Of a DNA stretch of 64,000 bases, positions 1 to 64,000 are shown piece by piece; positions within the stretch are counted from its first letter, which is position 1; the number at the start of each line of letters is the position of its first letter. Source of the DNA: Antedon mediterranea (lineage: Eukaryota > Echinodermata > Crinoidea > Comatulida > Antedonidae); NCBI RefSeq assembly GCF_964355755.1, contig NC_092670.1, positions 211,001 to 275,000 of the forward strand. Direction: 5' to 3'. The notes under the pieces are model-generated. The model saw only the letters and a list, made by a program, of their open reading frames with translations. It was not told where the DNA came from and did not search any database. The position numbers were made by a program, and so were the translations under genes.

Positions 1-264
1 TGAATTAAATGAATCGAAAAAATTTATTTTAATGTCAGTTTTAAAACATTAATAATTGACATCATCGTCTAGCGGTTTAATGTACACGGAAATATAACGA
101 CTAGAATTCATTGAGCAAAATACTGGCAGGCCTACAGGTATTGTATATTATACATAAACCACAGAACTACTTCAGTAATTCAGTAGTTCTACTGCAGTAA
201 CGTCTATAATGCAAATCGTATATTTATTAAAATAGAATTACCACATAGCAAATTAAGTACTTAC

Positions 265-414
265 TTATACATGGTGCAATTGGTGAATTACTCTGATGGT
301 ATCCCTTCTTACAACGATTACAAGTTAGACCGGTCACTCCATCCTTACACGGACATTGACCTGTTGTCTGGTTGCAGATTTCACCAGATGATCCGACTGG
401 GTGACAATCACAGG
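265..414 (-). CDS. NTN: Netrin coding exon 3: third laminin EGF repeat
   Basis: 150 bp, phase 1 at both ends. The acceptor TTGTAG occupies 420-415 and the donor GTAAGT occupies 264-259. It encodes [40 protein letters not shown] and SNSPIAPCI. The trailing single A would start the lysine or similar residue that opens the linker to the NTR domain. Nothing resembling the NTR domain is found between 264 and 1, so the last exon or exons lie off the window. Confidence 0.95.
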
Positions 415-3400
415 CTACAAGAAACAAAACAAAATTGAAATCAATAATTTTAAAACAATGTGTCATATCAAGCATTCAATATATTATTTCCAATTAACAT
501 TTCAACTTTAAACTTTTTACTATAGATACACATTCACACAACATCTTTAGTTTGATATGAAATTGTATTGTTTTTTTATTATGTTTATTATAATATTTGG
601 AGTTTAAAAAAACTTTACATACATACGGTCAGTACCGGTATCTATTAAATTGACTTTTTATTTTACTATAAATTCAACAGGAATTGTATCATAAGTTTTC
701 CATTTAAAATAATTCTGTAATACAAAGCAATCTCTTAAAAACATGCTAATGAATTCATCCTCTTGTGAAGCACTTGTAGGAACATAATTATGTCCATCAT
801 AAAGAGCACATATGCGTTATACTTAGTCAATTAATAACATAAGTTTAGAAATAATGAAACATATTTGGTAGGCAACTACTTCAGAAGTAAACATGTCATA
901 TGGTGAGCTTTGTTACCAAACTGGCATATGGTTTACCACTCTTGTTATTGAACACATTAAATAAGTATGTTTATTATGTTCATGTATGTTCACAATGTTT
1001 ATTTAATATAATTTGATAATTCTTGAAACTATGCTCAAGCCCTAAAACATTACTTATTTATTATCCTTTATTAATTAATGTAATAATGTTATATCTTGCT
1101 AAAGATGTATATTAAGCTTCTATCAGTCTTACTAATAATTCATGATTTTCTTTTGATGAATTTGGTTCCCCTGAAAAATAACTCTTTTGTTGAATGCCAT
1201 TTTAATATCACATAATAGTTATCCACTTTGACCAAAATTTGGATCTAAACAGAATTTATTTACCTGAAAAAATGTAAATCAAACAATTATCAAATTAGCT
1301 GGATTTTAGGTTGAATTTAACCATTTAATTGAATTTAACCATTTATTATGTTATTTTAAAAGTGAAAACATTAATTTTTTAGCTGGATTTTGGGTTGAAT
1401 TTAACCATTTATTATGTTATTTTAAAAGTGAAAACATTAATTTTTTAGCTGGATTTTGGGTTGAATTTAACCATTTATTATGTTATTTTAAAAGTGAAAA
1501 CATTCATTTTTTAGGTGTATTTTGGGTTGAATTTAACCATTTATTATGTTATTTTAAAAGTGAAAACATTCATTTTTTCCATTTTATTTTTAATGGAAGT
1601 GATTAACTTGATTAAAACTACAAAAAAACCGATTCAAAGTTTGATTTAATTAATCTTCATTTTCCGTGTTTTTGGAGGACAATACATCTTTAAAGATACA
1701 GTAAATCATTTGTTGAAATCATCCATTTCATTGTATTATCCATCCATTGCAGTTCAGCAATCGTTCATTCATTCTGAAAGTTTTCAATCATCCATTTAAT
1801 AAAATTATTCAGTCATGCATGTATTCATTATTTGGTTCATTCTCTCAATCAATCATTAATCTATTCATTCATAAAGTTACTTTATTCTCAATTATCCAAA
1901 TCACTGTCAATTTACAAATCAATCATTAATTAAATTGTCTGACTGGTTCCACACAGTGAATGAACCCCATGACCTCCCAAAAACAAGACTACACTGACCC
2001 AGAATTTGGCAACTCCTCTCTCTTCCACCCCATTCCTTGTTATCTTCCTCCCCCCCCCCCCCCCATTCCTTGTTATCTTACACCCCATTCCTTGTTATCT
2101 TACACCCCATTCCTTGTTATCTTCCCCCTTTCTCTCACTTTGTATTTCCTCTTTCTGTCCCCTCTAGCGTTTTTACAGTCTAAGAACCTTCTATTTTTAT
2201 ATTTGTCTCAAGTTGATTTGAAATAGAATTTCATTTTTTTTTTAATTGTTTTGACGGGTGATTTTAACCGTTGTAATTTAGCACTAACCAGTGGCATACT
2301 TTGTAATAAGTTTGAATACAAAAGAATCTCTTTTTGTGAAAGTTCCCATAGTCAACACAGTTTTACAGTGATATTCTATACAGATTTTAGTTTATCTCAA
2401 ACTTTCCTAACAATTTGTGTGTCTCCTCTTATATTCGTTGAGCAATGCATCACTCCATAGTCAACACAGTTTTACAGTGATATTCTATACAGATTTTAGT
2501 TTATCTCAAACTTTCCTAACAATGTGTGTGTCTCCTCTTATATTCGTTGAGCAATGCATCACTCCATAGTCAACACTGTTTTACAGTGATATTCTATACA
2601 GATTTTAGTTTATCTCAAACTTTCCTAACAATGTGTGTGTCTTCTCTTATATTCGTTGAGCAATGCATCACTCCATAGTCAACACTGTTTTACAGTGATA
2701 TTCTATACAGATTTTAGTTTATCTCAAACTTTCCTAACAATTTGTGTGTCTTCTCTTATATTCGTTGAGCAATGCATCACTCGTTCAATTTGAACTCTCA
2801 ATTTTTCTGAAGTTAAGAATGCTAACTCGTTATGATTCTCATTAATTAGCGCATCAATCATTCATCACAACGTAATAAAAGTGTTTCTATCTATGGATGC
2901 AAATTACCATGACGATGTAATAATACGCATAATTACCATGTTTAAGAGAACAGTATATAGATTGAAAGTGACAATGATGTAACTTATATCAAAAACACAA
3001 TTTAAACTTTCCTCATGAAGTTGACATCACTGGATAGAAAAGAAATTGTAGAGTTTTGATTCCTATTTGTTTTGACTTTAGTAGGTTACACATTTTGTTT
3101 TCCTTTTGTGAAAAAGTTAAAGCTACGATAAAACTATACTATACTGTACTGATGAAACTAAATTAGGATTTTTATTTTGAATAAAGATTGCATAACAGTA
3201 TACCTCTCCTGTAAGACTAGAGATCTATTTTGTTACTTTAATGCAATAAATTAGAGTAAATTATTCAAACTTAAGTAAATGTTCAAATATCTGAAAAGTG
3301 CACAAATTAGAAACATTGTTTAAAGCGATTTTGATTTTCTAGTAGTAATTTTTACAGTCAGATTAACTTGCTGTAATGCCGGTGTCAGTGTCCCAATAAG

Positions 3401-6400
3401 TGTTCACGTGTCTTGCATCATATTCCATTACTTTTTGTATCATTAATGTTAAGTTAAATGTAAAGAAATCTCATTTTTGTGCTCTACTTCACATAACACC
3501 TGTAAATTATCTAGGTCTTTATGACTGCTGAAACAGATAAACAAACTTTTATTTAGAGGCCTACATCTAAAGTGCATGGTGTATATAGTACTTTGTCTTT
3601 TAAGATGAATTTGAACTGATATAAATACTGAGAGAAACCAACTGTGTGCACTTTAATTGGGAAGAACATCTCTGGAGTCTGATTTGAAACTTCATCAAGA
3701 GAGAAATTGTTAATCTAGTTTAGCACTCAATTTTACAATGAAAAAAAAAATCATTGTCAATGTCTTTATATTTTTGTTGACCACCAAGAGGCATGTTGAG
3801 ACATTAATTGTTAGGTATCCACACTGAACATTAAACTCACAGAGGTATTGTGAGACAATGCTGTCCTTTAGCCTAAACTACTAGAGGCTAACTAATAGCA
3901 AACTTGAATACATATTTCATCATACATGTTACAATATGCTTCCCTTCCCACATGCCACTAGGGAAATTTAAAATCATAATACACTATTTCTCTTCCAGTG
4001 AAAACATCCGAATTTCATTTCATTCATAAAACACTAACATATCTTAGACTTGAACTAATCAGATTATTAGTAATAACAGATTTTTGAACACAAAATTAAT
4101 GCAATCGTAACAACAGAAATTAGCTGACAAGTAGAGCAACCTATTTCAGAATGCTTTTCCATTCTATAGTCTCAAGAGCAACAGAAACTGACCTCGTTAT
4201 TTTCTGCTTTTGTATCATTTCAAGCCGCCTCACAGTTTACTTGTTTTCCTTTTAAACTGTTTGAATAATAACAACTAATGTATGTTCTAAAGTTGTACTG
4301 TACATTTTTACTTTTAAAAAAGTACATATTTTTTTTAAGTTATTTTTCTAAAACAAGGTCTTATTGTCTTTGTATGCTTTAATGTGCAATCAATACAAAA
4401 TAAGCCTCATCAATTCTTTATAAAGTACATATTTAAGACGTTTTAGGTCAACACCCATTTTATTTGTTCCAACAATTTCACTTTTTGTGTCTGAATGACT
4501 CTTTTGACTCTCTTTGTAATATTATTGCCTACTTAAAATTTAAATCTCTTTTTGATTCTGAGTTTTTAATCCAATTTCACCCATAGGCATCTTGTTTAGC
4601 TTGCGCTTGATTTGTCAGCCATAATTGTAACCAATGGACAAGAAAAATCAGAATTCTATGTTTTCCACGCTCACACGCTTAACTTTTTGGGTTACATGTA
4701 GGATTTAATTGTGTAGAAATACACAGTAAAAAATTACTTAAATGATTATTAAATGGATTCATGAGTCCTACTATGTGTCTAACTCTAATCTATGATTCAA
4801 TGAAAAAGCATTTCAAACATTTATGAATAGGTAGATATTATCTATTAATAATAATGTATGATAATAAATTTGGTTTATCTTGGTATGTAACCTATTGGTA
4901 TTGGTATGACACCCCTGTGTTTGGTATGCTACAGTACCTTGGTATGACACCCCTGTGTTTGGTATGACACCCCTGTGTTTGGTATGACACCCCTGTGTTT
5001 GGTATGACACCCCTGTCAGGGAATAATTTCGCCAGTGTAGCATAGCAAAAAGCTATACAAAACAACCTTTTTGCTACAGATATTTTAAATTGTGTAGCAA
5101 AAAATACAATACAAAACTATGTTTCTCGACTCAAAAATCAGTTTGATTAGCAATATTGCTAAACAAAATTTTAAAATGAAATTTTTCCCTGCCTGTGTTT
5201 GGTATGACACCCCTGTGTTTGGTATGACACCCCTGTGTTTGGTATGACACCCCTGTGTTTGGTATGACACCCCTGTGTTTGGTATGACACCCCTGTGTTT
5301 GGTATGACACCCCTGTGTTTGGTATGACACCCCTGTGTTTGGTATGACACCCCTGTGTTTGGTATGACACCCCTGTGTTTGGTATGACACCCCTGTGTCA
5401 TAACTGTTTAAAGTTCAAAGCTACTACAGTACCTTCGTTTATAATCACTTTTCTTGGATTAGAATGATTTAAACACCTACACTTCCGAAGTTAGGATTTT
5501 CAAGGTTCAATTTTAACAAGGGAATTAAAAATATTGTTTCACTAATTGTAATTTAAAAGCTTAAAAACCAAAAAAAAGTATCACTTTCAACTTTGTCTTG
5601 TCCTTCTAACATTTGTGCAATCACTTGCACCTACTACTGTAGTACCTTTAAAAAGTGATAATCTAATAGACTTACATGTGTAAATGGTACATTTAAAAAA
5701 ACTTAAGACACAAAGTGCCAACAACATTAATCCGCTACAACAAATTAACAAGTTAATATGAGTTAGTGGTTAACAAGATAACATGCACTTTGAATTATTA
5801 ATACAAGTATTTTATTACAATAATTATATTGTTGAAAATTGGCATTAAAAATGTTTTTTAATCAAATTACCGGAATATTTAACATTATCGTTATTACCAT
5901 GTTGGGTGCATGTTCTAAATAAAACTGTTTAGAGGATAACAACAAGTACCCATCAGATCACTGTCAATTACAAGGGTGTATTTGACACATAGCATAGGAA
6001 ATGAGCCTCAAACATTTAACAACTTACTTAGATTTAAACAAAATATATTCTGTTGCACAAACTTATAACATATAAATAATAGATAAACATAATAACTAAA
6101 TTTTAAAGTTGATAAAAAGAAAAAAGGATAATAACAACCAACTTATAATAATAGATAAATATAATAACTAAATTAAGTTATTAAAAAGAATACTTGTTAT
6201 TGCATTAAATGACATTGTTCACAACTTCCTAAACCTGTACAACAAGTATAAACATCTAAAAATCTAAAAATCTGTGATGGCTGAAGGCGTCATGTTTTTC
6301 AAATTAGTGTGACGGATCTTCACATAATTTCATGAATGAACAACTAACATTTTTATCGAAGCCATGAGTGGACAAAGGATGTCGTCGGTCAGAGAATTAA

Positions 6401-9400
6401 AATCCCAAATCGATTCAGGGCCAAAAAACATTGAAGATTTTGTTGATATAGATTTAAACCATCACCTCATGTCTTAAATTAAAACTTGTTGCACCCATAA
6501 CGATGTCATACTTGGGGGTCAAATGGTGCGAATGACCCTCCAGCAAACATTAATACAATATATTATTGTGCTCAAATTCAAATAATCTTATATGTTAGCA
6601 AGTACCTAAATTTCTGATTTATTTTTTTTTAATCAATTAACAGAGATGAAATGTTCACTAAAAAGTTTTATATTGCCTGTACCTAGTTTCCCCAGTATAT
6701 TGCCTGTACCTAGTTTCCCCAGTATATTGCCTGTACCTAGTTTCCCCAGTATATTGCCTGTACCTAGTTTCCCCAGTACCGTATATTTCGGTGTACAAGT
6801 CGCACTTTTGACACGCAAATTTGACCTCTAAATTAAGGGTGCGTCTTATACACCGAACATAAATGCCTCACCACACATATTGTACTAGGCCTACTACCTA
6901 GGCAGGCTAGGCTATCGTCACCTCGTTTGCTACTGCTAGGCTAGGCCTAGCTACAGTAACTAACGTAACGGCAACCTGCTTCTGTCTAGTTTTCAAGGCA
7001 TTTTAGCATGATGTTATACTAAATATGATGAAAAGATTTGTTCATTATGGCGCTCCGATAAAATTTCATTTGTAAACGTTTACGTACGATCAAAGAACTT
7101 ATAAACACAAGAATCTCCTGTTCTTCAATTTGCATTCAAAACACAGTATCGGAAGTACGGGGTTAAAAGGTCAAACTGGGCGACGCCATTTCACAGCATG
7201 GAGCAGCGCCCCCTCCAAACTAGGAAGTCAATTACTCTACCCCCCCTAGAGTATTAGCAGATCCCCTCTATGATTTTGACTTTCTAATTTGATGCGGGCG
7301 CCCTAATCCTCAGTCAATTACTCTATCCCCCCTAGAGCATTAGCAGATCCCCTCTATGATTTTGACTTTCTAATTTGATGCGGGCGCCCTACTCCATGGC
7401 TCACAATGGCGCCACCCATAGCTCTATTCTATCCCACAATGCCTTTCGAAATTGTTACGCGCTTCGGACGAACAGGAGATTCTTGTGTTATGAAGTTCTT
7501 TGGTACGATTGGAATAGTATTTATTTATACAGTATTTATACGCACGATCGCCGTACCCCCAGCACAAGCCCTTTCTTGGCGGCCACATGGTGTATTTATA
7601 GTTATACGCACGACCGCCGTACCCCTAGCCTAGCGCAAGCCCTTCTTGGCGGCCACATGGTGTACGGTATTCGACTAGTATATTCTCCAGTTGATTATAG
7701 CATGGACCTAGCGTATACACTTCTCGGATACATAGATACTAATCGAATACGATTGTCCGTGAAAACGTGCGCCCTCTCGAAATGATCGAGCGAGGCTAGC
7801 CCACACACGTACGTGTTACACACACGGTCATGCACTCGATGTTGCGGCGAAACTCATGAATAACAAGTTAGAAAGAACTTGTTGAGGCTGGGCGCGGCCG
7901 AGCCTAGGTATGAAAAAACCTAAATAAAGGACGCCGTTGTAGATATAACAAATGTATTATTACAATAATATTGATTACAATTTAAAAAAACATTGTTTTG
8001 ATGAAAAATAAGGTGCGTCCTATACATCGACGATATACAAAATACCGATATTTTACTCTCAGTTAGGGGGTGCGTCTTATACACAGGTGCGACTTATACA
8101 CCGAAATATACGGTATATTGCCTGTACCTAGTTTCCCCAGCAGTATATTGCCTGTACCTAGTTTCCCCAGCAGTATATTGCGTATATTGCCTGTACCTAG
8201 TTTCCCCAGCAGTATATTGCGTATATTGTCTGTACCTAGTTTCCCCAGCAGTATATTGCGTATATTGCCTGTACCTAGTTTCCCCAGCAGTATATTGCGT
8301 ATATTGCCTGTACCTACTTTCCCCAGCAGTATATTGCGTATATTGCCTGTACCTAGTTTCCCCAGCAGTATATTGCGTATATTGCCTGTACCTAGTTTCC
8401 CCAGCAGTATATTGCGTATATTGCCTGTACCTAGTTTCCCCAGCAGTATATTGCGTATATTGCCTGTACCTAGTTTCCCCAGCAGTATATTGCGTATATT
8501 GCCTGTACCTAGTTTCCCCAGCAGTATATTGCGTATATTGCCTGTACCAGTTTCCCCAGCAGTATATTGCGTATATTGCCTGTACCTAGTTTCCCCAGCA
8601 GTATATTGCGTATATTGCCTGTACCTAGTTTCCCCAACAGTATATTGTGTAAATTGCCTGTACCTAGTTTCCCCAGTATATTGCGTATATTGCCTGTACC
8701 TAGTTTCCCCAGCAGTATATTGCCTGTACCTAGTTTCCCCCGCAGTATATTGCGTATATTGCCTGTACCTAGTTTCCCCAGCAGTATATTGCGTATATTG
8801 CCTGTACCTAGTTTCCCCAGTATATTGCGTATATTGCCTGTACCTAGTTTCCCCAGCAGTATATTGCGTATATTTCCTGTACCTACTTTCCCCAGCAGTA
8901 TATTGTGTAAATTGCCTGTACCTAGTTTCCCCAGTAAATTGCCTGTACCTAGTTTCCCCAGCAGTATATTGCGTAAATTAGAAAAATGTTCTATATAATT
9001 ATAACATAAAACAGTAAAATACAGTGCAATTTTTATTATTCAATTCAATTTATTTTCATAAGATACATCATTGTGAAATAATATTACAGTGTGTTTTTTT
9101 TTTTAAATTCGAATGCACTTATGCTGGAGAAACATAAAGCCCAGATGACTTTAAGGCTAGTTCCACCAGAAAAAATAATTCAAAAAGTATATATAATAAA
9201 TGTTTCAAAAGTAGTCAATAAATAAATAAATGAAAATAAAATATGAATAAATAAATAACAAGAATAAAGAAAAAATAATAAAAAAATTATTAAAAATAGA
9301 TGTTTAAAATGATGATACAAACCTGCTTGTCAATATAGTTAGCTACTGATTTCAGTAAACTGGCATTTCCAGAGGTTTTCTAGTTCTGTGTTAGTCCAGA

Positions 9401-12400
9401 TATAACATGTCTATGTTTCAACATGTGATTGTTAATATAATATGATACAGCATTTTTGTACCTACTGTAGGTCATGATATTTATTAATATTTATATGACA
9501 TCTAGTAATTATTGTCTGTCTTTCCTCTCACCACTTTGAAAATTCTAAAATATCAAATTTACTTCTTACCTTGATTTTTTTCATTTTAGAAACCAAATTG
9601 ACCCACAATTAAAGGTCATTAGTGCGCCTCAAAGTTGTATCATTTTAAATGAATTTTTTTTATTACTGTCAATTAGGTGGTAAATAACATAATTGCTGTT
9701 AAAAGCTTGTGTAAATTTGATTCTCAAAAAAAAAATTAATTATGGTTGATTAAATCTAAAGTTTTATTTTGGCTGTTAGGGTTCATTAACTTTGCACCTA
9801 TTTAACTTTAATCAATTCTGTTTCATTTAAATGTGAAAGAAATTGAAGTACAAAACATGGTGACTTTTAAGTAATAAATCTACCACACCTTTTATAGTTA
9901 TTGAATACCAAAATAAAAGGTAATTCAAGTTGTATAGCTTTTCTTTTCAAATACCAGTTCATTTCAGGTCACAAACTGATGTATAGTTACAGAAGCAGAA
10001 TTTAAAACATTTTAATTAATTAACTTTGTGCTCACTGCTGTTAGAATATTATTGATGACATTTGACATTATATCAGCTAATTTTGACTGATGATCATTGA
10101 CTTTCATTACTCAGCGTATTTACAAAATTGATGAAAATTAATTCTGACTGCTGTTGTATCAGCCTTATCCGATTATTACCGCGGGTCTTTTGTTGTTGAC
10201 TGGACACTCACCTTTGTCACCTCTGCGGCCAATTAGCCAACACCTCACCTGGCCAGAGCATCCTCAGTCTGGCCCTGATTTGAAAACTTCCTTAGGTTTA
10301 ACGAACGGCCTCCGCAACAACCCATACCGTATTATCAAGGTTTATTTTCTGGTCAACAATGACTATTTAGATGCTACAGCATGAGTAAGGCGAATTAAAC
10401 TTGTTGTCATTATAATTGTTAACAGACTTGTGGCTCATCCAAAAGTACCCATTAGTAAGTAAGCCTCACTATATTATGTTTATTCCTCACTTATACTGCA
10501 GGAATTCTGATATAAATTCACTACATTATTATTGTTTATTACAGAATATTGCACATTGATTCAATACATACATCACATACAGTAGTTACTTCATTCATAT
10601 TATATTAATTTAATCATTTGTATTATGCCTAAAGCCCTAAAGCAGAAATATGTAGTAAAATAATTAGATGAAATCTTGTTATTAGCCCACTATGAATGAC
10701 CCCCGTAGGTTTGGCATATACCTTCAATGTGTATTATGTAAAAATATTTTCAAAATATGCTAAATTCCTCATCAATTGAGGATGTCATGATACTGCAGTA
10801 GTAGGTATTTTACTGTTATAAAATTATTAATATTATATGGTGCAATATCTAAACTAGTTAGTAAAAAAGTATATGACCTTGTCCTTATACTGTAAATGTA
10901 TTAAGTAACTGTATTACAGATAATCATGACGTTACTGCAACAAGTATAGACAAATTGATTAGTTCCTAAATCTCATCAACTACAGGTAAGCAACAACAAT
11001 AACCAACCTTAGATAAGAATGATGTTATAAAGAACAGGTGAAAAAAAGTATAATTGTCAACATGCCTATCTGTTATATTGACTAGATAAAAAAGATACAA
11101 GATCTGTATTGGAATTAGGTTAGTTGGTTAGGCTAAAACCCTTACAAGATAGAAGTTCCAGAAGTCTAGAAACCATGCTGGCAACAAGCCACCCCATACT
11201 GCGTGTCAAACCATCGCAGCCGGCTCGTGTTTGCTATCAAGGTGAATTACGAAACCGTTTAATTCCATCCCTAATAGACTACGTAGGAGTCAACTTGGGT
11301 TAGTTGAATGTGATTGCCACACAGTACAAGGAAAACAAAAGAGTACATCTCAATTTGTTCTTCAGTTTTCAGCCACACACAATCAACATTCATTCTAAGT
11401 TTAAAGTAATAAATACAATATGAATCACAAATATTTCAATTACCTGTAGAAATCAAATTGTATTTTTCTTAGCAATTCATTCATTTTTCACCTTATTATT
11501 ATTATTTCAAAATATTTCAGTTCAATATACTGTATGCATGAAATAAAAATATTTCAGGAATAATTATTGTTTTTGTTAAAATCTAAATAACTACGTCAGC
11601 AAAACTAAGTTTTAATGAAAACAAACACTGAATCTAGCATAAAGATAACAATACAGAAACATAATACAAATATTTATATTTTGCATAAACTTTGGTTTAC
11701 ATCTGTCTTTTCACAGTTGACATATAATTTTAAAAATTGCTTTTTAGCTTGGTAATCACTTTTAAAAGAGTTGATGATTCTGTAACAGTTTGGGGCAGAC
11801 TATTGACGCTAAGGTACGGGTAACATTGACTTAACACCCCAATCATCCCTTTGAGATTGCAACGGAAATTCAAAAACTGCTAAATGGGCTCAACAGGAAG
11901 TTGTTGAGTTGTTCATTATCTGACTTCAAATACCATCAATAAACTAAAATGGTCAAATACAGAAAGAAATTGTAGAGGAGTGAAAAAAGGAAATAGATAT
12001 TGAATGTAATTATAAAATGGTATGATTTATAGTTTTGTTTTTTTTTCGACATTGATAAGACAATTTTAATCATTATGAATCAAAGAGAGTCATGAAATGT
12101 ATAATTTGATTGAAGTTAACAGTTTTTATCTTTTATAAGAATTAGGTTTTTAGAATTTCTTTGTATTGTTGTATTATTAACTTTTCTGTAAACAAAATTA
12201 TACTGAAATTCATAACACATTTTTAATGAATATTTTATCATATTAGTTTAATTTGTTGTTTGATAGAGAATAGGTTGATTTTGTCTTTACTTTCTTTACC
12301 CATGTGACCTTCCTAAGTTATAAATGTTTCCATTACGCTTGACAACAGTTTCTAAGTTGTAACCAATTCTCAACACAATCTTTTGGGATCGGAAAAATAT

Positions 12401-15400
12401 GTTTCCTTTGTTTTTCTAATTTCTACTTCCTGTTTTCGTTTCCTTAAAATATTTTTTTACAACATTTAAAATGGAGAACAAACTTCTGTCCAATCGAGAT
12501 TCGCTGCGTCAAACTTGCTTCGTAATGCTTAATTGTTAGGGACAGTTCCACTTTCCCATGGGTAAGATTTAATTATCTTCCAACAGTAAAGGTGGGTCTG
12601 AATATCGTACCTTGACCGAGCATCATGGGATTTCCGTCTCAGTAATTGTGGTGGAAATTTGCCTTGGCAGTTGTCTTGGGCTGTGTGCGTATGTGCGATT
12701 ATAATCAACTATGACAATGCATTTCTTATATTATGACAGGGCTATTTTTATGTGCTACTTTTATAAGCGCCAATAATTAAACAGTTTTTGTTTTTAGCAG
12801 AATATTTTAGTCGCCATACAAATGAATGCTTCAGGCTAAAACACAATTTGTGGTATCTCCGGCAATAATTGAAGAATTAGACAAAATTATCTTGCCAATA
12901 TGCATTTGGGTTTATGTAAATAAAATTAAGATATTAACACAAATTACTTTTGTGTGTTTTTACTGTTTTATTTTTCATTAACACGAATATTTGGGCAATA
13001 ACATGTTAGTCACAATAGAATTACTGTTTGCATGCAGTAACCAATTAGAGCAAGCAAACTAATAATATATTCGCAAACTGTTAGTTCCCAGAAACACCAA
13101 ATACCGTGCCGAACCTACCTGTACACGCTTTTCTGTGGGTTATATCCTGTGTAATATCGCGATAGTATCCCTCCTTGCAATAATGGCAGTAACGTCCCGC
13201 TGTGTTGTGCCGACAATTCAGACACACGCCCCCACTCTTACGTCCTGATAGTTTGTAAAGTTCCATGTTGAAACGACATTTCCGGGCATGAAGGTTACAG
13301 TTACAAGCTGAAGTTATACATGAAAAAAAATAATAGTTACGAACTATCACATTACAACAAACAACTTTATAAAATAAACTAAAATAAATTAAAAATGGAA
13401 ATACAGAAATAATAAAATAACATTTTGAAAATGAAATGAAGAAAACAAAAAAAGAATTTAAGAATGTAGTATATAAAAGAAACACAAGATACATTATTAC
13501 CAGTGTAATAATAAGCACAGGTGAAGCAATGGGACAAATCTGACAAATGTTTTAAAACAAAAACATTTTGAAGAACATGTCAACAAAAAGCTCTACTGCA
13601 TTGACTGACTGCATTGATGTTTTTTTGGTTTGAATGTGAATGAATTTCAAACACCCGGCACATTTTACAGAAAGGTGGGTTAGGGTTAGGGTTAGGGTGT
13701 AAACATTGATGATAATGTACTAAGATCATACCATATGCAATACTTAAGTAAATCTACTGAGATATCTGCTAAATGATGTTGATAAAAATGGGTCAATGAT
13801 GTTATACAACATTAGTATAACAGCATAGTGTTTTACATGTATCCATTAATATCTTAAATTCTCATCAGCTTAACAGTTCCACAACGAGAGGTCCAGCATC
13901 TGGTAAGACGCCATACTATGAGATACATCTTATTTTTTAGAAATGTTAGCAGTAACTCTACTTTAATTACATGTTTTTGTCCTTAAAAACGAAGCATGAT
14001 TCTTGTTCATCGTCCTCATGGGAACGCATTAATTTTATATTTTTTACCTGTGCAATCCCCTTCATTTCCTTTACAAAGGTGATAATTGTATACTTTCATT
14101 TTTGCATTGTCTGCTTCAACCAAAGTCTGCTGCCACAAAAACATTTTAGAAAAGTCATGTCTAATTGAGCGTTTCCTGTACGTCAGATAGTTTATTCAGT
14201 AAAGATGCGAAGATACGTTTAGGGAGCATGTTTAATAGTTATTGTATTGCAGTATTAACACATTTTAACTTATGATTGTTACATTATTATAATCTTGCCA
14301 GATTACTGCAGACAACTTTTATTTACTGCAGTAAAATTACCTGACATAATTTTTACAACAATGATTGTCTATGGCATTATTATGCATAGAAAATACAGTT
14401 AACACTATTCACTTAAAAATTAATATCATAAACCTATATGCATTTGGTCCTCACTCCATTATTGCTACTTATTCCATTTTACAATATCAAATAACAATTG
14501 ATTGTAACATTTGAAGGTTGTTGCATTAAAATTGTTAAAAAAAATGAAAGTGATGAAATGAATTGATCAATTTTTTCAAGGATATGATTTTGTTAATGTC
14601 TGAATTCGTCTAATACAGCTTTTATTACTGATTAAAAGCCATTCAAACACGCTAAAGTAATATTAATAATGTCTTCATTATTTTAATAGTGAGGGTGAAA
14701 GGGAGAAGGCCGCAGTAAAATTATGTTAACAATTCAAGATTATAGTTGCCCTTAGTGACGAAAGGGATGTCAAATTAATAAAACATCAAATAATTATCAA
14801 AAATCTTAAAGAAAATTAAAGTAAGGTTTGCTAATACAGCATGTAATTCCTAACAATGAAGGCTTTGAGGATGTTTTGGTTGTTATAAGACTCAATGTCA
14901 ATTATCTCCCTCTGTCATACCTTGGACCTCTCTCTGCCAAGCATAGTGAATTTCTACACCTGTGGGGCAATTTAAGTACAACTTAAAGAGCTCTTAATTA
15001 GCTCCACTTAAATATATGGTATCATTATCTTTAAGGTGAGATAGCTATTATAATACAATAGGTATTATAACATTGTCTATTAGTGACTCCTAAAGCAAAT
15101 CACCTTTGATGAGGTATTAAGATTATTAATTACTAGCTATTAATAAGCCATTACCAAAGCTACCTGTTGATAAGCCAACACAAGGTGTGAAAGATCCACC
15201 ATCCACAGATGTCTTCTTTCTTACATTTGTTTACCATTGTTTACTTTCTTTCTTGACTAAACTAAAGTAAACTTAGCAATGAATATGATGAGAGCCAGGT
15301 GAGGAAACTCATTGTTAAAAGTTTCTTAGCCGATTTCAAGTACCCCTAAAACCTCGCTGTTGTATCAGTCTCAGACAATTGCGCTGTTCCCCTATGCTTA

Positions 15401-18400
15401 TGACTCTTAAGTTTCAAGTAGCTTGCTGGTATGTTTGCCTGGCTTATCTAAAGAGCTTCGTCAAAGATTGAATTGAATGATTGAGTAGTCTTCACATTTT
15501 TCAATTTTGGCTTATTAAATGATTATTTCTGTAACTAATATGCGAAAGGATTGATAAATGTTATGGTTAGGGTTAGGGGGTTAGGATTGATAAATGTTAC
15601 GGACAAAGATGATGGTTTTGAGTTTGCATTCACATTAATAAATTGACTGTTATCAAGTTTTATCAAAGAGAGGTTAGGTTTTTGTTTGTAAGAACAGAAG
15701 ACATCTTAGGCTCTGTTTACACTATCAAATTTTATGTGAACAAATGTGATGTGCCCATATATGGACATGATGATGTCATATCACTGCCATATTTGGGAAT
15801 ATCACTACCCTTCATCACACAACATTGTGTTTTATAATAACCCATGGTTTTGTTTAAGAACAGTTGCGTACTAATGGATTCGGATGCGCAAAATTCTGGA
15901 AGCGTTTAAGTCGCAAAGATAACGGTCAAAATAACATTTGTCCCAGGTGTCTTGCGGTGAGAAAAAGCGCCTTTTTAATTTCTAAAACATTTCTTAGAAT
16001 CTGTGGTCGGTAATGTGAAATCTAATACATTGGTCAATGACAGGGGTACTACAGTTTACCCCAAGTTACGCTTGTGGAAAAATAGCTGAAAAATAGCTGT
16101 CTCATTGTGTGTTGTAAAGTAACTGTTATAATAACTGAAATGCTGCAATACAGTATTAAATTATTATAATACCTATCAACTATTTTTGTCTTTTAATAAT
16201 ACTTTGCCGTTTTGATTACATGACTAATAATTAATGACTAATTAATTACATTATTAATGACATATACATTTTATATTAGAGGATTTAGTGAGATTGAATA
16301 TCCCATTATTCAGCACATAATAATTGAATGAATTTAGGTTTGTTCGGATATCATTACATTCTTTCTAATTTTAATTTTTGTTTTATTCAATGCAAAAATG
16401 CATAAATATGATTGCATACTCAAAGCTATTGTACATCTATTGGCACCCATTTCAAAAAGAGAGACCCATATTAACATTATTTAAATGTTATTGGCAAAGA
16501 AACAATTATAAAACAGTTGACTACTTTCCGTTAACAAGTTCAAAGATCTGCAAATCATTGTGATTGTAAGTAATTAAGGACAAATATCAGTTTTGTTTTT
16601 TATCTTTTAACACAACATGTGTTCGTCATTTTTTACTTAACTACTTAAAGCAGAGCGTGTGCCCCTAGCGTGTACATCGATGGAAAGCATGATACATACA
16701 TCATTAACAACATGTCTGTAATTATTATCCACCCTGTTTAAAATATACCTTTTACGAACTACGTACACTCATGAAAGCCATTTTGCCGGTATGAAAAGAG
16801 AATTTTTTAAGGATCGTCCATTTTAGTAGAAACAGAAAATATATTGTATATCATAGGAATTTGAAGCAGAAAAAGGTGCATGTTAGCACTAATCCAGAAC
16901 ACTGTTTTAATGCAAGCCAATGAGGAGTATTCCTTGTGGATATAATAAGGATTTCCCTTACTAAGAAACAACAGCATTTAGGTGGGTTGTGTATAATTGG
17001 GCTGACATGAAAGTTTAATAGGTTAACAACATATTGTACATATTCCCCAACATCATAAGAATGTTCCTTTATGTTTCCCTACTCCTTCTGATAAGTTTCT
17101 ATGTTCACAAAGTTTATATTAGACGGTTTGATAGATAATCTTGTGTGAATGAGAGCCTAATAGAATGGTTAAATATGCTGTGTCAACAGCTAACTTTAGC
17201 ACCCTTTTGTCTTTCTCATTATTAAGTTAGTTTTTTGCATGTTTAGTTATACTATCAAAATAGATATCAGGTATGATTGTGTATTGTTCAATTTGACCTT
17301 TTTGGGTCATTGTTCCAAGATTTTGACAGGAGTGATGGTGCAGTTTTCGAGGTTCCCTATTGGGCGTTACTCATCGATTCTGATTCGGGCCATGAGAGTT
17401 GGTTAGAACGGTGCCTTGCACATTTCACCTGTATTCTTCAATCGCTTCAATTTAGGTAGTAATGGTGTTAATTAAAAACAAGTCCCATTAGGATGTCACA
17501 TAATTAAAAGCCTTTAACAATCCAGCATTGTCACAGGTTTGAAGAAGTTCTCAGAAATGTCCTCACATTGAATTGAAAGTAGACTATAAATTGTTTAGTT
17601 TATTTTATATTTAGATATTAGCTATGCCTGACCGTCATTTTAAGTATTTTATAATTAATGTTACTACAATGAAATACTGTACCAGTAGTATACAGTATTC
17701 TATAAAGTAGGAACCGTATTAAACTAGAAGAGTAAGTTCATACATGCTGGTAGATAAACTTTGAGATACTTTTTTTTTTTCCCAAAAGTTTGAAGCTCAG
17801 CTATATAATAGTCATCACAAACTAAGATTGATACAGTATGTTTAATATTATAACCCTTGATGAGACACTGGTTTTCATGACCTAAATTTAAGCACAAAGT
17901 TTTACTAAATACAACACATTTCCATAAATTTTTTTAATTAATTTAATTATGCTTTGTACATGACGTTCTTAATCATACAACTTTGTATTGTGAAATTCTT
18001 TTACTCTTAGATTTTGACATTATAAATTAATTAACTTGCATTGAAAGAAATTTGAAAATTATCGTGTCAAATTTAAATGATAAAAGTCTTAAAGAGGAAA
18101 ATATGAATAATTGTAAAGAAAGTAAAATTACAAATATATGAGAAATTTAACAACTTTTCTCTGATAATTTCCTAATGAAATTAAGCTTTTTTATTCAAAA
18201 GTAGATTGCAATTCCATATGGACTCTATAAAACATGTGTAAAATATGAGGAGATTTTTTTGTGATTATTTCCTAATAAAATTATTAAATTTATTAAAGTT
18301 GTTCGTAATTCCATATGGACATGAGGAAGAATTGTTGATATATAAAGCATTGGTTTCTGAATGACTCAATGGTGATTGTATAGGTTGTGCCGTGTTTCAG

Positions 18401-21400
18401 TAGTTTCCCAGTTAACATTATTTCCATGCCCCTTTTTTTTATGAGTCAATGTTGCTCATACACGCTTTATGAATTGTTCCCTCGCTATAACATTTCAAAT
18501 GGACACTAAGCCACGGTGCAGTTAGCTGTCATTTGCCCAGAATATCTGACAGCTAGCCAATAGCAAACTTCAGACATTTTTTCCCACGATTCTACAAAGT
18601 AAATTTAGTTTGTAGACAGCAATAGAAAATTCACTTTGAATTGTAGAAATTACTATGTGCCACAAATAGAATAAAGATTGCTCCAAAATTGTCTGTTTCA
18701 TCTTGGCATATGATTTGTCTGTAACACATCAATGTAGCTTGTTTAATAACAATAGCTTTTAGTAATTTTTATATTATTATAATTATTGATTTATTAAATT
18801 ATTTATATGTTTATCAATTGTTTAATTTTCTTACTCTGTGAAATTTTAAATTGTTATCAGCAATTTAGTTTTAACTTAAAATTATTATAAATTTGGATCT
18901 GAGAGCGCACTGTCTTTTATTGCCCAATTTGAAATAATAAATGAATATGACATTAAAAAAACAAATCAATGTTCAAAAGATTGAACAGTAATTGAGTGAT
19001 TATTGTATGCAAACCCATTTGTTTGATGTTTTGCCAGCCTAGGAAGCATAAAATGGAATAAATAAAAGTCATAGTTTGATCAAAATTTGAGTTAAAAAAT
19101 GATTTTGCCGGTCTATGCGGACTATAGGAATTATACAGAGGAAATTAGTTCTTATTTGAAATGTAAATGTTAGTTGTATCATAGAGATATTATAATATCT
19201 CTATGGTTGTATTAGAAGTGAAACCAGATTACAAATGTATGGAGTTTGTAATTCCCTACAGAGCTGTACCTGGAACATAGGAATCATGTACATCATGTTG
19301 TATTAGGTCAGTTAGGCCTACTGTATGTTATAAGCTTTAAAGACATATGTGCCTAAAGTAAACAATTACAGTAATGACCAATAATTATCATTGTCCAGGC
19401 TGTCCTTAGCCATGAAAAACAGCACATTATAACATACATTTTGGAATGTTTATCAGAAGGAAATATGTTTATGTGTTGTCATGTTTATATTCCATCGAGG
19501 GTGTGTTTTTATAAGCATGTGTAGACTCGTGTCTAGCTTTCATATTTACATTTTGGTGTGTCGTGATTGATGATATTCTACCGGCGGCTTGAGGTTTGGT
19601 GCTATAATGTCTCTTTCAACACATTTGCAAAAATCTAGCATTTGTCATTATTAATTCAGTCAATTTGTTTCAATTTTAAAATAGATATAATGTGAAGTAA
19701 GGCTCGTAAATAAATTGCATAGGACACAAATCTCTGTTTTTAATTTATTTTAAAAAGAATGGACAATTGTATACAACTTTTAAATCTCTTTCAAAGACTT
19801 AAAATTACAATTTTTTTAAAGTAGAGACTTAATTACACCATCATCTACTTTCCGGCACTCACTCTTAAAGTTGCTATTTTTACTTTCATTTTTATTGCAG
19901 GTTTTAAAGCACCCATTTGCCAAATGTATCTGTTATCACACTCTACAAAAATCATATATAATAGGTTAGTTTTGCTTCATTGCACTGAGTGTTTGTTTAA
20001 GTTTGCAACTTGTTATTTTTGCTTAGCATTTTTACTTAATAATAGTTGGACCTTATTTGTTTCAAACCCACTTTGGTTCTGATATCACTACAAGCCATAT
20101 TTTTTCTCTCCCCTTCAAAGGTTGAAGTTGTTATTTTTACTCATTCTCTTTTTATTCATTTGGATAAGAATAAACAACCTTTTATCTTGTTTTTCAATAC
20201 TTTTATTTTCATTCTTAAGCCTGTACATATCTTAAGTTACCGGTATCAAACCACTACAAGTAGTTGCCGTCATTGTAAACTTTTTATTATTTATTGAAAG
20301 CGGCGTTTTATGCCCTTTTATTACTTATGTAACTTGATATTTTTCTCTTCCTAAATAGCCAACGGATAAGTTCCTGTTTAGTACCGAGTTTATAATTTGA
20401 AAAGAGACTTTAGCGTTCAAGTAATGAAAGCAACACTTGTTCTAATCGTGCGTTTGTTGACTTTTCTTAAAGTGTGTCATTTGGAATTTGTACGTTTGTA
20501 CATTTTAACACTTTTTAAGTTCAATGTTTCCTACTAATTTTTTTAGATACAATTTTTCCAGTGACCAGTCTTTAAGCTCTGTCTACACTATCAAATTTTA
20601 TATAACAAAATAATGTGATTTGTCCATATATGTACATGATGATGTCATATCACTACCATATTTGGCCATATCATTTTGGGCACATCACACTTTTCTGTCA
20701 AACTAGTTTGATTAGTGTAGACAGAACTTTAGTAATTCTGTCTGCTTATTATGGAATTTTGAGGACGACTTATTAAATTTGTGAACTTTTTTAAATGTAT
20801 AGATTAAGACATTTTAAATTGAGTCATGTTAGACCATTGAAACACTTGAAAGCAATCACCTTGTGTTTTAAGTATAATACCTGGCAGCAACACCTGCATG
20901 TATTGATTTAAGACTTAAAAACAACACCCTATTGTCAAATGTGTACCCCAACAATACCACCTAATCGAAGAAACATTCCAAATCACAGATGTAACAAAAA
21001 GGGTGTGAATTAGCTTGTTAAAAAGACCTTGCTTACCATAACCACTATACACAAGTCTACTGAGAATCATGAACTGTAAGAAAATACAATACTAGAGTAG
21101 GACCTCCTTATATCCACTTACCAATGTTGTACCACCTCCATTGTTGTTGTACTCACTATTAATATTAGACATCCAATATTTGAATATTAAAATTTAGTTA
21201 AAAAATTATATAAAAGTAGCAAACTGAATTTATCTTCAAGACATTAAAGAAATCAGAAAAAGAATTATGTTTTGCTAATAATACACAGTAATATATGAAT
21301 TTAGCCCTTTTGTGTGCCTTCAATGAGCCTGTTTTCAACTAGAATTTGGACATTGTGCTACTCTATCAAATATGTGCAGTTTCCTGCCAACTTGTTTGAG

Positions 21401-24400
21401 GTACAAAAGGGCTCATGAAATCAAGAGAACTAATTTTTTTATTCATTTCGGATTGGTTGCGCCTTTTTTCACATTATCAAAGTAGAAACTGTTGAACTAG
21501 TAATTTCGCTGAAGTAAAAACTGAAACTTGAAAGAACTCATCACCGAAGTGGCTTGGACTATGGACATACCTATGCTTTCAATTAGCCACAAACATGTAA
21601 AATAGTTATCAGATCAATAGAGATAGTTTCACAGAAAAAAAATGTGTCATGCATTATGTATAATGTCACCATGAGGTCACATTGAAATCTGTCTCATCAA
21701 TCAATGCCAATTATAACACCTCTTTTGAGGAGAAGATCATACTTTTTAGTATTCACAAAATGTATATTGCTGAATGAAGATTCTAACTTTGTTGACTGCT
21801 TGATTGATTGGAGTTGACTGTGTCTCTAACTTCTTAAGATCACAAGCTTATCTTTTCTGTTAATACTTCTAATATGTTTTATTTTAGTTCTATTATTTTC
21901 TGTGCTCTCAAGTGCATCGTGTTCAGTGTTATAACAGTTTAAGTTTGATTGATATATATTTTTTGAGATTTGTGAATTCCATTAAAGAATGGTTTTTGGC
22001 ATTTAAACTGTTCATATTTTTTAATAATTTAATATAAATAAATATGTAATTCACACTACAAAAAGGTGAAAGTTTTAAGGGTGAAATTAACATGTAAAGG
22101 TAAAGACAGTTCAATGTGGTTAGCATGGACTATAATTGGACACAGATTATAAAAAGCAATTTGATAGATAGGTTTAAAGGTGGAAATGAGGGCTTATTAC
22201 TAATGGTTTGATCCTGATTAGTACAAGGTGTTATGTGGGTTTGATTGGGGTGGTATTTGGCTATAGATACATAATAATACTGGGTGTTACATGTTTAATT
22301 GGGATGATGAATGTACAGTACTATCAAAATAGATACCATACTGTAGTCATAATAATCACATAATATATCATAATCCAATCATAAAAAGTATGATTCAATA
22401 TTTTGTAATTGTTATATTGAGTTTAAATAATTGTGGTTTTATATGGGATTATTTGGAGATAATGGGTTCTAGTTAATTGTAATGTAAGGCCATTTAAATA
22501 TTTACATATTCCATTTTAAATGTTCAGAAACTGTTTTTCACTTTTCACTCTATTCATCATTGAACTGTGAGTAGGCAATTGTTCATCAAATTGACACCTA
22601 CCAGCCTTTGTTTGCATCCCAGGGGCGGTACAACCCCCAGGAGCAGTACAACCCCTAGGGGCAGTACAACCCCCAGGAGCAGTACAACCCCCAGGGGCGG
22701 TACAAACCTTCTCATCCGTTTGATTAGTCCATACTAAATGAACCTAGCACTATGATGGAGCAAGCGTGGAATGAATGAGTTAGCCCTCCATGGACTCAAC
22801 GAGAGGAAGTTTAGTATTTACTTTAAAACAATGCTTAAGTATATTCGCAAATATATCTAATTGTTACTATTAGTTTAAGCCTTTAATTGATTGACAGACA
22901 ACTATTAGTTTTTCTTTTGATGTTGTTTTCTTTTGTTTGCTTACCTCTTGTTTAAAAATATTTCTAAGTTTGATCGGCATTTGTCAAGTAGAGGAGCTAT
23001 ATTGTTCGAAAAGAACTAAATGAGATGTCTATAATATTTTGGAAACGTTTAGATTAGGAGTTATTGCAAATGACGGATGTTTGTGAAATCATTCATTTCT
23101 GTGGAATCTAATCATGGCGCCAAAAAATCACAATCCAAAAGACATTTGTCTAAACTTTTTTCTGATATAGTTGATAGATAATTCATATTTGTTTGTTTAT
23201 TGATGTAATTCCCTCCCTACCACTTTTTAGGATTTCTTGATCCTGATATAGTTCGATCTAATAACCTATTTGAACTTTTAAGTGAAAAATTGTTCCCACT
23301 GTTGGTGTAAATTAGATTCATATTTCTGATTAGCTCCAATTAACTTGGTTGACTTTTAGAATGGCTGTAACAGTTGCATTGAAACAACACTTTAAACTGT
23401 CCAATACAACCTTCACTTGTTTCATGATTTCCGAGACATAAATCAGATTACGAAACGTACTCATTATAGTTGAAAACTGTGTGTTTTTACGCGTTAAAAC
23501 CTGAATAATATTTATAACATATTACCGTAGTCAGCAATTATTGTTTTTCAAGAAAGAAGGAAAGAAATAATTACACTTATTTTGGCGTTAATACCATAAC
23601 ATAATGGTTACATTTGTCAGTATGTTCTCAAATCTAAAGAATGATATTTCAAGATTTAAACCATATTTTCTGAAGGATATCAAAATAATGTTTGGAATTC
23701 CATAGTTTGGAGGTTTTCTAAATCTGGCCAACTAACACACTTTTACAGATGTGAGTTTTAAAGAATTTTAATATCCTTAAATTGATATTTTATCATATAA
23801 ATTGATATGACTGAATATAATGAAAACAGCATTGATAGGCCTAAAGCTTGTCTACACTATCAAACTGTATGTGACAAAAAAATGTGATGTGCCTATATGG
23901 ATATGATGATGTCATATCACTACAATATTTGAGTATATCACTACCATATTTGGATACATCATACTTTTTTTGTCAAACTAGTTTGATAGTGTAGGCAGAG
24001 CTTTAATAAAGCAAAGGCCTTTGTAAATACACACATTTCAGTGTGATCCTGAATAAACTTATTGTATTATATCAAGTGAACTTTAAAAACTAGACCTCGG
24101 GGTTTAATTTGTAACAAGTGGCCTCTATCCTTTGGAATTTTTTCCCCTTAAATATGGCGTTGTTTGTTGCAGATGATTTGGTGCTAATCAACTAAATATC
24201 ATTTATCAGTCATCTCTAGGGGACTACTTGACGCAACAACCTGGAACAACCTACGATTTATAAATAAATATTCAAGAGCGTTGCTGTATCATATGTAAAT
24301 ATTTGTTATTGAACTTATCAGAAATATGTATGAAAGAATATAGCAGACATGGTGCTCTCAGAACTCTGTTGGGAGTGTAAATGAGGCTCTGAAACAAATA

Positions 24401-27400
24401 AACTAGGTGGGTTATCAAGAATATAGGCACCTTTTGAACAATGATTGAAAGGACGTCAGACCACCATAATGTCATTTTAAAAGTTAATAACTCTGTGAAA
24501 TATTGATTTTAACATTAGTTTATTATTGTCTAGCAGACATAATGTATGCTCATTGAAGTGCTATCATGTTTTTAGAGAACTCTGTTTGAGTATCCAAGTC
24601 TTCATAGACTTGCGGACGGCGACATATTATGGGGCAAAGATGATAATCTTTTAGTTCCCTTTACAAGTTATGATTCAGTCTACTAACATGTATGTTTACC
24701 AAAAATAAATGTAAGCTAAGTTGTCCGTTGATCACATTTAGTCTCCTATTAATTATCGTTATTGTCCTCATTTGCTAGTCTGCATCATCACAGAGTTTGT
24801 TAGGCCTACATACATGAATTGAAATGCATCATGAACATTGAGAGGTCTGCATCATCACAGAGTTTGTTAGGCCTACATACATGAATTGAAATGCATCATG
24901 AACATTGAGAGGTCTGCATCATCACAGAGTTTGTTAGGCCTACATACATGAATTGAAATGCATCATGAACATTGAGAGGTCTGCATCATCACAGAGTTTG
25001 TTAGGCCTACATACATGAATTGAAATGCATCATGAACATTGAGAGGATAAATTCCTGGCAACTAATACACTCCATAAAATGCAACAGACACTTCTTTATG
25101 TTACTAATCATCCACATTATTAGATCATGTTACCACGGTTACTACTCCTCTTGTCAGCCTCCACTAGTTTATCTATCCTGATAAAGGGGTCAATCTTTAT
25201 GAGGCAATCTTGATTTCAAATTGCATAATTTAGTTTAATCCACCTGTTTTAAAGCAAAGGTGAGCAAACTTATCAAAGAATGTTTTGTTCCTGTAATTTT
25301 CAGGTGTTTTTGGATAAAATTGACAGAGAAGATGATTTAGATGTGTGGTAATTTCTATATTTGTAGTTTGACAACTTTGTGTATGTGGTATTCACTGGAG
25401 TTGATTGTTTCTGATTGATATTTATGGCAAGCATGTGTCCCAAGTGAATGTAGTATCACAAGTTAAATCAGGTACCATATACATAGTACTACTGTATAGT
25501 AGGCCTACAATGTATTGTAGTATCACATGCTAAATCATGGTACAGCAAATATACCATTTAGTACTACTGTACTAGTACAATGTATTGTATAGTAATAGTG
25601 TTCCATCCAGTTAATGAGCTGTTAGGGTTAGAATCAAATGTAATATTTATCCTTTTGCAATTTTGTTCTTAGAACCGTGTAAAAAGTTGTAAAAATGAAA
25701 ATGAAAGTAAATTGAATCCAGGAAAATGACAAATATAAAATAAATGGAGAGTTTCATGTTTACAAAAATAGAGTTGATGACGACATGATTGGTTTTTGTT
25801 AATCCTATCAAGATTATATCCTTATTATAGCAGATCAATATTGGACAGTTATAGTTATCTTGACAGGTTTGGAGCATAGAAATCATCAGAGACTGAACAT
25901 TTATTTCATTTCAATCTACGATGAAATAATTTAGATTCATCCTTGTCCTTTGATAAATCTATTTATGTTGTTTTCTTTCACGATATCCACTTCCAGATTC
26001 ATCTGAAAGAATGTCCGCATATCAAATATACATAATTACCCAACTGTTTTCCAAATATTGTCAACGGCAGGGAAGGGAAATCATAATCGGTTAGACCATT
26101 TGATAAGAGGTGAGTCGGCTCTTTCCAAACTCATTGCTGTTGATTCGTCTCATACAGCGATTTGTAAGAAGATGACAAACTCTATAGGTAATCTAATTGG
26201 CTTTAAACTTGATATGCAGTGAGCAGAATATGTACACAGCTTGCTCTATGAAGTTATCTGTAAGGAGCTACAGAACCGAGAAGGGCAATAAAATTAACCT
26301 CTCTGCACCCTCCAGTCAGTGGTAATATCTGTGCAATTACACACCATAGGACAGGACCTTATAGGTTCAATAGCATATTCATCATGCAAACCTTCTCAAT
26401 ATAAATTAGAACAAAAAAATTAAACAAACTATGTCCTGCTATTATAAAAGACAGTATTTATACTGTAGGCCTATTAATATGTATCTCACAATTAATTTTC
26501 TTCAGTTGATAACAACATAAGGAAAAGGAACAAATCGAAATGGAACAAACTGAAATTAAACTCTTAATTTCCCCACTGTATGTGCCTGTTTTATGATAAT
26601 AATGTGTGCAGTAATGAATGGGTTGTGAATACAAGTTGAATAAACTTGTAGACCTAGAAGGGGTAGATGCTTCCCATCCTAACTATCATTGACACAACTC
26701 CCTCTAGAAGGGGTAGATACTGTACTTCCCATCCTAACTATCATTGACACAACTCCCTCTAGAAGGGGTAGATGCTTCCCATCCTAACTATCATTGACAC
26801 AACTCCCTCTAGAAGGGGTAGATACTGTACTTCCTATCCTAACTATCATTGACACAACTCCCTCTAGAAGGGGTAGATACTGTACTTCCCATCCTAACTA
26901 TCATTGACACAACTCCCTCTAGAAGGGGTAGATGCTGTACTTCCTATCCTAACTATCATTGACACAACTCCCTCTAGAAGGGGTAGATACTGTACTTCCT
27001 ATCCTAACTATCATTCACACAATTCCCTCAAGAATTTATGGGAAATTAGTAGGATTTTGAAAAGAGCAAATAATCCTTCCTATGTTTTCTTTGTAACATA
27101 GAACGACATCTTTAATATCATACAGTATCATTATCAATGAACTTTAGATCTCACTGGGCTGAGGCCCTAAGGCTGCAGCGAAAACCCCCACTTCATTTTA
27201 CATTTTGGCAAAATGTATATAAGGAATCGTCAAGTTAAACCTGATTTTACATATTCCAACAATGTTGATACTTTGAATTTTCCGAGATGGAGTAACGGGC
27301 CATCTGTGGTCATTTATTGCCATGTTAGGCTATTTTTATTGCTAATAAAGAAATGAAAACAAGGATAACATTATGAAAATGTATTTCAACAACATTAACA

Positions 27401-30400
27401 TCAATTCCTTCTCAACCTTTACTTATTTCTCCTTTTTTTTTAATTACTGCAAGACTACCTTTCTACTAATAATAAACCGTGTCATCTTGTATATATACCA
27501 GAATTCAAGGTTTTAGGTTCGAATCCAATCGCTTTCCAAAAACACGCAAAACAAGCTTTTCTGGATTTAGCAATTTAAACATGTTTTGGTTAAAAGTCAT
27601 TTTTTTCAAGGTTCATGTAATGATAATACTCCAATGAGGACATTGAATAGTGAAATCTATTTCTCTTGGGGAAAACATATGAGTCTGGGAAGGAAGTGTT
27701 GAGTACACACCCAGCACAACCCCCTATGGTTATAGTGCTGGCAGACAACATACACAAACTACATCAGCAATGATGTTTTATCTTATTTCAAATATTAACT
27801 AAATTTATTTACTATAAGAGAATAAACATATCAATGATTAAATACAGTAGTATTAGTTGCATTTAGGATACAAGTTTTAAAAGCAAGAATAATATAATTC
27901 TATAATTCTTTGTATTATGTATTTGGATTTAGGTAGAAAATACCATGACATTTATTAACAATCTATCCCAGATTTCACTTGACAAAATCAATACAAGTTC
28001 CTTTAAATGTGTTACAATGAAGTACATCTGGCAGTTCCTGACATATCTTATTTAACGTTGTAGTACATAGATATTAAGGGACAAATGATAGTCAGATTGT
28101 ATCCATTGTGAGAAAGTAAGTAGCATACCAAATGAGCAAAAAGTATGATTAATAACATCTGAAATCATGACAATTTGATATTCGTTTGCGAGGGAATAGG
28201 ATATTGACAAGATTCTGCTTCGAGGCACTAACGATAAAGTGAACAGAATCAAACTTTGTGAATATTCTTCATCGGTATAAGTTGCTGTCATCACTGGATT
28301 CTAAATGCTTGAAGGCTGATTAAAATTGATTTCAAAAACTAGGCATACCTCCTTAAGTTTTCTAATTGAAATAGATTTTTGGTAGGGTTGTCATTATGGG
28401 ATGGTTCATCTTAAAATCGATTGTGTAAAATTGGAGGGGAGTAAAGCGTTTTATTAAATTGTAGTTTTAACTTTTCTTTATAAATTTAATTAGTTTATAA
28501 CGCTCATAATGAATATCTGGTATGACTAAATTATATTACCACTTACTAGATATTTCTATTCTTTTGGGGATGACATTTTAGAGAGAATTGTAAACGTATT
28601 CACCCTTAAGTATCTATGATCCTTATCTAACCACTTTAAGTACCCGCCGGCTGAAGTTAAGAACGAATCTCACTGAGTGGTCGTAAGATGAAGATGCCAA
28701 TAACAACAGTATATGCATTAAGACTAGCACTTGATAGCAACAGATTGATAAAATATGTCCCCCCTGCAGGGGCAAGGTATGTCCCCCCTGCAGGGGCAAG
28801 GTATGTCCCCCCTGCAGGGGCAAGGTATGTCCCCCCTGCAGGGGCAAGGTATGTCCCCCCTGCAGGGGCAAGGTATGTCCCCCCTGCAGGGGTAAGGTAT
28901 GTCCCCCCTGCAGGGGCAAGGTCTCAGTTTGGGGGTTCTATATCTACCTTGAATTCCTTCTAAATCTTGATTTATTTGAAAGTCAAAATCAACAATTTAA
29001 AATGATGCTTGGTTAATGACTTACAGTAATTCAGCTAAAAAGAAAGTAGGGCGGAAGTAGCTGGTCATTTCTAGCCGTAAATTATTAAATTATGCTTGTA
29101 AAATGGTTGGCAACTAATACAAATTATACTTAATATTGAAGTATCCTGAAGAGTAATACTTTAATATCATATCAATCAATAGTGTGATAGATTTAGTTGC
29201 AAACAAATATTTAAGTTTAATAATTGGAACCTGGAATGTATGAGTTTTATTAAACTGTAATTGTTATAATATATTACATTATATTACAGCATAGAGAATT
29301 ATTTCTGCATTAATAACATTCATTAAAATATTGAGTACGCACCATAGTTTACTTCAAATTGCTTGTTTAATTAATTATGCTTCTTCATTTAAGCATATCT
29401 ATAAAATAAATGAAGATAACATCATCTTTTAATGGAAAGGGTGAAATTAAGGCATGTTGAGAGGCGATTCTCTAGCAATGAAGGTTATCATGCAGCTGGT
29501 TAGCCGATAAAATGACAGATCTGAAAATTGATTTGAACAGGCCTAGGGAGAAATGCACATAACTAGAAACTACTGGTTAATAATGAGGGTAGCCAAACGG
29601 TCAAATCAAAGATCACTATCTTATATTATCAATAAATACAGTCCCGTTTGAAACTGAAATTGTTCGCTACTACTTGTAGTGTGATACGATTTCAGAATAT
29701 TGTCTGCACCTGGCTCTCTCGCTTTAATGTAACCTTAGTAACAAGATTTTGATAGAAACTGGTTGCTAGAAGCGACCACTGTGTACCACACACAGACGGT
29801 GTGCAATTCTAGATGCAGAGATGTAATTTGTCAGATTAGCAGCACAGTGTACATGTTAGGAAGTTCTCGCATTGCAAGTGCGTCACATAATGCTTTTAAC
29901 GCGGCTAGGCCGTTTGATCAGAAGGCCATACACTACTTCAATTATTGTGGAATATACAGAACTATAAAACACATTTAAATTTAATAATTTGAAAGATACA
30001 TAAATTTAAGCCTGTGCTATTTGAAATTTGTAAGCATAGGTATTGTGTGTGAGTATTGAGTACTGAAACTAGTTTATCTTTAATTACTGCAGCATTAACT
30101 ATTTTACTGCAGTTCTATTTGAATTTGGCTAAAGAACTAAAGACTGCATTCCTAAGCTAAAGGTTCACAGTACATTACAGTAAATATTTCAAAATTCTGC
30201 CAATTTCTATTTAAACTATCATCTAATGAGATGTCAAAGAACTCTACAATATTTTCATTCATGGTTTGCTTGGTGCTCTACTATATTTTAGTGCATCCCT
30301 TACTATACTCATAAATAACTAATGCCACAGATATCTATGTTGTAGCCAAAGCCGCTTGCACAAGTGTTGTTAATGTTGGTGTAAAGGCCAAGCTGGTAAT

Positions 30401-33400
30401 ATCTCTTGGGCCTCCTTGGACACATTACATTTAGCGTTCAAAAGTAGCCTATCCCCTTTGCACTCTGTCAACACATACATGATGTAGAAGACTGTAGTTT
30501 ATGTAACATATTTATTATTGATATAAAGTTTATTTTAAATTTAAAATCTAAAGCCTATAATTCTGTTTTCTTGTTTGTAACTTTATCATACTTTGATAAT
30601 AACAAAATGTATAGATTTGATATAGATTGACCTTACAAAATAATTTGAAAATTAGATCCTTTTTCTACTCCATGTGAAATGGACAGTTGTCTTGTAGTTT
30701 GATTAAAATTGATTAAAAGAAAAATGTTAACTACACTAAGCGCCAGACAGAAGGAGAATCATTTACTTGTTGGAGCCAGAATGTTGACTACCACATTATA
30801 TATTGTAATGAAGATTTGTGTTTCTATTTCTGCTGACTTTATTTTGTATCGTACAGTATGATAACATGTGGCATTCATGTATAGGTGATGTATAGTATTT
30901 CTGCTGACTTTATTTTGTATCGTACAGTATGATAACATGTGGCATTCATGTATAGGTGATGTATAGTTCATACAGTATAACTACATGTGATGTATGGTTC
31001 ACATAGAGTAATTCATGCATAGTACATCACCACATGTAACATCAAGGGTTCAAATATCAATAGTATCAGTTTTAACAACAATCCTGATTTAATTATCTAG
31101 ATCTTATTCCACAAGGACAATGTGTCTGCCATATAAAAGCATAAGGTAAATGAAGCATAAAATGGTCATTTGGTCATGTCAGTGTTGACAGTCTTGTTAT
31201 CCACTCTGTCACCTCTTTCCTAATTCTCTGTTTTAATTAGAAGGATCTTCCTTAATAGGATATTGCACTTGTTTATTGTCTTTAGGCATGTTTTAAAGAG
31301 TTTGGTAATCACCATGGTGTGAATTGTTTTGACAGGGTTATGTAATTAGCCATCCAGGAAATACCACTGTGGTTTAAACCACAAAACATCACCTCCACCA
31401 CCACCACCACCTTCTTATTTTACATGCTTTGAAAAAAAAAGTAGGATTTATAAACACAAGAAGGAGTTATAATAATTAATATAAGCTATAATAATGAGGA
31501 ATATAACTACTTACTAGGGCATGATCTGTTTTTTTTCTTTACTCTCATGTTTGTCTATTAACAAGGTAAACCTTAACAAATAGAAGAATAACAGCAACCT
31601 GGTTTTTAAATTGTTTTGCTATTTCAATGATTACCTGCCTTCTTGCACTTTAGTGCTGGGTTTCATATTTAGAGTGTTACTTTGAATGTGTGTGACGAAC
31701 TTACTAATTAGTCAAAACATTAATGTTTATTACAGTTTGTTGTGAAATGGGATGATCATTTTAATTGCAATTAATTAACATCATTTATACATATCAGTTC
31801 TGACACCCATTTATTTTAATTGGTGCCTCTTTATTATGCATTGTTATGTGTGAAGGATTCTGCACCCAATTGTTTTGATATATGGGTATTCTATTGCACC
31901 CAATTGTTTTGATATATGGGTATTCTATTGCACCATTATTATGTTTATACTACACTGAAATAGTATAAACTCTAATTAAAAGAAACATAAAACTACATAA
32001 ATTGTACCAACTAAGTTTCAATATAGATTTACACTTTTTGGGATGTTGCAGTCATTTTTGGTTTAAGGTGACTTATTCAAACTTTATCTATATCAATTCG
32101 ACACTGAATCATTGCAAAATTTTTAAACAATTGGATTGTGAAATTAACTTCGTTCAAAATATTGAAATATTTGTGGTGTCTGAGCATTTCAAGTGGCCTG
32201 AATGACCGTCATGGTTTGCATATGTCCACTACAAAACAATAACTAAAGGCCATCTGTATCCTTATTATTCGTGGAAATAAGTCTGAGACATCTGTAAATA
32301 AAAATTGTATGCCATTTGTAAACTAATCACTGGGTCAATTGACCAGGACAATTACTGTGGTCATGTCGGTAAACATAGCAAATCGCTTCTTAGTGATGGT
32401 AGACACTACTACATTCATAAGCACGTTGATCATAAGGTAAATATCGTGCAGGAACATTGTGTCTGGAGATTGTAATGCATTCAGTGACTTTAATTTACCT
32501 AGTGAAAAAAGCAGGTACACCCTAATTGTTTATTATAATAATATTAATCTACTGCCGTGTTACGTCATACGAAATACTTAAAAATATAACATAAGTTATC
32601 ATAAGTTTTAAAATTAAAAGTTCTGGTATACTGGTAATGGTATATATGTGAATGTGTAAAGAATGTTATAATTATGTATTGATTTGAGCCAATAATATAT
32701 CGTCCTTCCGATTTGGATATAAACTTTTCAGAAGTAAAGGCTAAATTACCGCGTAGTTGAACTTATGTATTATAACTTTATCCTTATATAGGCCTACTTA
32801 TTACAATACGGTAACACCACGACCTACTAAACAAGGCAACAAGTAAACTGAATGAAACTACAACGGAAACTGTCTTTATGATTTAAGTAATAAAGTGGCA
32901 GGTCGTGGATTTTAAAATAGGAAGATGCCTAAATTGATTGGTATCCGAAGAACACAGGTCGTGGATTTTAAAATAGGAAGATGTCTAAATTGATTGGTAT
33001 CCGAAGAACACAGGTCGTGGATTTTAAAATAGGAAGGTGTCTAAATTGATTGGTAATTGACAATATCGAGTCCCATGAGACGACTTAACACTAAGCTTTT
33101 GAAATTAATTAATGGGCAAAGATCGGGGACGAGAGAACTGAGGAATTGTGACCGTTCGTAACTGTTTTAGCAGTTTTTTCTTTAAACTAAACCTTTCAGA
33201 TGTATCGTTTTGATCAAATCATGTAGGCCGAATTCACAGACCATAAATATATCAGAACAAGTATTATAATTTCAACCAGATTTCGTGTATTAGTAATCAA
33301 TCTAAAGGGATGACAGAAATGATATAAAAGAGTTTGAGGTGCGATGAGATTCGAAATGAAATCTCCGTTCTTGTTTTAGATAATATGGCTGTAGTTCGGC

Positions 33401-36400
33401 GTTCCACATTTCCATTCCTGGTATTGATATGGCTGTAGTTCGGCGTTCCACATTTTAAAGTTCTTATAGTGCAATAAATAACTGTTTGACAGAAAAAAAT
33501 AATCTATATTGAATGAATGATCGAAATAAAACGACTGTAGTTTGGCGTTTCATAGATAGTCCAATTGTCAGTTTGGGCCATAACACAAATAAACCACACG
33601 CACAACGATGTGTCCCATAATAGTGATACTTATTTATGGTAAGAAAAATAACAATATAACCCAAAACATGTAAATATTTTTAGAAAAGAATTTATCGTCT
33701 TATATTCCAACACACTTTACGGTAGCGAGGACTCGCGAGCTCTTCTCTTTTCCCGAGAGAAACAAACTCAACTACTTTTTGATAGATCATATTGCACTGT
33801 CTGTGCACTAAATAGTGCTTAACTCTCATCTGTCAGTTCTATTTTTGCCAAAAAGATGAGAGAAATTGCAATTCTCGGATCTAGATAATGTAATTGAACC
33901 GTCTGATTATTTACATCTGTTTTGCAATTGGAATCGACTAGACCTATAATATATTAATACAGTAATAAGAAAGTAGAATATGTGCTCATCGTTTTGTCGA
34001 AAACGTTTTGTATAGACACTGTAAAACTGTATTTAACCGTATAAGAAAATATAGGCCTGCTTTAAATTCTAAAAAATAGGATTCTAAAAATCTACATTAA
34101 TTATAACAACAAATTGGGATCTTTTATAACAAATAAAAAATCGTCACTCTGAAATTAGGCCTATAAGAAATATAAATTTGAATAAAAATACAGTTTATAG
34201 GCCTATACAGTATCATTAAATTGACATTGTGATAAAATGACTCGAGCCTAAATAATCTCAATTAAAAAAATGAAATTCGTATTTTAATATTTATTTCTAT
34301 TGTTTAACAAATAATGTTTGTCTGATCTGTTTCAAATTATTTGATAATTGATTATAATCAACATTTAGTTTCTAAATCCATAAATTGGCGCCAAATGCAA
34401 TAATGTGTTATGCCAGTAATATTCCTAGTAAGACTGTGCTTAAATCATTAGTCACGACAATGATGTAGTTCCTGTGTTCGATTAATTCAAGTCGCACAGT
34501 TTTCACTATATGGATAATCAGGATGTTTAGTAATTTACCAAATTACAACCGGTAAAGAAATCCCAAACTTGACATTTACATTAAACCACGTCTACAGATC
34601 CTTACTTTCTAATATTATTAATACTAATAGCTAAGCATGTAAGCATCAGCAATACGGTATTATTAAAGAGTTTTAAAAGTCTATAAAACAAAGTTTGTCT
34701 AAATTTATTTATCGGCTGCAGAATTATATTTTTACAAATGACGTGTTTTGCGACGATAAGTACTAGGCCCTGGACTTCTAAATACTAGGCCCTGTATTTG
34801 ATACTCTGGGGTGTTCCAACGGGATACTAACTGCAACCGGCGTTGATAGATTTATCATAATTCGGCCTGCACACGTTTACGCCTCATATATTGGATAAAT
34901 CAGAATTAATACTTTCAGAGTTCACGGCAGGAAAACTATGCCAAAAGATTGTAATCAAATAAAAAAAACTACGTCAATTTGATTTAGATCTATTCACGTA
35001 TCCAAGAACTGATTGTATCGTTATTTAGAAGGAATTATTCTCATTTGTATGTTAGGTATAACGTTACAAAATTAAACAAGTCATCTTTGTTAAAACCTGT
35101 AGCCTATACGAACGATCAAAGAGAATAAGTCTTTTATTGGAACATTTAGAAATTATCAACTTTGTGAATTGGAACACTCGATTTAAACTAGTTCAACCAA
35201 CAAATAATACATACGGAATACTTTAAGGTGTTAAAAGTAGATCAACATTTTAAACTCACCAACCTTATAGAAATTAACAAAAAGGGGTTTGAAAAACGAA
35301 TGACTGCATGGTCTATGCTTGCGTATTTAATTTACCAACAGACCTGCGTCTGCTGAGTGGCTCCAAGATGTTGATGGTATGGGATTGATAAGTTGGAATA
35401 ATCAATAATTGTGAAAGTAACGGTAGTTGTTCTTTACTCGGGAATTAAGCACTGAATGATAGCCTACTTGTTTGTTGAATCGTCGTAAATTCGATTGACC
35501 ATAAATATATTACGATGATGACACTTTGTTTGAAGAGTAGTATAATATAGGGCTATAAGTCAAGTATATTTGTTTTCTAAGATAAGGTTGATGTACGTAA
35601 AGCACACACGCCACATGTAGTAGTTATATTAATCTGTGTCGTCGTCGACGAGCAGCGACATATTTTCCTGGACGTCTGTGATCTCTACCTCCGACGACGT
35701 CCAGAAAATAAAGTGTCGCCGCGGGCCGAGTACGAGTACGGTACGACGCTAAATCCCAAAGAAATTCAAACGCTACGTCCTAAAACTAAAGGCACACCGT
35801 ACTAGTTGATACCGACTGCTAGTTAAACTTACTATTTATTCCCAAAAGGGAAAAATACATTTTGAAAATGTTTCAATAGTAGAAATCAATGCAGTGATTT
35901 TTACGTGATATTTGACGTGGGATATTGACCGTATAACCCGTTACGACAAACGTACGTCGAACTTAATTATAATATTCTAACGAATTACTTTCTAAATAGA
36001 TGTAGGCCTATTATATTAAGCACGAATGTTTGCCCAGAGGTTACAGGCCGGCTAAATGAAAGGTAATAATTGCTTGTTTTCTACACATTATGACGAATTA
36101 TGATTGTGAAATGTGAAGCTATAGTTAAAGAGTAAAAACCGCGTATAAAACCTGTAACACAACCTGGAGCATTAGTGATTTAGCTCACAATGCGTAATAA
36201 ACATGTCGATTCTACGTTCTGAAAATAAGATATGATTAGTGACTCTTACGTCATGATGTTACTTACGGACACATTCGTTAGCCTCCCTGACCGTTGCTCT
36301 TGACCATGGTCTGTCAAAATGAAATGGCTTACATCTCTCGCATTCTAGTCCAGCCGTATTATGCTTGCAGTCGCACGTAAGTTGTCCACTACGGTCCTCG

Positions 36401-37251
36401 ATACAGCGCGATGCGTGACCATTACACTTGCACCGTCCACCGACGCTAAAATCCGACACGGCGTAGAATTGGTTTTCTTTATTACCCGTCAGCGCGTCGG
36501 GCGTAAACAGACGATTGAAGACGACTTTTACGTCAGTCGCCGTCACCCAATCCTGCAAAACTGGACTGTTATCGAAATCGTAGGCCGACGGGCGACCTTC
36601 AAGCGTGCTGAACGCAATTCGTCCGCCGCTATATGGATCCGAGTGACTATGTGAATCAACACATAATGCTTCTTGTTCATTCATTTTACTGATTTCCATG
36701 TTTTTTTGAATTCCGTAGAACCGTCGACATTGTGTTGAGTAATACTGATAAGGCTGCCAATTTTTACCGTAATCTTGTGATTTATAGATAACCATAGACT
36801 CAGGTCTGGCTGAACAAAATTCCAACGTGATGTACGTAAGTTGAAACTTTTTGCCCAGGACAAGCTGGAGTGAAACATTATGAGGGCTGGTCGTAAAAGG
36901 CTCTGATTGCCAACATGTCAGGTTATTTGGGTTGTGCAGGTCCGTTATATATTCCGGAGGATGCGATAACTTGGGATTCGTATTGTCACATGACTCGCAT
37001 GTACGTGCGTGTTCGCTGTCAACCGCGCGCGTGCAGTGGCGGGTCGGCGTAGCACCGCATGTTGATGAAGCGTGTACTTTTTTCCCAAATGCTTGATTTC
37101 CAAATTCTGGCATACACCTTTTTGGGTTACCATTGTCGTCCATACATGGGTTTACTGGTGTACTCTGCTGCCCGTTGAACAATGCGTTGATAGCTAAACT
37201 GTTTTGGAGCGCAGCTATTGCCACGAAAACGAACAGCGAAATACGAAACAT
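265..37251 (-). CDS. NTN: Netrin, 5' part of gene (three exons, 3' end outside window)
   Basis: Secreted laminin-related axon guidance and adhesion cue that acts outside the cell through DCC/neogenin and UNC5 receptors (family knowledge). Exons on the minus strand are 37251-36267, 13307-13119 and 414-265, all joined in phase 1; every junction is GT-AG. The read protein has a signal peptide (about residues 1-20, [20 protein letters not shown]), a laminin N-terminal (VI) domain (about 25-270) with the family's glycosylation-like sites NLTCW and NVS, and three laminin-type EGF repeats (LE1 about 274-327, LE2 about 330-391, LE3 about 392-441) ending SPIAPCI. The heparin-binding NTR/C345C domain that should follow is absent because the window ends. 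Exon breaks between EGF repeats match vertebrate netrins as I recall them. Introns are 22.9 and 12.7 kb. Orthology to a particular vertebrate paralogue cannot be decided here. Confidence 0.95.
1226..1692. repeat. Dispersed repeat, long copy containing a minisatellite
   Basis: Starts CTTTGACCAAAATTTGGATC and ends GGACAATACATCTTTA, matching the ends of the 129-bp copy at 46600. It encloses the 66-bp tandem array at 1298-1577. Confidence 0.55.
1298..1577. repeat. Minisatellite, about 66-bp unit, about 4 copies
   Basis: Near-identical copies begin with AGCTGGATTTTGGGTTGAAT and end in AAAACATTAATTTTTT. The first copy has a short internal duplication (GAATTTAACCATTTA). It sits inside a longer dispersed repeat whose ends recur at 46600 and 46728. 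Confidence 0.9.
2030..2127. repeat. Short tandem array with poly-C tract
   Basis: Four copies of ATTCCTTGTTATCTT separated by CACCCC or a 16-base C run. The C run is a likely length-variable and sequencing-error-prone site. Confidence 0.85.
2347..2782. repeat. Minisatellite, 109-bp unit, 4 copies
   Basis: Copies start at 2347, 2456, 2565 and 2674 with CATAGTCAACAC and end ...GCAATGCATCACTC. Only a handful of substitutions separate them (for example TTTGTG versus TGTGTG), which indicates recent expansion. Confidence 0.95.
4902..5399. repeat. Minisatellite, 20-bp unit, interrupted by an insertion
   Basis: The unit is GGTATGACACCCCTGTGTTT. There are about five copies to 5016 (one degenerate) and about ten nearly perfect copies from 5192 to 5399. 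Because 20 is not a multiple of three and the unit lacks stops on the minus strand, all minus frames stay open; those open frames are not genes. Confidence 0.95.
5017..5191. mobile_element. 175-bp MITE-like element inserted in the 20-bp array
   Basis: Terminal inverted repeats CAGGGAATAATTTC and GAAATTTTTCCCTG match at 13 of 14 positions. The element is flanked by CCTGT at 5012-5016 and 5192-5196; removing it and one CCTGT restores the exact 20-bp repeat phase. There is no coding capacity. CAGGG ends are reminiscent of hAT elements, but the visible duplication is 5 bp, not 8, so the superfamily is left open. Confidence 0.8.
6668..6777. repeat. Minisatellite, 27-bp unit, 4 copies (left part of a split array)
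   Basis: The unit TATATTGCCTGTACCTAGTT plus TCCCCAG repeats four times and stops exactly at the transposon end. The same monomer resumes at 8114. The open frames across it (plus and minus) result from a unit length divisible by three. Confidence 0.93.
6779..8113. mobile_element. 1,335-bp non-autonomous DNA transposon with TA target duplication
   Basis: Both ends carry CCGTATATTTCGGTGTA followed by CAAGTCGCAC or TAAGTCGCAC as inverted repeats, differing at one position over about 27 bp. The element is flanked by TA (6777-6778 and 8114-8115), and excision restores the minisatellite monomer. Subterminal GGTGCGTCTTATACACCGAA lies inverted near each end. The interior contains an 86-bp unit repeated about twice (7227-7390) and a second duplicated segment (7540-7665) and is more GC-rich than its surroundings. 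A 136-codon open frame (7375-7785) runs through these duplications and resembles no transposase. A TA duplication fits a Tc1/mariner-type transposase in trans; this is inference. Confidence 0.85.
8114..8978. repeat. Minisatellite, 39-bp and 27/30-bp higher-order units
   Basis: Right part of the split array: mostly 39-bp units (CAGTATATTGCGTATATTGC then CTGTACCTAGTTTCCCC) mixed with shorter forms lacking GCGTATATT. About 25 monomers are present. Unit lengths divisible by three leave a 303-codon open frame of [10 protein letters not shown]-type repeats. It has no start context, splice signals or homology that would support a gene. Confidence 0.93.
9041..9170 (-). mobile_element. Possible non-LTR retrotransposon 3' tail
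   Basis: On the minus strand the segment reads GGTGGAACTAGCCTTAAAG, then CTGGGCTTTATGTTTCTCC, an A-run, then AAATAAATTGAATTGAATTG. An imperfect hairpin followed by a short tandem 3' repeat is the layout of CR1/L2-like LINE tails. A second segment with the same layout lies at 39812-39928. No reverse transcriptase is present. Confidence 0.35.
13119..13307 (-). CDS. NTN: Netrin coding exon 2: second laminin EGF repeat
   Basis: 189 bp with a phase-1 join at each end. The acceptor follows TTCAG at 13308-13310 and the donor GTAGGT begins at 13118. It encodes [20 protein letters not shown], then [20 protein letters not shown] and THRKAC, the highly conserved LE2 of netrins. The split codon from exon 1 reads CCT, giving Pro before CNCN. 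Sequence above 13307 that stays open to 13518 is intron read-through. Confidence 0.95.
15228..15273. promoter_or_regulatory. Cluster of forkhead-type sites
   Basis: TGTTTAC occurs at 15228-15234 and again at 15238-15244, with the reverse-orientation core GTAAAC at 15267-15272. Three such cores in 45 bp inside netrin intron 1 is suggestive, but in AT-rich DNA it could be chance. Confidence 0.25.
15709..15815 (+). mobile_element. Truncated copy of the palindromic MITE family
   Basis: It begins GCTCTGTTTACACTATCAAA and shares the interior ATGGACATGATGATGTCATA and ATCACTGCCATATTTGGG with the copies at 20572 and 23842. The right terminal repeat is missing. Confidence 0.75.
19180..19205. repeat. 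26-bp perfect palindrome
   Basis: CATAGAGATATTA is followed directly by its exact reverse complement TAATATCTCTATG with no spacer. A related hairpin, CATAGAGA-TAT-TCTCTATG, lies at 58958-58976. Confidence 0.85.
20572..20732. mobile_element. Complete palindromic MITE, about 161 bp
   Basis: The left end GCTCTGTCTACACTATCAAA and right end GTTTGATTAGTGTAGACAG form inverted repeats. The interior has GATGATGTCATATCACTACC. No coding sequence is present. It lies in netrin intron 1. Confidence 0.8.
22621..22710. repeat. Minisatellite, 18-bp GC-rich unit, 5 copies
   Basis: Units such as AGGAGCAGTACAACCCCC begin at 22621, 22639, 22657, 22675 and 22693. Alternating GGGGCGG and GGAGCAG variants suggest a two-unit higher-order structure. 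Confidence 0.93.
23842..24006. mobile_element. Complete palindromic MITE, about 165 bp
   Basis: The left end AAAGCTTGTCTACACTATCA and right end TTTGATAGTGTAGGCAGAGC, then TTTA, form inverted repeats with flanking TA on both sides. The interior carries two copies of ATATCACTACnATATTTG. Same family as 15709, 20572 and 61812. Confidence 0.8.
24778..25045. repeat. Minisatellite, 67-bp unit, 4 copies
   Basis: Copies start with GTCTGCATCATCACAG at 24778, 24845, 24912 and 24979 and are virtually identical. Confidence 0.95.
26654..27029. repeat. Minisatellite, 51/56-bp units, 7 copies
   Basis: Units of the form CTAGAAGGGGTAGATGCTTC ... TATCATTGACACAACTCCCT. A TACTGTAC insertion distinguishes the longer from the shorter units, and the two forms alternate at first. 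Confidence 0.93.
27516..27526 (+). other. Isolated pol III B-box-like sequence
   Basis: GGTTCGAATCC is an exact match to the tRNA B-box consensus. No convincing A box or tRNA cloverleaf lies upstream, so it is at most a decayed SINE remnant. Confidence 0.25.
28754..28921. repeat. Minisatellite, 24-bp unit with palindromic core, 7 copies
   Basis: The unit is GTATGTCCCCCCTGCAGGGG plus CAAG. Each copy contains the perfect 12-bp palindrome CCCCTGCAGGGG. Six units are identical and one has TAAG. Open frames on both strands arise from the unit length (8 codons). Confidence 0.95.
30825..30966. repeat. 71-bp direct duplication
   Basis: Two head-to-tail copies beginning TATTTCTGCTGACTTTATTT. A shorter degenerate echo (CATACAGTATAACTACATGT) follows to about 31000. 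Confidence 0.9.
31860..31935. repeat. Short direct repeat, about 35-bp unit
   Basis: Two copies of GCACCCAATTGTTTTGATAT followed by ATGGGTATTCTATT, plus the start of a third (GCACC). Confidence 0.85.
32899..33053. repeat. Minisatellite, 56-bp unit, about 2.7 copies
   Basis: Copies start CAGGTCGTGGATTTTAAAAT at 32899, 32955 and 33011. The third ends early, after GATTGGTAA. Confidence 0.93.
33387..33560. repeat. Degenerate short repeat
   Basis: ATGGCTGTAGTTCGGCGTTC recurs at about 33387 and 33429, with a diverged third form CGACTGTAGTTTGGCGTTTC near 33532. Confidence 0.7.
35655..35719. repeat. Imperfect GC-rich inverted repeat
   Basis: GCGACATATTTTCCTGGACG (from 35655) is complementary, with two small gaps, to the segment ending AGAAAATAAAGTGTCGC (to 35719). 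The arms flank a spacer of about 19 bp. The surroundings are rich in CG, TCGTCG and CGACGA words, unlike the AT-rich intron around them. Confidence 0.6.
36267..37251 (-). CDS. NTN: Netrin coding exon 1: signal peptide, laminin N-terminal domain, LE1
   Basis: Start ATG at 37251 opens a hydrophobic signal peptide, and no longer in-frame start is visible. The exon encodes 328 residues plus one base: the cysteine-rich VI domain (motifs [85 protein letters not shown]) and LE1 ([22 protein letters not shown]). It ends at NECV plus C before the donor GTAAGT at 36266-36261. CpG content is clearly higher than in the surrounding intron. Confidence 0.96.
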
Positions 37252-37620
37252 TTTCAGTTTTCCAATTTACAATAAAAACAATTCTTCAAAAAACGACTTT
37301 CCAAAATGTCCAACCGCAATATCACGACAAGCAAAATAGAAAATATCCTTAAAAACGAAAAAAAAAATGTTTTAAGTTTATGCACAATCTGTTGTATCAC
37401 ACTCTGAACTTAAGTTCATTCTTAGGATGAAAAACTTCCGATGTAAACTCTCTTCGGATAAAACGTCTCTTGTTTTAAGTTGTTCTCTTGGTTATTACCG
37501 TTTGTGGAAAACTAAAGTATATACTAGTAGCCGACTTCCAAATCGAAAATCCCCGACAAATAAGAAGTTGTCGACAAGTTGTCATACATAGGTCTGTGTG
37601 GCTAACTATTGGCTGGTCGT
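37252..37620 (-). promoter_or_regulatory. Putative netrin promoter and 5' UTR
   Basis: Upstream of the netrin ATG on the minus strand there is a CCAAT-type word (AGCCAAT, 37614-37608) and, about 90 bp downstream of it, a TATA-like GTATATAC near 37524-37517. This spacing would put transcription start near 37490 and give a 5' UTR of roughly 240 bp. These are only short motif matches; a further upstream first exon is possible. Confidence 0.3.
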
Positions 37621-40600
37621 GAAATGACTTAATCGGCGGCAATCACGTGTCTATCATTGTGACGTTCAAGTTTTCAAGTAAAATGGGCGGAGTATTTTTC
37701 CGCTCACCTCAACCTGTCACTCACGGTGACGCTAAGTTAGCCGTATTAAATTAAAAGTTTGAGTAATTCACATTGTTAGTAAACAGCCGACTGTACGTTT
37801 AATATTTATAACTCACAAAGTGATGTAAATAAAACTCAAATTGGTAAATCTTAATAACCAACTTGTACGTGTAAACATGAACTAACACTCTAACGTGTAA
37901 ATAACGTTGCCGCTAATTAATAGGCAAATGAATCTATAAATTGTACGTGTTCACACGTTTGTTGGCTATAGCCGGCAATTTAGGCGTAAACTCGCTAATT
38001 GATTGGCATAATCAAGTAATAAGTATTTTACCCCAGTAGTTAATCCGACAACTATGACACGTCTTTTTAAGCACTGTTCTGAGCATTAAATCGGTGTGAT
38101 GATATGTCAGAAACTGCTCTGTGTAAAGATCAAGGGATGAGTGGACACGGGCCGTAAGCAATTAATTTTGAAACAAAAATGCTTATTGCAGCTGTCTCAG
38201 TTTTAAACAACATTTATCATTAACTTAAAATTAAGCCTTTAAAAATAATTCATATTTAAAATGTGGTTTTTATATAACTTTTTTATTAGTATTATGCAGT
38301 GGGCGTACACACACACGTTTTATATACCGTACTACTCTATGTTCTTGATAATAGTTATATTATACCATATGATGTACAGTATTAAATATAAGTTTATTTG
38401 TCGTTGTCGTGCATTGTAGTTTATTTTGTTGTGTTGTAATACTTTCTCAGGTTCCATTCAAATCGTTAAATAATACGTGCTAAGTATATTGCAAAACCTT
38501 GGTTTATCTTGTTTATACATTTCGTGATTTATTTTTGTTTGCCGTTAAACAAACATGAAATGATGTCAAATTATTGTTGTTTAATATTATTTTGTTTACT
38601 TTGTCAATATTTAAAACAGTAATCTGTATGATTCATGGTTAGTGTCGCATGGCGCATCTTGACCTTTATCGAGTTATTACGCGGCGGCGGATGGATCTAT
38701 GCCCATCAAATTCAGTTAGGGTCCGAATTAGGACCGCCGCGCATGTTGGTGATAATTACTTGTCACCCTTATTAGAAAAGTCTTTACGGAGTGCTCAAAC
38801 ACAGATTCCATTACTATTGGAAATATGTAGTATCTCTCTGTATAGATCTGTTATAGAGGGCGGATATTGAATTGAATGAATACTGTAATGGGAAATGTGA
38901 TAATGCTGCAGTAAACTTTATTAGACGTTATATATTGTAGCCTACATTACACTGTATACTACAGTAGTTTTCTTATAAGAAAACAAAGACTAGAGGCCCT
39001 ACAGATCGAATGGTGGTTAGTTTGCGTGTATTTTTTTTCTAATTTTTTTTGTTGAGGTTCATTCATCTGACATCTCGCAATCCACACCTAACCTTACAGA
39101 CAGTAGGACTATGTTGGTTTTGCGTAAAATGTTTGACGTAATGGATATCAGTGAATGTGATGATGAAATAAGATCCATCCATATGCGTATCTCACGTACG
39201 AGTTGTCACCGATCAGGCAAACATCAACATGTCAAAGACATGTATACAAACAAATAGCGAAGCCACCATAAAAGGTTTAATCCTAGAATTATAATTCAAA
39301 TTGTTGTTTAAGCAAGTTATAGGAATAAACATGCCATATGTGTTTTAAAGCATATTGTGAAAAGTGTGTAGGTCTACCGGTATAAACAAAAGTGGCTTAT
39401 TATACCACATGTTTTTACACTTTTACGATAACATATTACATTTTTATTGAACATACTTATTCTGTTGTATAAAATGACGTCAAATAAACGTCATTGTCAT
39501 TGGGTTTATAAGGACGAAAGTTATATGATGAACAAATTGAACCGGACATTGGTCGGAGAATACTAACTATTGTTTTGAAAGTCGTATCTCCTTATTTGAT
39601 TCACTGTTAAGTTAAGCCTGTTTTGTTGGGAAGATTAATTTTACCAGATTGGATCTGCCGTAAGTATGCCTATTATAGAGATAAGATCTGGTAGTAGGCC
39701 GGTAGTTAAATTTAAAAAATGTGAATCCATGTGTCACTTTGATAGGCATATTCTTGTATACTTATGTAGACATATTCACGTAAATTAAGTGATTAAATAT
39801 ATTACTTATCTGGAGGACCAAACTTAAAGCCTTGGCTTAATGCGTCCTCCTCACACAATTGTATTTATTAATTTATGTTTCTGTTCATATTGTATTGTAT
39901 TGTGTGAAACAATAAACTTGAACTTGATATACGCGTTTGTGATAAAACTCGATAAAGTGTCGATAGTTTAACTTTAGAATCCTACATGCAGAGATATTTT
40001 AAAGGTAATGCAGATATGATTCATTTCGTCATCTAAATTAAGTGGAACAACCAGACATCTAATCCTGAAAACTTTACACTGGGCCAATTACGTAATTTAT
40101 TAACTATAGATGGCGCTATCTTTGTTTTGTTTTTATTCCATGGGGAAAAGGACAAGTTAGATTAACTTTTTTCGAAATTTGCATTAAAACAAGAAAGACT
40201 AGAAAGTTTTTTTGCAAATGAGTTCTTTATAAAATGCTACAAAGCGGGTGATATTAAAGTCACGTAAATCGATTCAGTGAAAATAAAAATCTACCCGATT
40301 ACAATAACAGCACAATGGGAGAATGTTACGAGAAAAGTGATATACAAAGAGAATGTGTCTATTCCTATCATCAGTACATTCAAGTTTAATCAACTAATTA
40401 AAACATGATTTAATAATATCAGAAACGCTAGCCTAGCTGATTTTAGAAAAACGAAACATTTCCATGGTCTTGTCTGGTTCTTGGCAAATCTATTATTGGT
40501 CCTAGAATATCCACTGATAAAAGTAACTCCAGGAAATTACAAGAAATTTAATTATAATGTAGAAACAAAACTGTCTCGATCTTTATTAACAAGCTGCTGA

Positions 40601-41810
40601 TATAGAAACCAAGATATCAGACATTGTGTTAATTGTGGTTACATTTCAACGTTTTCGAAATGATAATTCACGGTGCTGTTTTTGGTTCATCGAAGTTTCC
40701 ACGTAATTTGTCTGTATTTATCGTAGGAGTTTTGTAATATATGGTTGTATTTTTATAGATGTGTAATTTTTGTTATTGTAATACAAACTGTTTTAGCTGT
40801 GTGCTATCGTTTTCCACTTACTTAGTAGAGACCATATTAAATTTTGTTTTTAATAACTTTAAATCTGATTTTCCAATATTACGGGAGAATAAAATCCTGT
40901 GCCATAATGGACATTTTACCTTTTACAGTATATATATAACAAAGCCATCTCGTTTAGGCCTATAGTCACGTGTCCATGCTGCGGGGGATAATTGCTTCAT
41001 ACCCTTTTAAGTAATTTTACACAAAGCTCCAAAATGTGGCAAAGTATAAAGACTATAAACCAATAAACAAAATATAGGTCGATACAAGTATTGTTTGATC
41101 TGATATTTGCCCACGACCACGTTGCTTAAGTTAATGGAAGTATTGGAGACCACAGCTATTTTAGACAATTGCGCGACCTATCACTTTGAAGATGTTGAAA
41201 TGGCGTGGTTTGCCAGCTGGTTCTTTAGTTGCAATTTAGTTAGATTTTAGAAACTAGTTTTAATAAAGCCAAATGTACAAACACGTAGGTTGATTGCCTC
41301 GAATACTTGCATTCTCTTTCAGACGACATTGTGCAGACCGTACCCAAAGAATTGGCCGCCGCAACCCCTCGGGCATTTTAACCGCCAAAATACAAGTATA
41401 GGAAATAGGATCGTGTAATATGGAAACGTTGTTGAACTTCAATTTTGTATTATTGTTCCCTTTCGTTATTGTTTCTGTTTAATGTCAACAGCTAAAGAAT
41501 GACAACATCAAAGTGTAGAAGCCTGTTGAATTCAGTGTTTCGTCGTAATTCTTCACGATTACAAAACCATAGGAATATCTATCGCATAACGAGATTGTGA
41601 TAATATAAACGATTATACATGATACTACAACTTGTACTGTAATATTGACGAGTACTATAATAGATATTGTATACAATAATATTCATAGCAGCATATTGAA
41701 AAAGAGGAAAAAGGATAGGCATACAATACCAATGTATGGAGAGAAATAATGACTTTTTAAGATTTTAAAAAAAAGTTTTTTTTTTAAACAAATTGCTTTT
41801 TTAAAAGCTA
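37621..41810. other. Intergenic region without recognised gene
   Basis: No open frame here resembles a known protein and no chain of exons could be joined. A GC-rich patch at 38640-38770 (GCGGCGGCGG ... ACCGCCGCGC) contains a 73-codon open frame that I could not recognise. A LINE-like tail lies at 39812-39928. The remainder is AT-rich unique sequence. Confidence 0.6.
39812..39928 (+). mobile_element. Possible non-LTR retrotransposon 3' tail
   Basis: CTGGAGGACCAAACTTAAAG, then GCTTAATGCGTCCTCC, form an imperfect hairpin with the arms GGAGGAC and GTCCTCC. This is followed by ATTGTATTGT and AATAAACTTGAACTTGA. The design matches LINE 3' ends common in marine invertebrates. No coding part remains. 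Confidence 0.4.
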
Positions 41811-41812
41811 TT

Positions 41813-42457
41813 TTTTAAAGCCCCATTCCCTACGTTTTTTAGATCTAATTTAAGATCACAAACTATATTTAATGTAAAAATAATACTATATGATCCTATT
41901 GCGATAACTTTTTTCGTCTTTAAACGGTTAAAAATGTGAAAAATAAGTCGATTCTAATAATTATAGCGGCCCGCTATAAATCCCAAAATGCATTGCGCGT
42001 GGATTGATATTTTTGTTTTTCACCTGTAATTCGCCCACTTTTCGATCGATCGTGAGGCCAAAACAAATGGAAGACTCCTAACTTTTCAGCGAAAATACCG
42101 GGTTTTCCCCAATTTGTATCAACGGAGTCTGGCAAAAATAGAAAGACAATTAATGTAGCAAATATACAACGTCAGGCTAGGTATATAGGTAGCGTACGAT
42201 GTTCGTACGTTACCGATGTTTACCAGCTAGGCCTACAAAACTAAGCCTAGCTAGCTAGGCTAGGCCTAAGACCGTCCACGAGAGGTCGATCGCCGCGAGC
42301 TACTTAGGTAGTGCATTGTTTCTCACTTTTTATCATAATTTACCATAAAACGTACATTTAAGACAAGGAATGACATGGTTTAATGTTTTTAAAGTGATAT
42401 ATATGTATTATTTTCCAAAAAACGTCCAAAATTGCAGGGAAGGGGTCTTTAAATGGT
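41813..42457. mobile_element. Candidate inverted-repeat-bounded segment around the FTCDNL1-like promoter
   Basis: The left edge reads TTTTTTAAAGCCCCATTCCC then TACGTTTTTT. The right edge, reverse-complemented, reads CATTTAAAGACCCCTTCCCT then GCAATTTTGGACGTTTTTT. The arms share TTTAAAG-CCCC-TTCCCT-C and a T-run. I could not settle a target-site duplication, so this may be a decayed transposon or coincidence. Confidence 0.4.
41961..42000 (+). promoter_or_regulatory. Hairpin and ZNF143/Staf-like site in putative FTCDNL1 promoter
   Basis: TTATAGCGG-C-CCGCTATAA (41961-41979) is a perfect palindrome around one base. Overlapping it, GCTATAAATCCCA followed by AAATGCATTGCG (41973-41997) resembles the Staf/ZNF143 SBS element (core CTAYRNNNCCCR, with a trailing TGC-TTGCG part) as I remember it. 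It lies about 670 bp upstream of the ATG. A possible 5'-UTR intron could bring it close, with an acceptor at TTGCAG near 42436. Confidence 0.4.
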
Positions 42458-42660
42458 AAATATCGACATTTTTGGAAACTTTGATTCCCCGCAAACTAAT
42501 TCTAGAGTCACATTTGATTTGTCATTCGGTTAAATTACCGTCATTTTACGTATGCATTGCACGCCTCGATGGCTCGCACTTTGGCAAACGCTCAAAAAAA
42601 TATAGAGGGCGAGATATTATTCTCGAGGTACTCGTACTTGGCGTAGACAAGCTGACTTAT

Positions 42661-44129
42661 ATGGCAGCAACCACCAGAAAGTTAGCAGCCTGTTTATTAA
42701 ATGTATCTGAAGCTAACAAGAACATTGTTGAAAGTATAGCTGAGAGTGCAACAAGTGTGTCTCAAGATAATGGTAAATAGCCGTAAAATTGAAATGCTAG
42801 ATAGGCCTAGGTTAATAAGCTTAATTTGACGTATTATATGGGATAGAAAAGAATAATCCCAGTTGTAAATAGAGGGCAGGCCAATACCAGTACAGTACTG
42901 TATTTTACCATGGAACTATAATGTTAGTTCCATGATTTTACATATTGTATTGATTTTCAACAATGTTTATTACAATACCAAACTATTTGTCTTCTTTTGT
43001 TACGTACATAGGTACATGTTCATCCACCGTGCTCAACATTTTCAATGATAAAGATTACAACCGTTCAGTGATAACAATTGCAGCGCCTTTACATCACTTG
43101 GCAGATTCAGTTTATAATGCTTGTCGGTCAGCTTTTGACCATATAAATCTGACCAATCATAGAGGAAGGCATCCAAGACTTGGTGCTGTAGACCTTGTCC
43201 CGATACATCCATTGTCAGACGATGGCAGTTTGGAAGAGTGTGGAGTTGTTGCTAAAGGTAAAAACACAGTTAAAACGCATAAATAGAATATGCCACTCTG
43301 GTTTCATCAATCTATATTTGTTTTCAGATGTAAATTTTAATATTAATTTTCTTGACACAGAAATTGCAAACAGAGTAGCAGTTGGTGTTCCTGGCACATC
43401 TTTCTTCTTGTTTGGTGCAAGTGATCATCAGAATCGAGGGTTGGTTCAACGAAGAAAAGATGTAGGATGGTATGGGGGTAAATTTGGGATAAACTATGAT
43501 ACGCTAAAGCATGACATCGGGGAAAATCCTACATCTAGATATGGTTTAACAGGTAAGAACATTAATTACAAACAGTAGAGAGTTTGTGCATTATTTTTAG
43601 ATCTAGGTATGGCATACATTGTTAAAAGGTGAGTGTGGGTAGTCTCAATCAATGCAGATCATTTTGTAAATAACAGAATGGAATTAATAGGTGATCTGCA
43701 CTGTGTGATCACCTATTTATTATAAGTTAATTCATTGCAGGTATAGGTGGATCTCCATATGTTATGAACTTTAATGTTACAATTGATTCTAAGGACTTAA
43801 AGATTGGTCGTGACATTGCATCACAAATACGGGCAACAGCACCTTGTGGACTCCCTGGTGTCCAATCTATGGCATTTGAACATGAAGGTCGTATAGAAAT
43901 AGCTTGTAATGTTGAATCAATATGGAATGTATTGCTCAATAAGTATTTGTACACAGAGGCAGCAACACTGAAAGATCTTGTAGAAAGGTTATCGGGAGAG
44001 AGAGGTGTAAAACTATTTGGAAGTGCTCTAGTAGGATTCAGTCCACAAGAGGCATTGCAACTAACTCGGATTGCATTGGAAACTGGACAAAATCAGTTTT
44101 GGAAAACAAGAACTATAAAAATGATGTGA
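42661..44129 (+). CDS. FTCDNL1: Formiminotransferase N-terminal-subdomain protein (FTCDNL1-like), complete
   Basis: Four exons, 42661-42772, 43012-43257, 43361-43552 and 43741-44129, are all joined in phase 1 with GT-AG borders and give 312 aa plus stop. The protein opens MAATTRKLAACLLNVSEANK and contains the folate-transferase motif HRGRHPRLGAVD (about 88-99), DHQNRGLVQRRKDVGWYGG and APCGLPGVQSMAF. The first two match the formiminotransferase fold that moves a formimino group between glutamate and tetrahydrofolate; whether this paralogue keeps the activity is unknown. The histidine of GxHPRxGAxD, in the active-site region of FTCD, is present. The cyclodeaminase domain is absent, as expected for FTCDNL1. 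The start at 42661 is preferred because it begins the conserved block; the frame stays open upstream to 42472. AATAAA at 44465 could end the transcript, and a minisatellite lies in the 3' UTR. Confidence 0.9.
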
Positions 44130-44137
44130 TCTGTTAA

Positions 44138-44388
44138 CCCACCATGCCTAAACAAGATTTTAATCCATAATTAGAACAGTCGATTGAACCCACCATGCAT
44201 AAACAAGATTTTAATCCATAAATAGAACAGTCGATTGAACCCACCATGCCTAAACAAGATTTTAATCCATAAATAGAACAGTCGATTGAACCCACCATGC
44301 ATAAACAAGATTTTAATCCATAAATAGAACAGTCGATTGAACCCACCATGCATAAACAAGATTTTAATCCATAAATTGAACAGTCGAT
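44138..44388. repeat. Minisatellite, 51-bp unit, 5 copies, in the FTCDNL1-like 3' UTR
   Basis: The unit starts CCCACCATGCATAAACAAGA and ends GAACAGTCGATTGAA. It begins eight bases after the stop codon of the upstream gene and precedes its candidate poly(A) signal, so it should be transcribed. Open frames on the minus strand reflect a 17-codon unit. Confidence 0.93.
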
Positions 44389-44464
44389 GGACTTGAAGAT
44401 AAATAAGACAAAGAATAAGGTGTTATGTTGAATTGTATTAATATTCTTTTAAATAGTACTTGGA

Positions 44465-44470
44465 AATAAA
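44465..44470 (+). terminator. Candidate poly(A) signal of FTCDNL1-like gene
   Basis: AATAAA about 335 bp after the stop codon, just past the minisatellite. On the opposite strand AATAAA at 44518-44513 and 44577-44572 would serve the convergent GST-like gene. Confidence 0.5.
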
Positions 44471-44678
44471 TTTCCACATGATTTATATTTACATATTTTT
44501 ACAAAATAATTCTTTATTTGCCATTCATCTAGTTCATTGTATAAATGCCTAAGACAGTCTCCACCCGGTCATTTATTAAAGTTGGATATAAGGTTTTACA
44601 ACTATGTTTTTAAAGTTCTTTGTGCTGATGGTAGTGCTAACTTCTTTGTGCTGATGGTACAGTAGTACCAAGACCTTT

Positions 44679-45770
44679 TTACAGGCTTCCACCGCTTGGC
44701 TTGGGTTTTCTGATGAACACTTTCTTAAAACCCTCGCGTTCCTTGATTCGTTCCACGTACTCAACTAACACTGGATATTCCTGTAAAATGGCGCCACTGC
44801 GTATCACTGATGCCCACCACATATTATAACCAAGAACACAATCTGCTGTAGTAAACCTGAAACAGTAATTGTATAGTGATTTAGCTTTAACGGAAATAAG
44901 ACAAAGAGAAGTGTTTACTGTACTCTGTACTAATCATTTACCCGAGGCAGAGTAAACAGGAGGCTACAGTGTGTTCGATATCAACTTTTTTTTACCTGTC
45001 GCCACATATGTATTGTCTCTTTTCCAGAACAGTCGACAAGTAGGTAGCAATTTCTTTAAACTTGGCCATCATCTTGTCCACTAACACGTTGTCTCTCTGA
45101 TCCTCTGGAGTATGTGTTAACTGCATGTAGAGTGGTTCCAAAACTGGATCAATGGTGGCTATTGCATAACATATCCAGCTGTATAAATAATAAACACAAT
45201 GTTATACAGTACTTTAAATAATGTGAGATTTATTTTGGTTAGTCTTAACAATACGTACTTGTAATATTCTGCCCTTTGCAAATAATGTGGAGATAGGCCA
45301 CCAAATAGGTCAGCAAGATACATGCAGATTGCAGATGATTCAATGATTGTGATGTCATTATCAAGCTTTAAGGCTGGGATGGTTCCATGTGGATGTACAG
45401 TTTTCTTGTAATGTTCCATATCGGTCATATTCTCACCGTGAAGAGAAACCTTCTCCATTTGTATTTTGTTCTCAATCCCCAATTCTATTTTAATATTTCA
45501 ATAAAAAGATCAGACATAAAGATAAACTTAGTAATAGTATCTCCAATTATTACATTACACCATAAACCTTGATAATTTACCTTGAACAAGCCAGGCACAT
45601 CTAGACGAGCGAAATGGATAACTATGGTAAAGCACGATACCAGTAAGTTGTTTGGCATTCCTGTATCTCCTGTACAGTGCAAGGCTACCAAGTGCAAGTA
45701 CTGCGCCACCTCCAAGTGTTACACACAAACAAATAATTGCTGTTTTTCTAAATGGTGCATACCAACGCAT
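44679..45770 (-). CDS. Membrane-anchored glutathione S-transferase-like protein, complete
   Basis: Four exons: 45770-45581 (or from 45800 with an earlier ATG), 45484-45259, 45178-44996 and 44856-44679. The phases are 1, 2 and 2, giving 258 aa (268 with the upstream ATG). There is a membrane segment after a short N-terminus (LGGGAVLALGSLALYRRYR), then a thioredoxin-like GST N-domain (VLYHSYPFRSSRCAWLVQEL, PHGTIPALKLDN, ESSAICMYLADLFG) and an all-helical C-domain (LEKRQYICGDRFTTADCVLG). P-A in IPAL and the ESSAI motif bind glutathione in GSTs; the position usually held by catalytic Tyr, Ser or Cys is in the HSYPFRSSRC stretch. A single-pass anchor with the GST on one face is inferred. The start at 45770 aligns best with the alternative first exon. 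The gene converges on the FTCDNL1-like gene. Confidence 0.88.
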
Positions 45771-46243
45771 GCCATTATACACCATAGAATACCACCGCAT
45801 AACCGTTTATTAATTGGAATTTGGAAACAAGCATTAACTTTTAGTTTTATTTGTTTTACGCGCATGTGAGATGAGACTGTACTTTACAAAAGTTGTACTT
45901 GTTTGTACTGTACTTATTTTGAGAGGTCAATACTAATATAGAGGGCAGTATTTTTGTCATGCATGGACGCACACAAAACACAATAGTAAAAACTGAAATT
46001 CATAAACTTTTACTATTGTAATAATTTCCATTAATAAAAATAATAAATGTATAATTTATTTTGTCTTGATTTGAATATTCTAACACATATTGCACAATTT
46101 CTTTAAAACAACATACATGGTTAAACTGATTTTAATAACTCTAGGCCTACTCGCCTAGGCCCTAGCTTGAAAAAAAAATTAATAAACAGGGGAATTTGAC
46201 TTTGAGATGACTCGGCCTGTAGTGTACGTGTTGGCCTACGTAC

Positions 46244-46439
46244 CGGAAATAAGCCAGGCACATCTTGATGATCGGAATGGAAAACTATGATAGAGAACCA
46301 TCCTACGAGGCCGCCTGGCCTTTCTTCTATATCTCCTAGCGAGTGCTAGGCTGCCTAGTGCAAGAACGGCTCCACCTCCAATAGCCGCACACAGTCCAAT
46401 AACTGTTGTGTTCACTACATCAGCTGTTACTCCTGCCAT
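46244..46439 (-). CDS. Alternative first exon of the GST-like gene
   Basis: ATG at 46439 begins MAGVTADVVNTTVIGLCAAI, then GGGAVLALGSLALARRYRRK and VLYHSFPFRSSRCAWLIS. The donor GTACGT follows at 46243. It is a paralogue of the first exon at 45770: same membrane segment and same start of the thioredoxin-like fold. It also ends in phase 1 with G, so splicing to 45484 gives Glu exactly as from the nearer exon. No other GST exons lie between the two first exons. It is therefore best read as a second promoter and first exon of one gene; a remnant of a tandem gene copy is the alternative. Confidence 0.75.
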
Positions 46440-46599
46440 GTTTCGATAAATATACCTCAACTTTCCAATTTCACACACAACAAACACACATCATGCTGTA
46501 CGTTAGGGGGCGCTAAACATAATAATGCAATTAGTATTTTTACTGTGCGTTTGAGATATATTATATTTTTTAGATAATTATAAATAGTTCATTTATTCA

Positions 46600-46728
46600 C
46601 TTTGACCAAAAATTGGATCTTAAAAAAAATACATGATTGAAAGACTGCAAAGCAAAAAATAGTTCAAATTGGCCAACTGCAAAGTCTGATAAATTAATAT
46701 TAATGTTTTGGGGGACAATACATCTTTA
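46600..46728. repeat. Dispersed repeat, short copy
   Basis: It begins CTTTGACCAAAAATTGGATC and ends GGACAATACATCTTTA. The same two anchors in the same order lie at 1226 and 1692, where the interior is expanded by a 66-bp minisatellite. Confidence 0.55.
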
Positions 46729-47036
46729 GGAGTTCTATACAAAGACAAACCAGAGTCCTATATGGTAGTTGATGCTGAATATTAATTTATTCCATTCCAC
46801 AATATTTCTGTAATTTCATGATTGTTTCTACGAAATATTAAATGCTCTCCATATACAGTCATCATTACTTACTTATTATTTCACAGTCATTTCAGTATAC
46901 CAGTGCATTAGTTATGCTTACTGGCAGCAACTTAGATGCTTTATAACTTAAACAATTTCTACTGATAAAAAGAAGCGCACATAAAAAACGTAACGCAGCC
47001 ATTTCCACGGTCAAATATAAATGTGGTCCTTAAGAC

Positions 47037-47352
47037 ACAGGCTGCTAAATTCTTTAAAACATTACAGTATTTTATTATGCATTTAATACACAGGCTGCTA
47101 AATTCTTTAAAACATTACAGTATTTTATTATGCATTTAATACGCAGGCTGCTAAATTCTTTAAAACATTACAGTATTTTATTATGCATTTAATACACAGG
47201 CTGCTAAATTCTTTAAAACATTACAGTATTTTATTATGCATTTAATACACAGGCTGCTAAATTCTTTAAAACATTACAGTATTTTATTATGCATTTAATA
47301 CACAGGCTGCTAAATTCTTTAAAACATTACAGTATTTTATTTTGCATTTAAT
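47037..47352. repeat. Minisatellite, 53-bp unit, 6 copies, carrying minus-strand AATAAA
   Basis: The unit contains CAGGCTGCTAAATTCTTTAA and ACAGTATTTTATTATGCATT, and all copies are nearly identical. Each unit includes TTTATT, an AATAAA on the minus strand, downstream of the ABCA stop codon. Confidence 0.93.
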
Positions 47353-47484
47353 CATGAATTTGTAAACATATATTAAAATTCTATATCTATATTTAAAAAT
47401 TAGAAAAATTGTCCATTTACGTTTAAAATTCATTGCACTGCTATAATATTTAATTTAAATATAAAAATCAAATATTTGATGCAT

Positions 47485-47672
47485 AATTATACCACTTACA
47501 TAATAACAATTCTATATCTGTAAACACAATTTGTATGAAATATAGCATAATTATACCACTTACATAATAACAATTCTATATCTGTAAACACAATTTGTAT
47601 GAAATATAGCATAATTATACCACTTACATAATAACAATTCTATATCTGTAAACACAATTTGTATGAAATATA
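47485..47672. repeat. Minisatellite, 64-bp unit, 3 copies
   Basis: Units start GCATAATTATACCACTTACA and end CAATTTGTATGAAATATA. Confidence 0.92.
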
Positions 47673-47849
47673 AATCTAATATTTAAACTATTTAATTTTG
47701 AAATTGCAAATTTCTCTCACTAACCAGGAACTCTATCACATTCATGGAACTGCAAATTGCATTGTTAATTGCGGTCAAGGTGCACTCAAAACCTTTTTTC
47801 CAGCAAACCATTTTTTTGCACATGTGTATGAAATAAAGTATTATATGCA

Positions 47850-48697
47850 TTTTAATTCCACCAATAAAAAGAATGGAATCGGTGCTCACTTAAATGATAC
47901 TAATTCCACCAATAAAAAGAACAGAATCGGTGCTCACTTAAATGATACTAATTCCACCAATAAAAAGAACAGAATCGGTGCTCACTTAAATGATACTAAT
48001 TCCACCAATAAAAAGATTGGAATCAGTGCTCACTTAAGTGATAATAATTCCACCAATAAAAAGAAAAAAATCAGTACTAACTTAAATGATAATAATTCCA
48101 CCAATTAAAAGAACAGAATCGGTGCTCACTTAAGTGATAATAATTCCACCAATAAAAAGAACTGAATCGGTGCTCACTTAAGTGATAATAATTCCACTAA
48201 TAAAAAGAACAGAATTGGTGCTCACTTAAGCAATAATAATTGCACCAATAAAAAGAACAGAATCGTTGCTCACTTAACTGATAATAATTCCACCAATAAA
48301 AAGAACAGAATCGGTGCTCACTTAGGTGATAGTAATTTCACCAATAAAAAGAACAGAATTGGTGCTCACTTAAGCAATAATAATTGCACCAATAAAAAGA
48401 ACTGAATCGGTGCTCACTTAAGTAAAAATAATTCCAACAATAAAAAGAACAGAATCGGTGCTCACTTAACTGATACTAATTCCACCAATAAAAAGAACAG
48501 AATCGGTGCTCACTTAACTGATAATAATTCCACCAATAAAAAGAACTGAATCGGTGCTCACTTAAGTGATAATAATTGCACCAATAAAAAGAACAGAATC
48601 GGTGCTCACTTAAGTGATAATAATTCCACCAATAAAAAGAACTGAATCGGTGCTCACTTAAGTAAAAATAATTCCACCAATAAAAAGAACTGAATGC
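47850..48697. repeat. Minisatellite, 48-bp unit, 18 copies, in the ABCA 3' flank
   Basis: Unit: AATTCCACCAATAAAAAGAA, then CAGAATCGGTGCTCACTTAA and GTGATAAT. Copies show ordered variants (ACTG or ACAG; GCACC or CCACC; AGTAAAAA or AGTGATAA), which suggests local block duplication. It begins about 63 bp beyond the ABCA stop codon and is probably in its 3' UTR. The plus-strand open frame here is a unit-length artefact. Confidence 0.93.
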
Positions 48698-48759
48698 TAC
48701 CGCATACTAGAATTGGCAAATCTTACACAAAATCAATAGAGTGAATTTGTAGGTTTTGT

Positions 48760-51700
48760 TCAATCATCTTCTTCGCGTTGATAACGTGCAAAATTAAGAA
48801 AGACCTGCTCTAACGTTGTCTGACTCACAGAATAGTCTTCAATGTTGTATTGTAACTTGGCTTTCTCCATTGTACCAAACACAAACGCCCAACTTAAATT
48901 GGAATTGCATACATGGTAATGTACTAAGCCCACATGCTCATCTTTAAGTTTGCTACCTGTGGTCAGAAAAATAATAATATACTGTTTATATTGCTATTAA
49001 TTTCATGTAATAAAAGGTTATCACATATCAATTGCAATCAGTTTTCTTTATTTTATTTCAACAACATTTGAAGAGGGTGGTCCATCCAGCTTAAGCTGAA
49101 GTTTGACTCGCAATACAATCTTGTGCGTAACAAACTAACCTGGAAATTTTTCTTCTATAAACATCTTCAACTGATGTACATTTTGTCCATCATCATCTGG
49201 GGAAACCTTGGCTAGTAGTGTGTAGCCCTCTCCAAAGCGACTTTTTAAATGTTGGATGCTACCGAGGCATTTGAACTTGCCATTGACCATTATTGCAAGA
49301 CGGGTACACAAGGCTTCACACTCATCCATGCTATCAATAAGAAATTAAACAGTTCCATTTTTATTATATATTATTACTGATGCTTCATATTCTCACTTGT
49401 TCTTATTATTTTGTGTAACCATGTTAAAGGGCTTTTATTATATATTATTACTGATGCTTCATATTCTTGTTCTTATTATTTTTTGTTACCATGTTAAAGG
49501 GCCAACTGAGACAAGTTTACTTCTAGGTTGGTCCTCATTTTATGCGCTGTATTATTTGTATGGCATTTGATGAAATAAATGTTTGTTGAATTTTTATTTA
49601 GTTGTAATTAAATTACATAGTTTTTAAATAGACGATTTGGAGGAGGGGAGGGAGATGACATGTCCATGTCCAAGGATTGAAAGCTGAAATATAACCTATC
49701 TTTAATAACAACAACTTATTACCTGTGTGATGTTAGTATGATTGAGCGTCCAGATGCTCGAACCTTGCAGATTGAATCCCAGAGAAATCGACGTGTACCA
49801 GGATCCATACCAGTAGAGGGCTCATCAAGGAATACCACAGAAGGATCCCCTATCAAGGCGATCGCTGTACTCAACTTGCGTTTGTTGCCTCCACTGTAAT
49901 CAACAAAATATAAATTGGATTCAAAATGTGCGGTAATCTTCTAACCCTAACCTATTCTATATTTTATTATTATTTCCCAGTTTTGTCAATTTTGTTTTAA
50001 AAAGTTGGTTTTAGGATTAATGCCAAATTTTGTTTCAAAAAGTTTAGAATCTAACCTGTAAGCTTTAGTCTGTTTATCAGCATGTTCATCAAGGTTGAAT
50101 AGGTGTAATAGTTTGTTAACTTCTTTTGGTATCACAGACTCTGGTAAACCACGTAGTCTACCATACATGACAAGAGTTTCGCGACCCGTCATCTGATCAA
50201 TTAACGCATCAAATTGAGGGCAGTAACCAATATTCTGTTGCACCTAATACATTGATAAATAATACAATTGAAAATGTTAAAAGTATTTGTGGTTCCAACC
50301 TATTAACAGGGGATCCAGCATTATAGATTAGGGGGGAGGGGGCTAAATATTTCATAAATAATAAAAACGATCCATCAGGTTGCAGAAATATAAAAATAGT
50401 CATCATTTTATTTTAAAAGTTAAATTTTAAAGCCTGTTTAGCCTCCGCCTAAATCCGCACCTGAAATGCATCGAACAAATAGAGTTTAAATATATCTGAA
50501 TGACAAGAAAGGATTGACTACTTACTTGATTTATATTGTATTTGACACTAAACCGCTCAATGTAAGCATCACCATTTGAGATTGGTACATCACCTGTTAG
50601 CATGTTAAAAGTGGTGGACTTGCCTGCACCGTTAATACCAAGCAAACCAAAGCATTCTCCTAGTGGAACACCAAGGCACATATTGTCAACAGCTACCACA
50701 CTCTGCCCTCCTTTCTTGGGGTATACTTTTCGCAGCTCTTTTATTATGAGTGCATCAGTGTTCTGAAGGTCTGTGAGATCTGTATTTACGATACGTTGTT
50801 GTTCAGTCATTACATCTTCATCCTAAATTGTGTGAAAAATAAATCAAAAATACTTAATCAAAAATTTTCAAAAAGTGATAATAAAAATAGCTCTATTTTT
50901 TAGTGTGAAATGCACAAAGGATGTCCTCCACTGGTAAGTTAACAAATAACTTCATACCTCCACTACACTCTCTGTGTTTACTGCCTGATACATTTTTATA
51001 AGTTATCAATAACAAACAACTTCATACCTCCACTACACTCTCTGTGTTTACTGCCTGATACATTTTTATAAGTTATCAATAACAAACAACTTCATACCTC
51101 CACTACACTCTCTGTGTTTACTGCCTGATACATTTTTATAAGTTATCAATAACAAATAACTTCATACCTCCACTACACTCTCTGTGTTTACTGCCTGATA
51201 CATTTTTATAAGTTATCAATAACAACTTCATACCTCCACTACACTCTCTGTGTTTACTGCCTGATACATTTTTATAAGTTATCAATAACAAACAACTTCA
51301 TACCTCCACTACACTCTCTGTGTTTACTGCCTGATACATTTTTATAAGTTATCAATAACAAACAACTTCATACCTCCACTACACTCTCTGTGTTTACTGC
51401 CTGATACATTTTTATAAGTTATCAATAACAAACAACTTCATACCTCCACTACACTCTCTGTGTTTACTGCCTGATACATTTTTATAAGTTATCAATAACA
51501 AACAACTTCATACCTCCACTACACTCTCTGTGTTTACTGCCTGATACATTTTTATAAGTTATCAATAACAAATAACTTCATACCTCCACTACACTCTCTG
51601 TGTTTACTGCCTGATACATTTTTATAAGTTATCAATAACAAACAACTTCATACCTCCACTACACTCTCTATGTTTACTGCCTGATACATTTTCATAAGTT

Positions 51701-54700
51701 ATCAATAACAAACAACTTCATACCTCCACTACACTCTCTGTGTTTACTGCCTGATACATTTTTAACTTTTTACTTTTTCCTGGAAACAACATATACCACA
51801 ACTTTCTGAAAACACCAGCTTCTATAACCAAGACCCAGACAAAGTACAGAAAACCAGTGACACCTAAAAACACGAGGTCCCGGCCAATACCAGGCGTCGC
51901 CCATCCCAAGTAGTTTTCGTTAACACTCAAATCAGGAGTGGCTATACAAGAAAAAAAATGCATTCAAATATTATTTATTTACATTTGTCAGCAATTTAAA
52001 GTATTTCTTGGGTAGACTATTTTCAGTACTGTGTATCACTATTAAGTGATATGGATAAAAACTGAAGGGGAAACATGCAACAAATAATTAACAACTCTAA
52101 TACTTACCTTGGCAAATTATACGAGCTTCAGGACTTGAATTGCAAATTTTTAAATACTGATAGTTAATGTAGATGTCGTTCATAGCCTTTGCAAGACAGA
52201 ATGATGGAGAGAATAGAAAGATCCAATGTAGAGCATTTCCCACTTTCATTAGGTTCAATTCTGGCATCTCAAGAATTTCCACGGCAAGGAACGCTGTTGT
52301 CCCAAAAAGAATATTGAAGATTGCCATACGTACAAAACCAGCAGACGGTGATTTAAACAAGAACGAGAAGAGGTACATAAGCGGTATGATGGCCCATCCA
52401 TAAAGGAACAAGAGTAGAAAGACGTACCCAAGTCTGCCATCGTCTGTGTAGGCTTTAACGTCAAAGGCAATGAAGACAAATATGATCAGTATGCTTGTTA
52501 TTGTGTAGTTTATGAGATCCCACAAGAAAGTTGACAGCCAGAAATTTGTGAGGTGAACACCACTGACAAACTGTATATGTTTAGCCTTCGTTGCTCTCTC
52601 TTTAATAAGAAACACAACGAATGTACTTGCCAGAATAGACATTCCAAATACCATGTCAAATGCAATTACAAACCCAGTTGTGAATCCATTGTTTATCTCG
52701 TCATCGGCTTTCTCAGACACAGAGCGTGGTAGCGGGTAGTTAAATGTAGTTATGGAGTACGAAGTATTCAAGGAGGCTTTAAGGAGAGCGTTGGTGTACG
52801 CATTAAGAGCGATTCCCGGTGTATGCCACGGTTGGTTGTTGAAGAATGCAGTTCCGTCTAAATAACTGTTTTTTGTGTTCTTTTTAAACACAGCTGCTAT
52901 TAGATATCTTTCATTAAATGTCACCGTGTCCTTAGAGCTTATATTAACAATTGCATCTATCATATTACATGATTGGTGGTCTTTGTTCAAATTAATTCCC
53001 TTCGTCATTGTGTTGTCAAACTGTTCAGCAAAAGCATTGGTATATCGACTATACTGTGCTGTATGGTTGTCATGGCAGTAGAGTACCTTGTTTTCTCCGT
53101 AAGAATCTGGCTTAAGCTTCAAAGCTGGAAGATCCGATGGAGGGGGGAATGAGTTGACTGCTAACAGTGCAAACATTGTGTACAACAGTGGAATTAAAAT
53201 CTGAGACAATGTTACAAGCAAATTGCGTCTGGTATGAATCACTCTTTTTACAAACATGCCATAAAATTGTTGGGCATATAAGCGAATTCCAAAATTTCGT
53301 AATCCAAACAAAGCAAAACCTGTTAAGATAGAAATCAAGATAACGTCAAGTTGAGGGAGAATATCCCGCATTAGTACAGTAATTTAAGTTGAGGGCGAAT
53401 ATCCCGCATTTGTACAGTAATTTAAGTTGAGGGCGAATATCCCGCATTTGTACAGTAATTTATGTTATCAGCACGTGCTTCAGTAGACTACTAGACCTAC
53501 CTATTTCAGGGTCGTGTGTAGACAATAGAGGAGTTGTTTCATCGTGTGTAGACAATAGAGGAGTTGTTTCATCGTGTGTAGACAATAGAGGAGTTGTTTC
53601 ATCGTGTGTGGACTGGACTTTTGGCTGGTCAATGCTCAAACTCTCAACATCACTAAGAGAGCTTCCATTGCTACGGTAACCACTGCTTTCATCATTGTCA
53701 GGGCAATGAGATTGGTTTCCAACTCTAGATATAGAAGAAAATGCATTATTGTATTAAATATGTGTATACTTTGTACTGTCTACACTTCTGCTTTTTCCAT
53801 TCAACCTCAAGATATCATGGACAAATTCTTTCATCTTTGTTTAAAATATTTGGAAAATCAGATTTCAGATTTTCAGAATAGCCCAAACCTTAGGAGCTTA
53901 TTTCCATGGGGTTCTTTAAACTAAACTCACTTTAAAAACACTTCTTCCATTGTGGTGACTGAAACTCCATAGCTTCTAATGCCAAGGTCATTACTTCTCT
54001 TCTCCATGTTGTTAAAAAGCCCTTCAAACTGTGCAACTTCCTCATGAGGCAAAATAAATGTTAACTCGTTGCCAATGTTATTCTCTATTTCGGAATTCTT
54101 GATTGTTGAATAGATCATATCTTTGATCTCTGCCACTTTACAATTCTCTCCTTTTGAAATTGTCATGTGATACCCAACACCTGCAAATACAAGATCTGAT
54201 TATTTAATTCTTTTCAGATAAATTATTATTGGTTTTGCCAAACACTTGAGTTTTGCAGTACCAATTTACTGACTGATACTCGCCTCCTTGGGATAAAATC
54301 TAACAATAGGCATTAAGCACAAGCTTGTTTGCTCCAGCTGAGAATAGCTTGTAATTTTGTAATTCTGTAAAATTTACATTTGATTTGTCAAACCGGCTTA
54401 ATTAAATAAACAACAACCCAAAATTACAAACCATATCTATTTTTTAGAAACAATGACGATCCACAACACTGTAGTTCTCCTTCAGCCATAATAGCTATAC
54501 GATCGCCAAGTAGATCCGCTTCATCCATGTGATGAGTGGTCAGTAAAATGGTACGACCAGCACGATGTCTTTGAAGAATATCCCAAGTAAAGCGTCGTGC
54601 TGCTGGATCCATTCCAGATGTTGGCTCATCTAACATGATTATCTACAAATATAATTTATTGTACACTTTGTCAAAGTATTCGCTATCTGCGGTTGGCTGA

Positions 54701-57700
54701 CTAAGTGTGTACTTAACTTGTACTAACTCACCTTGGAGTCTGCAATAAGTGCAATACCAACTGATAACTTGCGTTTCATACCACCAGATAAAGACTTAGA
54801 ACGAACATGCCGTTTATCTTCCAATGCAAGTGATGATATGTACTTATCTACTTCAGATTTGACCATTTTTTTTGGACAATTCTTTAACTGTTTAAAAAAG
54901 AAGAGACAAAATTTGTTAACCAATTCATAAAGATTGTGGTTCAGATCATTGGATCGCACAAAATAACAGTTTTTGAGATTTTAAAGATTGAATATATAAG
55001 CAATGAAAATTTAATATTAACCTTTGCAAAAAAATACAAATGCTCCTCTACAGTAAGATCATCAAACAGTACGTCATGTTGTGGACATAATCCAAGACTG
55101 GATCGCACACCATCAATATCCTTACGGATGTCATATCCATTAACAATGGCCGTGCCCTCAGACGGTGGGAAGAGGCCAGTTAGCATGGACATAGTGGTCG
55201 TCTTGCCGGCACCGTTGTGACCCAGTAGAGCTGTAATCTGACCCTCAAAAATATTCAGTGAGATCTCATTCACTGCCACTTTGGATCGATTAAAAACCTA
55301 AAATGTAAATTTAATATTACTTTATTATTTCTCTTCAAATGTAATGAGCATTTCTTAAAATGAGGATGTTTTAGTAGTTTAACATTTTATCTTTTAAACT
55401 TACTTTCTTCAATTTTCTAATCTGTATTCCAGCAATTTGACCCTCAGGATCTTTTTCAAAGTATTTAGAATCTCTGTCATCTTCAAAATCTGGCTCCTGA
55501 CTTTCAATCACTTTGGTGCCAAACCAGTAGGATTTCTGTAAGAAACAAATACATAACATTTGGAGAATATTTCTGAGGAAATGTTACATAAACTCAGAGA
55601 AATTTAATAGGAGGATACCAAAACCAAACGAGAAAGAATGGAATTTCTGCTAAACTGAATGTTTAATTTAATTAGAATGGTTTTAACTTTGCATTTGTAA
55701 ACACCTTTCAACTTTTGTATTGTTTTAGTTACGTTCTTTTTACTCCTTTTAATTGTTTTTTTGTTGTAAATAGTATTGTATACTGAAACAGCCTCCTTGT
55801 TAAAAACACTAGTAATCAAGTTTTCTGTTTTTTACTATTATTATTTTTTGTGAAAATTCTAAAAACTGCTGGCATCATTTTATATGTAGCTTGTGTACAT
55901 ACCATTACTGGAAAGTACCATTTCCTTGGAATTCCAAATTCTCCTGGGAATACTGCCTCAACATACCATGTTATAATACCATAAAGTATTGCATCAACCA
56001 CTAGCATCACTAACACATCGAGAAAAGTGAAGTTGTCATCGGATGAGATTGGTCGAGAGATATTGCTCCATTGCACTCCTTCACCTAAATACAATAAGAT
56101 GTATTTCATTTGTTTGCACAGCAGTAGATGCATGCCTTTTGATCAATTACAGGGCCGTAGTCACCAGTACGTTTGGTAAGGTTTCAACCTGACCACTTTT
56201 TCACAGAGGCCTTTCATAAACCAGTGGCTTGAACAGAGATTGTTCCCTTTTCTTCCAAAAACACACCACTAAATCACTGACTTTAGTATTTAAAAAGTAA
56301 CTTCCCCACTATGCTTAGACACATTCAACTTATTTTTAACTGATGTTTCCATGTCCTGAAAAGACTTAATAGTGATAAAGATAACATACCTGTACCCTCA
56401 AACAACCCTATAATAAAAGCTCCAAATGCCATGGCAGTATTAGACAAAAGACAAGCTCCAAACTTTGCTGATCTACTCAGTGTACTATACTGATTAATTA
56501 AGAACATATAAGGTATGTATGAAAAAAACCATACAACTCCGGCTACTACCGCTGCTGTGTTAGCTAGAAAACAAAAATACATTATCAATGCAAAATTAAA
56601 TGTATACATACAATGCATGTCATAGAAACAAGACATTAGGTGATCAGCTGCATAGCTTGCTTGCTGATGGAGGTGACATTTACAGAACAGTAGGTTTATT
56701 GAGACAAACAATCTTATATTCTACTAGTTATTAATATTGCTATACAAATTAAAAATTACCTTTTGAGAAGAAAACACTAACGGTGAAGCAAAGACTGACA
56801 GTCGACAACGAGAAGCAAAGGAAGAAGACAAAAATGACTGTAGGGTCACTGTTACTGATAACTGACCCCTTGTCTCCCACTTTGACCCAGTACAGTAAGG
56901 TCATAAAGAAGGTACTGATAGCAAGGAAGGCAAAGCACTTGGTGAACCATGCCAACCAATGCAACCAGTTGTTTAAACCCATCATTTTCATGGACTCCTG
57001 TAGAAAAAAATAAAAAACAAAGAGTCCCACTCTATTATATACTGTATAACTTTGTAATGTGTTCCCCATTTCATTATTTTCTGATTCACCTTATTCATGA
57101 CTATTTATAAACTGAATAGAAAAGCATCAAAAGCCTATAGAGCACAAAATGAGAACCATGCAATATTATGATATCTTACCTTCAATTTTTTCTCTTTTTC
57201 CTGGACAATACTCCTAGTAATGTCCAAGGCATTCAATATGTAACTGATTAGCAAGAGTATTGGCAGTTGCGACTGAATGACAAGGATAAAGAGATCGTCA
57301 TTGTACGGTGGATAGGGGAACCTCTGCATGTTGATTGTGATGTTTTTAATTTCAACCTTACTTTCTTTTAGAATCGCTATATCAACTGCATTCTGTAGTG
57401 AAAGAAATCCTTCTCGCCAATAACCTATTAAGAATAGATTAATATTAAAAGCAGAAAGGGAATGTTTCACACCACGTTTGTTTTTGTTTCTCATCATCCA
57501 GCGAATATCATAGGGAAAAAATCAGTACTGTATTATTATTATTATTGATTCTTTATACTAGGTAGGTAGTCTCTTTAGTCAAAGACTGTTCTCCCAGAGG
57601 GTCCAGTATATAGTATAGTACTATGATGAGTTTGTGACAGTGGCTGTGTGTGAACTAGTACATCAGGGTAACGCCTTACTCGTCTTGAAAGATGTACTAG

Positions 57701-58798
57701 TCCTGAACTAGATGTGTACACTGGACCTATGGTTTATAGTCCTTATCTGAAAGACTCGTTCTACCACCAGAACGATGGAGCGAGTGAGCCTCGAACCCTT
57801 GCCGATGTTATGGCTACGTATGACGGTCTACTGTCTTAACCGCTTGGCCACTAACTGGCACTCACTGTATTGTTTTATTTCAACAAATTCAAACCCACAA
57901 TTCTTACCTGGTTCACCTCCACGTGAGTGATTAATTTCTCTTGGTCCTGGCAGCTGAACTAGTGGAACCAATTCATTTGTTTTCCATCTGCTCTCATTAC
58001 TCTTTCCACCAATTTCATCAGCTATAGGCACGTTTACTTGGCTGGCTTTTAAACGGATACTATACGTGATGTTTGTGGGAAATGCATTTTGTTTCTCAAA
58101 GTTGTCAGCAAATACAATGCCACCAAGGAAACTGGAATTCGCTTCAATAATTCTTTTAGCCGCATATTTCAGAAGCTCGTCTTCAGTATCAAACCCAGTA
58201 ACTAATGTTTAAAATAATAAATACAAAATGTATATTAAAAAAGCTGGTTTATACAATTAGAACATAACTTATTCTGGTGAATTTTGAATTTCATTTTAGT
58301 AAATTAAGCTTGTTAAAACAATAGTGGAAAAGAGTTGCTTGTGAACATTTTTATTTTTGATAAATGAGAAAAGTAATTAAATCAACGAACAATATCTACA
58401 AATTGATCTGTTGGAATTAAATCTAAACAAAGCAACTTACTTTTAGATATTGATATATGACTTTCATAATGTAAACTTCCCTTAACATCTTCCATAACTT
58501 TCTCAAGGATTTCATTCTTTGGCGAGTATGCTATCTCCCATTTAAATGGCTTGTATAAAGGAAATAATGGCGATGGCCTGATTGGTGTCAAACTATTAGG
58601 AAATCGCTTTACGGAAAAGTCTTCATAAATTGTCGCATTAGGATAAATTTTAAATGCGACTCTTGTACGTATTGCAATCAGGATCACAGCAAACACAACA
58701 GGCATGGCAATCTCAATTATCGTCCAGATTTTTCTTCGCTTTTGGAGAACATAATTTTTCCACAGAAGCAACAAAAATTGATTGGACCTTCGACCCAT
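48760..58798 (-). CDS. ABCA3: ABCA-family lipid transporter, ABCA3-like, complete (19 coding exons)
   Basis: Full-size ABC transporter; family members move phospholipids across lysosome-related or plasma membranes. Exons: 58798-58441, 58201-57908, 57424-57180, 56997-56760, 56563-56390, 56084-55903, 55535-55404, 55297-55022, 54887-54732, 54642-54432, 54180-53931, 53724-53501, 53319-52108, 51941-51724, 50822-50526, 50243-50056, 49893-49723, 49330-49140, 48956-48760. Phases agree throughout: 1,737 aa, close to human ABCA3. N-terminal LLLLWKNY contains the LxxKN targeting pattern of ABCA3. NBD1: Walker [10 protein letters not shown] (about 567), signature LSGGMKRK (666), Walker [11 protein letters not shown] (686). 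NBD2: GINGAGKST (1452), SGGNKRKLS (1552), [10 protein letters not shown] (1571). The linker exon 53724-53501 is Ser/Asp-rich and carries a tandem dileucine repeat. All nucleotide-binding motifs are intact. A non-coding 5' exon is likely, as an acceptor sits at 58821. Confidence 0.96.
49335..49500. repeat. Direct duplication in ABCA intron 17
   Basis: Two diverged copies of a segment of about 67 bp beginning ATTATTACTGATGCTTCATA and ending CCATGTTAAAGGGC. Confidence 0.85.
50945..51776 (-). repeat. 70-bp tandem array derived from the end of ABCA exon 14 and its splice donor
   Basis: Twelve copies (TTCATACCTCCACTACACTC starting at 50951, 51021, 51091, 51161, 51227, 51297, 51367, 51437, 51507, 51577, 51647, 51717). 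The last, at 51717, is the genuine exon end, encoding [12 protein letters not shown] followed by donor GTATGAAG. The other eleven lie in intron 14 and repeat the exon end, the donor and about 20 bp of intron. One unit is 66 bp. Confidence 0.95.
52108..53319 (-). CDS. ABCA3: ABCA exon 13: second transmembrane domain and its large exocytoplasmic loop
   Basis: 1,212-bp exon, the largest of the gene, covering residues about 914-1317. It begins [20 protein letters not shown], runs through the first helix of TMD2 ([20 protein letters not shown]), a large loop with Asn-X-Ser/Thr sites, and several further helices ([40 protein letters not shown]). An upstream in-frame ATG at 53371 is intron sequence; the acceptor TTAACAG precedes 53319. 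Confidence 0.93.
53348..53461. repeat. Minisatellite, 38-bp unit, 3 copies, ABCA intron 12
   Basis: Units beginning AAGTTGAGGGCGAATATCCC at 53348, 53386 and 53424, between exons 12 and 13. It lies within 30 bp of the exon 13 acceptor. Confidence 0.92.
53513..53602 (-). repeat. In-frame coding minisatellite, 30-bp unit, 3 copies (ABCA exon 12)
   Basis: Three identical 30-bp units (53513, 53543, 53573) encode [10 protein letters not shown] three times, at about residues 880-909 of the transporter, in the cytoplasmic linker between NBD1 and TMD2. Each copy contains ETTPLL, a match to the acidic dileucine consensus [DE]xxxL[LI]. Confidence 0.93.
57527..57860 (-). mobile_element. tRNA-derived SINE in ABCA intron 2
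   Basis: On the minus strand an A box (TGGCCAAGCGGT, 57850-57839) and a B box (GGTTCGAGGC, 57797-57788) are spaced as in Leu/Ser-type tRNAs. The 5' region GTTAGTGGCCAAGCGG looks tRNA-like, and a tRNA-unrelated body of about 230 bp ends in an AATAATAATAAT tail. It is not a functional tRNA, since no acceptor stem closes. It is in sense orientation with the host gene. Confidence 0.8.
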
Positions 58799-58819
58799 CT
58801 TTGATTCTTTTTGCTACCG

Positions 58820-61420
58820 TCTGAAATTAATAAAAAATAAATCATTCATTAAATAATAGTATGTTTGCCATTATAGTAACAACTTAAATATGAAAGAAAG
58901 TAAAAATGATCAATGGCCATCCACAAAGAGCATGCAATACCTCCAAGTCAGTTTTATCATAGAGATATTCTCTATGGTTTTATCAATAACAAAATTCAGA
59001 TATGAATCACTATAATATGAATGAAGAATCACATGTCAACTATATTACTAGCAAGGTCAGCAGCCTAAGGTAATCCAACACTCTAAAATAAACAGGAAGC
59101 CATGATTACTACAAGGATTTATAGTCACATGGATTTTCACATGATATTTAGCAGCAAGAGATGATGCAAGAAATAAAATATGAATAACACCCGTCTACTG
59201 TAGTCAAGACATTCTATTTACAAATAGTGACATGCCTGATAACAAATTGGAATAGCCATGTGCAGCTTTGGCAATAACACTAACTAAGTAACTTTAAAGC
59301 CAAACATTTTATTTACACAATACCGGTACTGAATCAATTAAAATAACCGGTGTAAATATTGCACACAATAATACTGTAAGTAGGTACTTGTTTGATTCCA
59401 AAGGTATTGCAATATTAGTTGACAAACGGATGTAAAAATAAAGTTGGGAAACAGTTACTATTATTGCCTTTATTTTCTTGATATTTCTATGAAATCTTTC
59501 ACAAATGAAAATGGTGGAGCTGTTTAAACATGATGTTCTCTCCTGTTTTTTTGTGTAAATTGCATAAAAATAATAATATTGAAGCTATATTTGTTTATTT
59601 TTCATATTATTTTAATGTAAGTCAATTATAGAAGATCGTAAAATGTACAATTTATGGTTAACTATTGTATTTTGTAGAACCTTTTTTTTTGTATGTGTGA
59701 TTGATAAATCTCTAAAAAAGGAAATACAAATGTGGTTTATGAATTTCTATGGAAATCTGCATCATGTGATGATAATTGCAACACCCCGGAAAGTGATCAT
59801 GTGATTTTGGAATTCTATTTTTTATTAAAGATGGTAAAAAACGCTTTATTTTTTTTAATGGTTGTTGTAAAGATTTAAATTAATGAATATTCATTAACTC
59901 ACAATGTGAAAATAATTAAGTTAATTAAACCTGCTTTCAATTTTATTTAACCTTTTTTATTTGTCAATAAAATATATTTATAAAAATAAATTAGCATACA
60001 TGTTTAATTTTCAACACCACACCAAAGCTGTGGATATCACACTATGTTAACAGTAAGAAAATATGTACATGCTGTCTCGACTCAGGGATATCTATATCTC
60101 AGGTTTTAATCAATAGGCCCATTCAGGGCCACAAACAAACAAAAGGAGTTGCAGGATGCTACTCATTATATAAGGGTGTAATATCCTTTTGTTTCAACCT
60201 GTTGAATGAATTGAAAGAAAAAGTTGGAATGGAAAAAAACAACAAAGCAATTGACAATATGTAAAGAAAACATAACTGAAATGTAATAAAGTATTGCAGT
60301 AATGAACATAAATAATTAATGACAAAAAGACCATTCCACTCCACAATTCATCAGAATCTTCAATTACATAATTATTAATAATATTATATAAGCTCTTGCT
60401 AGCCTAAAAAATACTATCCATCCTGGCTGGACTCAGAATTGTATAATAAAAAGTTTGGCTACCGCTTTGTTTATACTTTTAAATTCATTTATTTTGCAAC
60501 AAGTTTTATTAGACCTGCGAGTACTTACATTAATGCAGATTTAAAATCACCATTACATTATTAATATCAATTTTATCAACACCTCTCTATAGCAAGACCG
60601 ACGATCCACAAACTCTGTTCCTTTTGTTGGGGAAATCAGCTGCTATATTCAGATCATGTGACGACTTTGTTGTTTAATCACGTGCAATGATGCCATTCCA
60701 AAATAAGGAATTCTGCGGCCTGAACCGATATTTCATTCCACACTTTCTTCATGTTAGACCGCCACTTACTGGTATAGGATCGCTATTGATGGCGCGCGGA
60801 AACTGATAATTTGAAAACAAAATGCTAGCCTGAAAAGCTACTCTCTAAACCTATAGGCTAGGGCTGAGCCTATATTTTATAAAGTGTAAGTTATAATTGC
60901 TATGTCGCCGCAAATGTAGTTCATCACACTGAAAGTGTATTATATAGGCCTAGTGGAAAGGCTATCTAAGCCTAGGCCTAGGCCCCTGCCTTGGCCCAGT
61001 TATTTTATTTTAGTCATCAGTCAGGCCAGGAGGGTAGGGATGATTCAGCTGGAATTCGATTCAGCCCGGGTCGTTTCGGCCCAAACTGTTGTTTGTGACG
61101 TTTCGGCCCAAAATTGAGCGTCCCACATATTTAGGCTAAAACGTCCCACATTTTAGACCAACCAAATGATGATTGTTAATTATATAATATTTATGACATT
61201 TATATTATTATTAAGTTGTATTTGTTAAATTGTTTGTAGTAAGTATCATCAGTTCTTGATGATATCCATTTTGTTATAGATACTAAGGCCTACTACTAGG
61301 CCTAGTTTTTTCTTATCGAGAGGAGAGTTTATTTAAATCTTGAATACTGTAAATGACCACCATCCTCCTCATGATTTCCACTTCTAAATTATTAATTTTT
61401 TTTAAAGACAGTACAGTAAA
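58820..61420. promoter_or_regulatory. Divergent intergenic region of ABCA3-like and CEP112-like genes
   Basis: 2.6 kb between opposing start codons. A TTTCAG acceptor-like sequence just upstream of the ABCA ATG (58821-58826) implies a 5'-UTR exon further right. The most promoter-like DNA is 60600-60830, with TCATGTGAC (60654), TCACGTGCA (60678) and a CG-rich GGCGCGCGGAAA (60790). Duplicated words CGTTTCGGCCCAAA (61072, 61099) and CGTCCCACAT (61119, 61142) follow. The rest is AT-rich, with a hairpin at 58958. Confidence 0.45.
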
Positions 61421-63961
61421 ATGGATTCAAGTAACGAGGCACGTAAACGTCATGATGAGGAGTTTGATCAGCACCTTGTCCAAATGAAGCCTTATGTCCT
61501 TAGACTTCCACACAAATCAGGTAACCTTACAATACATCTTGATTTCTTGAAGAATGAATTATCAATTAGTTTCCCTGTCTGCAATAAACGATATAAAAGA
61601 AGAAACAAGTACATTTGCCACACATAAACGTTTGCCAATCAACAAAATGTGTACAATTTAAGAATCTGAAATCTACACACAACAATAAATCATAGGATCA
61701 AACTCTGTTTAAAATGAATATGTAAACTTGTTTTGCAGATAGACAGTGTTGCGCCATGTGGATAAAAAAACTTTGCGAACCAACAGGATCAGGCATTACA
61801 GGAAGGTGAGACTAAATATGGTAGTGATATGACCAAATATGGTAATGATATTACATCATCATGTCCATATATGGGCACATCACATTTTTTCATCACATAA
61901 AGTTTGATAGTGTAGACAGAGCTTAAAACAGTGTACTACATTTTTATTTGGCACAGGGACATAAAATATTCCTAGATGAATTTCTTTATAGTTTTATTAA
62001 TCTATCTTTAACAGGAGAAATCGTAATATGTATTCTAAACTCCTTCTGCACATGCTCAAAAGAGGTGTAATTGAGGTTCCATTCACTAGTAAGCCAGAAA
62101 GTGAACAACTGCCAACGTTTCCATCATACATGGTTTGTAGTTTGTTTATTATACACATTTACCTTTCATATGTCATTGAGACTACTGTGTGTGAAATGGA
62201 TGCGTTGGTAAATGTATACATTTGTTCTTTTCAGGGTATCTACTTTGATGATCCAATTACTGTACAAAGTCCAAAAGGTCATTTCTTACCGGATTGGGTC
62301 ACTGGGGAACTCGGTGCGCCAAGTTCGTCATCAACACTTCGAAGCAGACAAGACTTTGATGATAAGACAGAGGTCACATGGTCCCATAGAAGGTTTGGAA
62401 CTATTTGGTGTTTTCATAAATGACATTTGTTGCTCTGGTGATAGTTATTACTGAGCATGTAAACTGCCATGTTGTTACTTACCTCCGCCAAGGAGGTATA
62501 TGTAATCGGTAGCGTGTGTTTGTTTGTTACTGAGCATGTAAACTGCCATGTTGTTATTTGTTGCTCTGGCGATAGTTATTACTGAGCATGTAAACTGCCA
62601 TGTTGTTATTTGTTGCTCTGGCGATAGTTATTACTGAGCATGTAAACTGCCATGTTATTTGTTGCTCTGGCGATAGTTATTACTGAGCATGTAAACTGCC
62701 ATGTTGTTATTTGTTGCTCTGGCGATAGTTATTACTGAGCATGTAAACTGCCATGTTGTTATTTCATTTATTTTGTCAGAAAAGAACAAATACATAACAA
62801 AGCAAAACAAATACAAACAAAACGAAAAGTTCAAAATTCAAAATGAATCACTGGCTCACCAAAATGGAAATTGAAAGAGAAAATACTTTAAAATTCTTAA
62901 TAAAAAATGTAAAATTATATGAAATGGTTAAAATCTTAATATATGTCCAATAAGATGGGTAATAATGTCAAAGGTTACCAATCCTGGATGAATTGTTTTA
63001 CCACTTCAATAGATACTGTATTATTATAGAATATCCCAATACATAATATTCACATTGTACAGTATTGTCCACTTATTGTAGGCGAACTAAAACAACGGGT
63101 GACGTTCTGTCTAGTGATACCGATTTTGAAGAAAAGGTCGCAAAAGCAAGAGTAAGATTTTGTTTTATTTTTGTGCATTTTGAGTTAGCAAGATAATATT
63201 TAGGATACAAGAAATTTGAGTTTTTTACAGTTTATAAATTGAAGCCCATTTAATTACTCTCATAATTAAATCTAAATATCTAAATAGGAAGGTATAAGAT
63301 CAAGAAGTAAACAAACGTATGCATATTCATCAGAAGAGGAGAAACAGAATGGAGCGCCAATCCGAAGAATAAAATCTCCTCGCCATAGTAAGGTAAGGGT
63401 AAGCGTTTTTAAATTTTCTGGTTCTTTTAAAATGATAATTAAAAGTGTATATCTATAAGTGTTATAGTAAATGCATACAATATTAAAAGTGTATATCTAT
63501 AAGTGTTATAGTAAATGCATACAATATTAAAAGTGTATATCTATAAGTGTTATAGTAAATGCATACAATATTTGGCTTGTAATATGTTTTCTATAGGGCG
63601 ATGCAAAACTGAAAAGTAACATTGAGTTTTCTGAGAGTGATAGTAATGGAACATCAAAACCTTTTATAACCACTAATAGGCTATCAAAAGGTAATAATAA
63701 GTTTCTTCTTTCATATGATATATCCAAAGTCCCACAATAATAAAAAGAAACTAATTGTCTATCAAACTCATTATATATTGTCTGATAAAATATAACAAGT
63801 TTACTTAATATTTTTTTTTTTTAGTTTCAGTTAGTAAAGATGAGGGCGCTATTGTTCGGGCTCATGAGAAAGAGATGGAAATGAAAACAAAAATGTTAGA
63901 GGCTAAATTCAATGAAGAAAAACTAACAATCCAACAATTACATGACCAGACAATACAAAAG
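61421..63961 (+). CDS. CEP112: CEP112-like centrosomal protein, N-terminal part (runs off window)
   Basis: Eight exons: 61421-61520, 61739-61805, 62015-62132, 62235-62392, 63082-63151, 63288-63392 (donor possibly 63398), 63597-63690 and 63831-63961. All frames join (phases 1, 2, 0, 2, 0, 0, 1, 0). The N-terminus has the DUF4485-type block of CEP112: EEFDQHLVQMKPYVLRLPHK, CCAMWIKKLCEPTGSGITGR, RNMYSKLLLHMLKRGVIEVP, PTFPSYMGIYFDDP and LPDWVTGELG. A charged, Ser-rich linker (SSDTDFEEKVAKAR, YAYSSEEEKQNG) follows, and the last visible exon begins a coiled coil (VRAHEKEMEMKTKMLEAKFN). Family members localise to centrosomes; molecular role is poorly known. Exon 8 has two in-frame acceptors four codons or less apart (TTAG and TTTCAG). 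The 5' UTR probably contains an intron, as acceptor-like TTTTTAAAG precedes the ATG. Confidence 0.87.
61812..61925 (-). mobile_element. Truncated palindromic MITE in CEP112-like intron 2
   Basis: Reverse-oriented copy of the family at 20572 and 23842: its end at 61925 reads, on the minus strand, AAGCTCTGTCTACACTATCA. The other end stops at ACCATATTTAG, about six bases from the exon 2 splice donor at 61806. Confidence 0.75.
62424..62764. repeat. Minisatellite, 52-bp unit, 6 copies, with an embedded foreign segment
   Basis: Units contain CTGAGCATGTAAACTGCCAT (starts near 62451, 62530, 62582, 62634, 62683, 62735). Between the first two is a variant stretch, ACCTCCGCCAAGGAGGTATA then TGTAATCGGTAGCGTGTG (62481-62520), a hairpin-led sequence typical of dispersed elements in marine invertebrate genomes. 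The array lies in CEP112-like intron 4. Confidence 0.9.
63441..63572. repeat. Minisatellite, 44-bp unit, 3 copies, CEP112-like intron 6
   Basis: Copies begin AAAAGTGTATATCTATAAGT at 63441, 63485 and 63529. The array ends about 25 bp before the exon 7 acceptor. Confidence 0.92.
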
Positions 63962-64000
63962 GTATAATAAGTAACGTTGTGGCTTCCTTTGGACCTATAG

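Follow-up and report, generated by a model that had tools for sequence, protein, structure and literature searches.

It has been reported that signals of the form [DE]xxxL[LI] are recognised by the adaptor complexes AP-1, AP-2 and AP-3 (PMC5297682). For instance, the DERAPLI signal of LIMP-2 is described as acting in sorting via AP-1 and AP-3 (PMC5297682), and the signals of mucolipin are given as ETERLL and EEHSLL (PMC5297682, PMC2730553). In GLUT8, a single EXXXLL is reported to be enough for endolysosomal sorting, which takes place via AP-1 and AP-2 and not via AP-3 (PMC2730553); a paper on VGLUT allows acidic residues at −4 or −5 (PMC4198130). In the ABCA transporters, xLxxKN is described as a general feature (PMC4234516), and the linker of ABCA1 is reported to contain a PEST region with the PKC-alpha sites T1286 and T1305 (PMC3636258), the function of this region being in calpain-mediated degradation (PMC6157400, PMC3636258). 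Among the literature matches listed, titles and abstract openings describe no dileucine signal in an ABCA linker, and the titles and abstracts of the matches on ABCA3 do not name a dileucine.

The window analysed here is a stretch of 64,000 nucleotides of DNA from the crinoid Antedon mediterranea. On its minus strand lies an ABCA3-like coding region of 19 exons and 1,737 aa (48760–58798, stop codon counted), modelled by splicing and homology with 18 GT-AG introns and no internal stops. The splice sites were picked by eye to hold the frame, so that the independent evidence comes from the homology and not from the open frame by itself. Residues 6–1732 of the model align with ABCA3 (PDB 7w01) at 1,654 bits, above ABCA1 (1,169 bits), ABCA4 (1,101 bits) and ABCA7 (1,036 bits), and by this score, taken among the ABCA members found in the PDB (entries, 7w01 included, that we assume to be human), the gene is an ABCA3-like member of the ABCA subfamily, as the original prediction had proposed. 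Strings that we take to be Walker A (residues 567 and 1452), signature (666 and 1552) and Walker B (686 and 1571) mark two NBDs. Coding exon 1 (58441–58798, minus strand) encodes an N-terminal LLLLWKN of the xLxxKN pattern; the claim that LxxKN is kept therefore stands, while its use as an ABCA3-specific sign does not, since the pattern is ABCA-wide (PMC4234516) and for this reason says little about whether the protein has an ABCA3-type destination.

The three exons around the linker, all on the minus strand, were read as follows. Coding exon 11 (53931–54180) carries the C-terminal R1 regulatory region and ends in TTMEEVFL, with a score of 21.7 bits against R1_ABCA1 (PF23321), under the Pfam cut-off of 27; coding exon 12 (53501–53724, 224 nt) carries most of the hydrophilic linker, is entered in phase 2 and left in phase 1, has good splice sites (acceptor TTCTATATCTAG, donor GTAGGT) and alone matches no Pfam family at E up to 0.1; and coding exon 13 (52108–53319, 1,212 nt) carries the linker end and most of TMD2 with the extracellular domain. 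The array lies in exon 12, within the hydrophilic stretch that joins NBD1/R1 (R1 being in exon 11) to TMD2 (exon 13). Homology places this linker on the cytosolic side, where it had been predicted to be.

The array consists of three identical 30-bp copies, which on the minus strand are in frame in the model and give a 10-residue unit three times over (residues 880–909). The copy at 53573–53602 encodes residues 880–889, that at 53543–53572 residues 890–899, and that at 53513–53542, the C-terminal-most, residues 900–909 up to codon phase. TRF reports the array as a single row at 53512–53613 with 3.4 copies and 98% matches, and with head-to-tail copies of a unit of 10–100 bp it is a minisatellite. 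When the 354-Mb genome was searched for the 30-mer with up to three mismatches, the places listed were only the three window copies. Each unit contains ETTPLL, an exact match to [DE]xxxL[LI], and extends it to DETTPLL, which fits the stricter pattern [DE][DE]xxPL[LI] and resembles DERAPLI of LIMP-2 as given in PMC5297682; the closest LL of the array lies 24 residues ahead of the QQF leading into TMD2. The observation made in the original prediction, namely a 30-bp unit repeated three times at 53513–53602 in exon 12, the 12th coding exon, in frame and with ETTPLL in every unit, is thus confirmed. Its interpretation is supported in part: the gene identity, exon number, reading frame, cytosolic side (by homology) and exact acidic-dileucine consensus hold, while a variable repeat number, a tuning of adaptor binding by three copies and residence in a lysosome-related organelle remain conjecture.

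The two forms of the motif differ in how unusual they are. The loose pattern [DE]xxxL[LI] is not unusual: it appears in 10.8% of shuffles of the window linker with one copy (P = 0.108), occurs 1.085 times per 1,000 residues in six-frame ORFs, and is found at four further places in the same protein (725, 1446, 1530 and 1643), in or beside the NBDs. The strict pattern is unusual, with a shuffle P of 0.0006 and four matches in 94,040 six-frame residues (stop-to-stop ORFs of at least 30 aa in the window and in seven other loci that were fetched), these being the three window copies and DDDMPLI of the ABCA linker on C4; the strict pattern was framed after the sequence had been seen.

Eight ABCA loci, counting the window gene, were found in the genome, a list that may be incomplete. 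The loose motif is present in the linkers of three of them, namely the window gene, C4 (DDMPLI) and C6 (DQQNLL), and is absent from the other five (the other C1 gene, two C8 genes, C10 and C11). Neither of the two PDB linkers, those of ABCA1 and ABCA3, contains it (0 of 2). The probability of at least three in eight is 0.049 with the gene that prompted the question counted; it is 0.18 for at least two in seven without that gene and 0.27 for the seven other genes together with ABCA1 and ABCA3, and on the latter two values an enrichment of the loose pattern in ABCA linkers was rejected. The strict motif is found in two of the eight genome linkers (window and C4), a count that speaks against the explanation preferred below, and has no match in the other six or in ABCA1 and ABCA3 of the PDB. 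For the nine other linkers (seven of the genome plus ABCA1 and ABCA3), a strict match in at least one has a shuffle P of 0.0059. None of these nine contains tandem dileucine copies, and the triplication is therefore particular to the window gene among the linkers read; in C11 the exon joins are the least certain and an intervening exon is possible. The best-scoring paralogue by TMD2, the other C1 gene (41% identity), has TESSLI in its linker, with an acid at −3 only.

Some L[LI] is present in all ten linkers (eight of the genome, ABCA1 and ABCA3). In pairwise HMMER rows, in which the linker alignments are weak, the third copy DETTPLL lies over DGIGALI of ABCA3, and the third copy also lies over RETDLLSGMD of ABCA1. 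These rows give a hint that an L[LI] at the array position may be old in ABCA linkers. A single ancestrally conserved dileucine is not claimed: L[LI] is confined to the final 20 residues before TMD2 in three of the eight genome linkers, and DQQNLL of C6 is out of register with the DLL of ABCA1. In the C4 linker exon (L010:8274–8480), a Ser run and acids surround DDDMPLI, with a strong PEST-like score of 19.9. The C8 loci L012 and L013 (R1 matches at 28.329 and 28.353 Mb) are two very similar ABCA genes separated by about 24 kb, and their linkers are slightly unlike each other.

The 30-bp array is more than chance would give, but as a repeat it is not unusual. The window contains 32 arrays of period ≥10, which make up 10.9% of the sequence at 5 per 10 kb; the seven other fetched stretches, which all come from ABCA regions and so do not sample the genome at random, range from 0 to 5.6 per 10 kb. 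Because minisatellites are so frequent in the window, the presence of one in a coding linker that is probably disordered needs no selective cause. An inference of selection from the identity of the copies was also rejected, as 100% matches are also seen in 10 of the window's 42 TRF rows, and none of these 10 lies in the ABCA3-like gene. Survival in coding sequence would be expected of a unit whose length is divisible by three in an unstructured linker. The bulk of intron 12 (53320–53500) is itself a tandem array of a 38-bp unit in 3.1 copies (53348–53466), which adjoins the coding array. Elsewhere in the gene, a 70-bp array of 11.8 copies at 50940–51764 starts inside the end of ABCA exon 14 (end 51724) and copies the exon end together with the 5′ splice site, GTAGTGGAG/GTATGA, 12 times in tandem. 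Outside the gene, a 24-bp array of seven copies at 28754–28922 lies in putative ORFs of both strands and repeats YVPPAGAR in one frame, and exon-like ORFs at 44682–45806 (VLYHSYPFRSSRCAW) resemble by eye what we take to be a glutathione S-transferase-type gene.

The window linker is probably disordered. By charge-hydropathy it is classed as disordered, as are the seven other genome linkers (C8b included) and the ABCA1 linker; the ABCA3 linker (7w01) is classed as not disordered, which counts against the preferred explanation. AlphaFold2 run on exon 12 alone as one sequence, which is weak evidence, gave a pLDDT of 58.6 and no structure. With one copy the window linker would be 73 residues long, between ABCA3 (70) and ABCA1 (79), and the eight genome linkers range from 60 to 108 residues and are widely unlike in sequence.

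The reading we favour, with a probability of about 0.45, is that the linker holds one plausible acidic-dileucine sorting signal, and that an in-frame minisatellite expansion, nearly neutral in its effect, recently turned it into three copies. An ABCA3-type lipid transporter would carry the LIMP-2-like DETTPLL in its NBD1/R1–TMD2 linker, and one copy would most likely be a sorting signal bound by the sigma-containing hemicomplexes of AP-1, AP-2 or AP-3; exons of the sigma family gave 12 matches in the genome. This predicted contact may help to carry the transporter to endolysosomal membranes, its putative destination. One copy should be enough for such a function, because a single EXXXLL suffices in GLUT8. 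The genome's vigorous minisatellite growth may then have triplicated the 30-bp unit, which would be tolerated since a unit of 30 bp keeps the frame and the linker is probably unstructured, and the extra copies would probably be redundant or bring a modest gain in avidity. The repeat habit of the genome explains three copies without selection, and the triplication was probably nearly neutral.

A reading with a real though lesser claim, doubtful on balance, is that chance produced a dileucine-like string within an acidic linker, that neutral minisatellite growth tripled it, and that it has no role in sorting. The commonness of the loose pattern in shuffles and in six-frame ORFs, its four other copies in the protein and the density of arrays in the window all agree with it, as do the genome linkers, most of which lack the motif (five of eight in the loose form, six of eight in the strict form). 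What it explains less well is that the strict form, which asks for acids at −5 and −4 together with Pro at −1, is seldom met and yet recurs in the ABCA linker on C4. The same recurrence could be given a far bolder meaning, which we consider distinctly unlikely: the R1–TMD2 linker of ABCA proteins would be an evolvable hub of trafficking in which some family members (window and C4) have acquired or retained LIMP-2-type acidic dileucines, in the stretch where ABCA1 has its PEST and PKC sites, and in this species minisatellite slippage would set the number of signals as a heritable dial between surface and lysosome.

An unlikely alternative makes the LL incidental and takes the Ser/Thr/acid-rich repeat as an element of phosphorylation or stability like the ABCA1 PEST, whose kinase sites (STHD, THDE) would govern proteolysis or activity. 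Every unit contains [ST]xx[DE], which we assume to be a CK2-like pattern, and the linker is the same one in which ABCA1 has its PEST and the PKC-alpha sites T1286 and T1305 (PMC3636258). Against this, His interrupts the repeat every ten residues and leaves no PEST candidate. In what we take to be the PEST-score formula, applied to the linkers, the window linker also scores a weak 1.5, where ABCA1 reaches 17.6 and the C4 gene 19.9, and the repeat was rejected as a PEST on this score. That the array merely adds 20 residues to the linker, their sequence being immaterial, is very improbable; the wide variation of the eight ABCA linkers in length and sequence suits such a spacer, but a rare strict motif in two linkers is not what a pure spacer predicts. 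It is scarcely credible that the model splices exon 12 wrongly or that the copy number is an assembly error. Tandem arrays are a known hazard of assembly, and the model was drawn from genome sequence alone with splice sites chosen by eye; a 90-bp array is nevertheless within the reach of ordinary reads, and with the chosen sites exons 11 and 13 are in frame only through exon 12. Skipping of this exon, a concern raised in the original prediction, was checked in the model only, where its omission breaks the frame and translation ends at a stop after residue 907.

Should the copies bind adaptors and differ in number between individuals, they would form a natural dose series of one signal in one transporter, which would test whether dileucine valency sets lysosomal targeting, and a trafficking signal would be placed in an ABCA linker at the site of the regulatory PEST of ABCA1. 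If they do not, the locus would be a clean case in which ordinary repeat growth has multiplied a short motif of attractive appearance.

Among known systems, ABCA3 (7w01) has the same domain order as the window protein and is its best-scoring solved relative over the whole length; its linker is free of repeats and reads SDGIGALIEEE, where −5 is acidic and −4 is not, and a looser reading would let it pass, because the VGLUT paper allows an acid at either position (PMC4198130). The PEST linker of ABCA1 occupies the same place between R1 and TMD2 and is likewise acidic and predicted to be disordered. In the numbering of 7tbz, T is found at 1286 and 1305, and L1307–L1308 follow directly after T1305 and D1306; R at −4 of this LL puts it outside [DE]xxxL[LI], whereas the window protein has an acid there. 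Because ABCA1 has a PEST region and PKC-alpha sites in it, the R1–TMD2 linker is by analogy a credible regulatory site, though the LL of ABCA1 is without an acid at −4. The DERAPLI of LIMP-2 (PMC5297682) agrees with DETTPLL at −5 (D), −4 (E), −1 (P) and 0 (L) and fits the strict pattern, its R at −3 falling on a position left free. In the LIMP-2, mucolipin and GLUT8 examples as described in these sources, there are one or two non-identical signals, usually near the end of the protein, whereas the window protein has three identical candidate signals in tandem in the linker that connects the two halves of an ABC transporter. In its unit length, a multiple of three, in its identical copies and in its probably disordered setting, the array is like coding VNTRs. 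The locus combines a candidate signal of a known kind with a protein that is likewise of a known kind; the tandem form is unusual, and its origin is probably ordinary.
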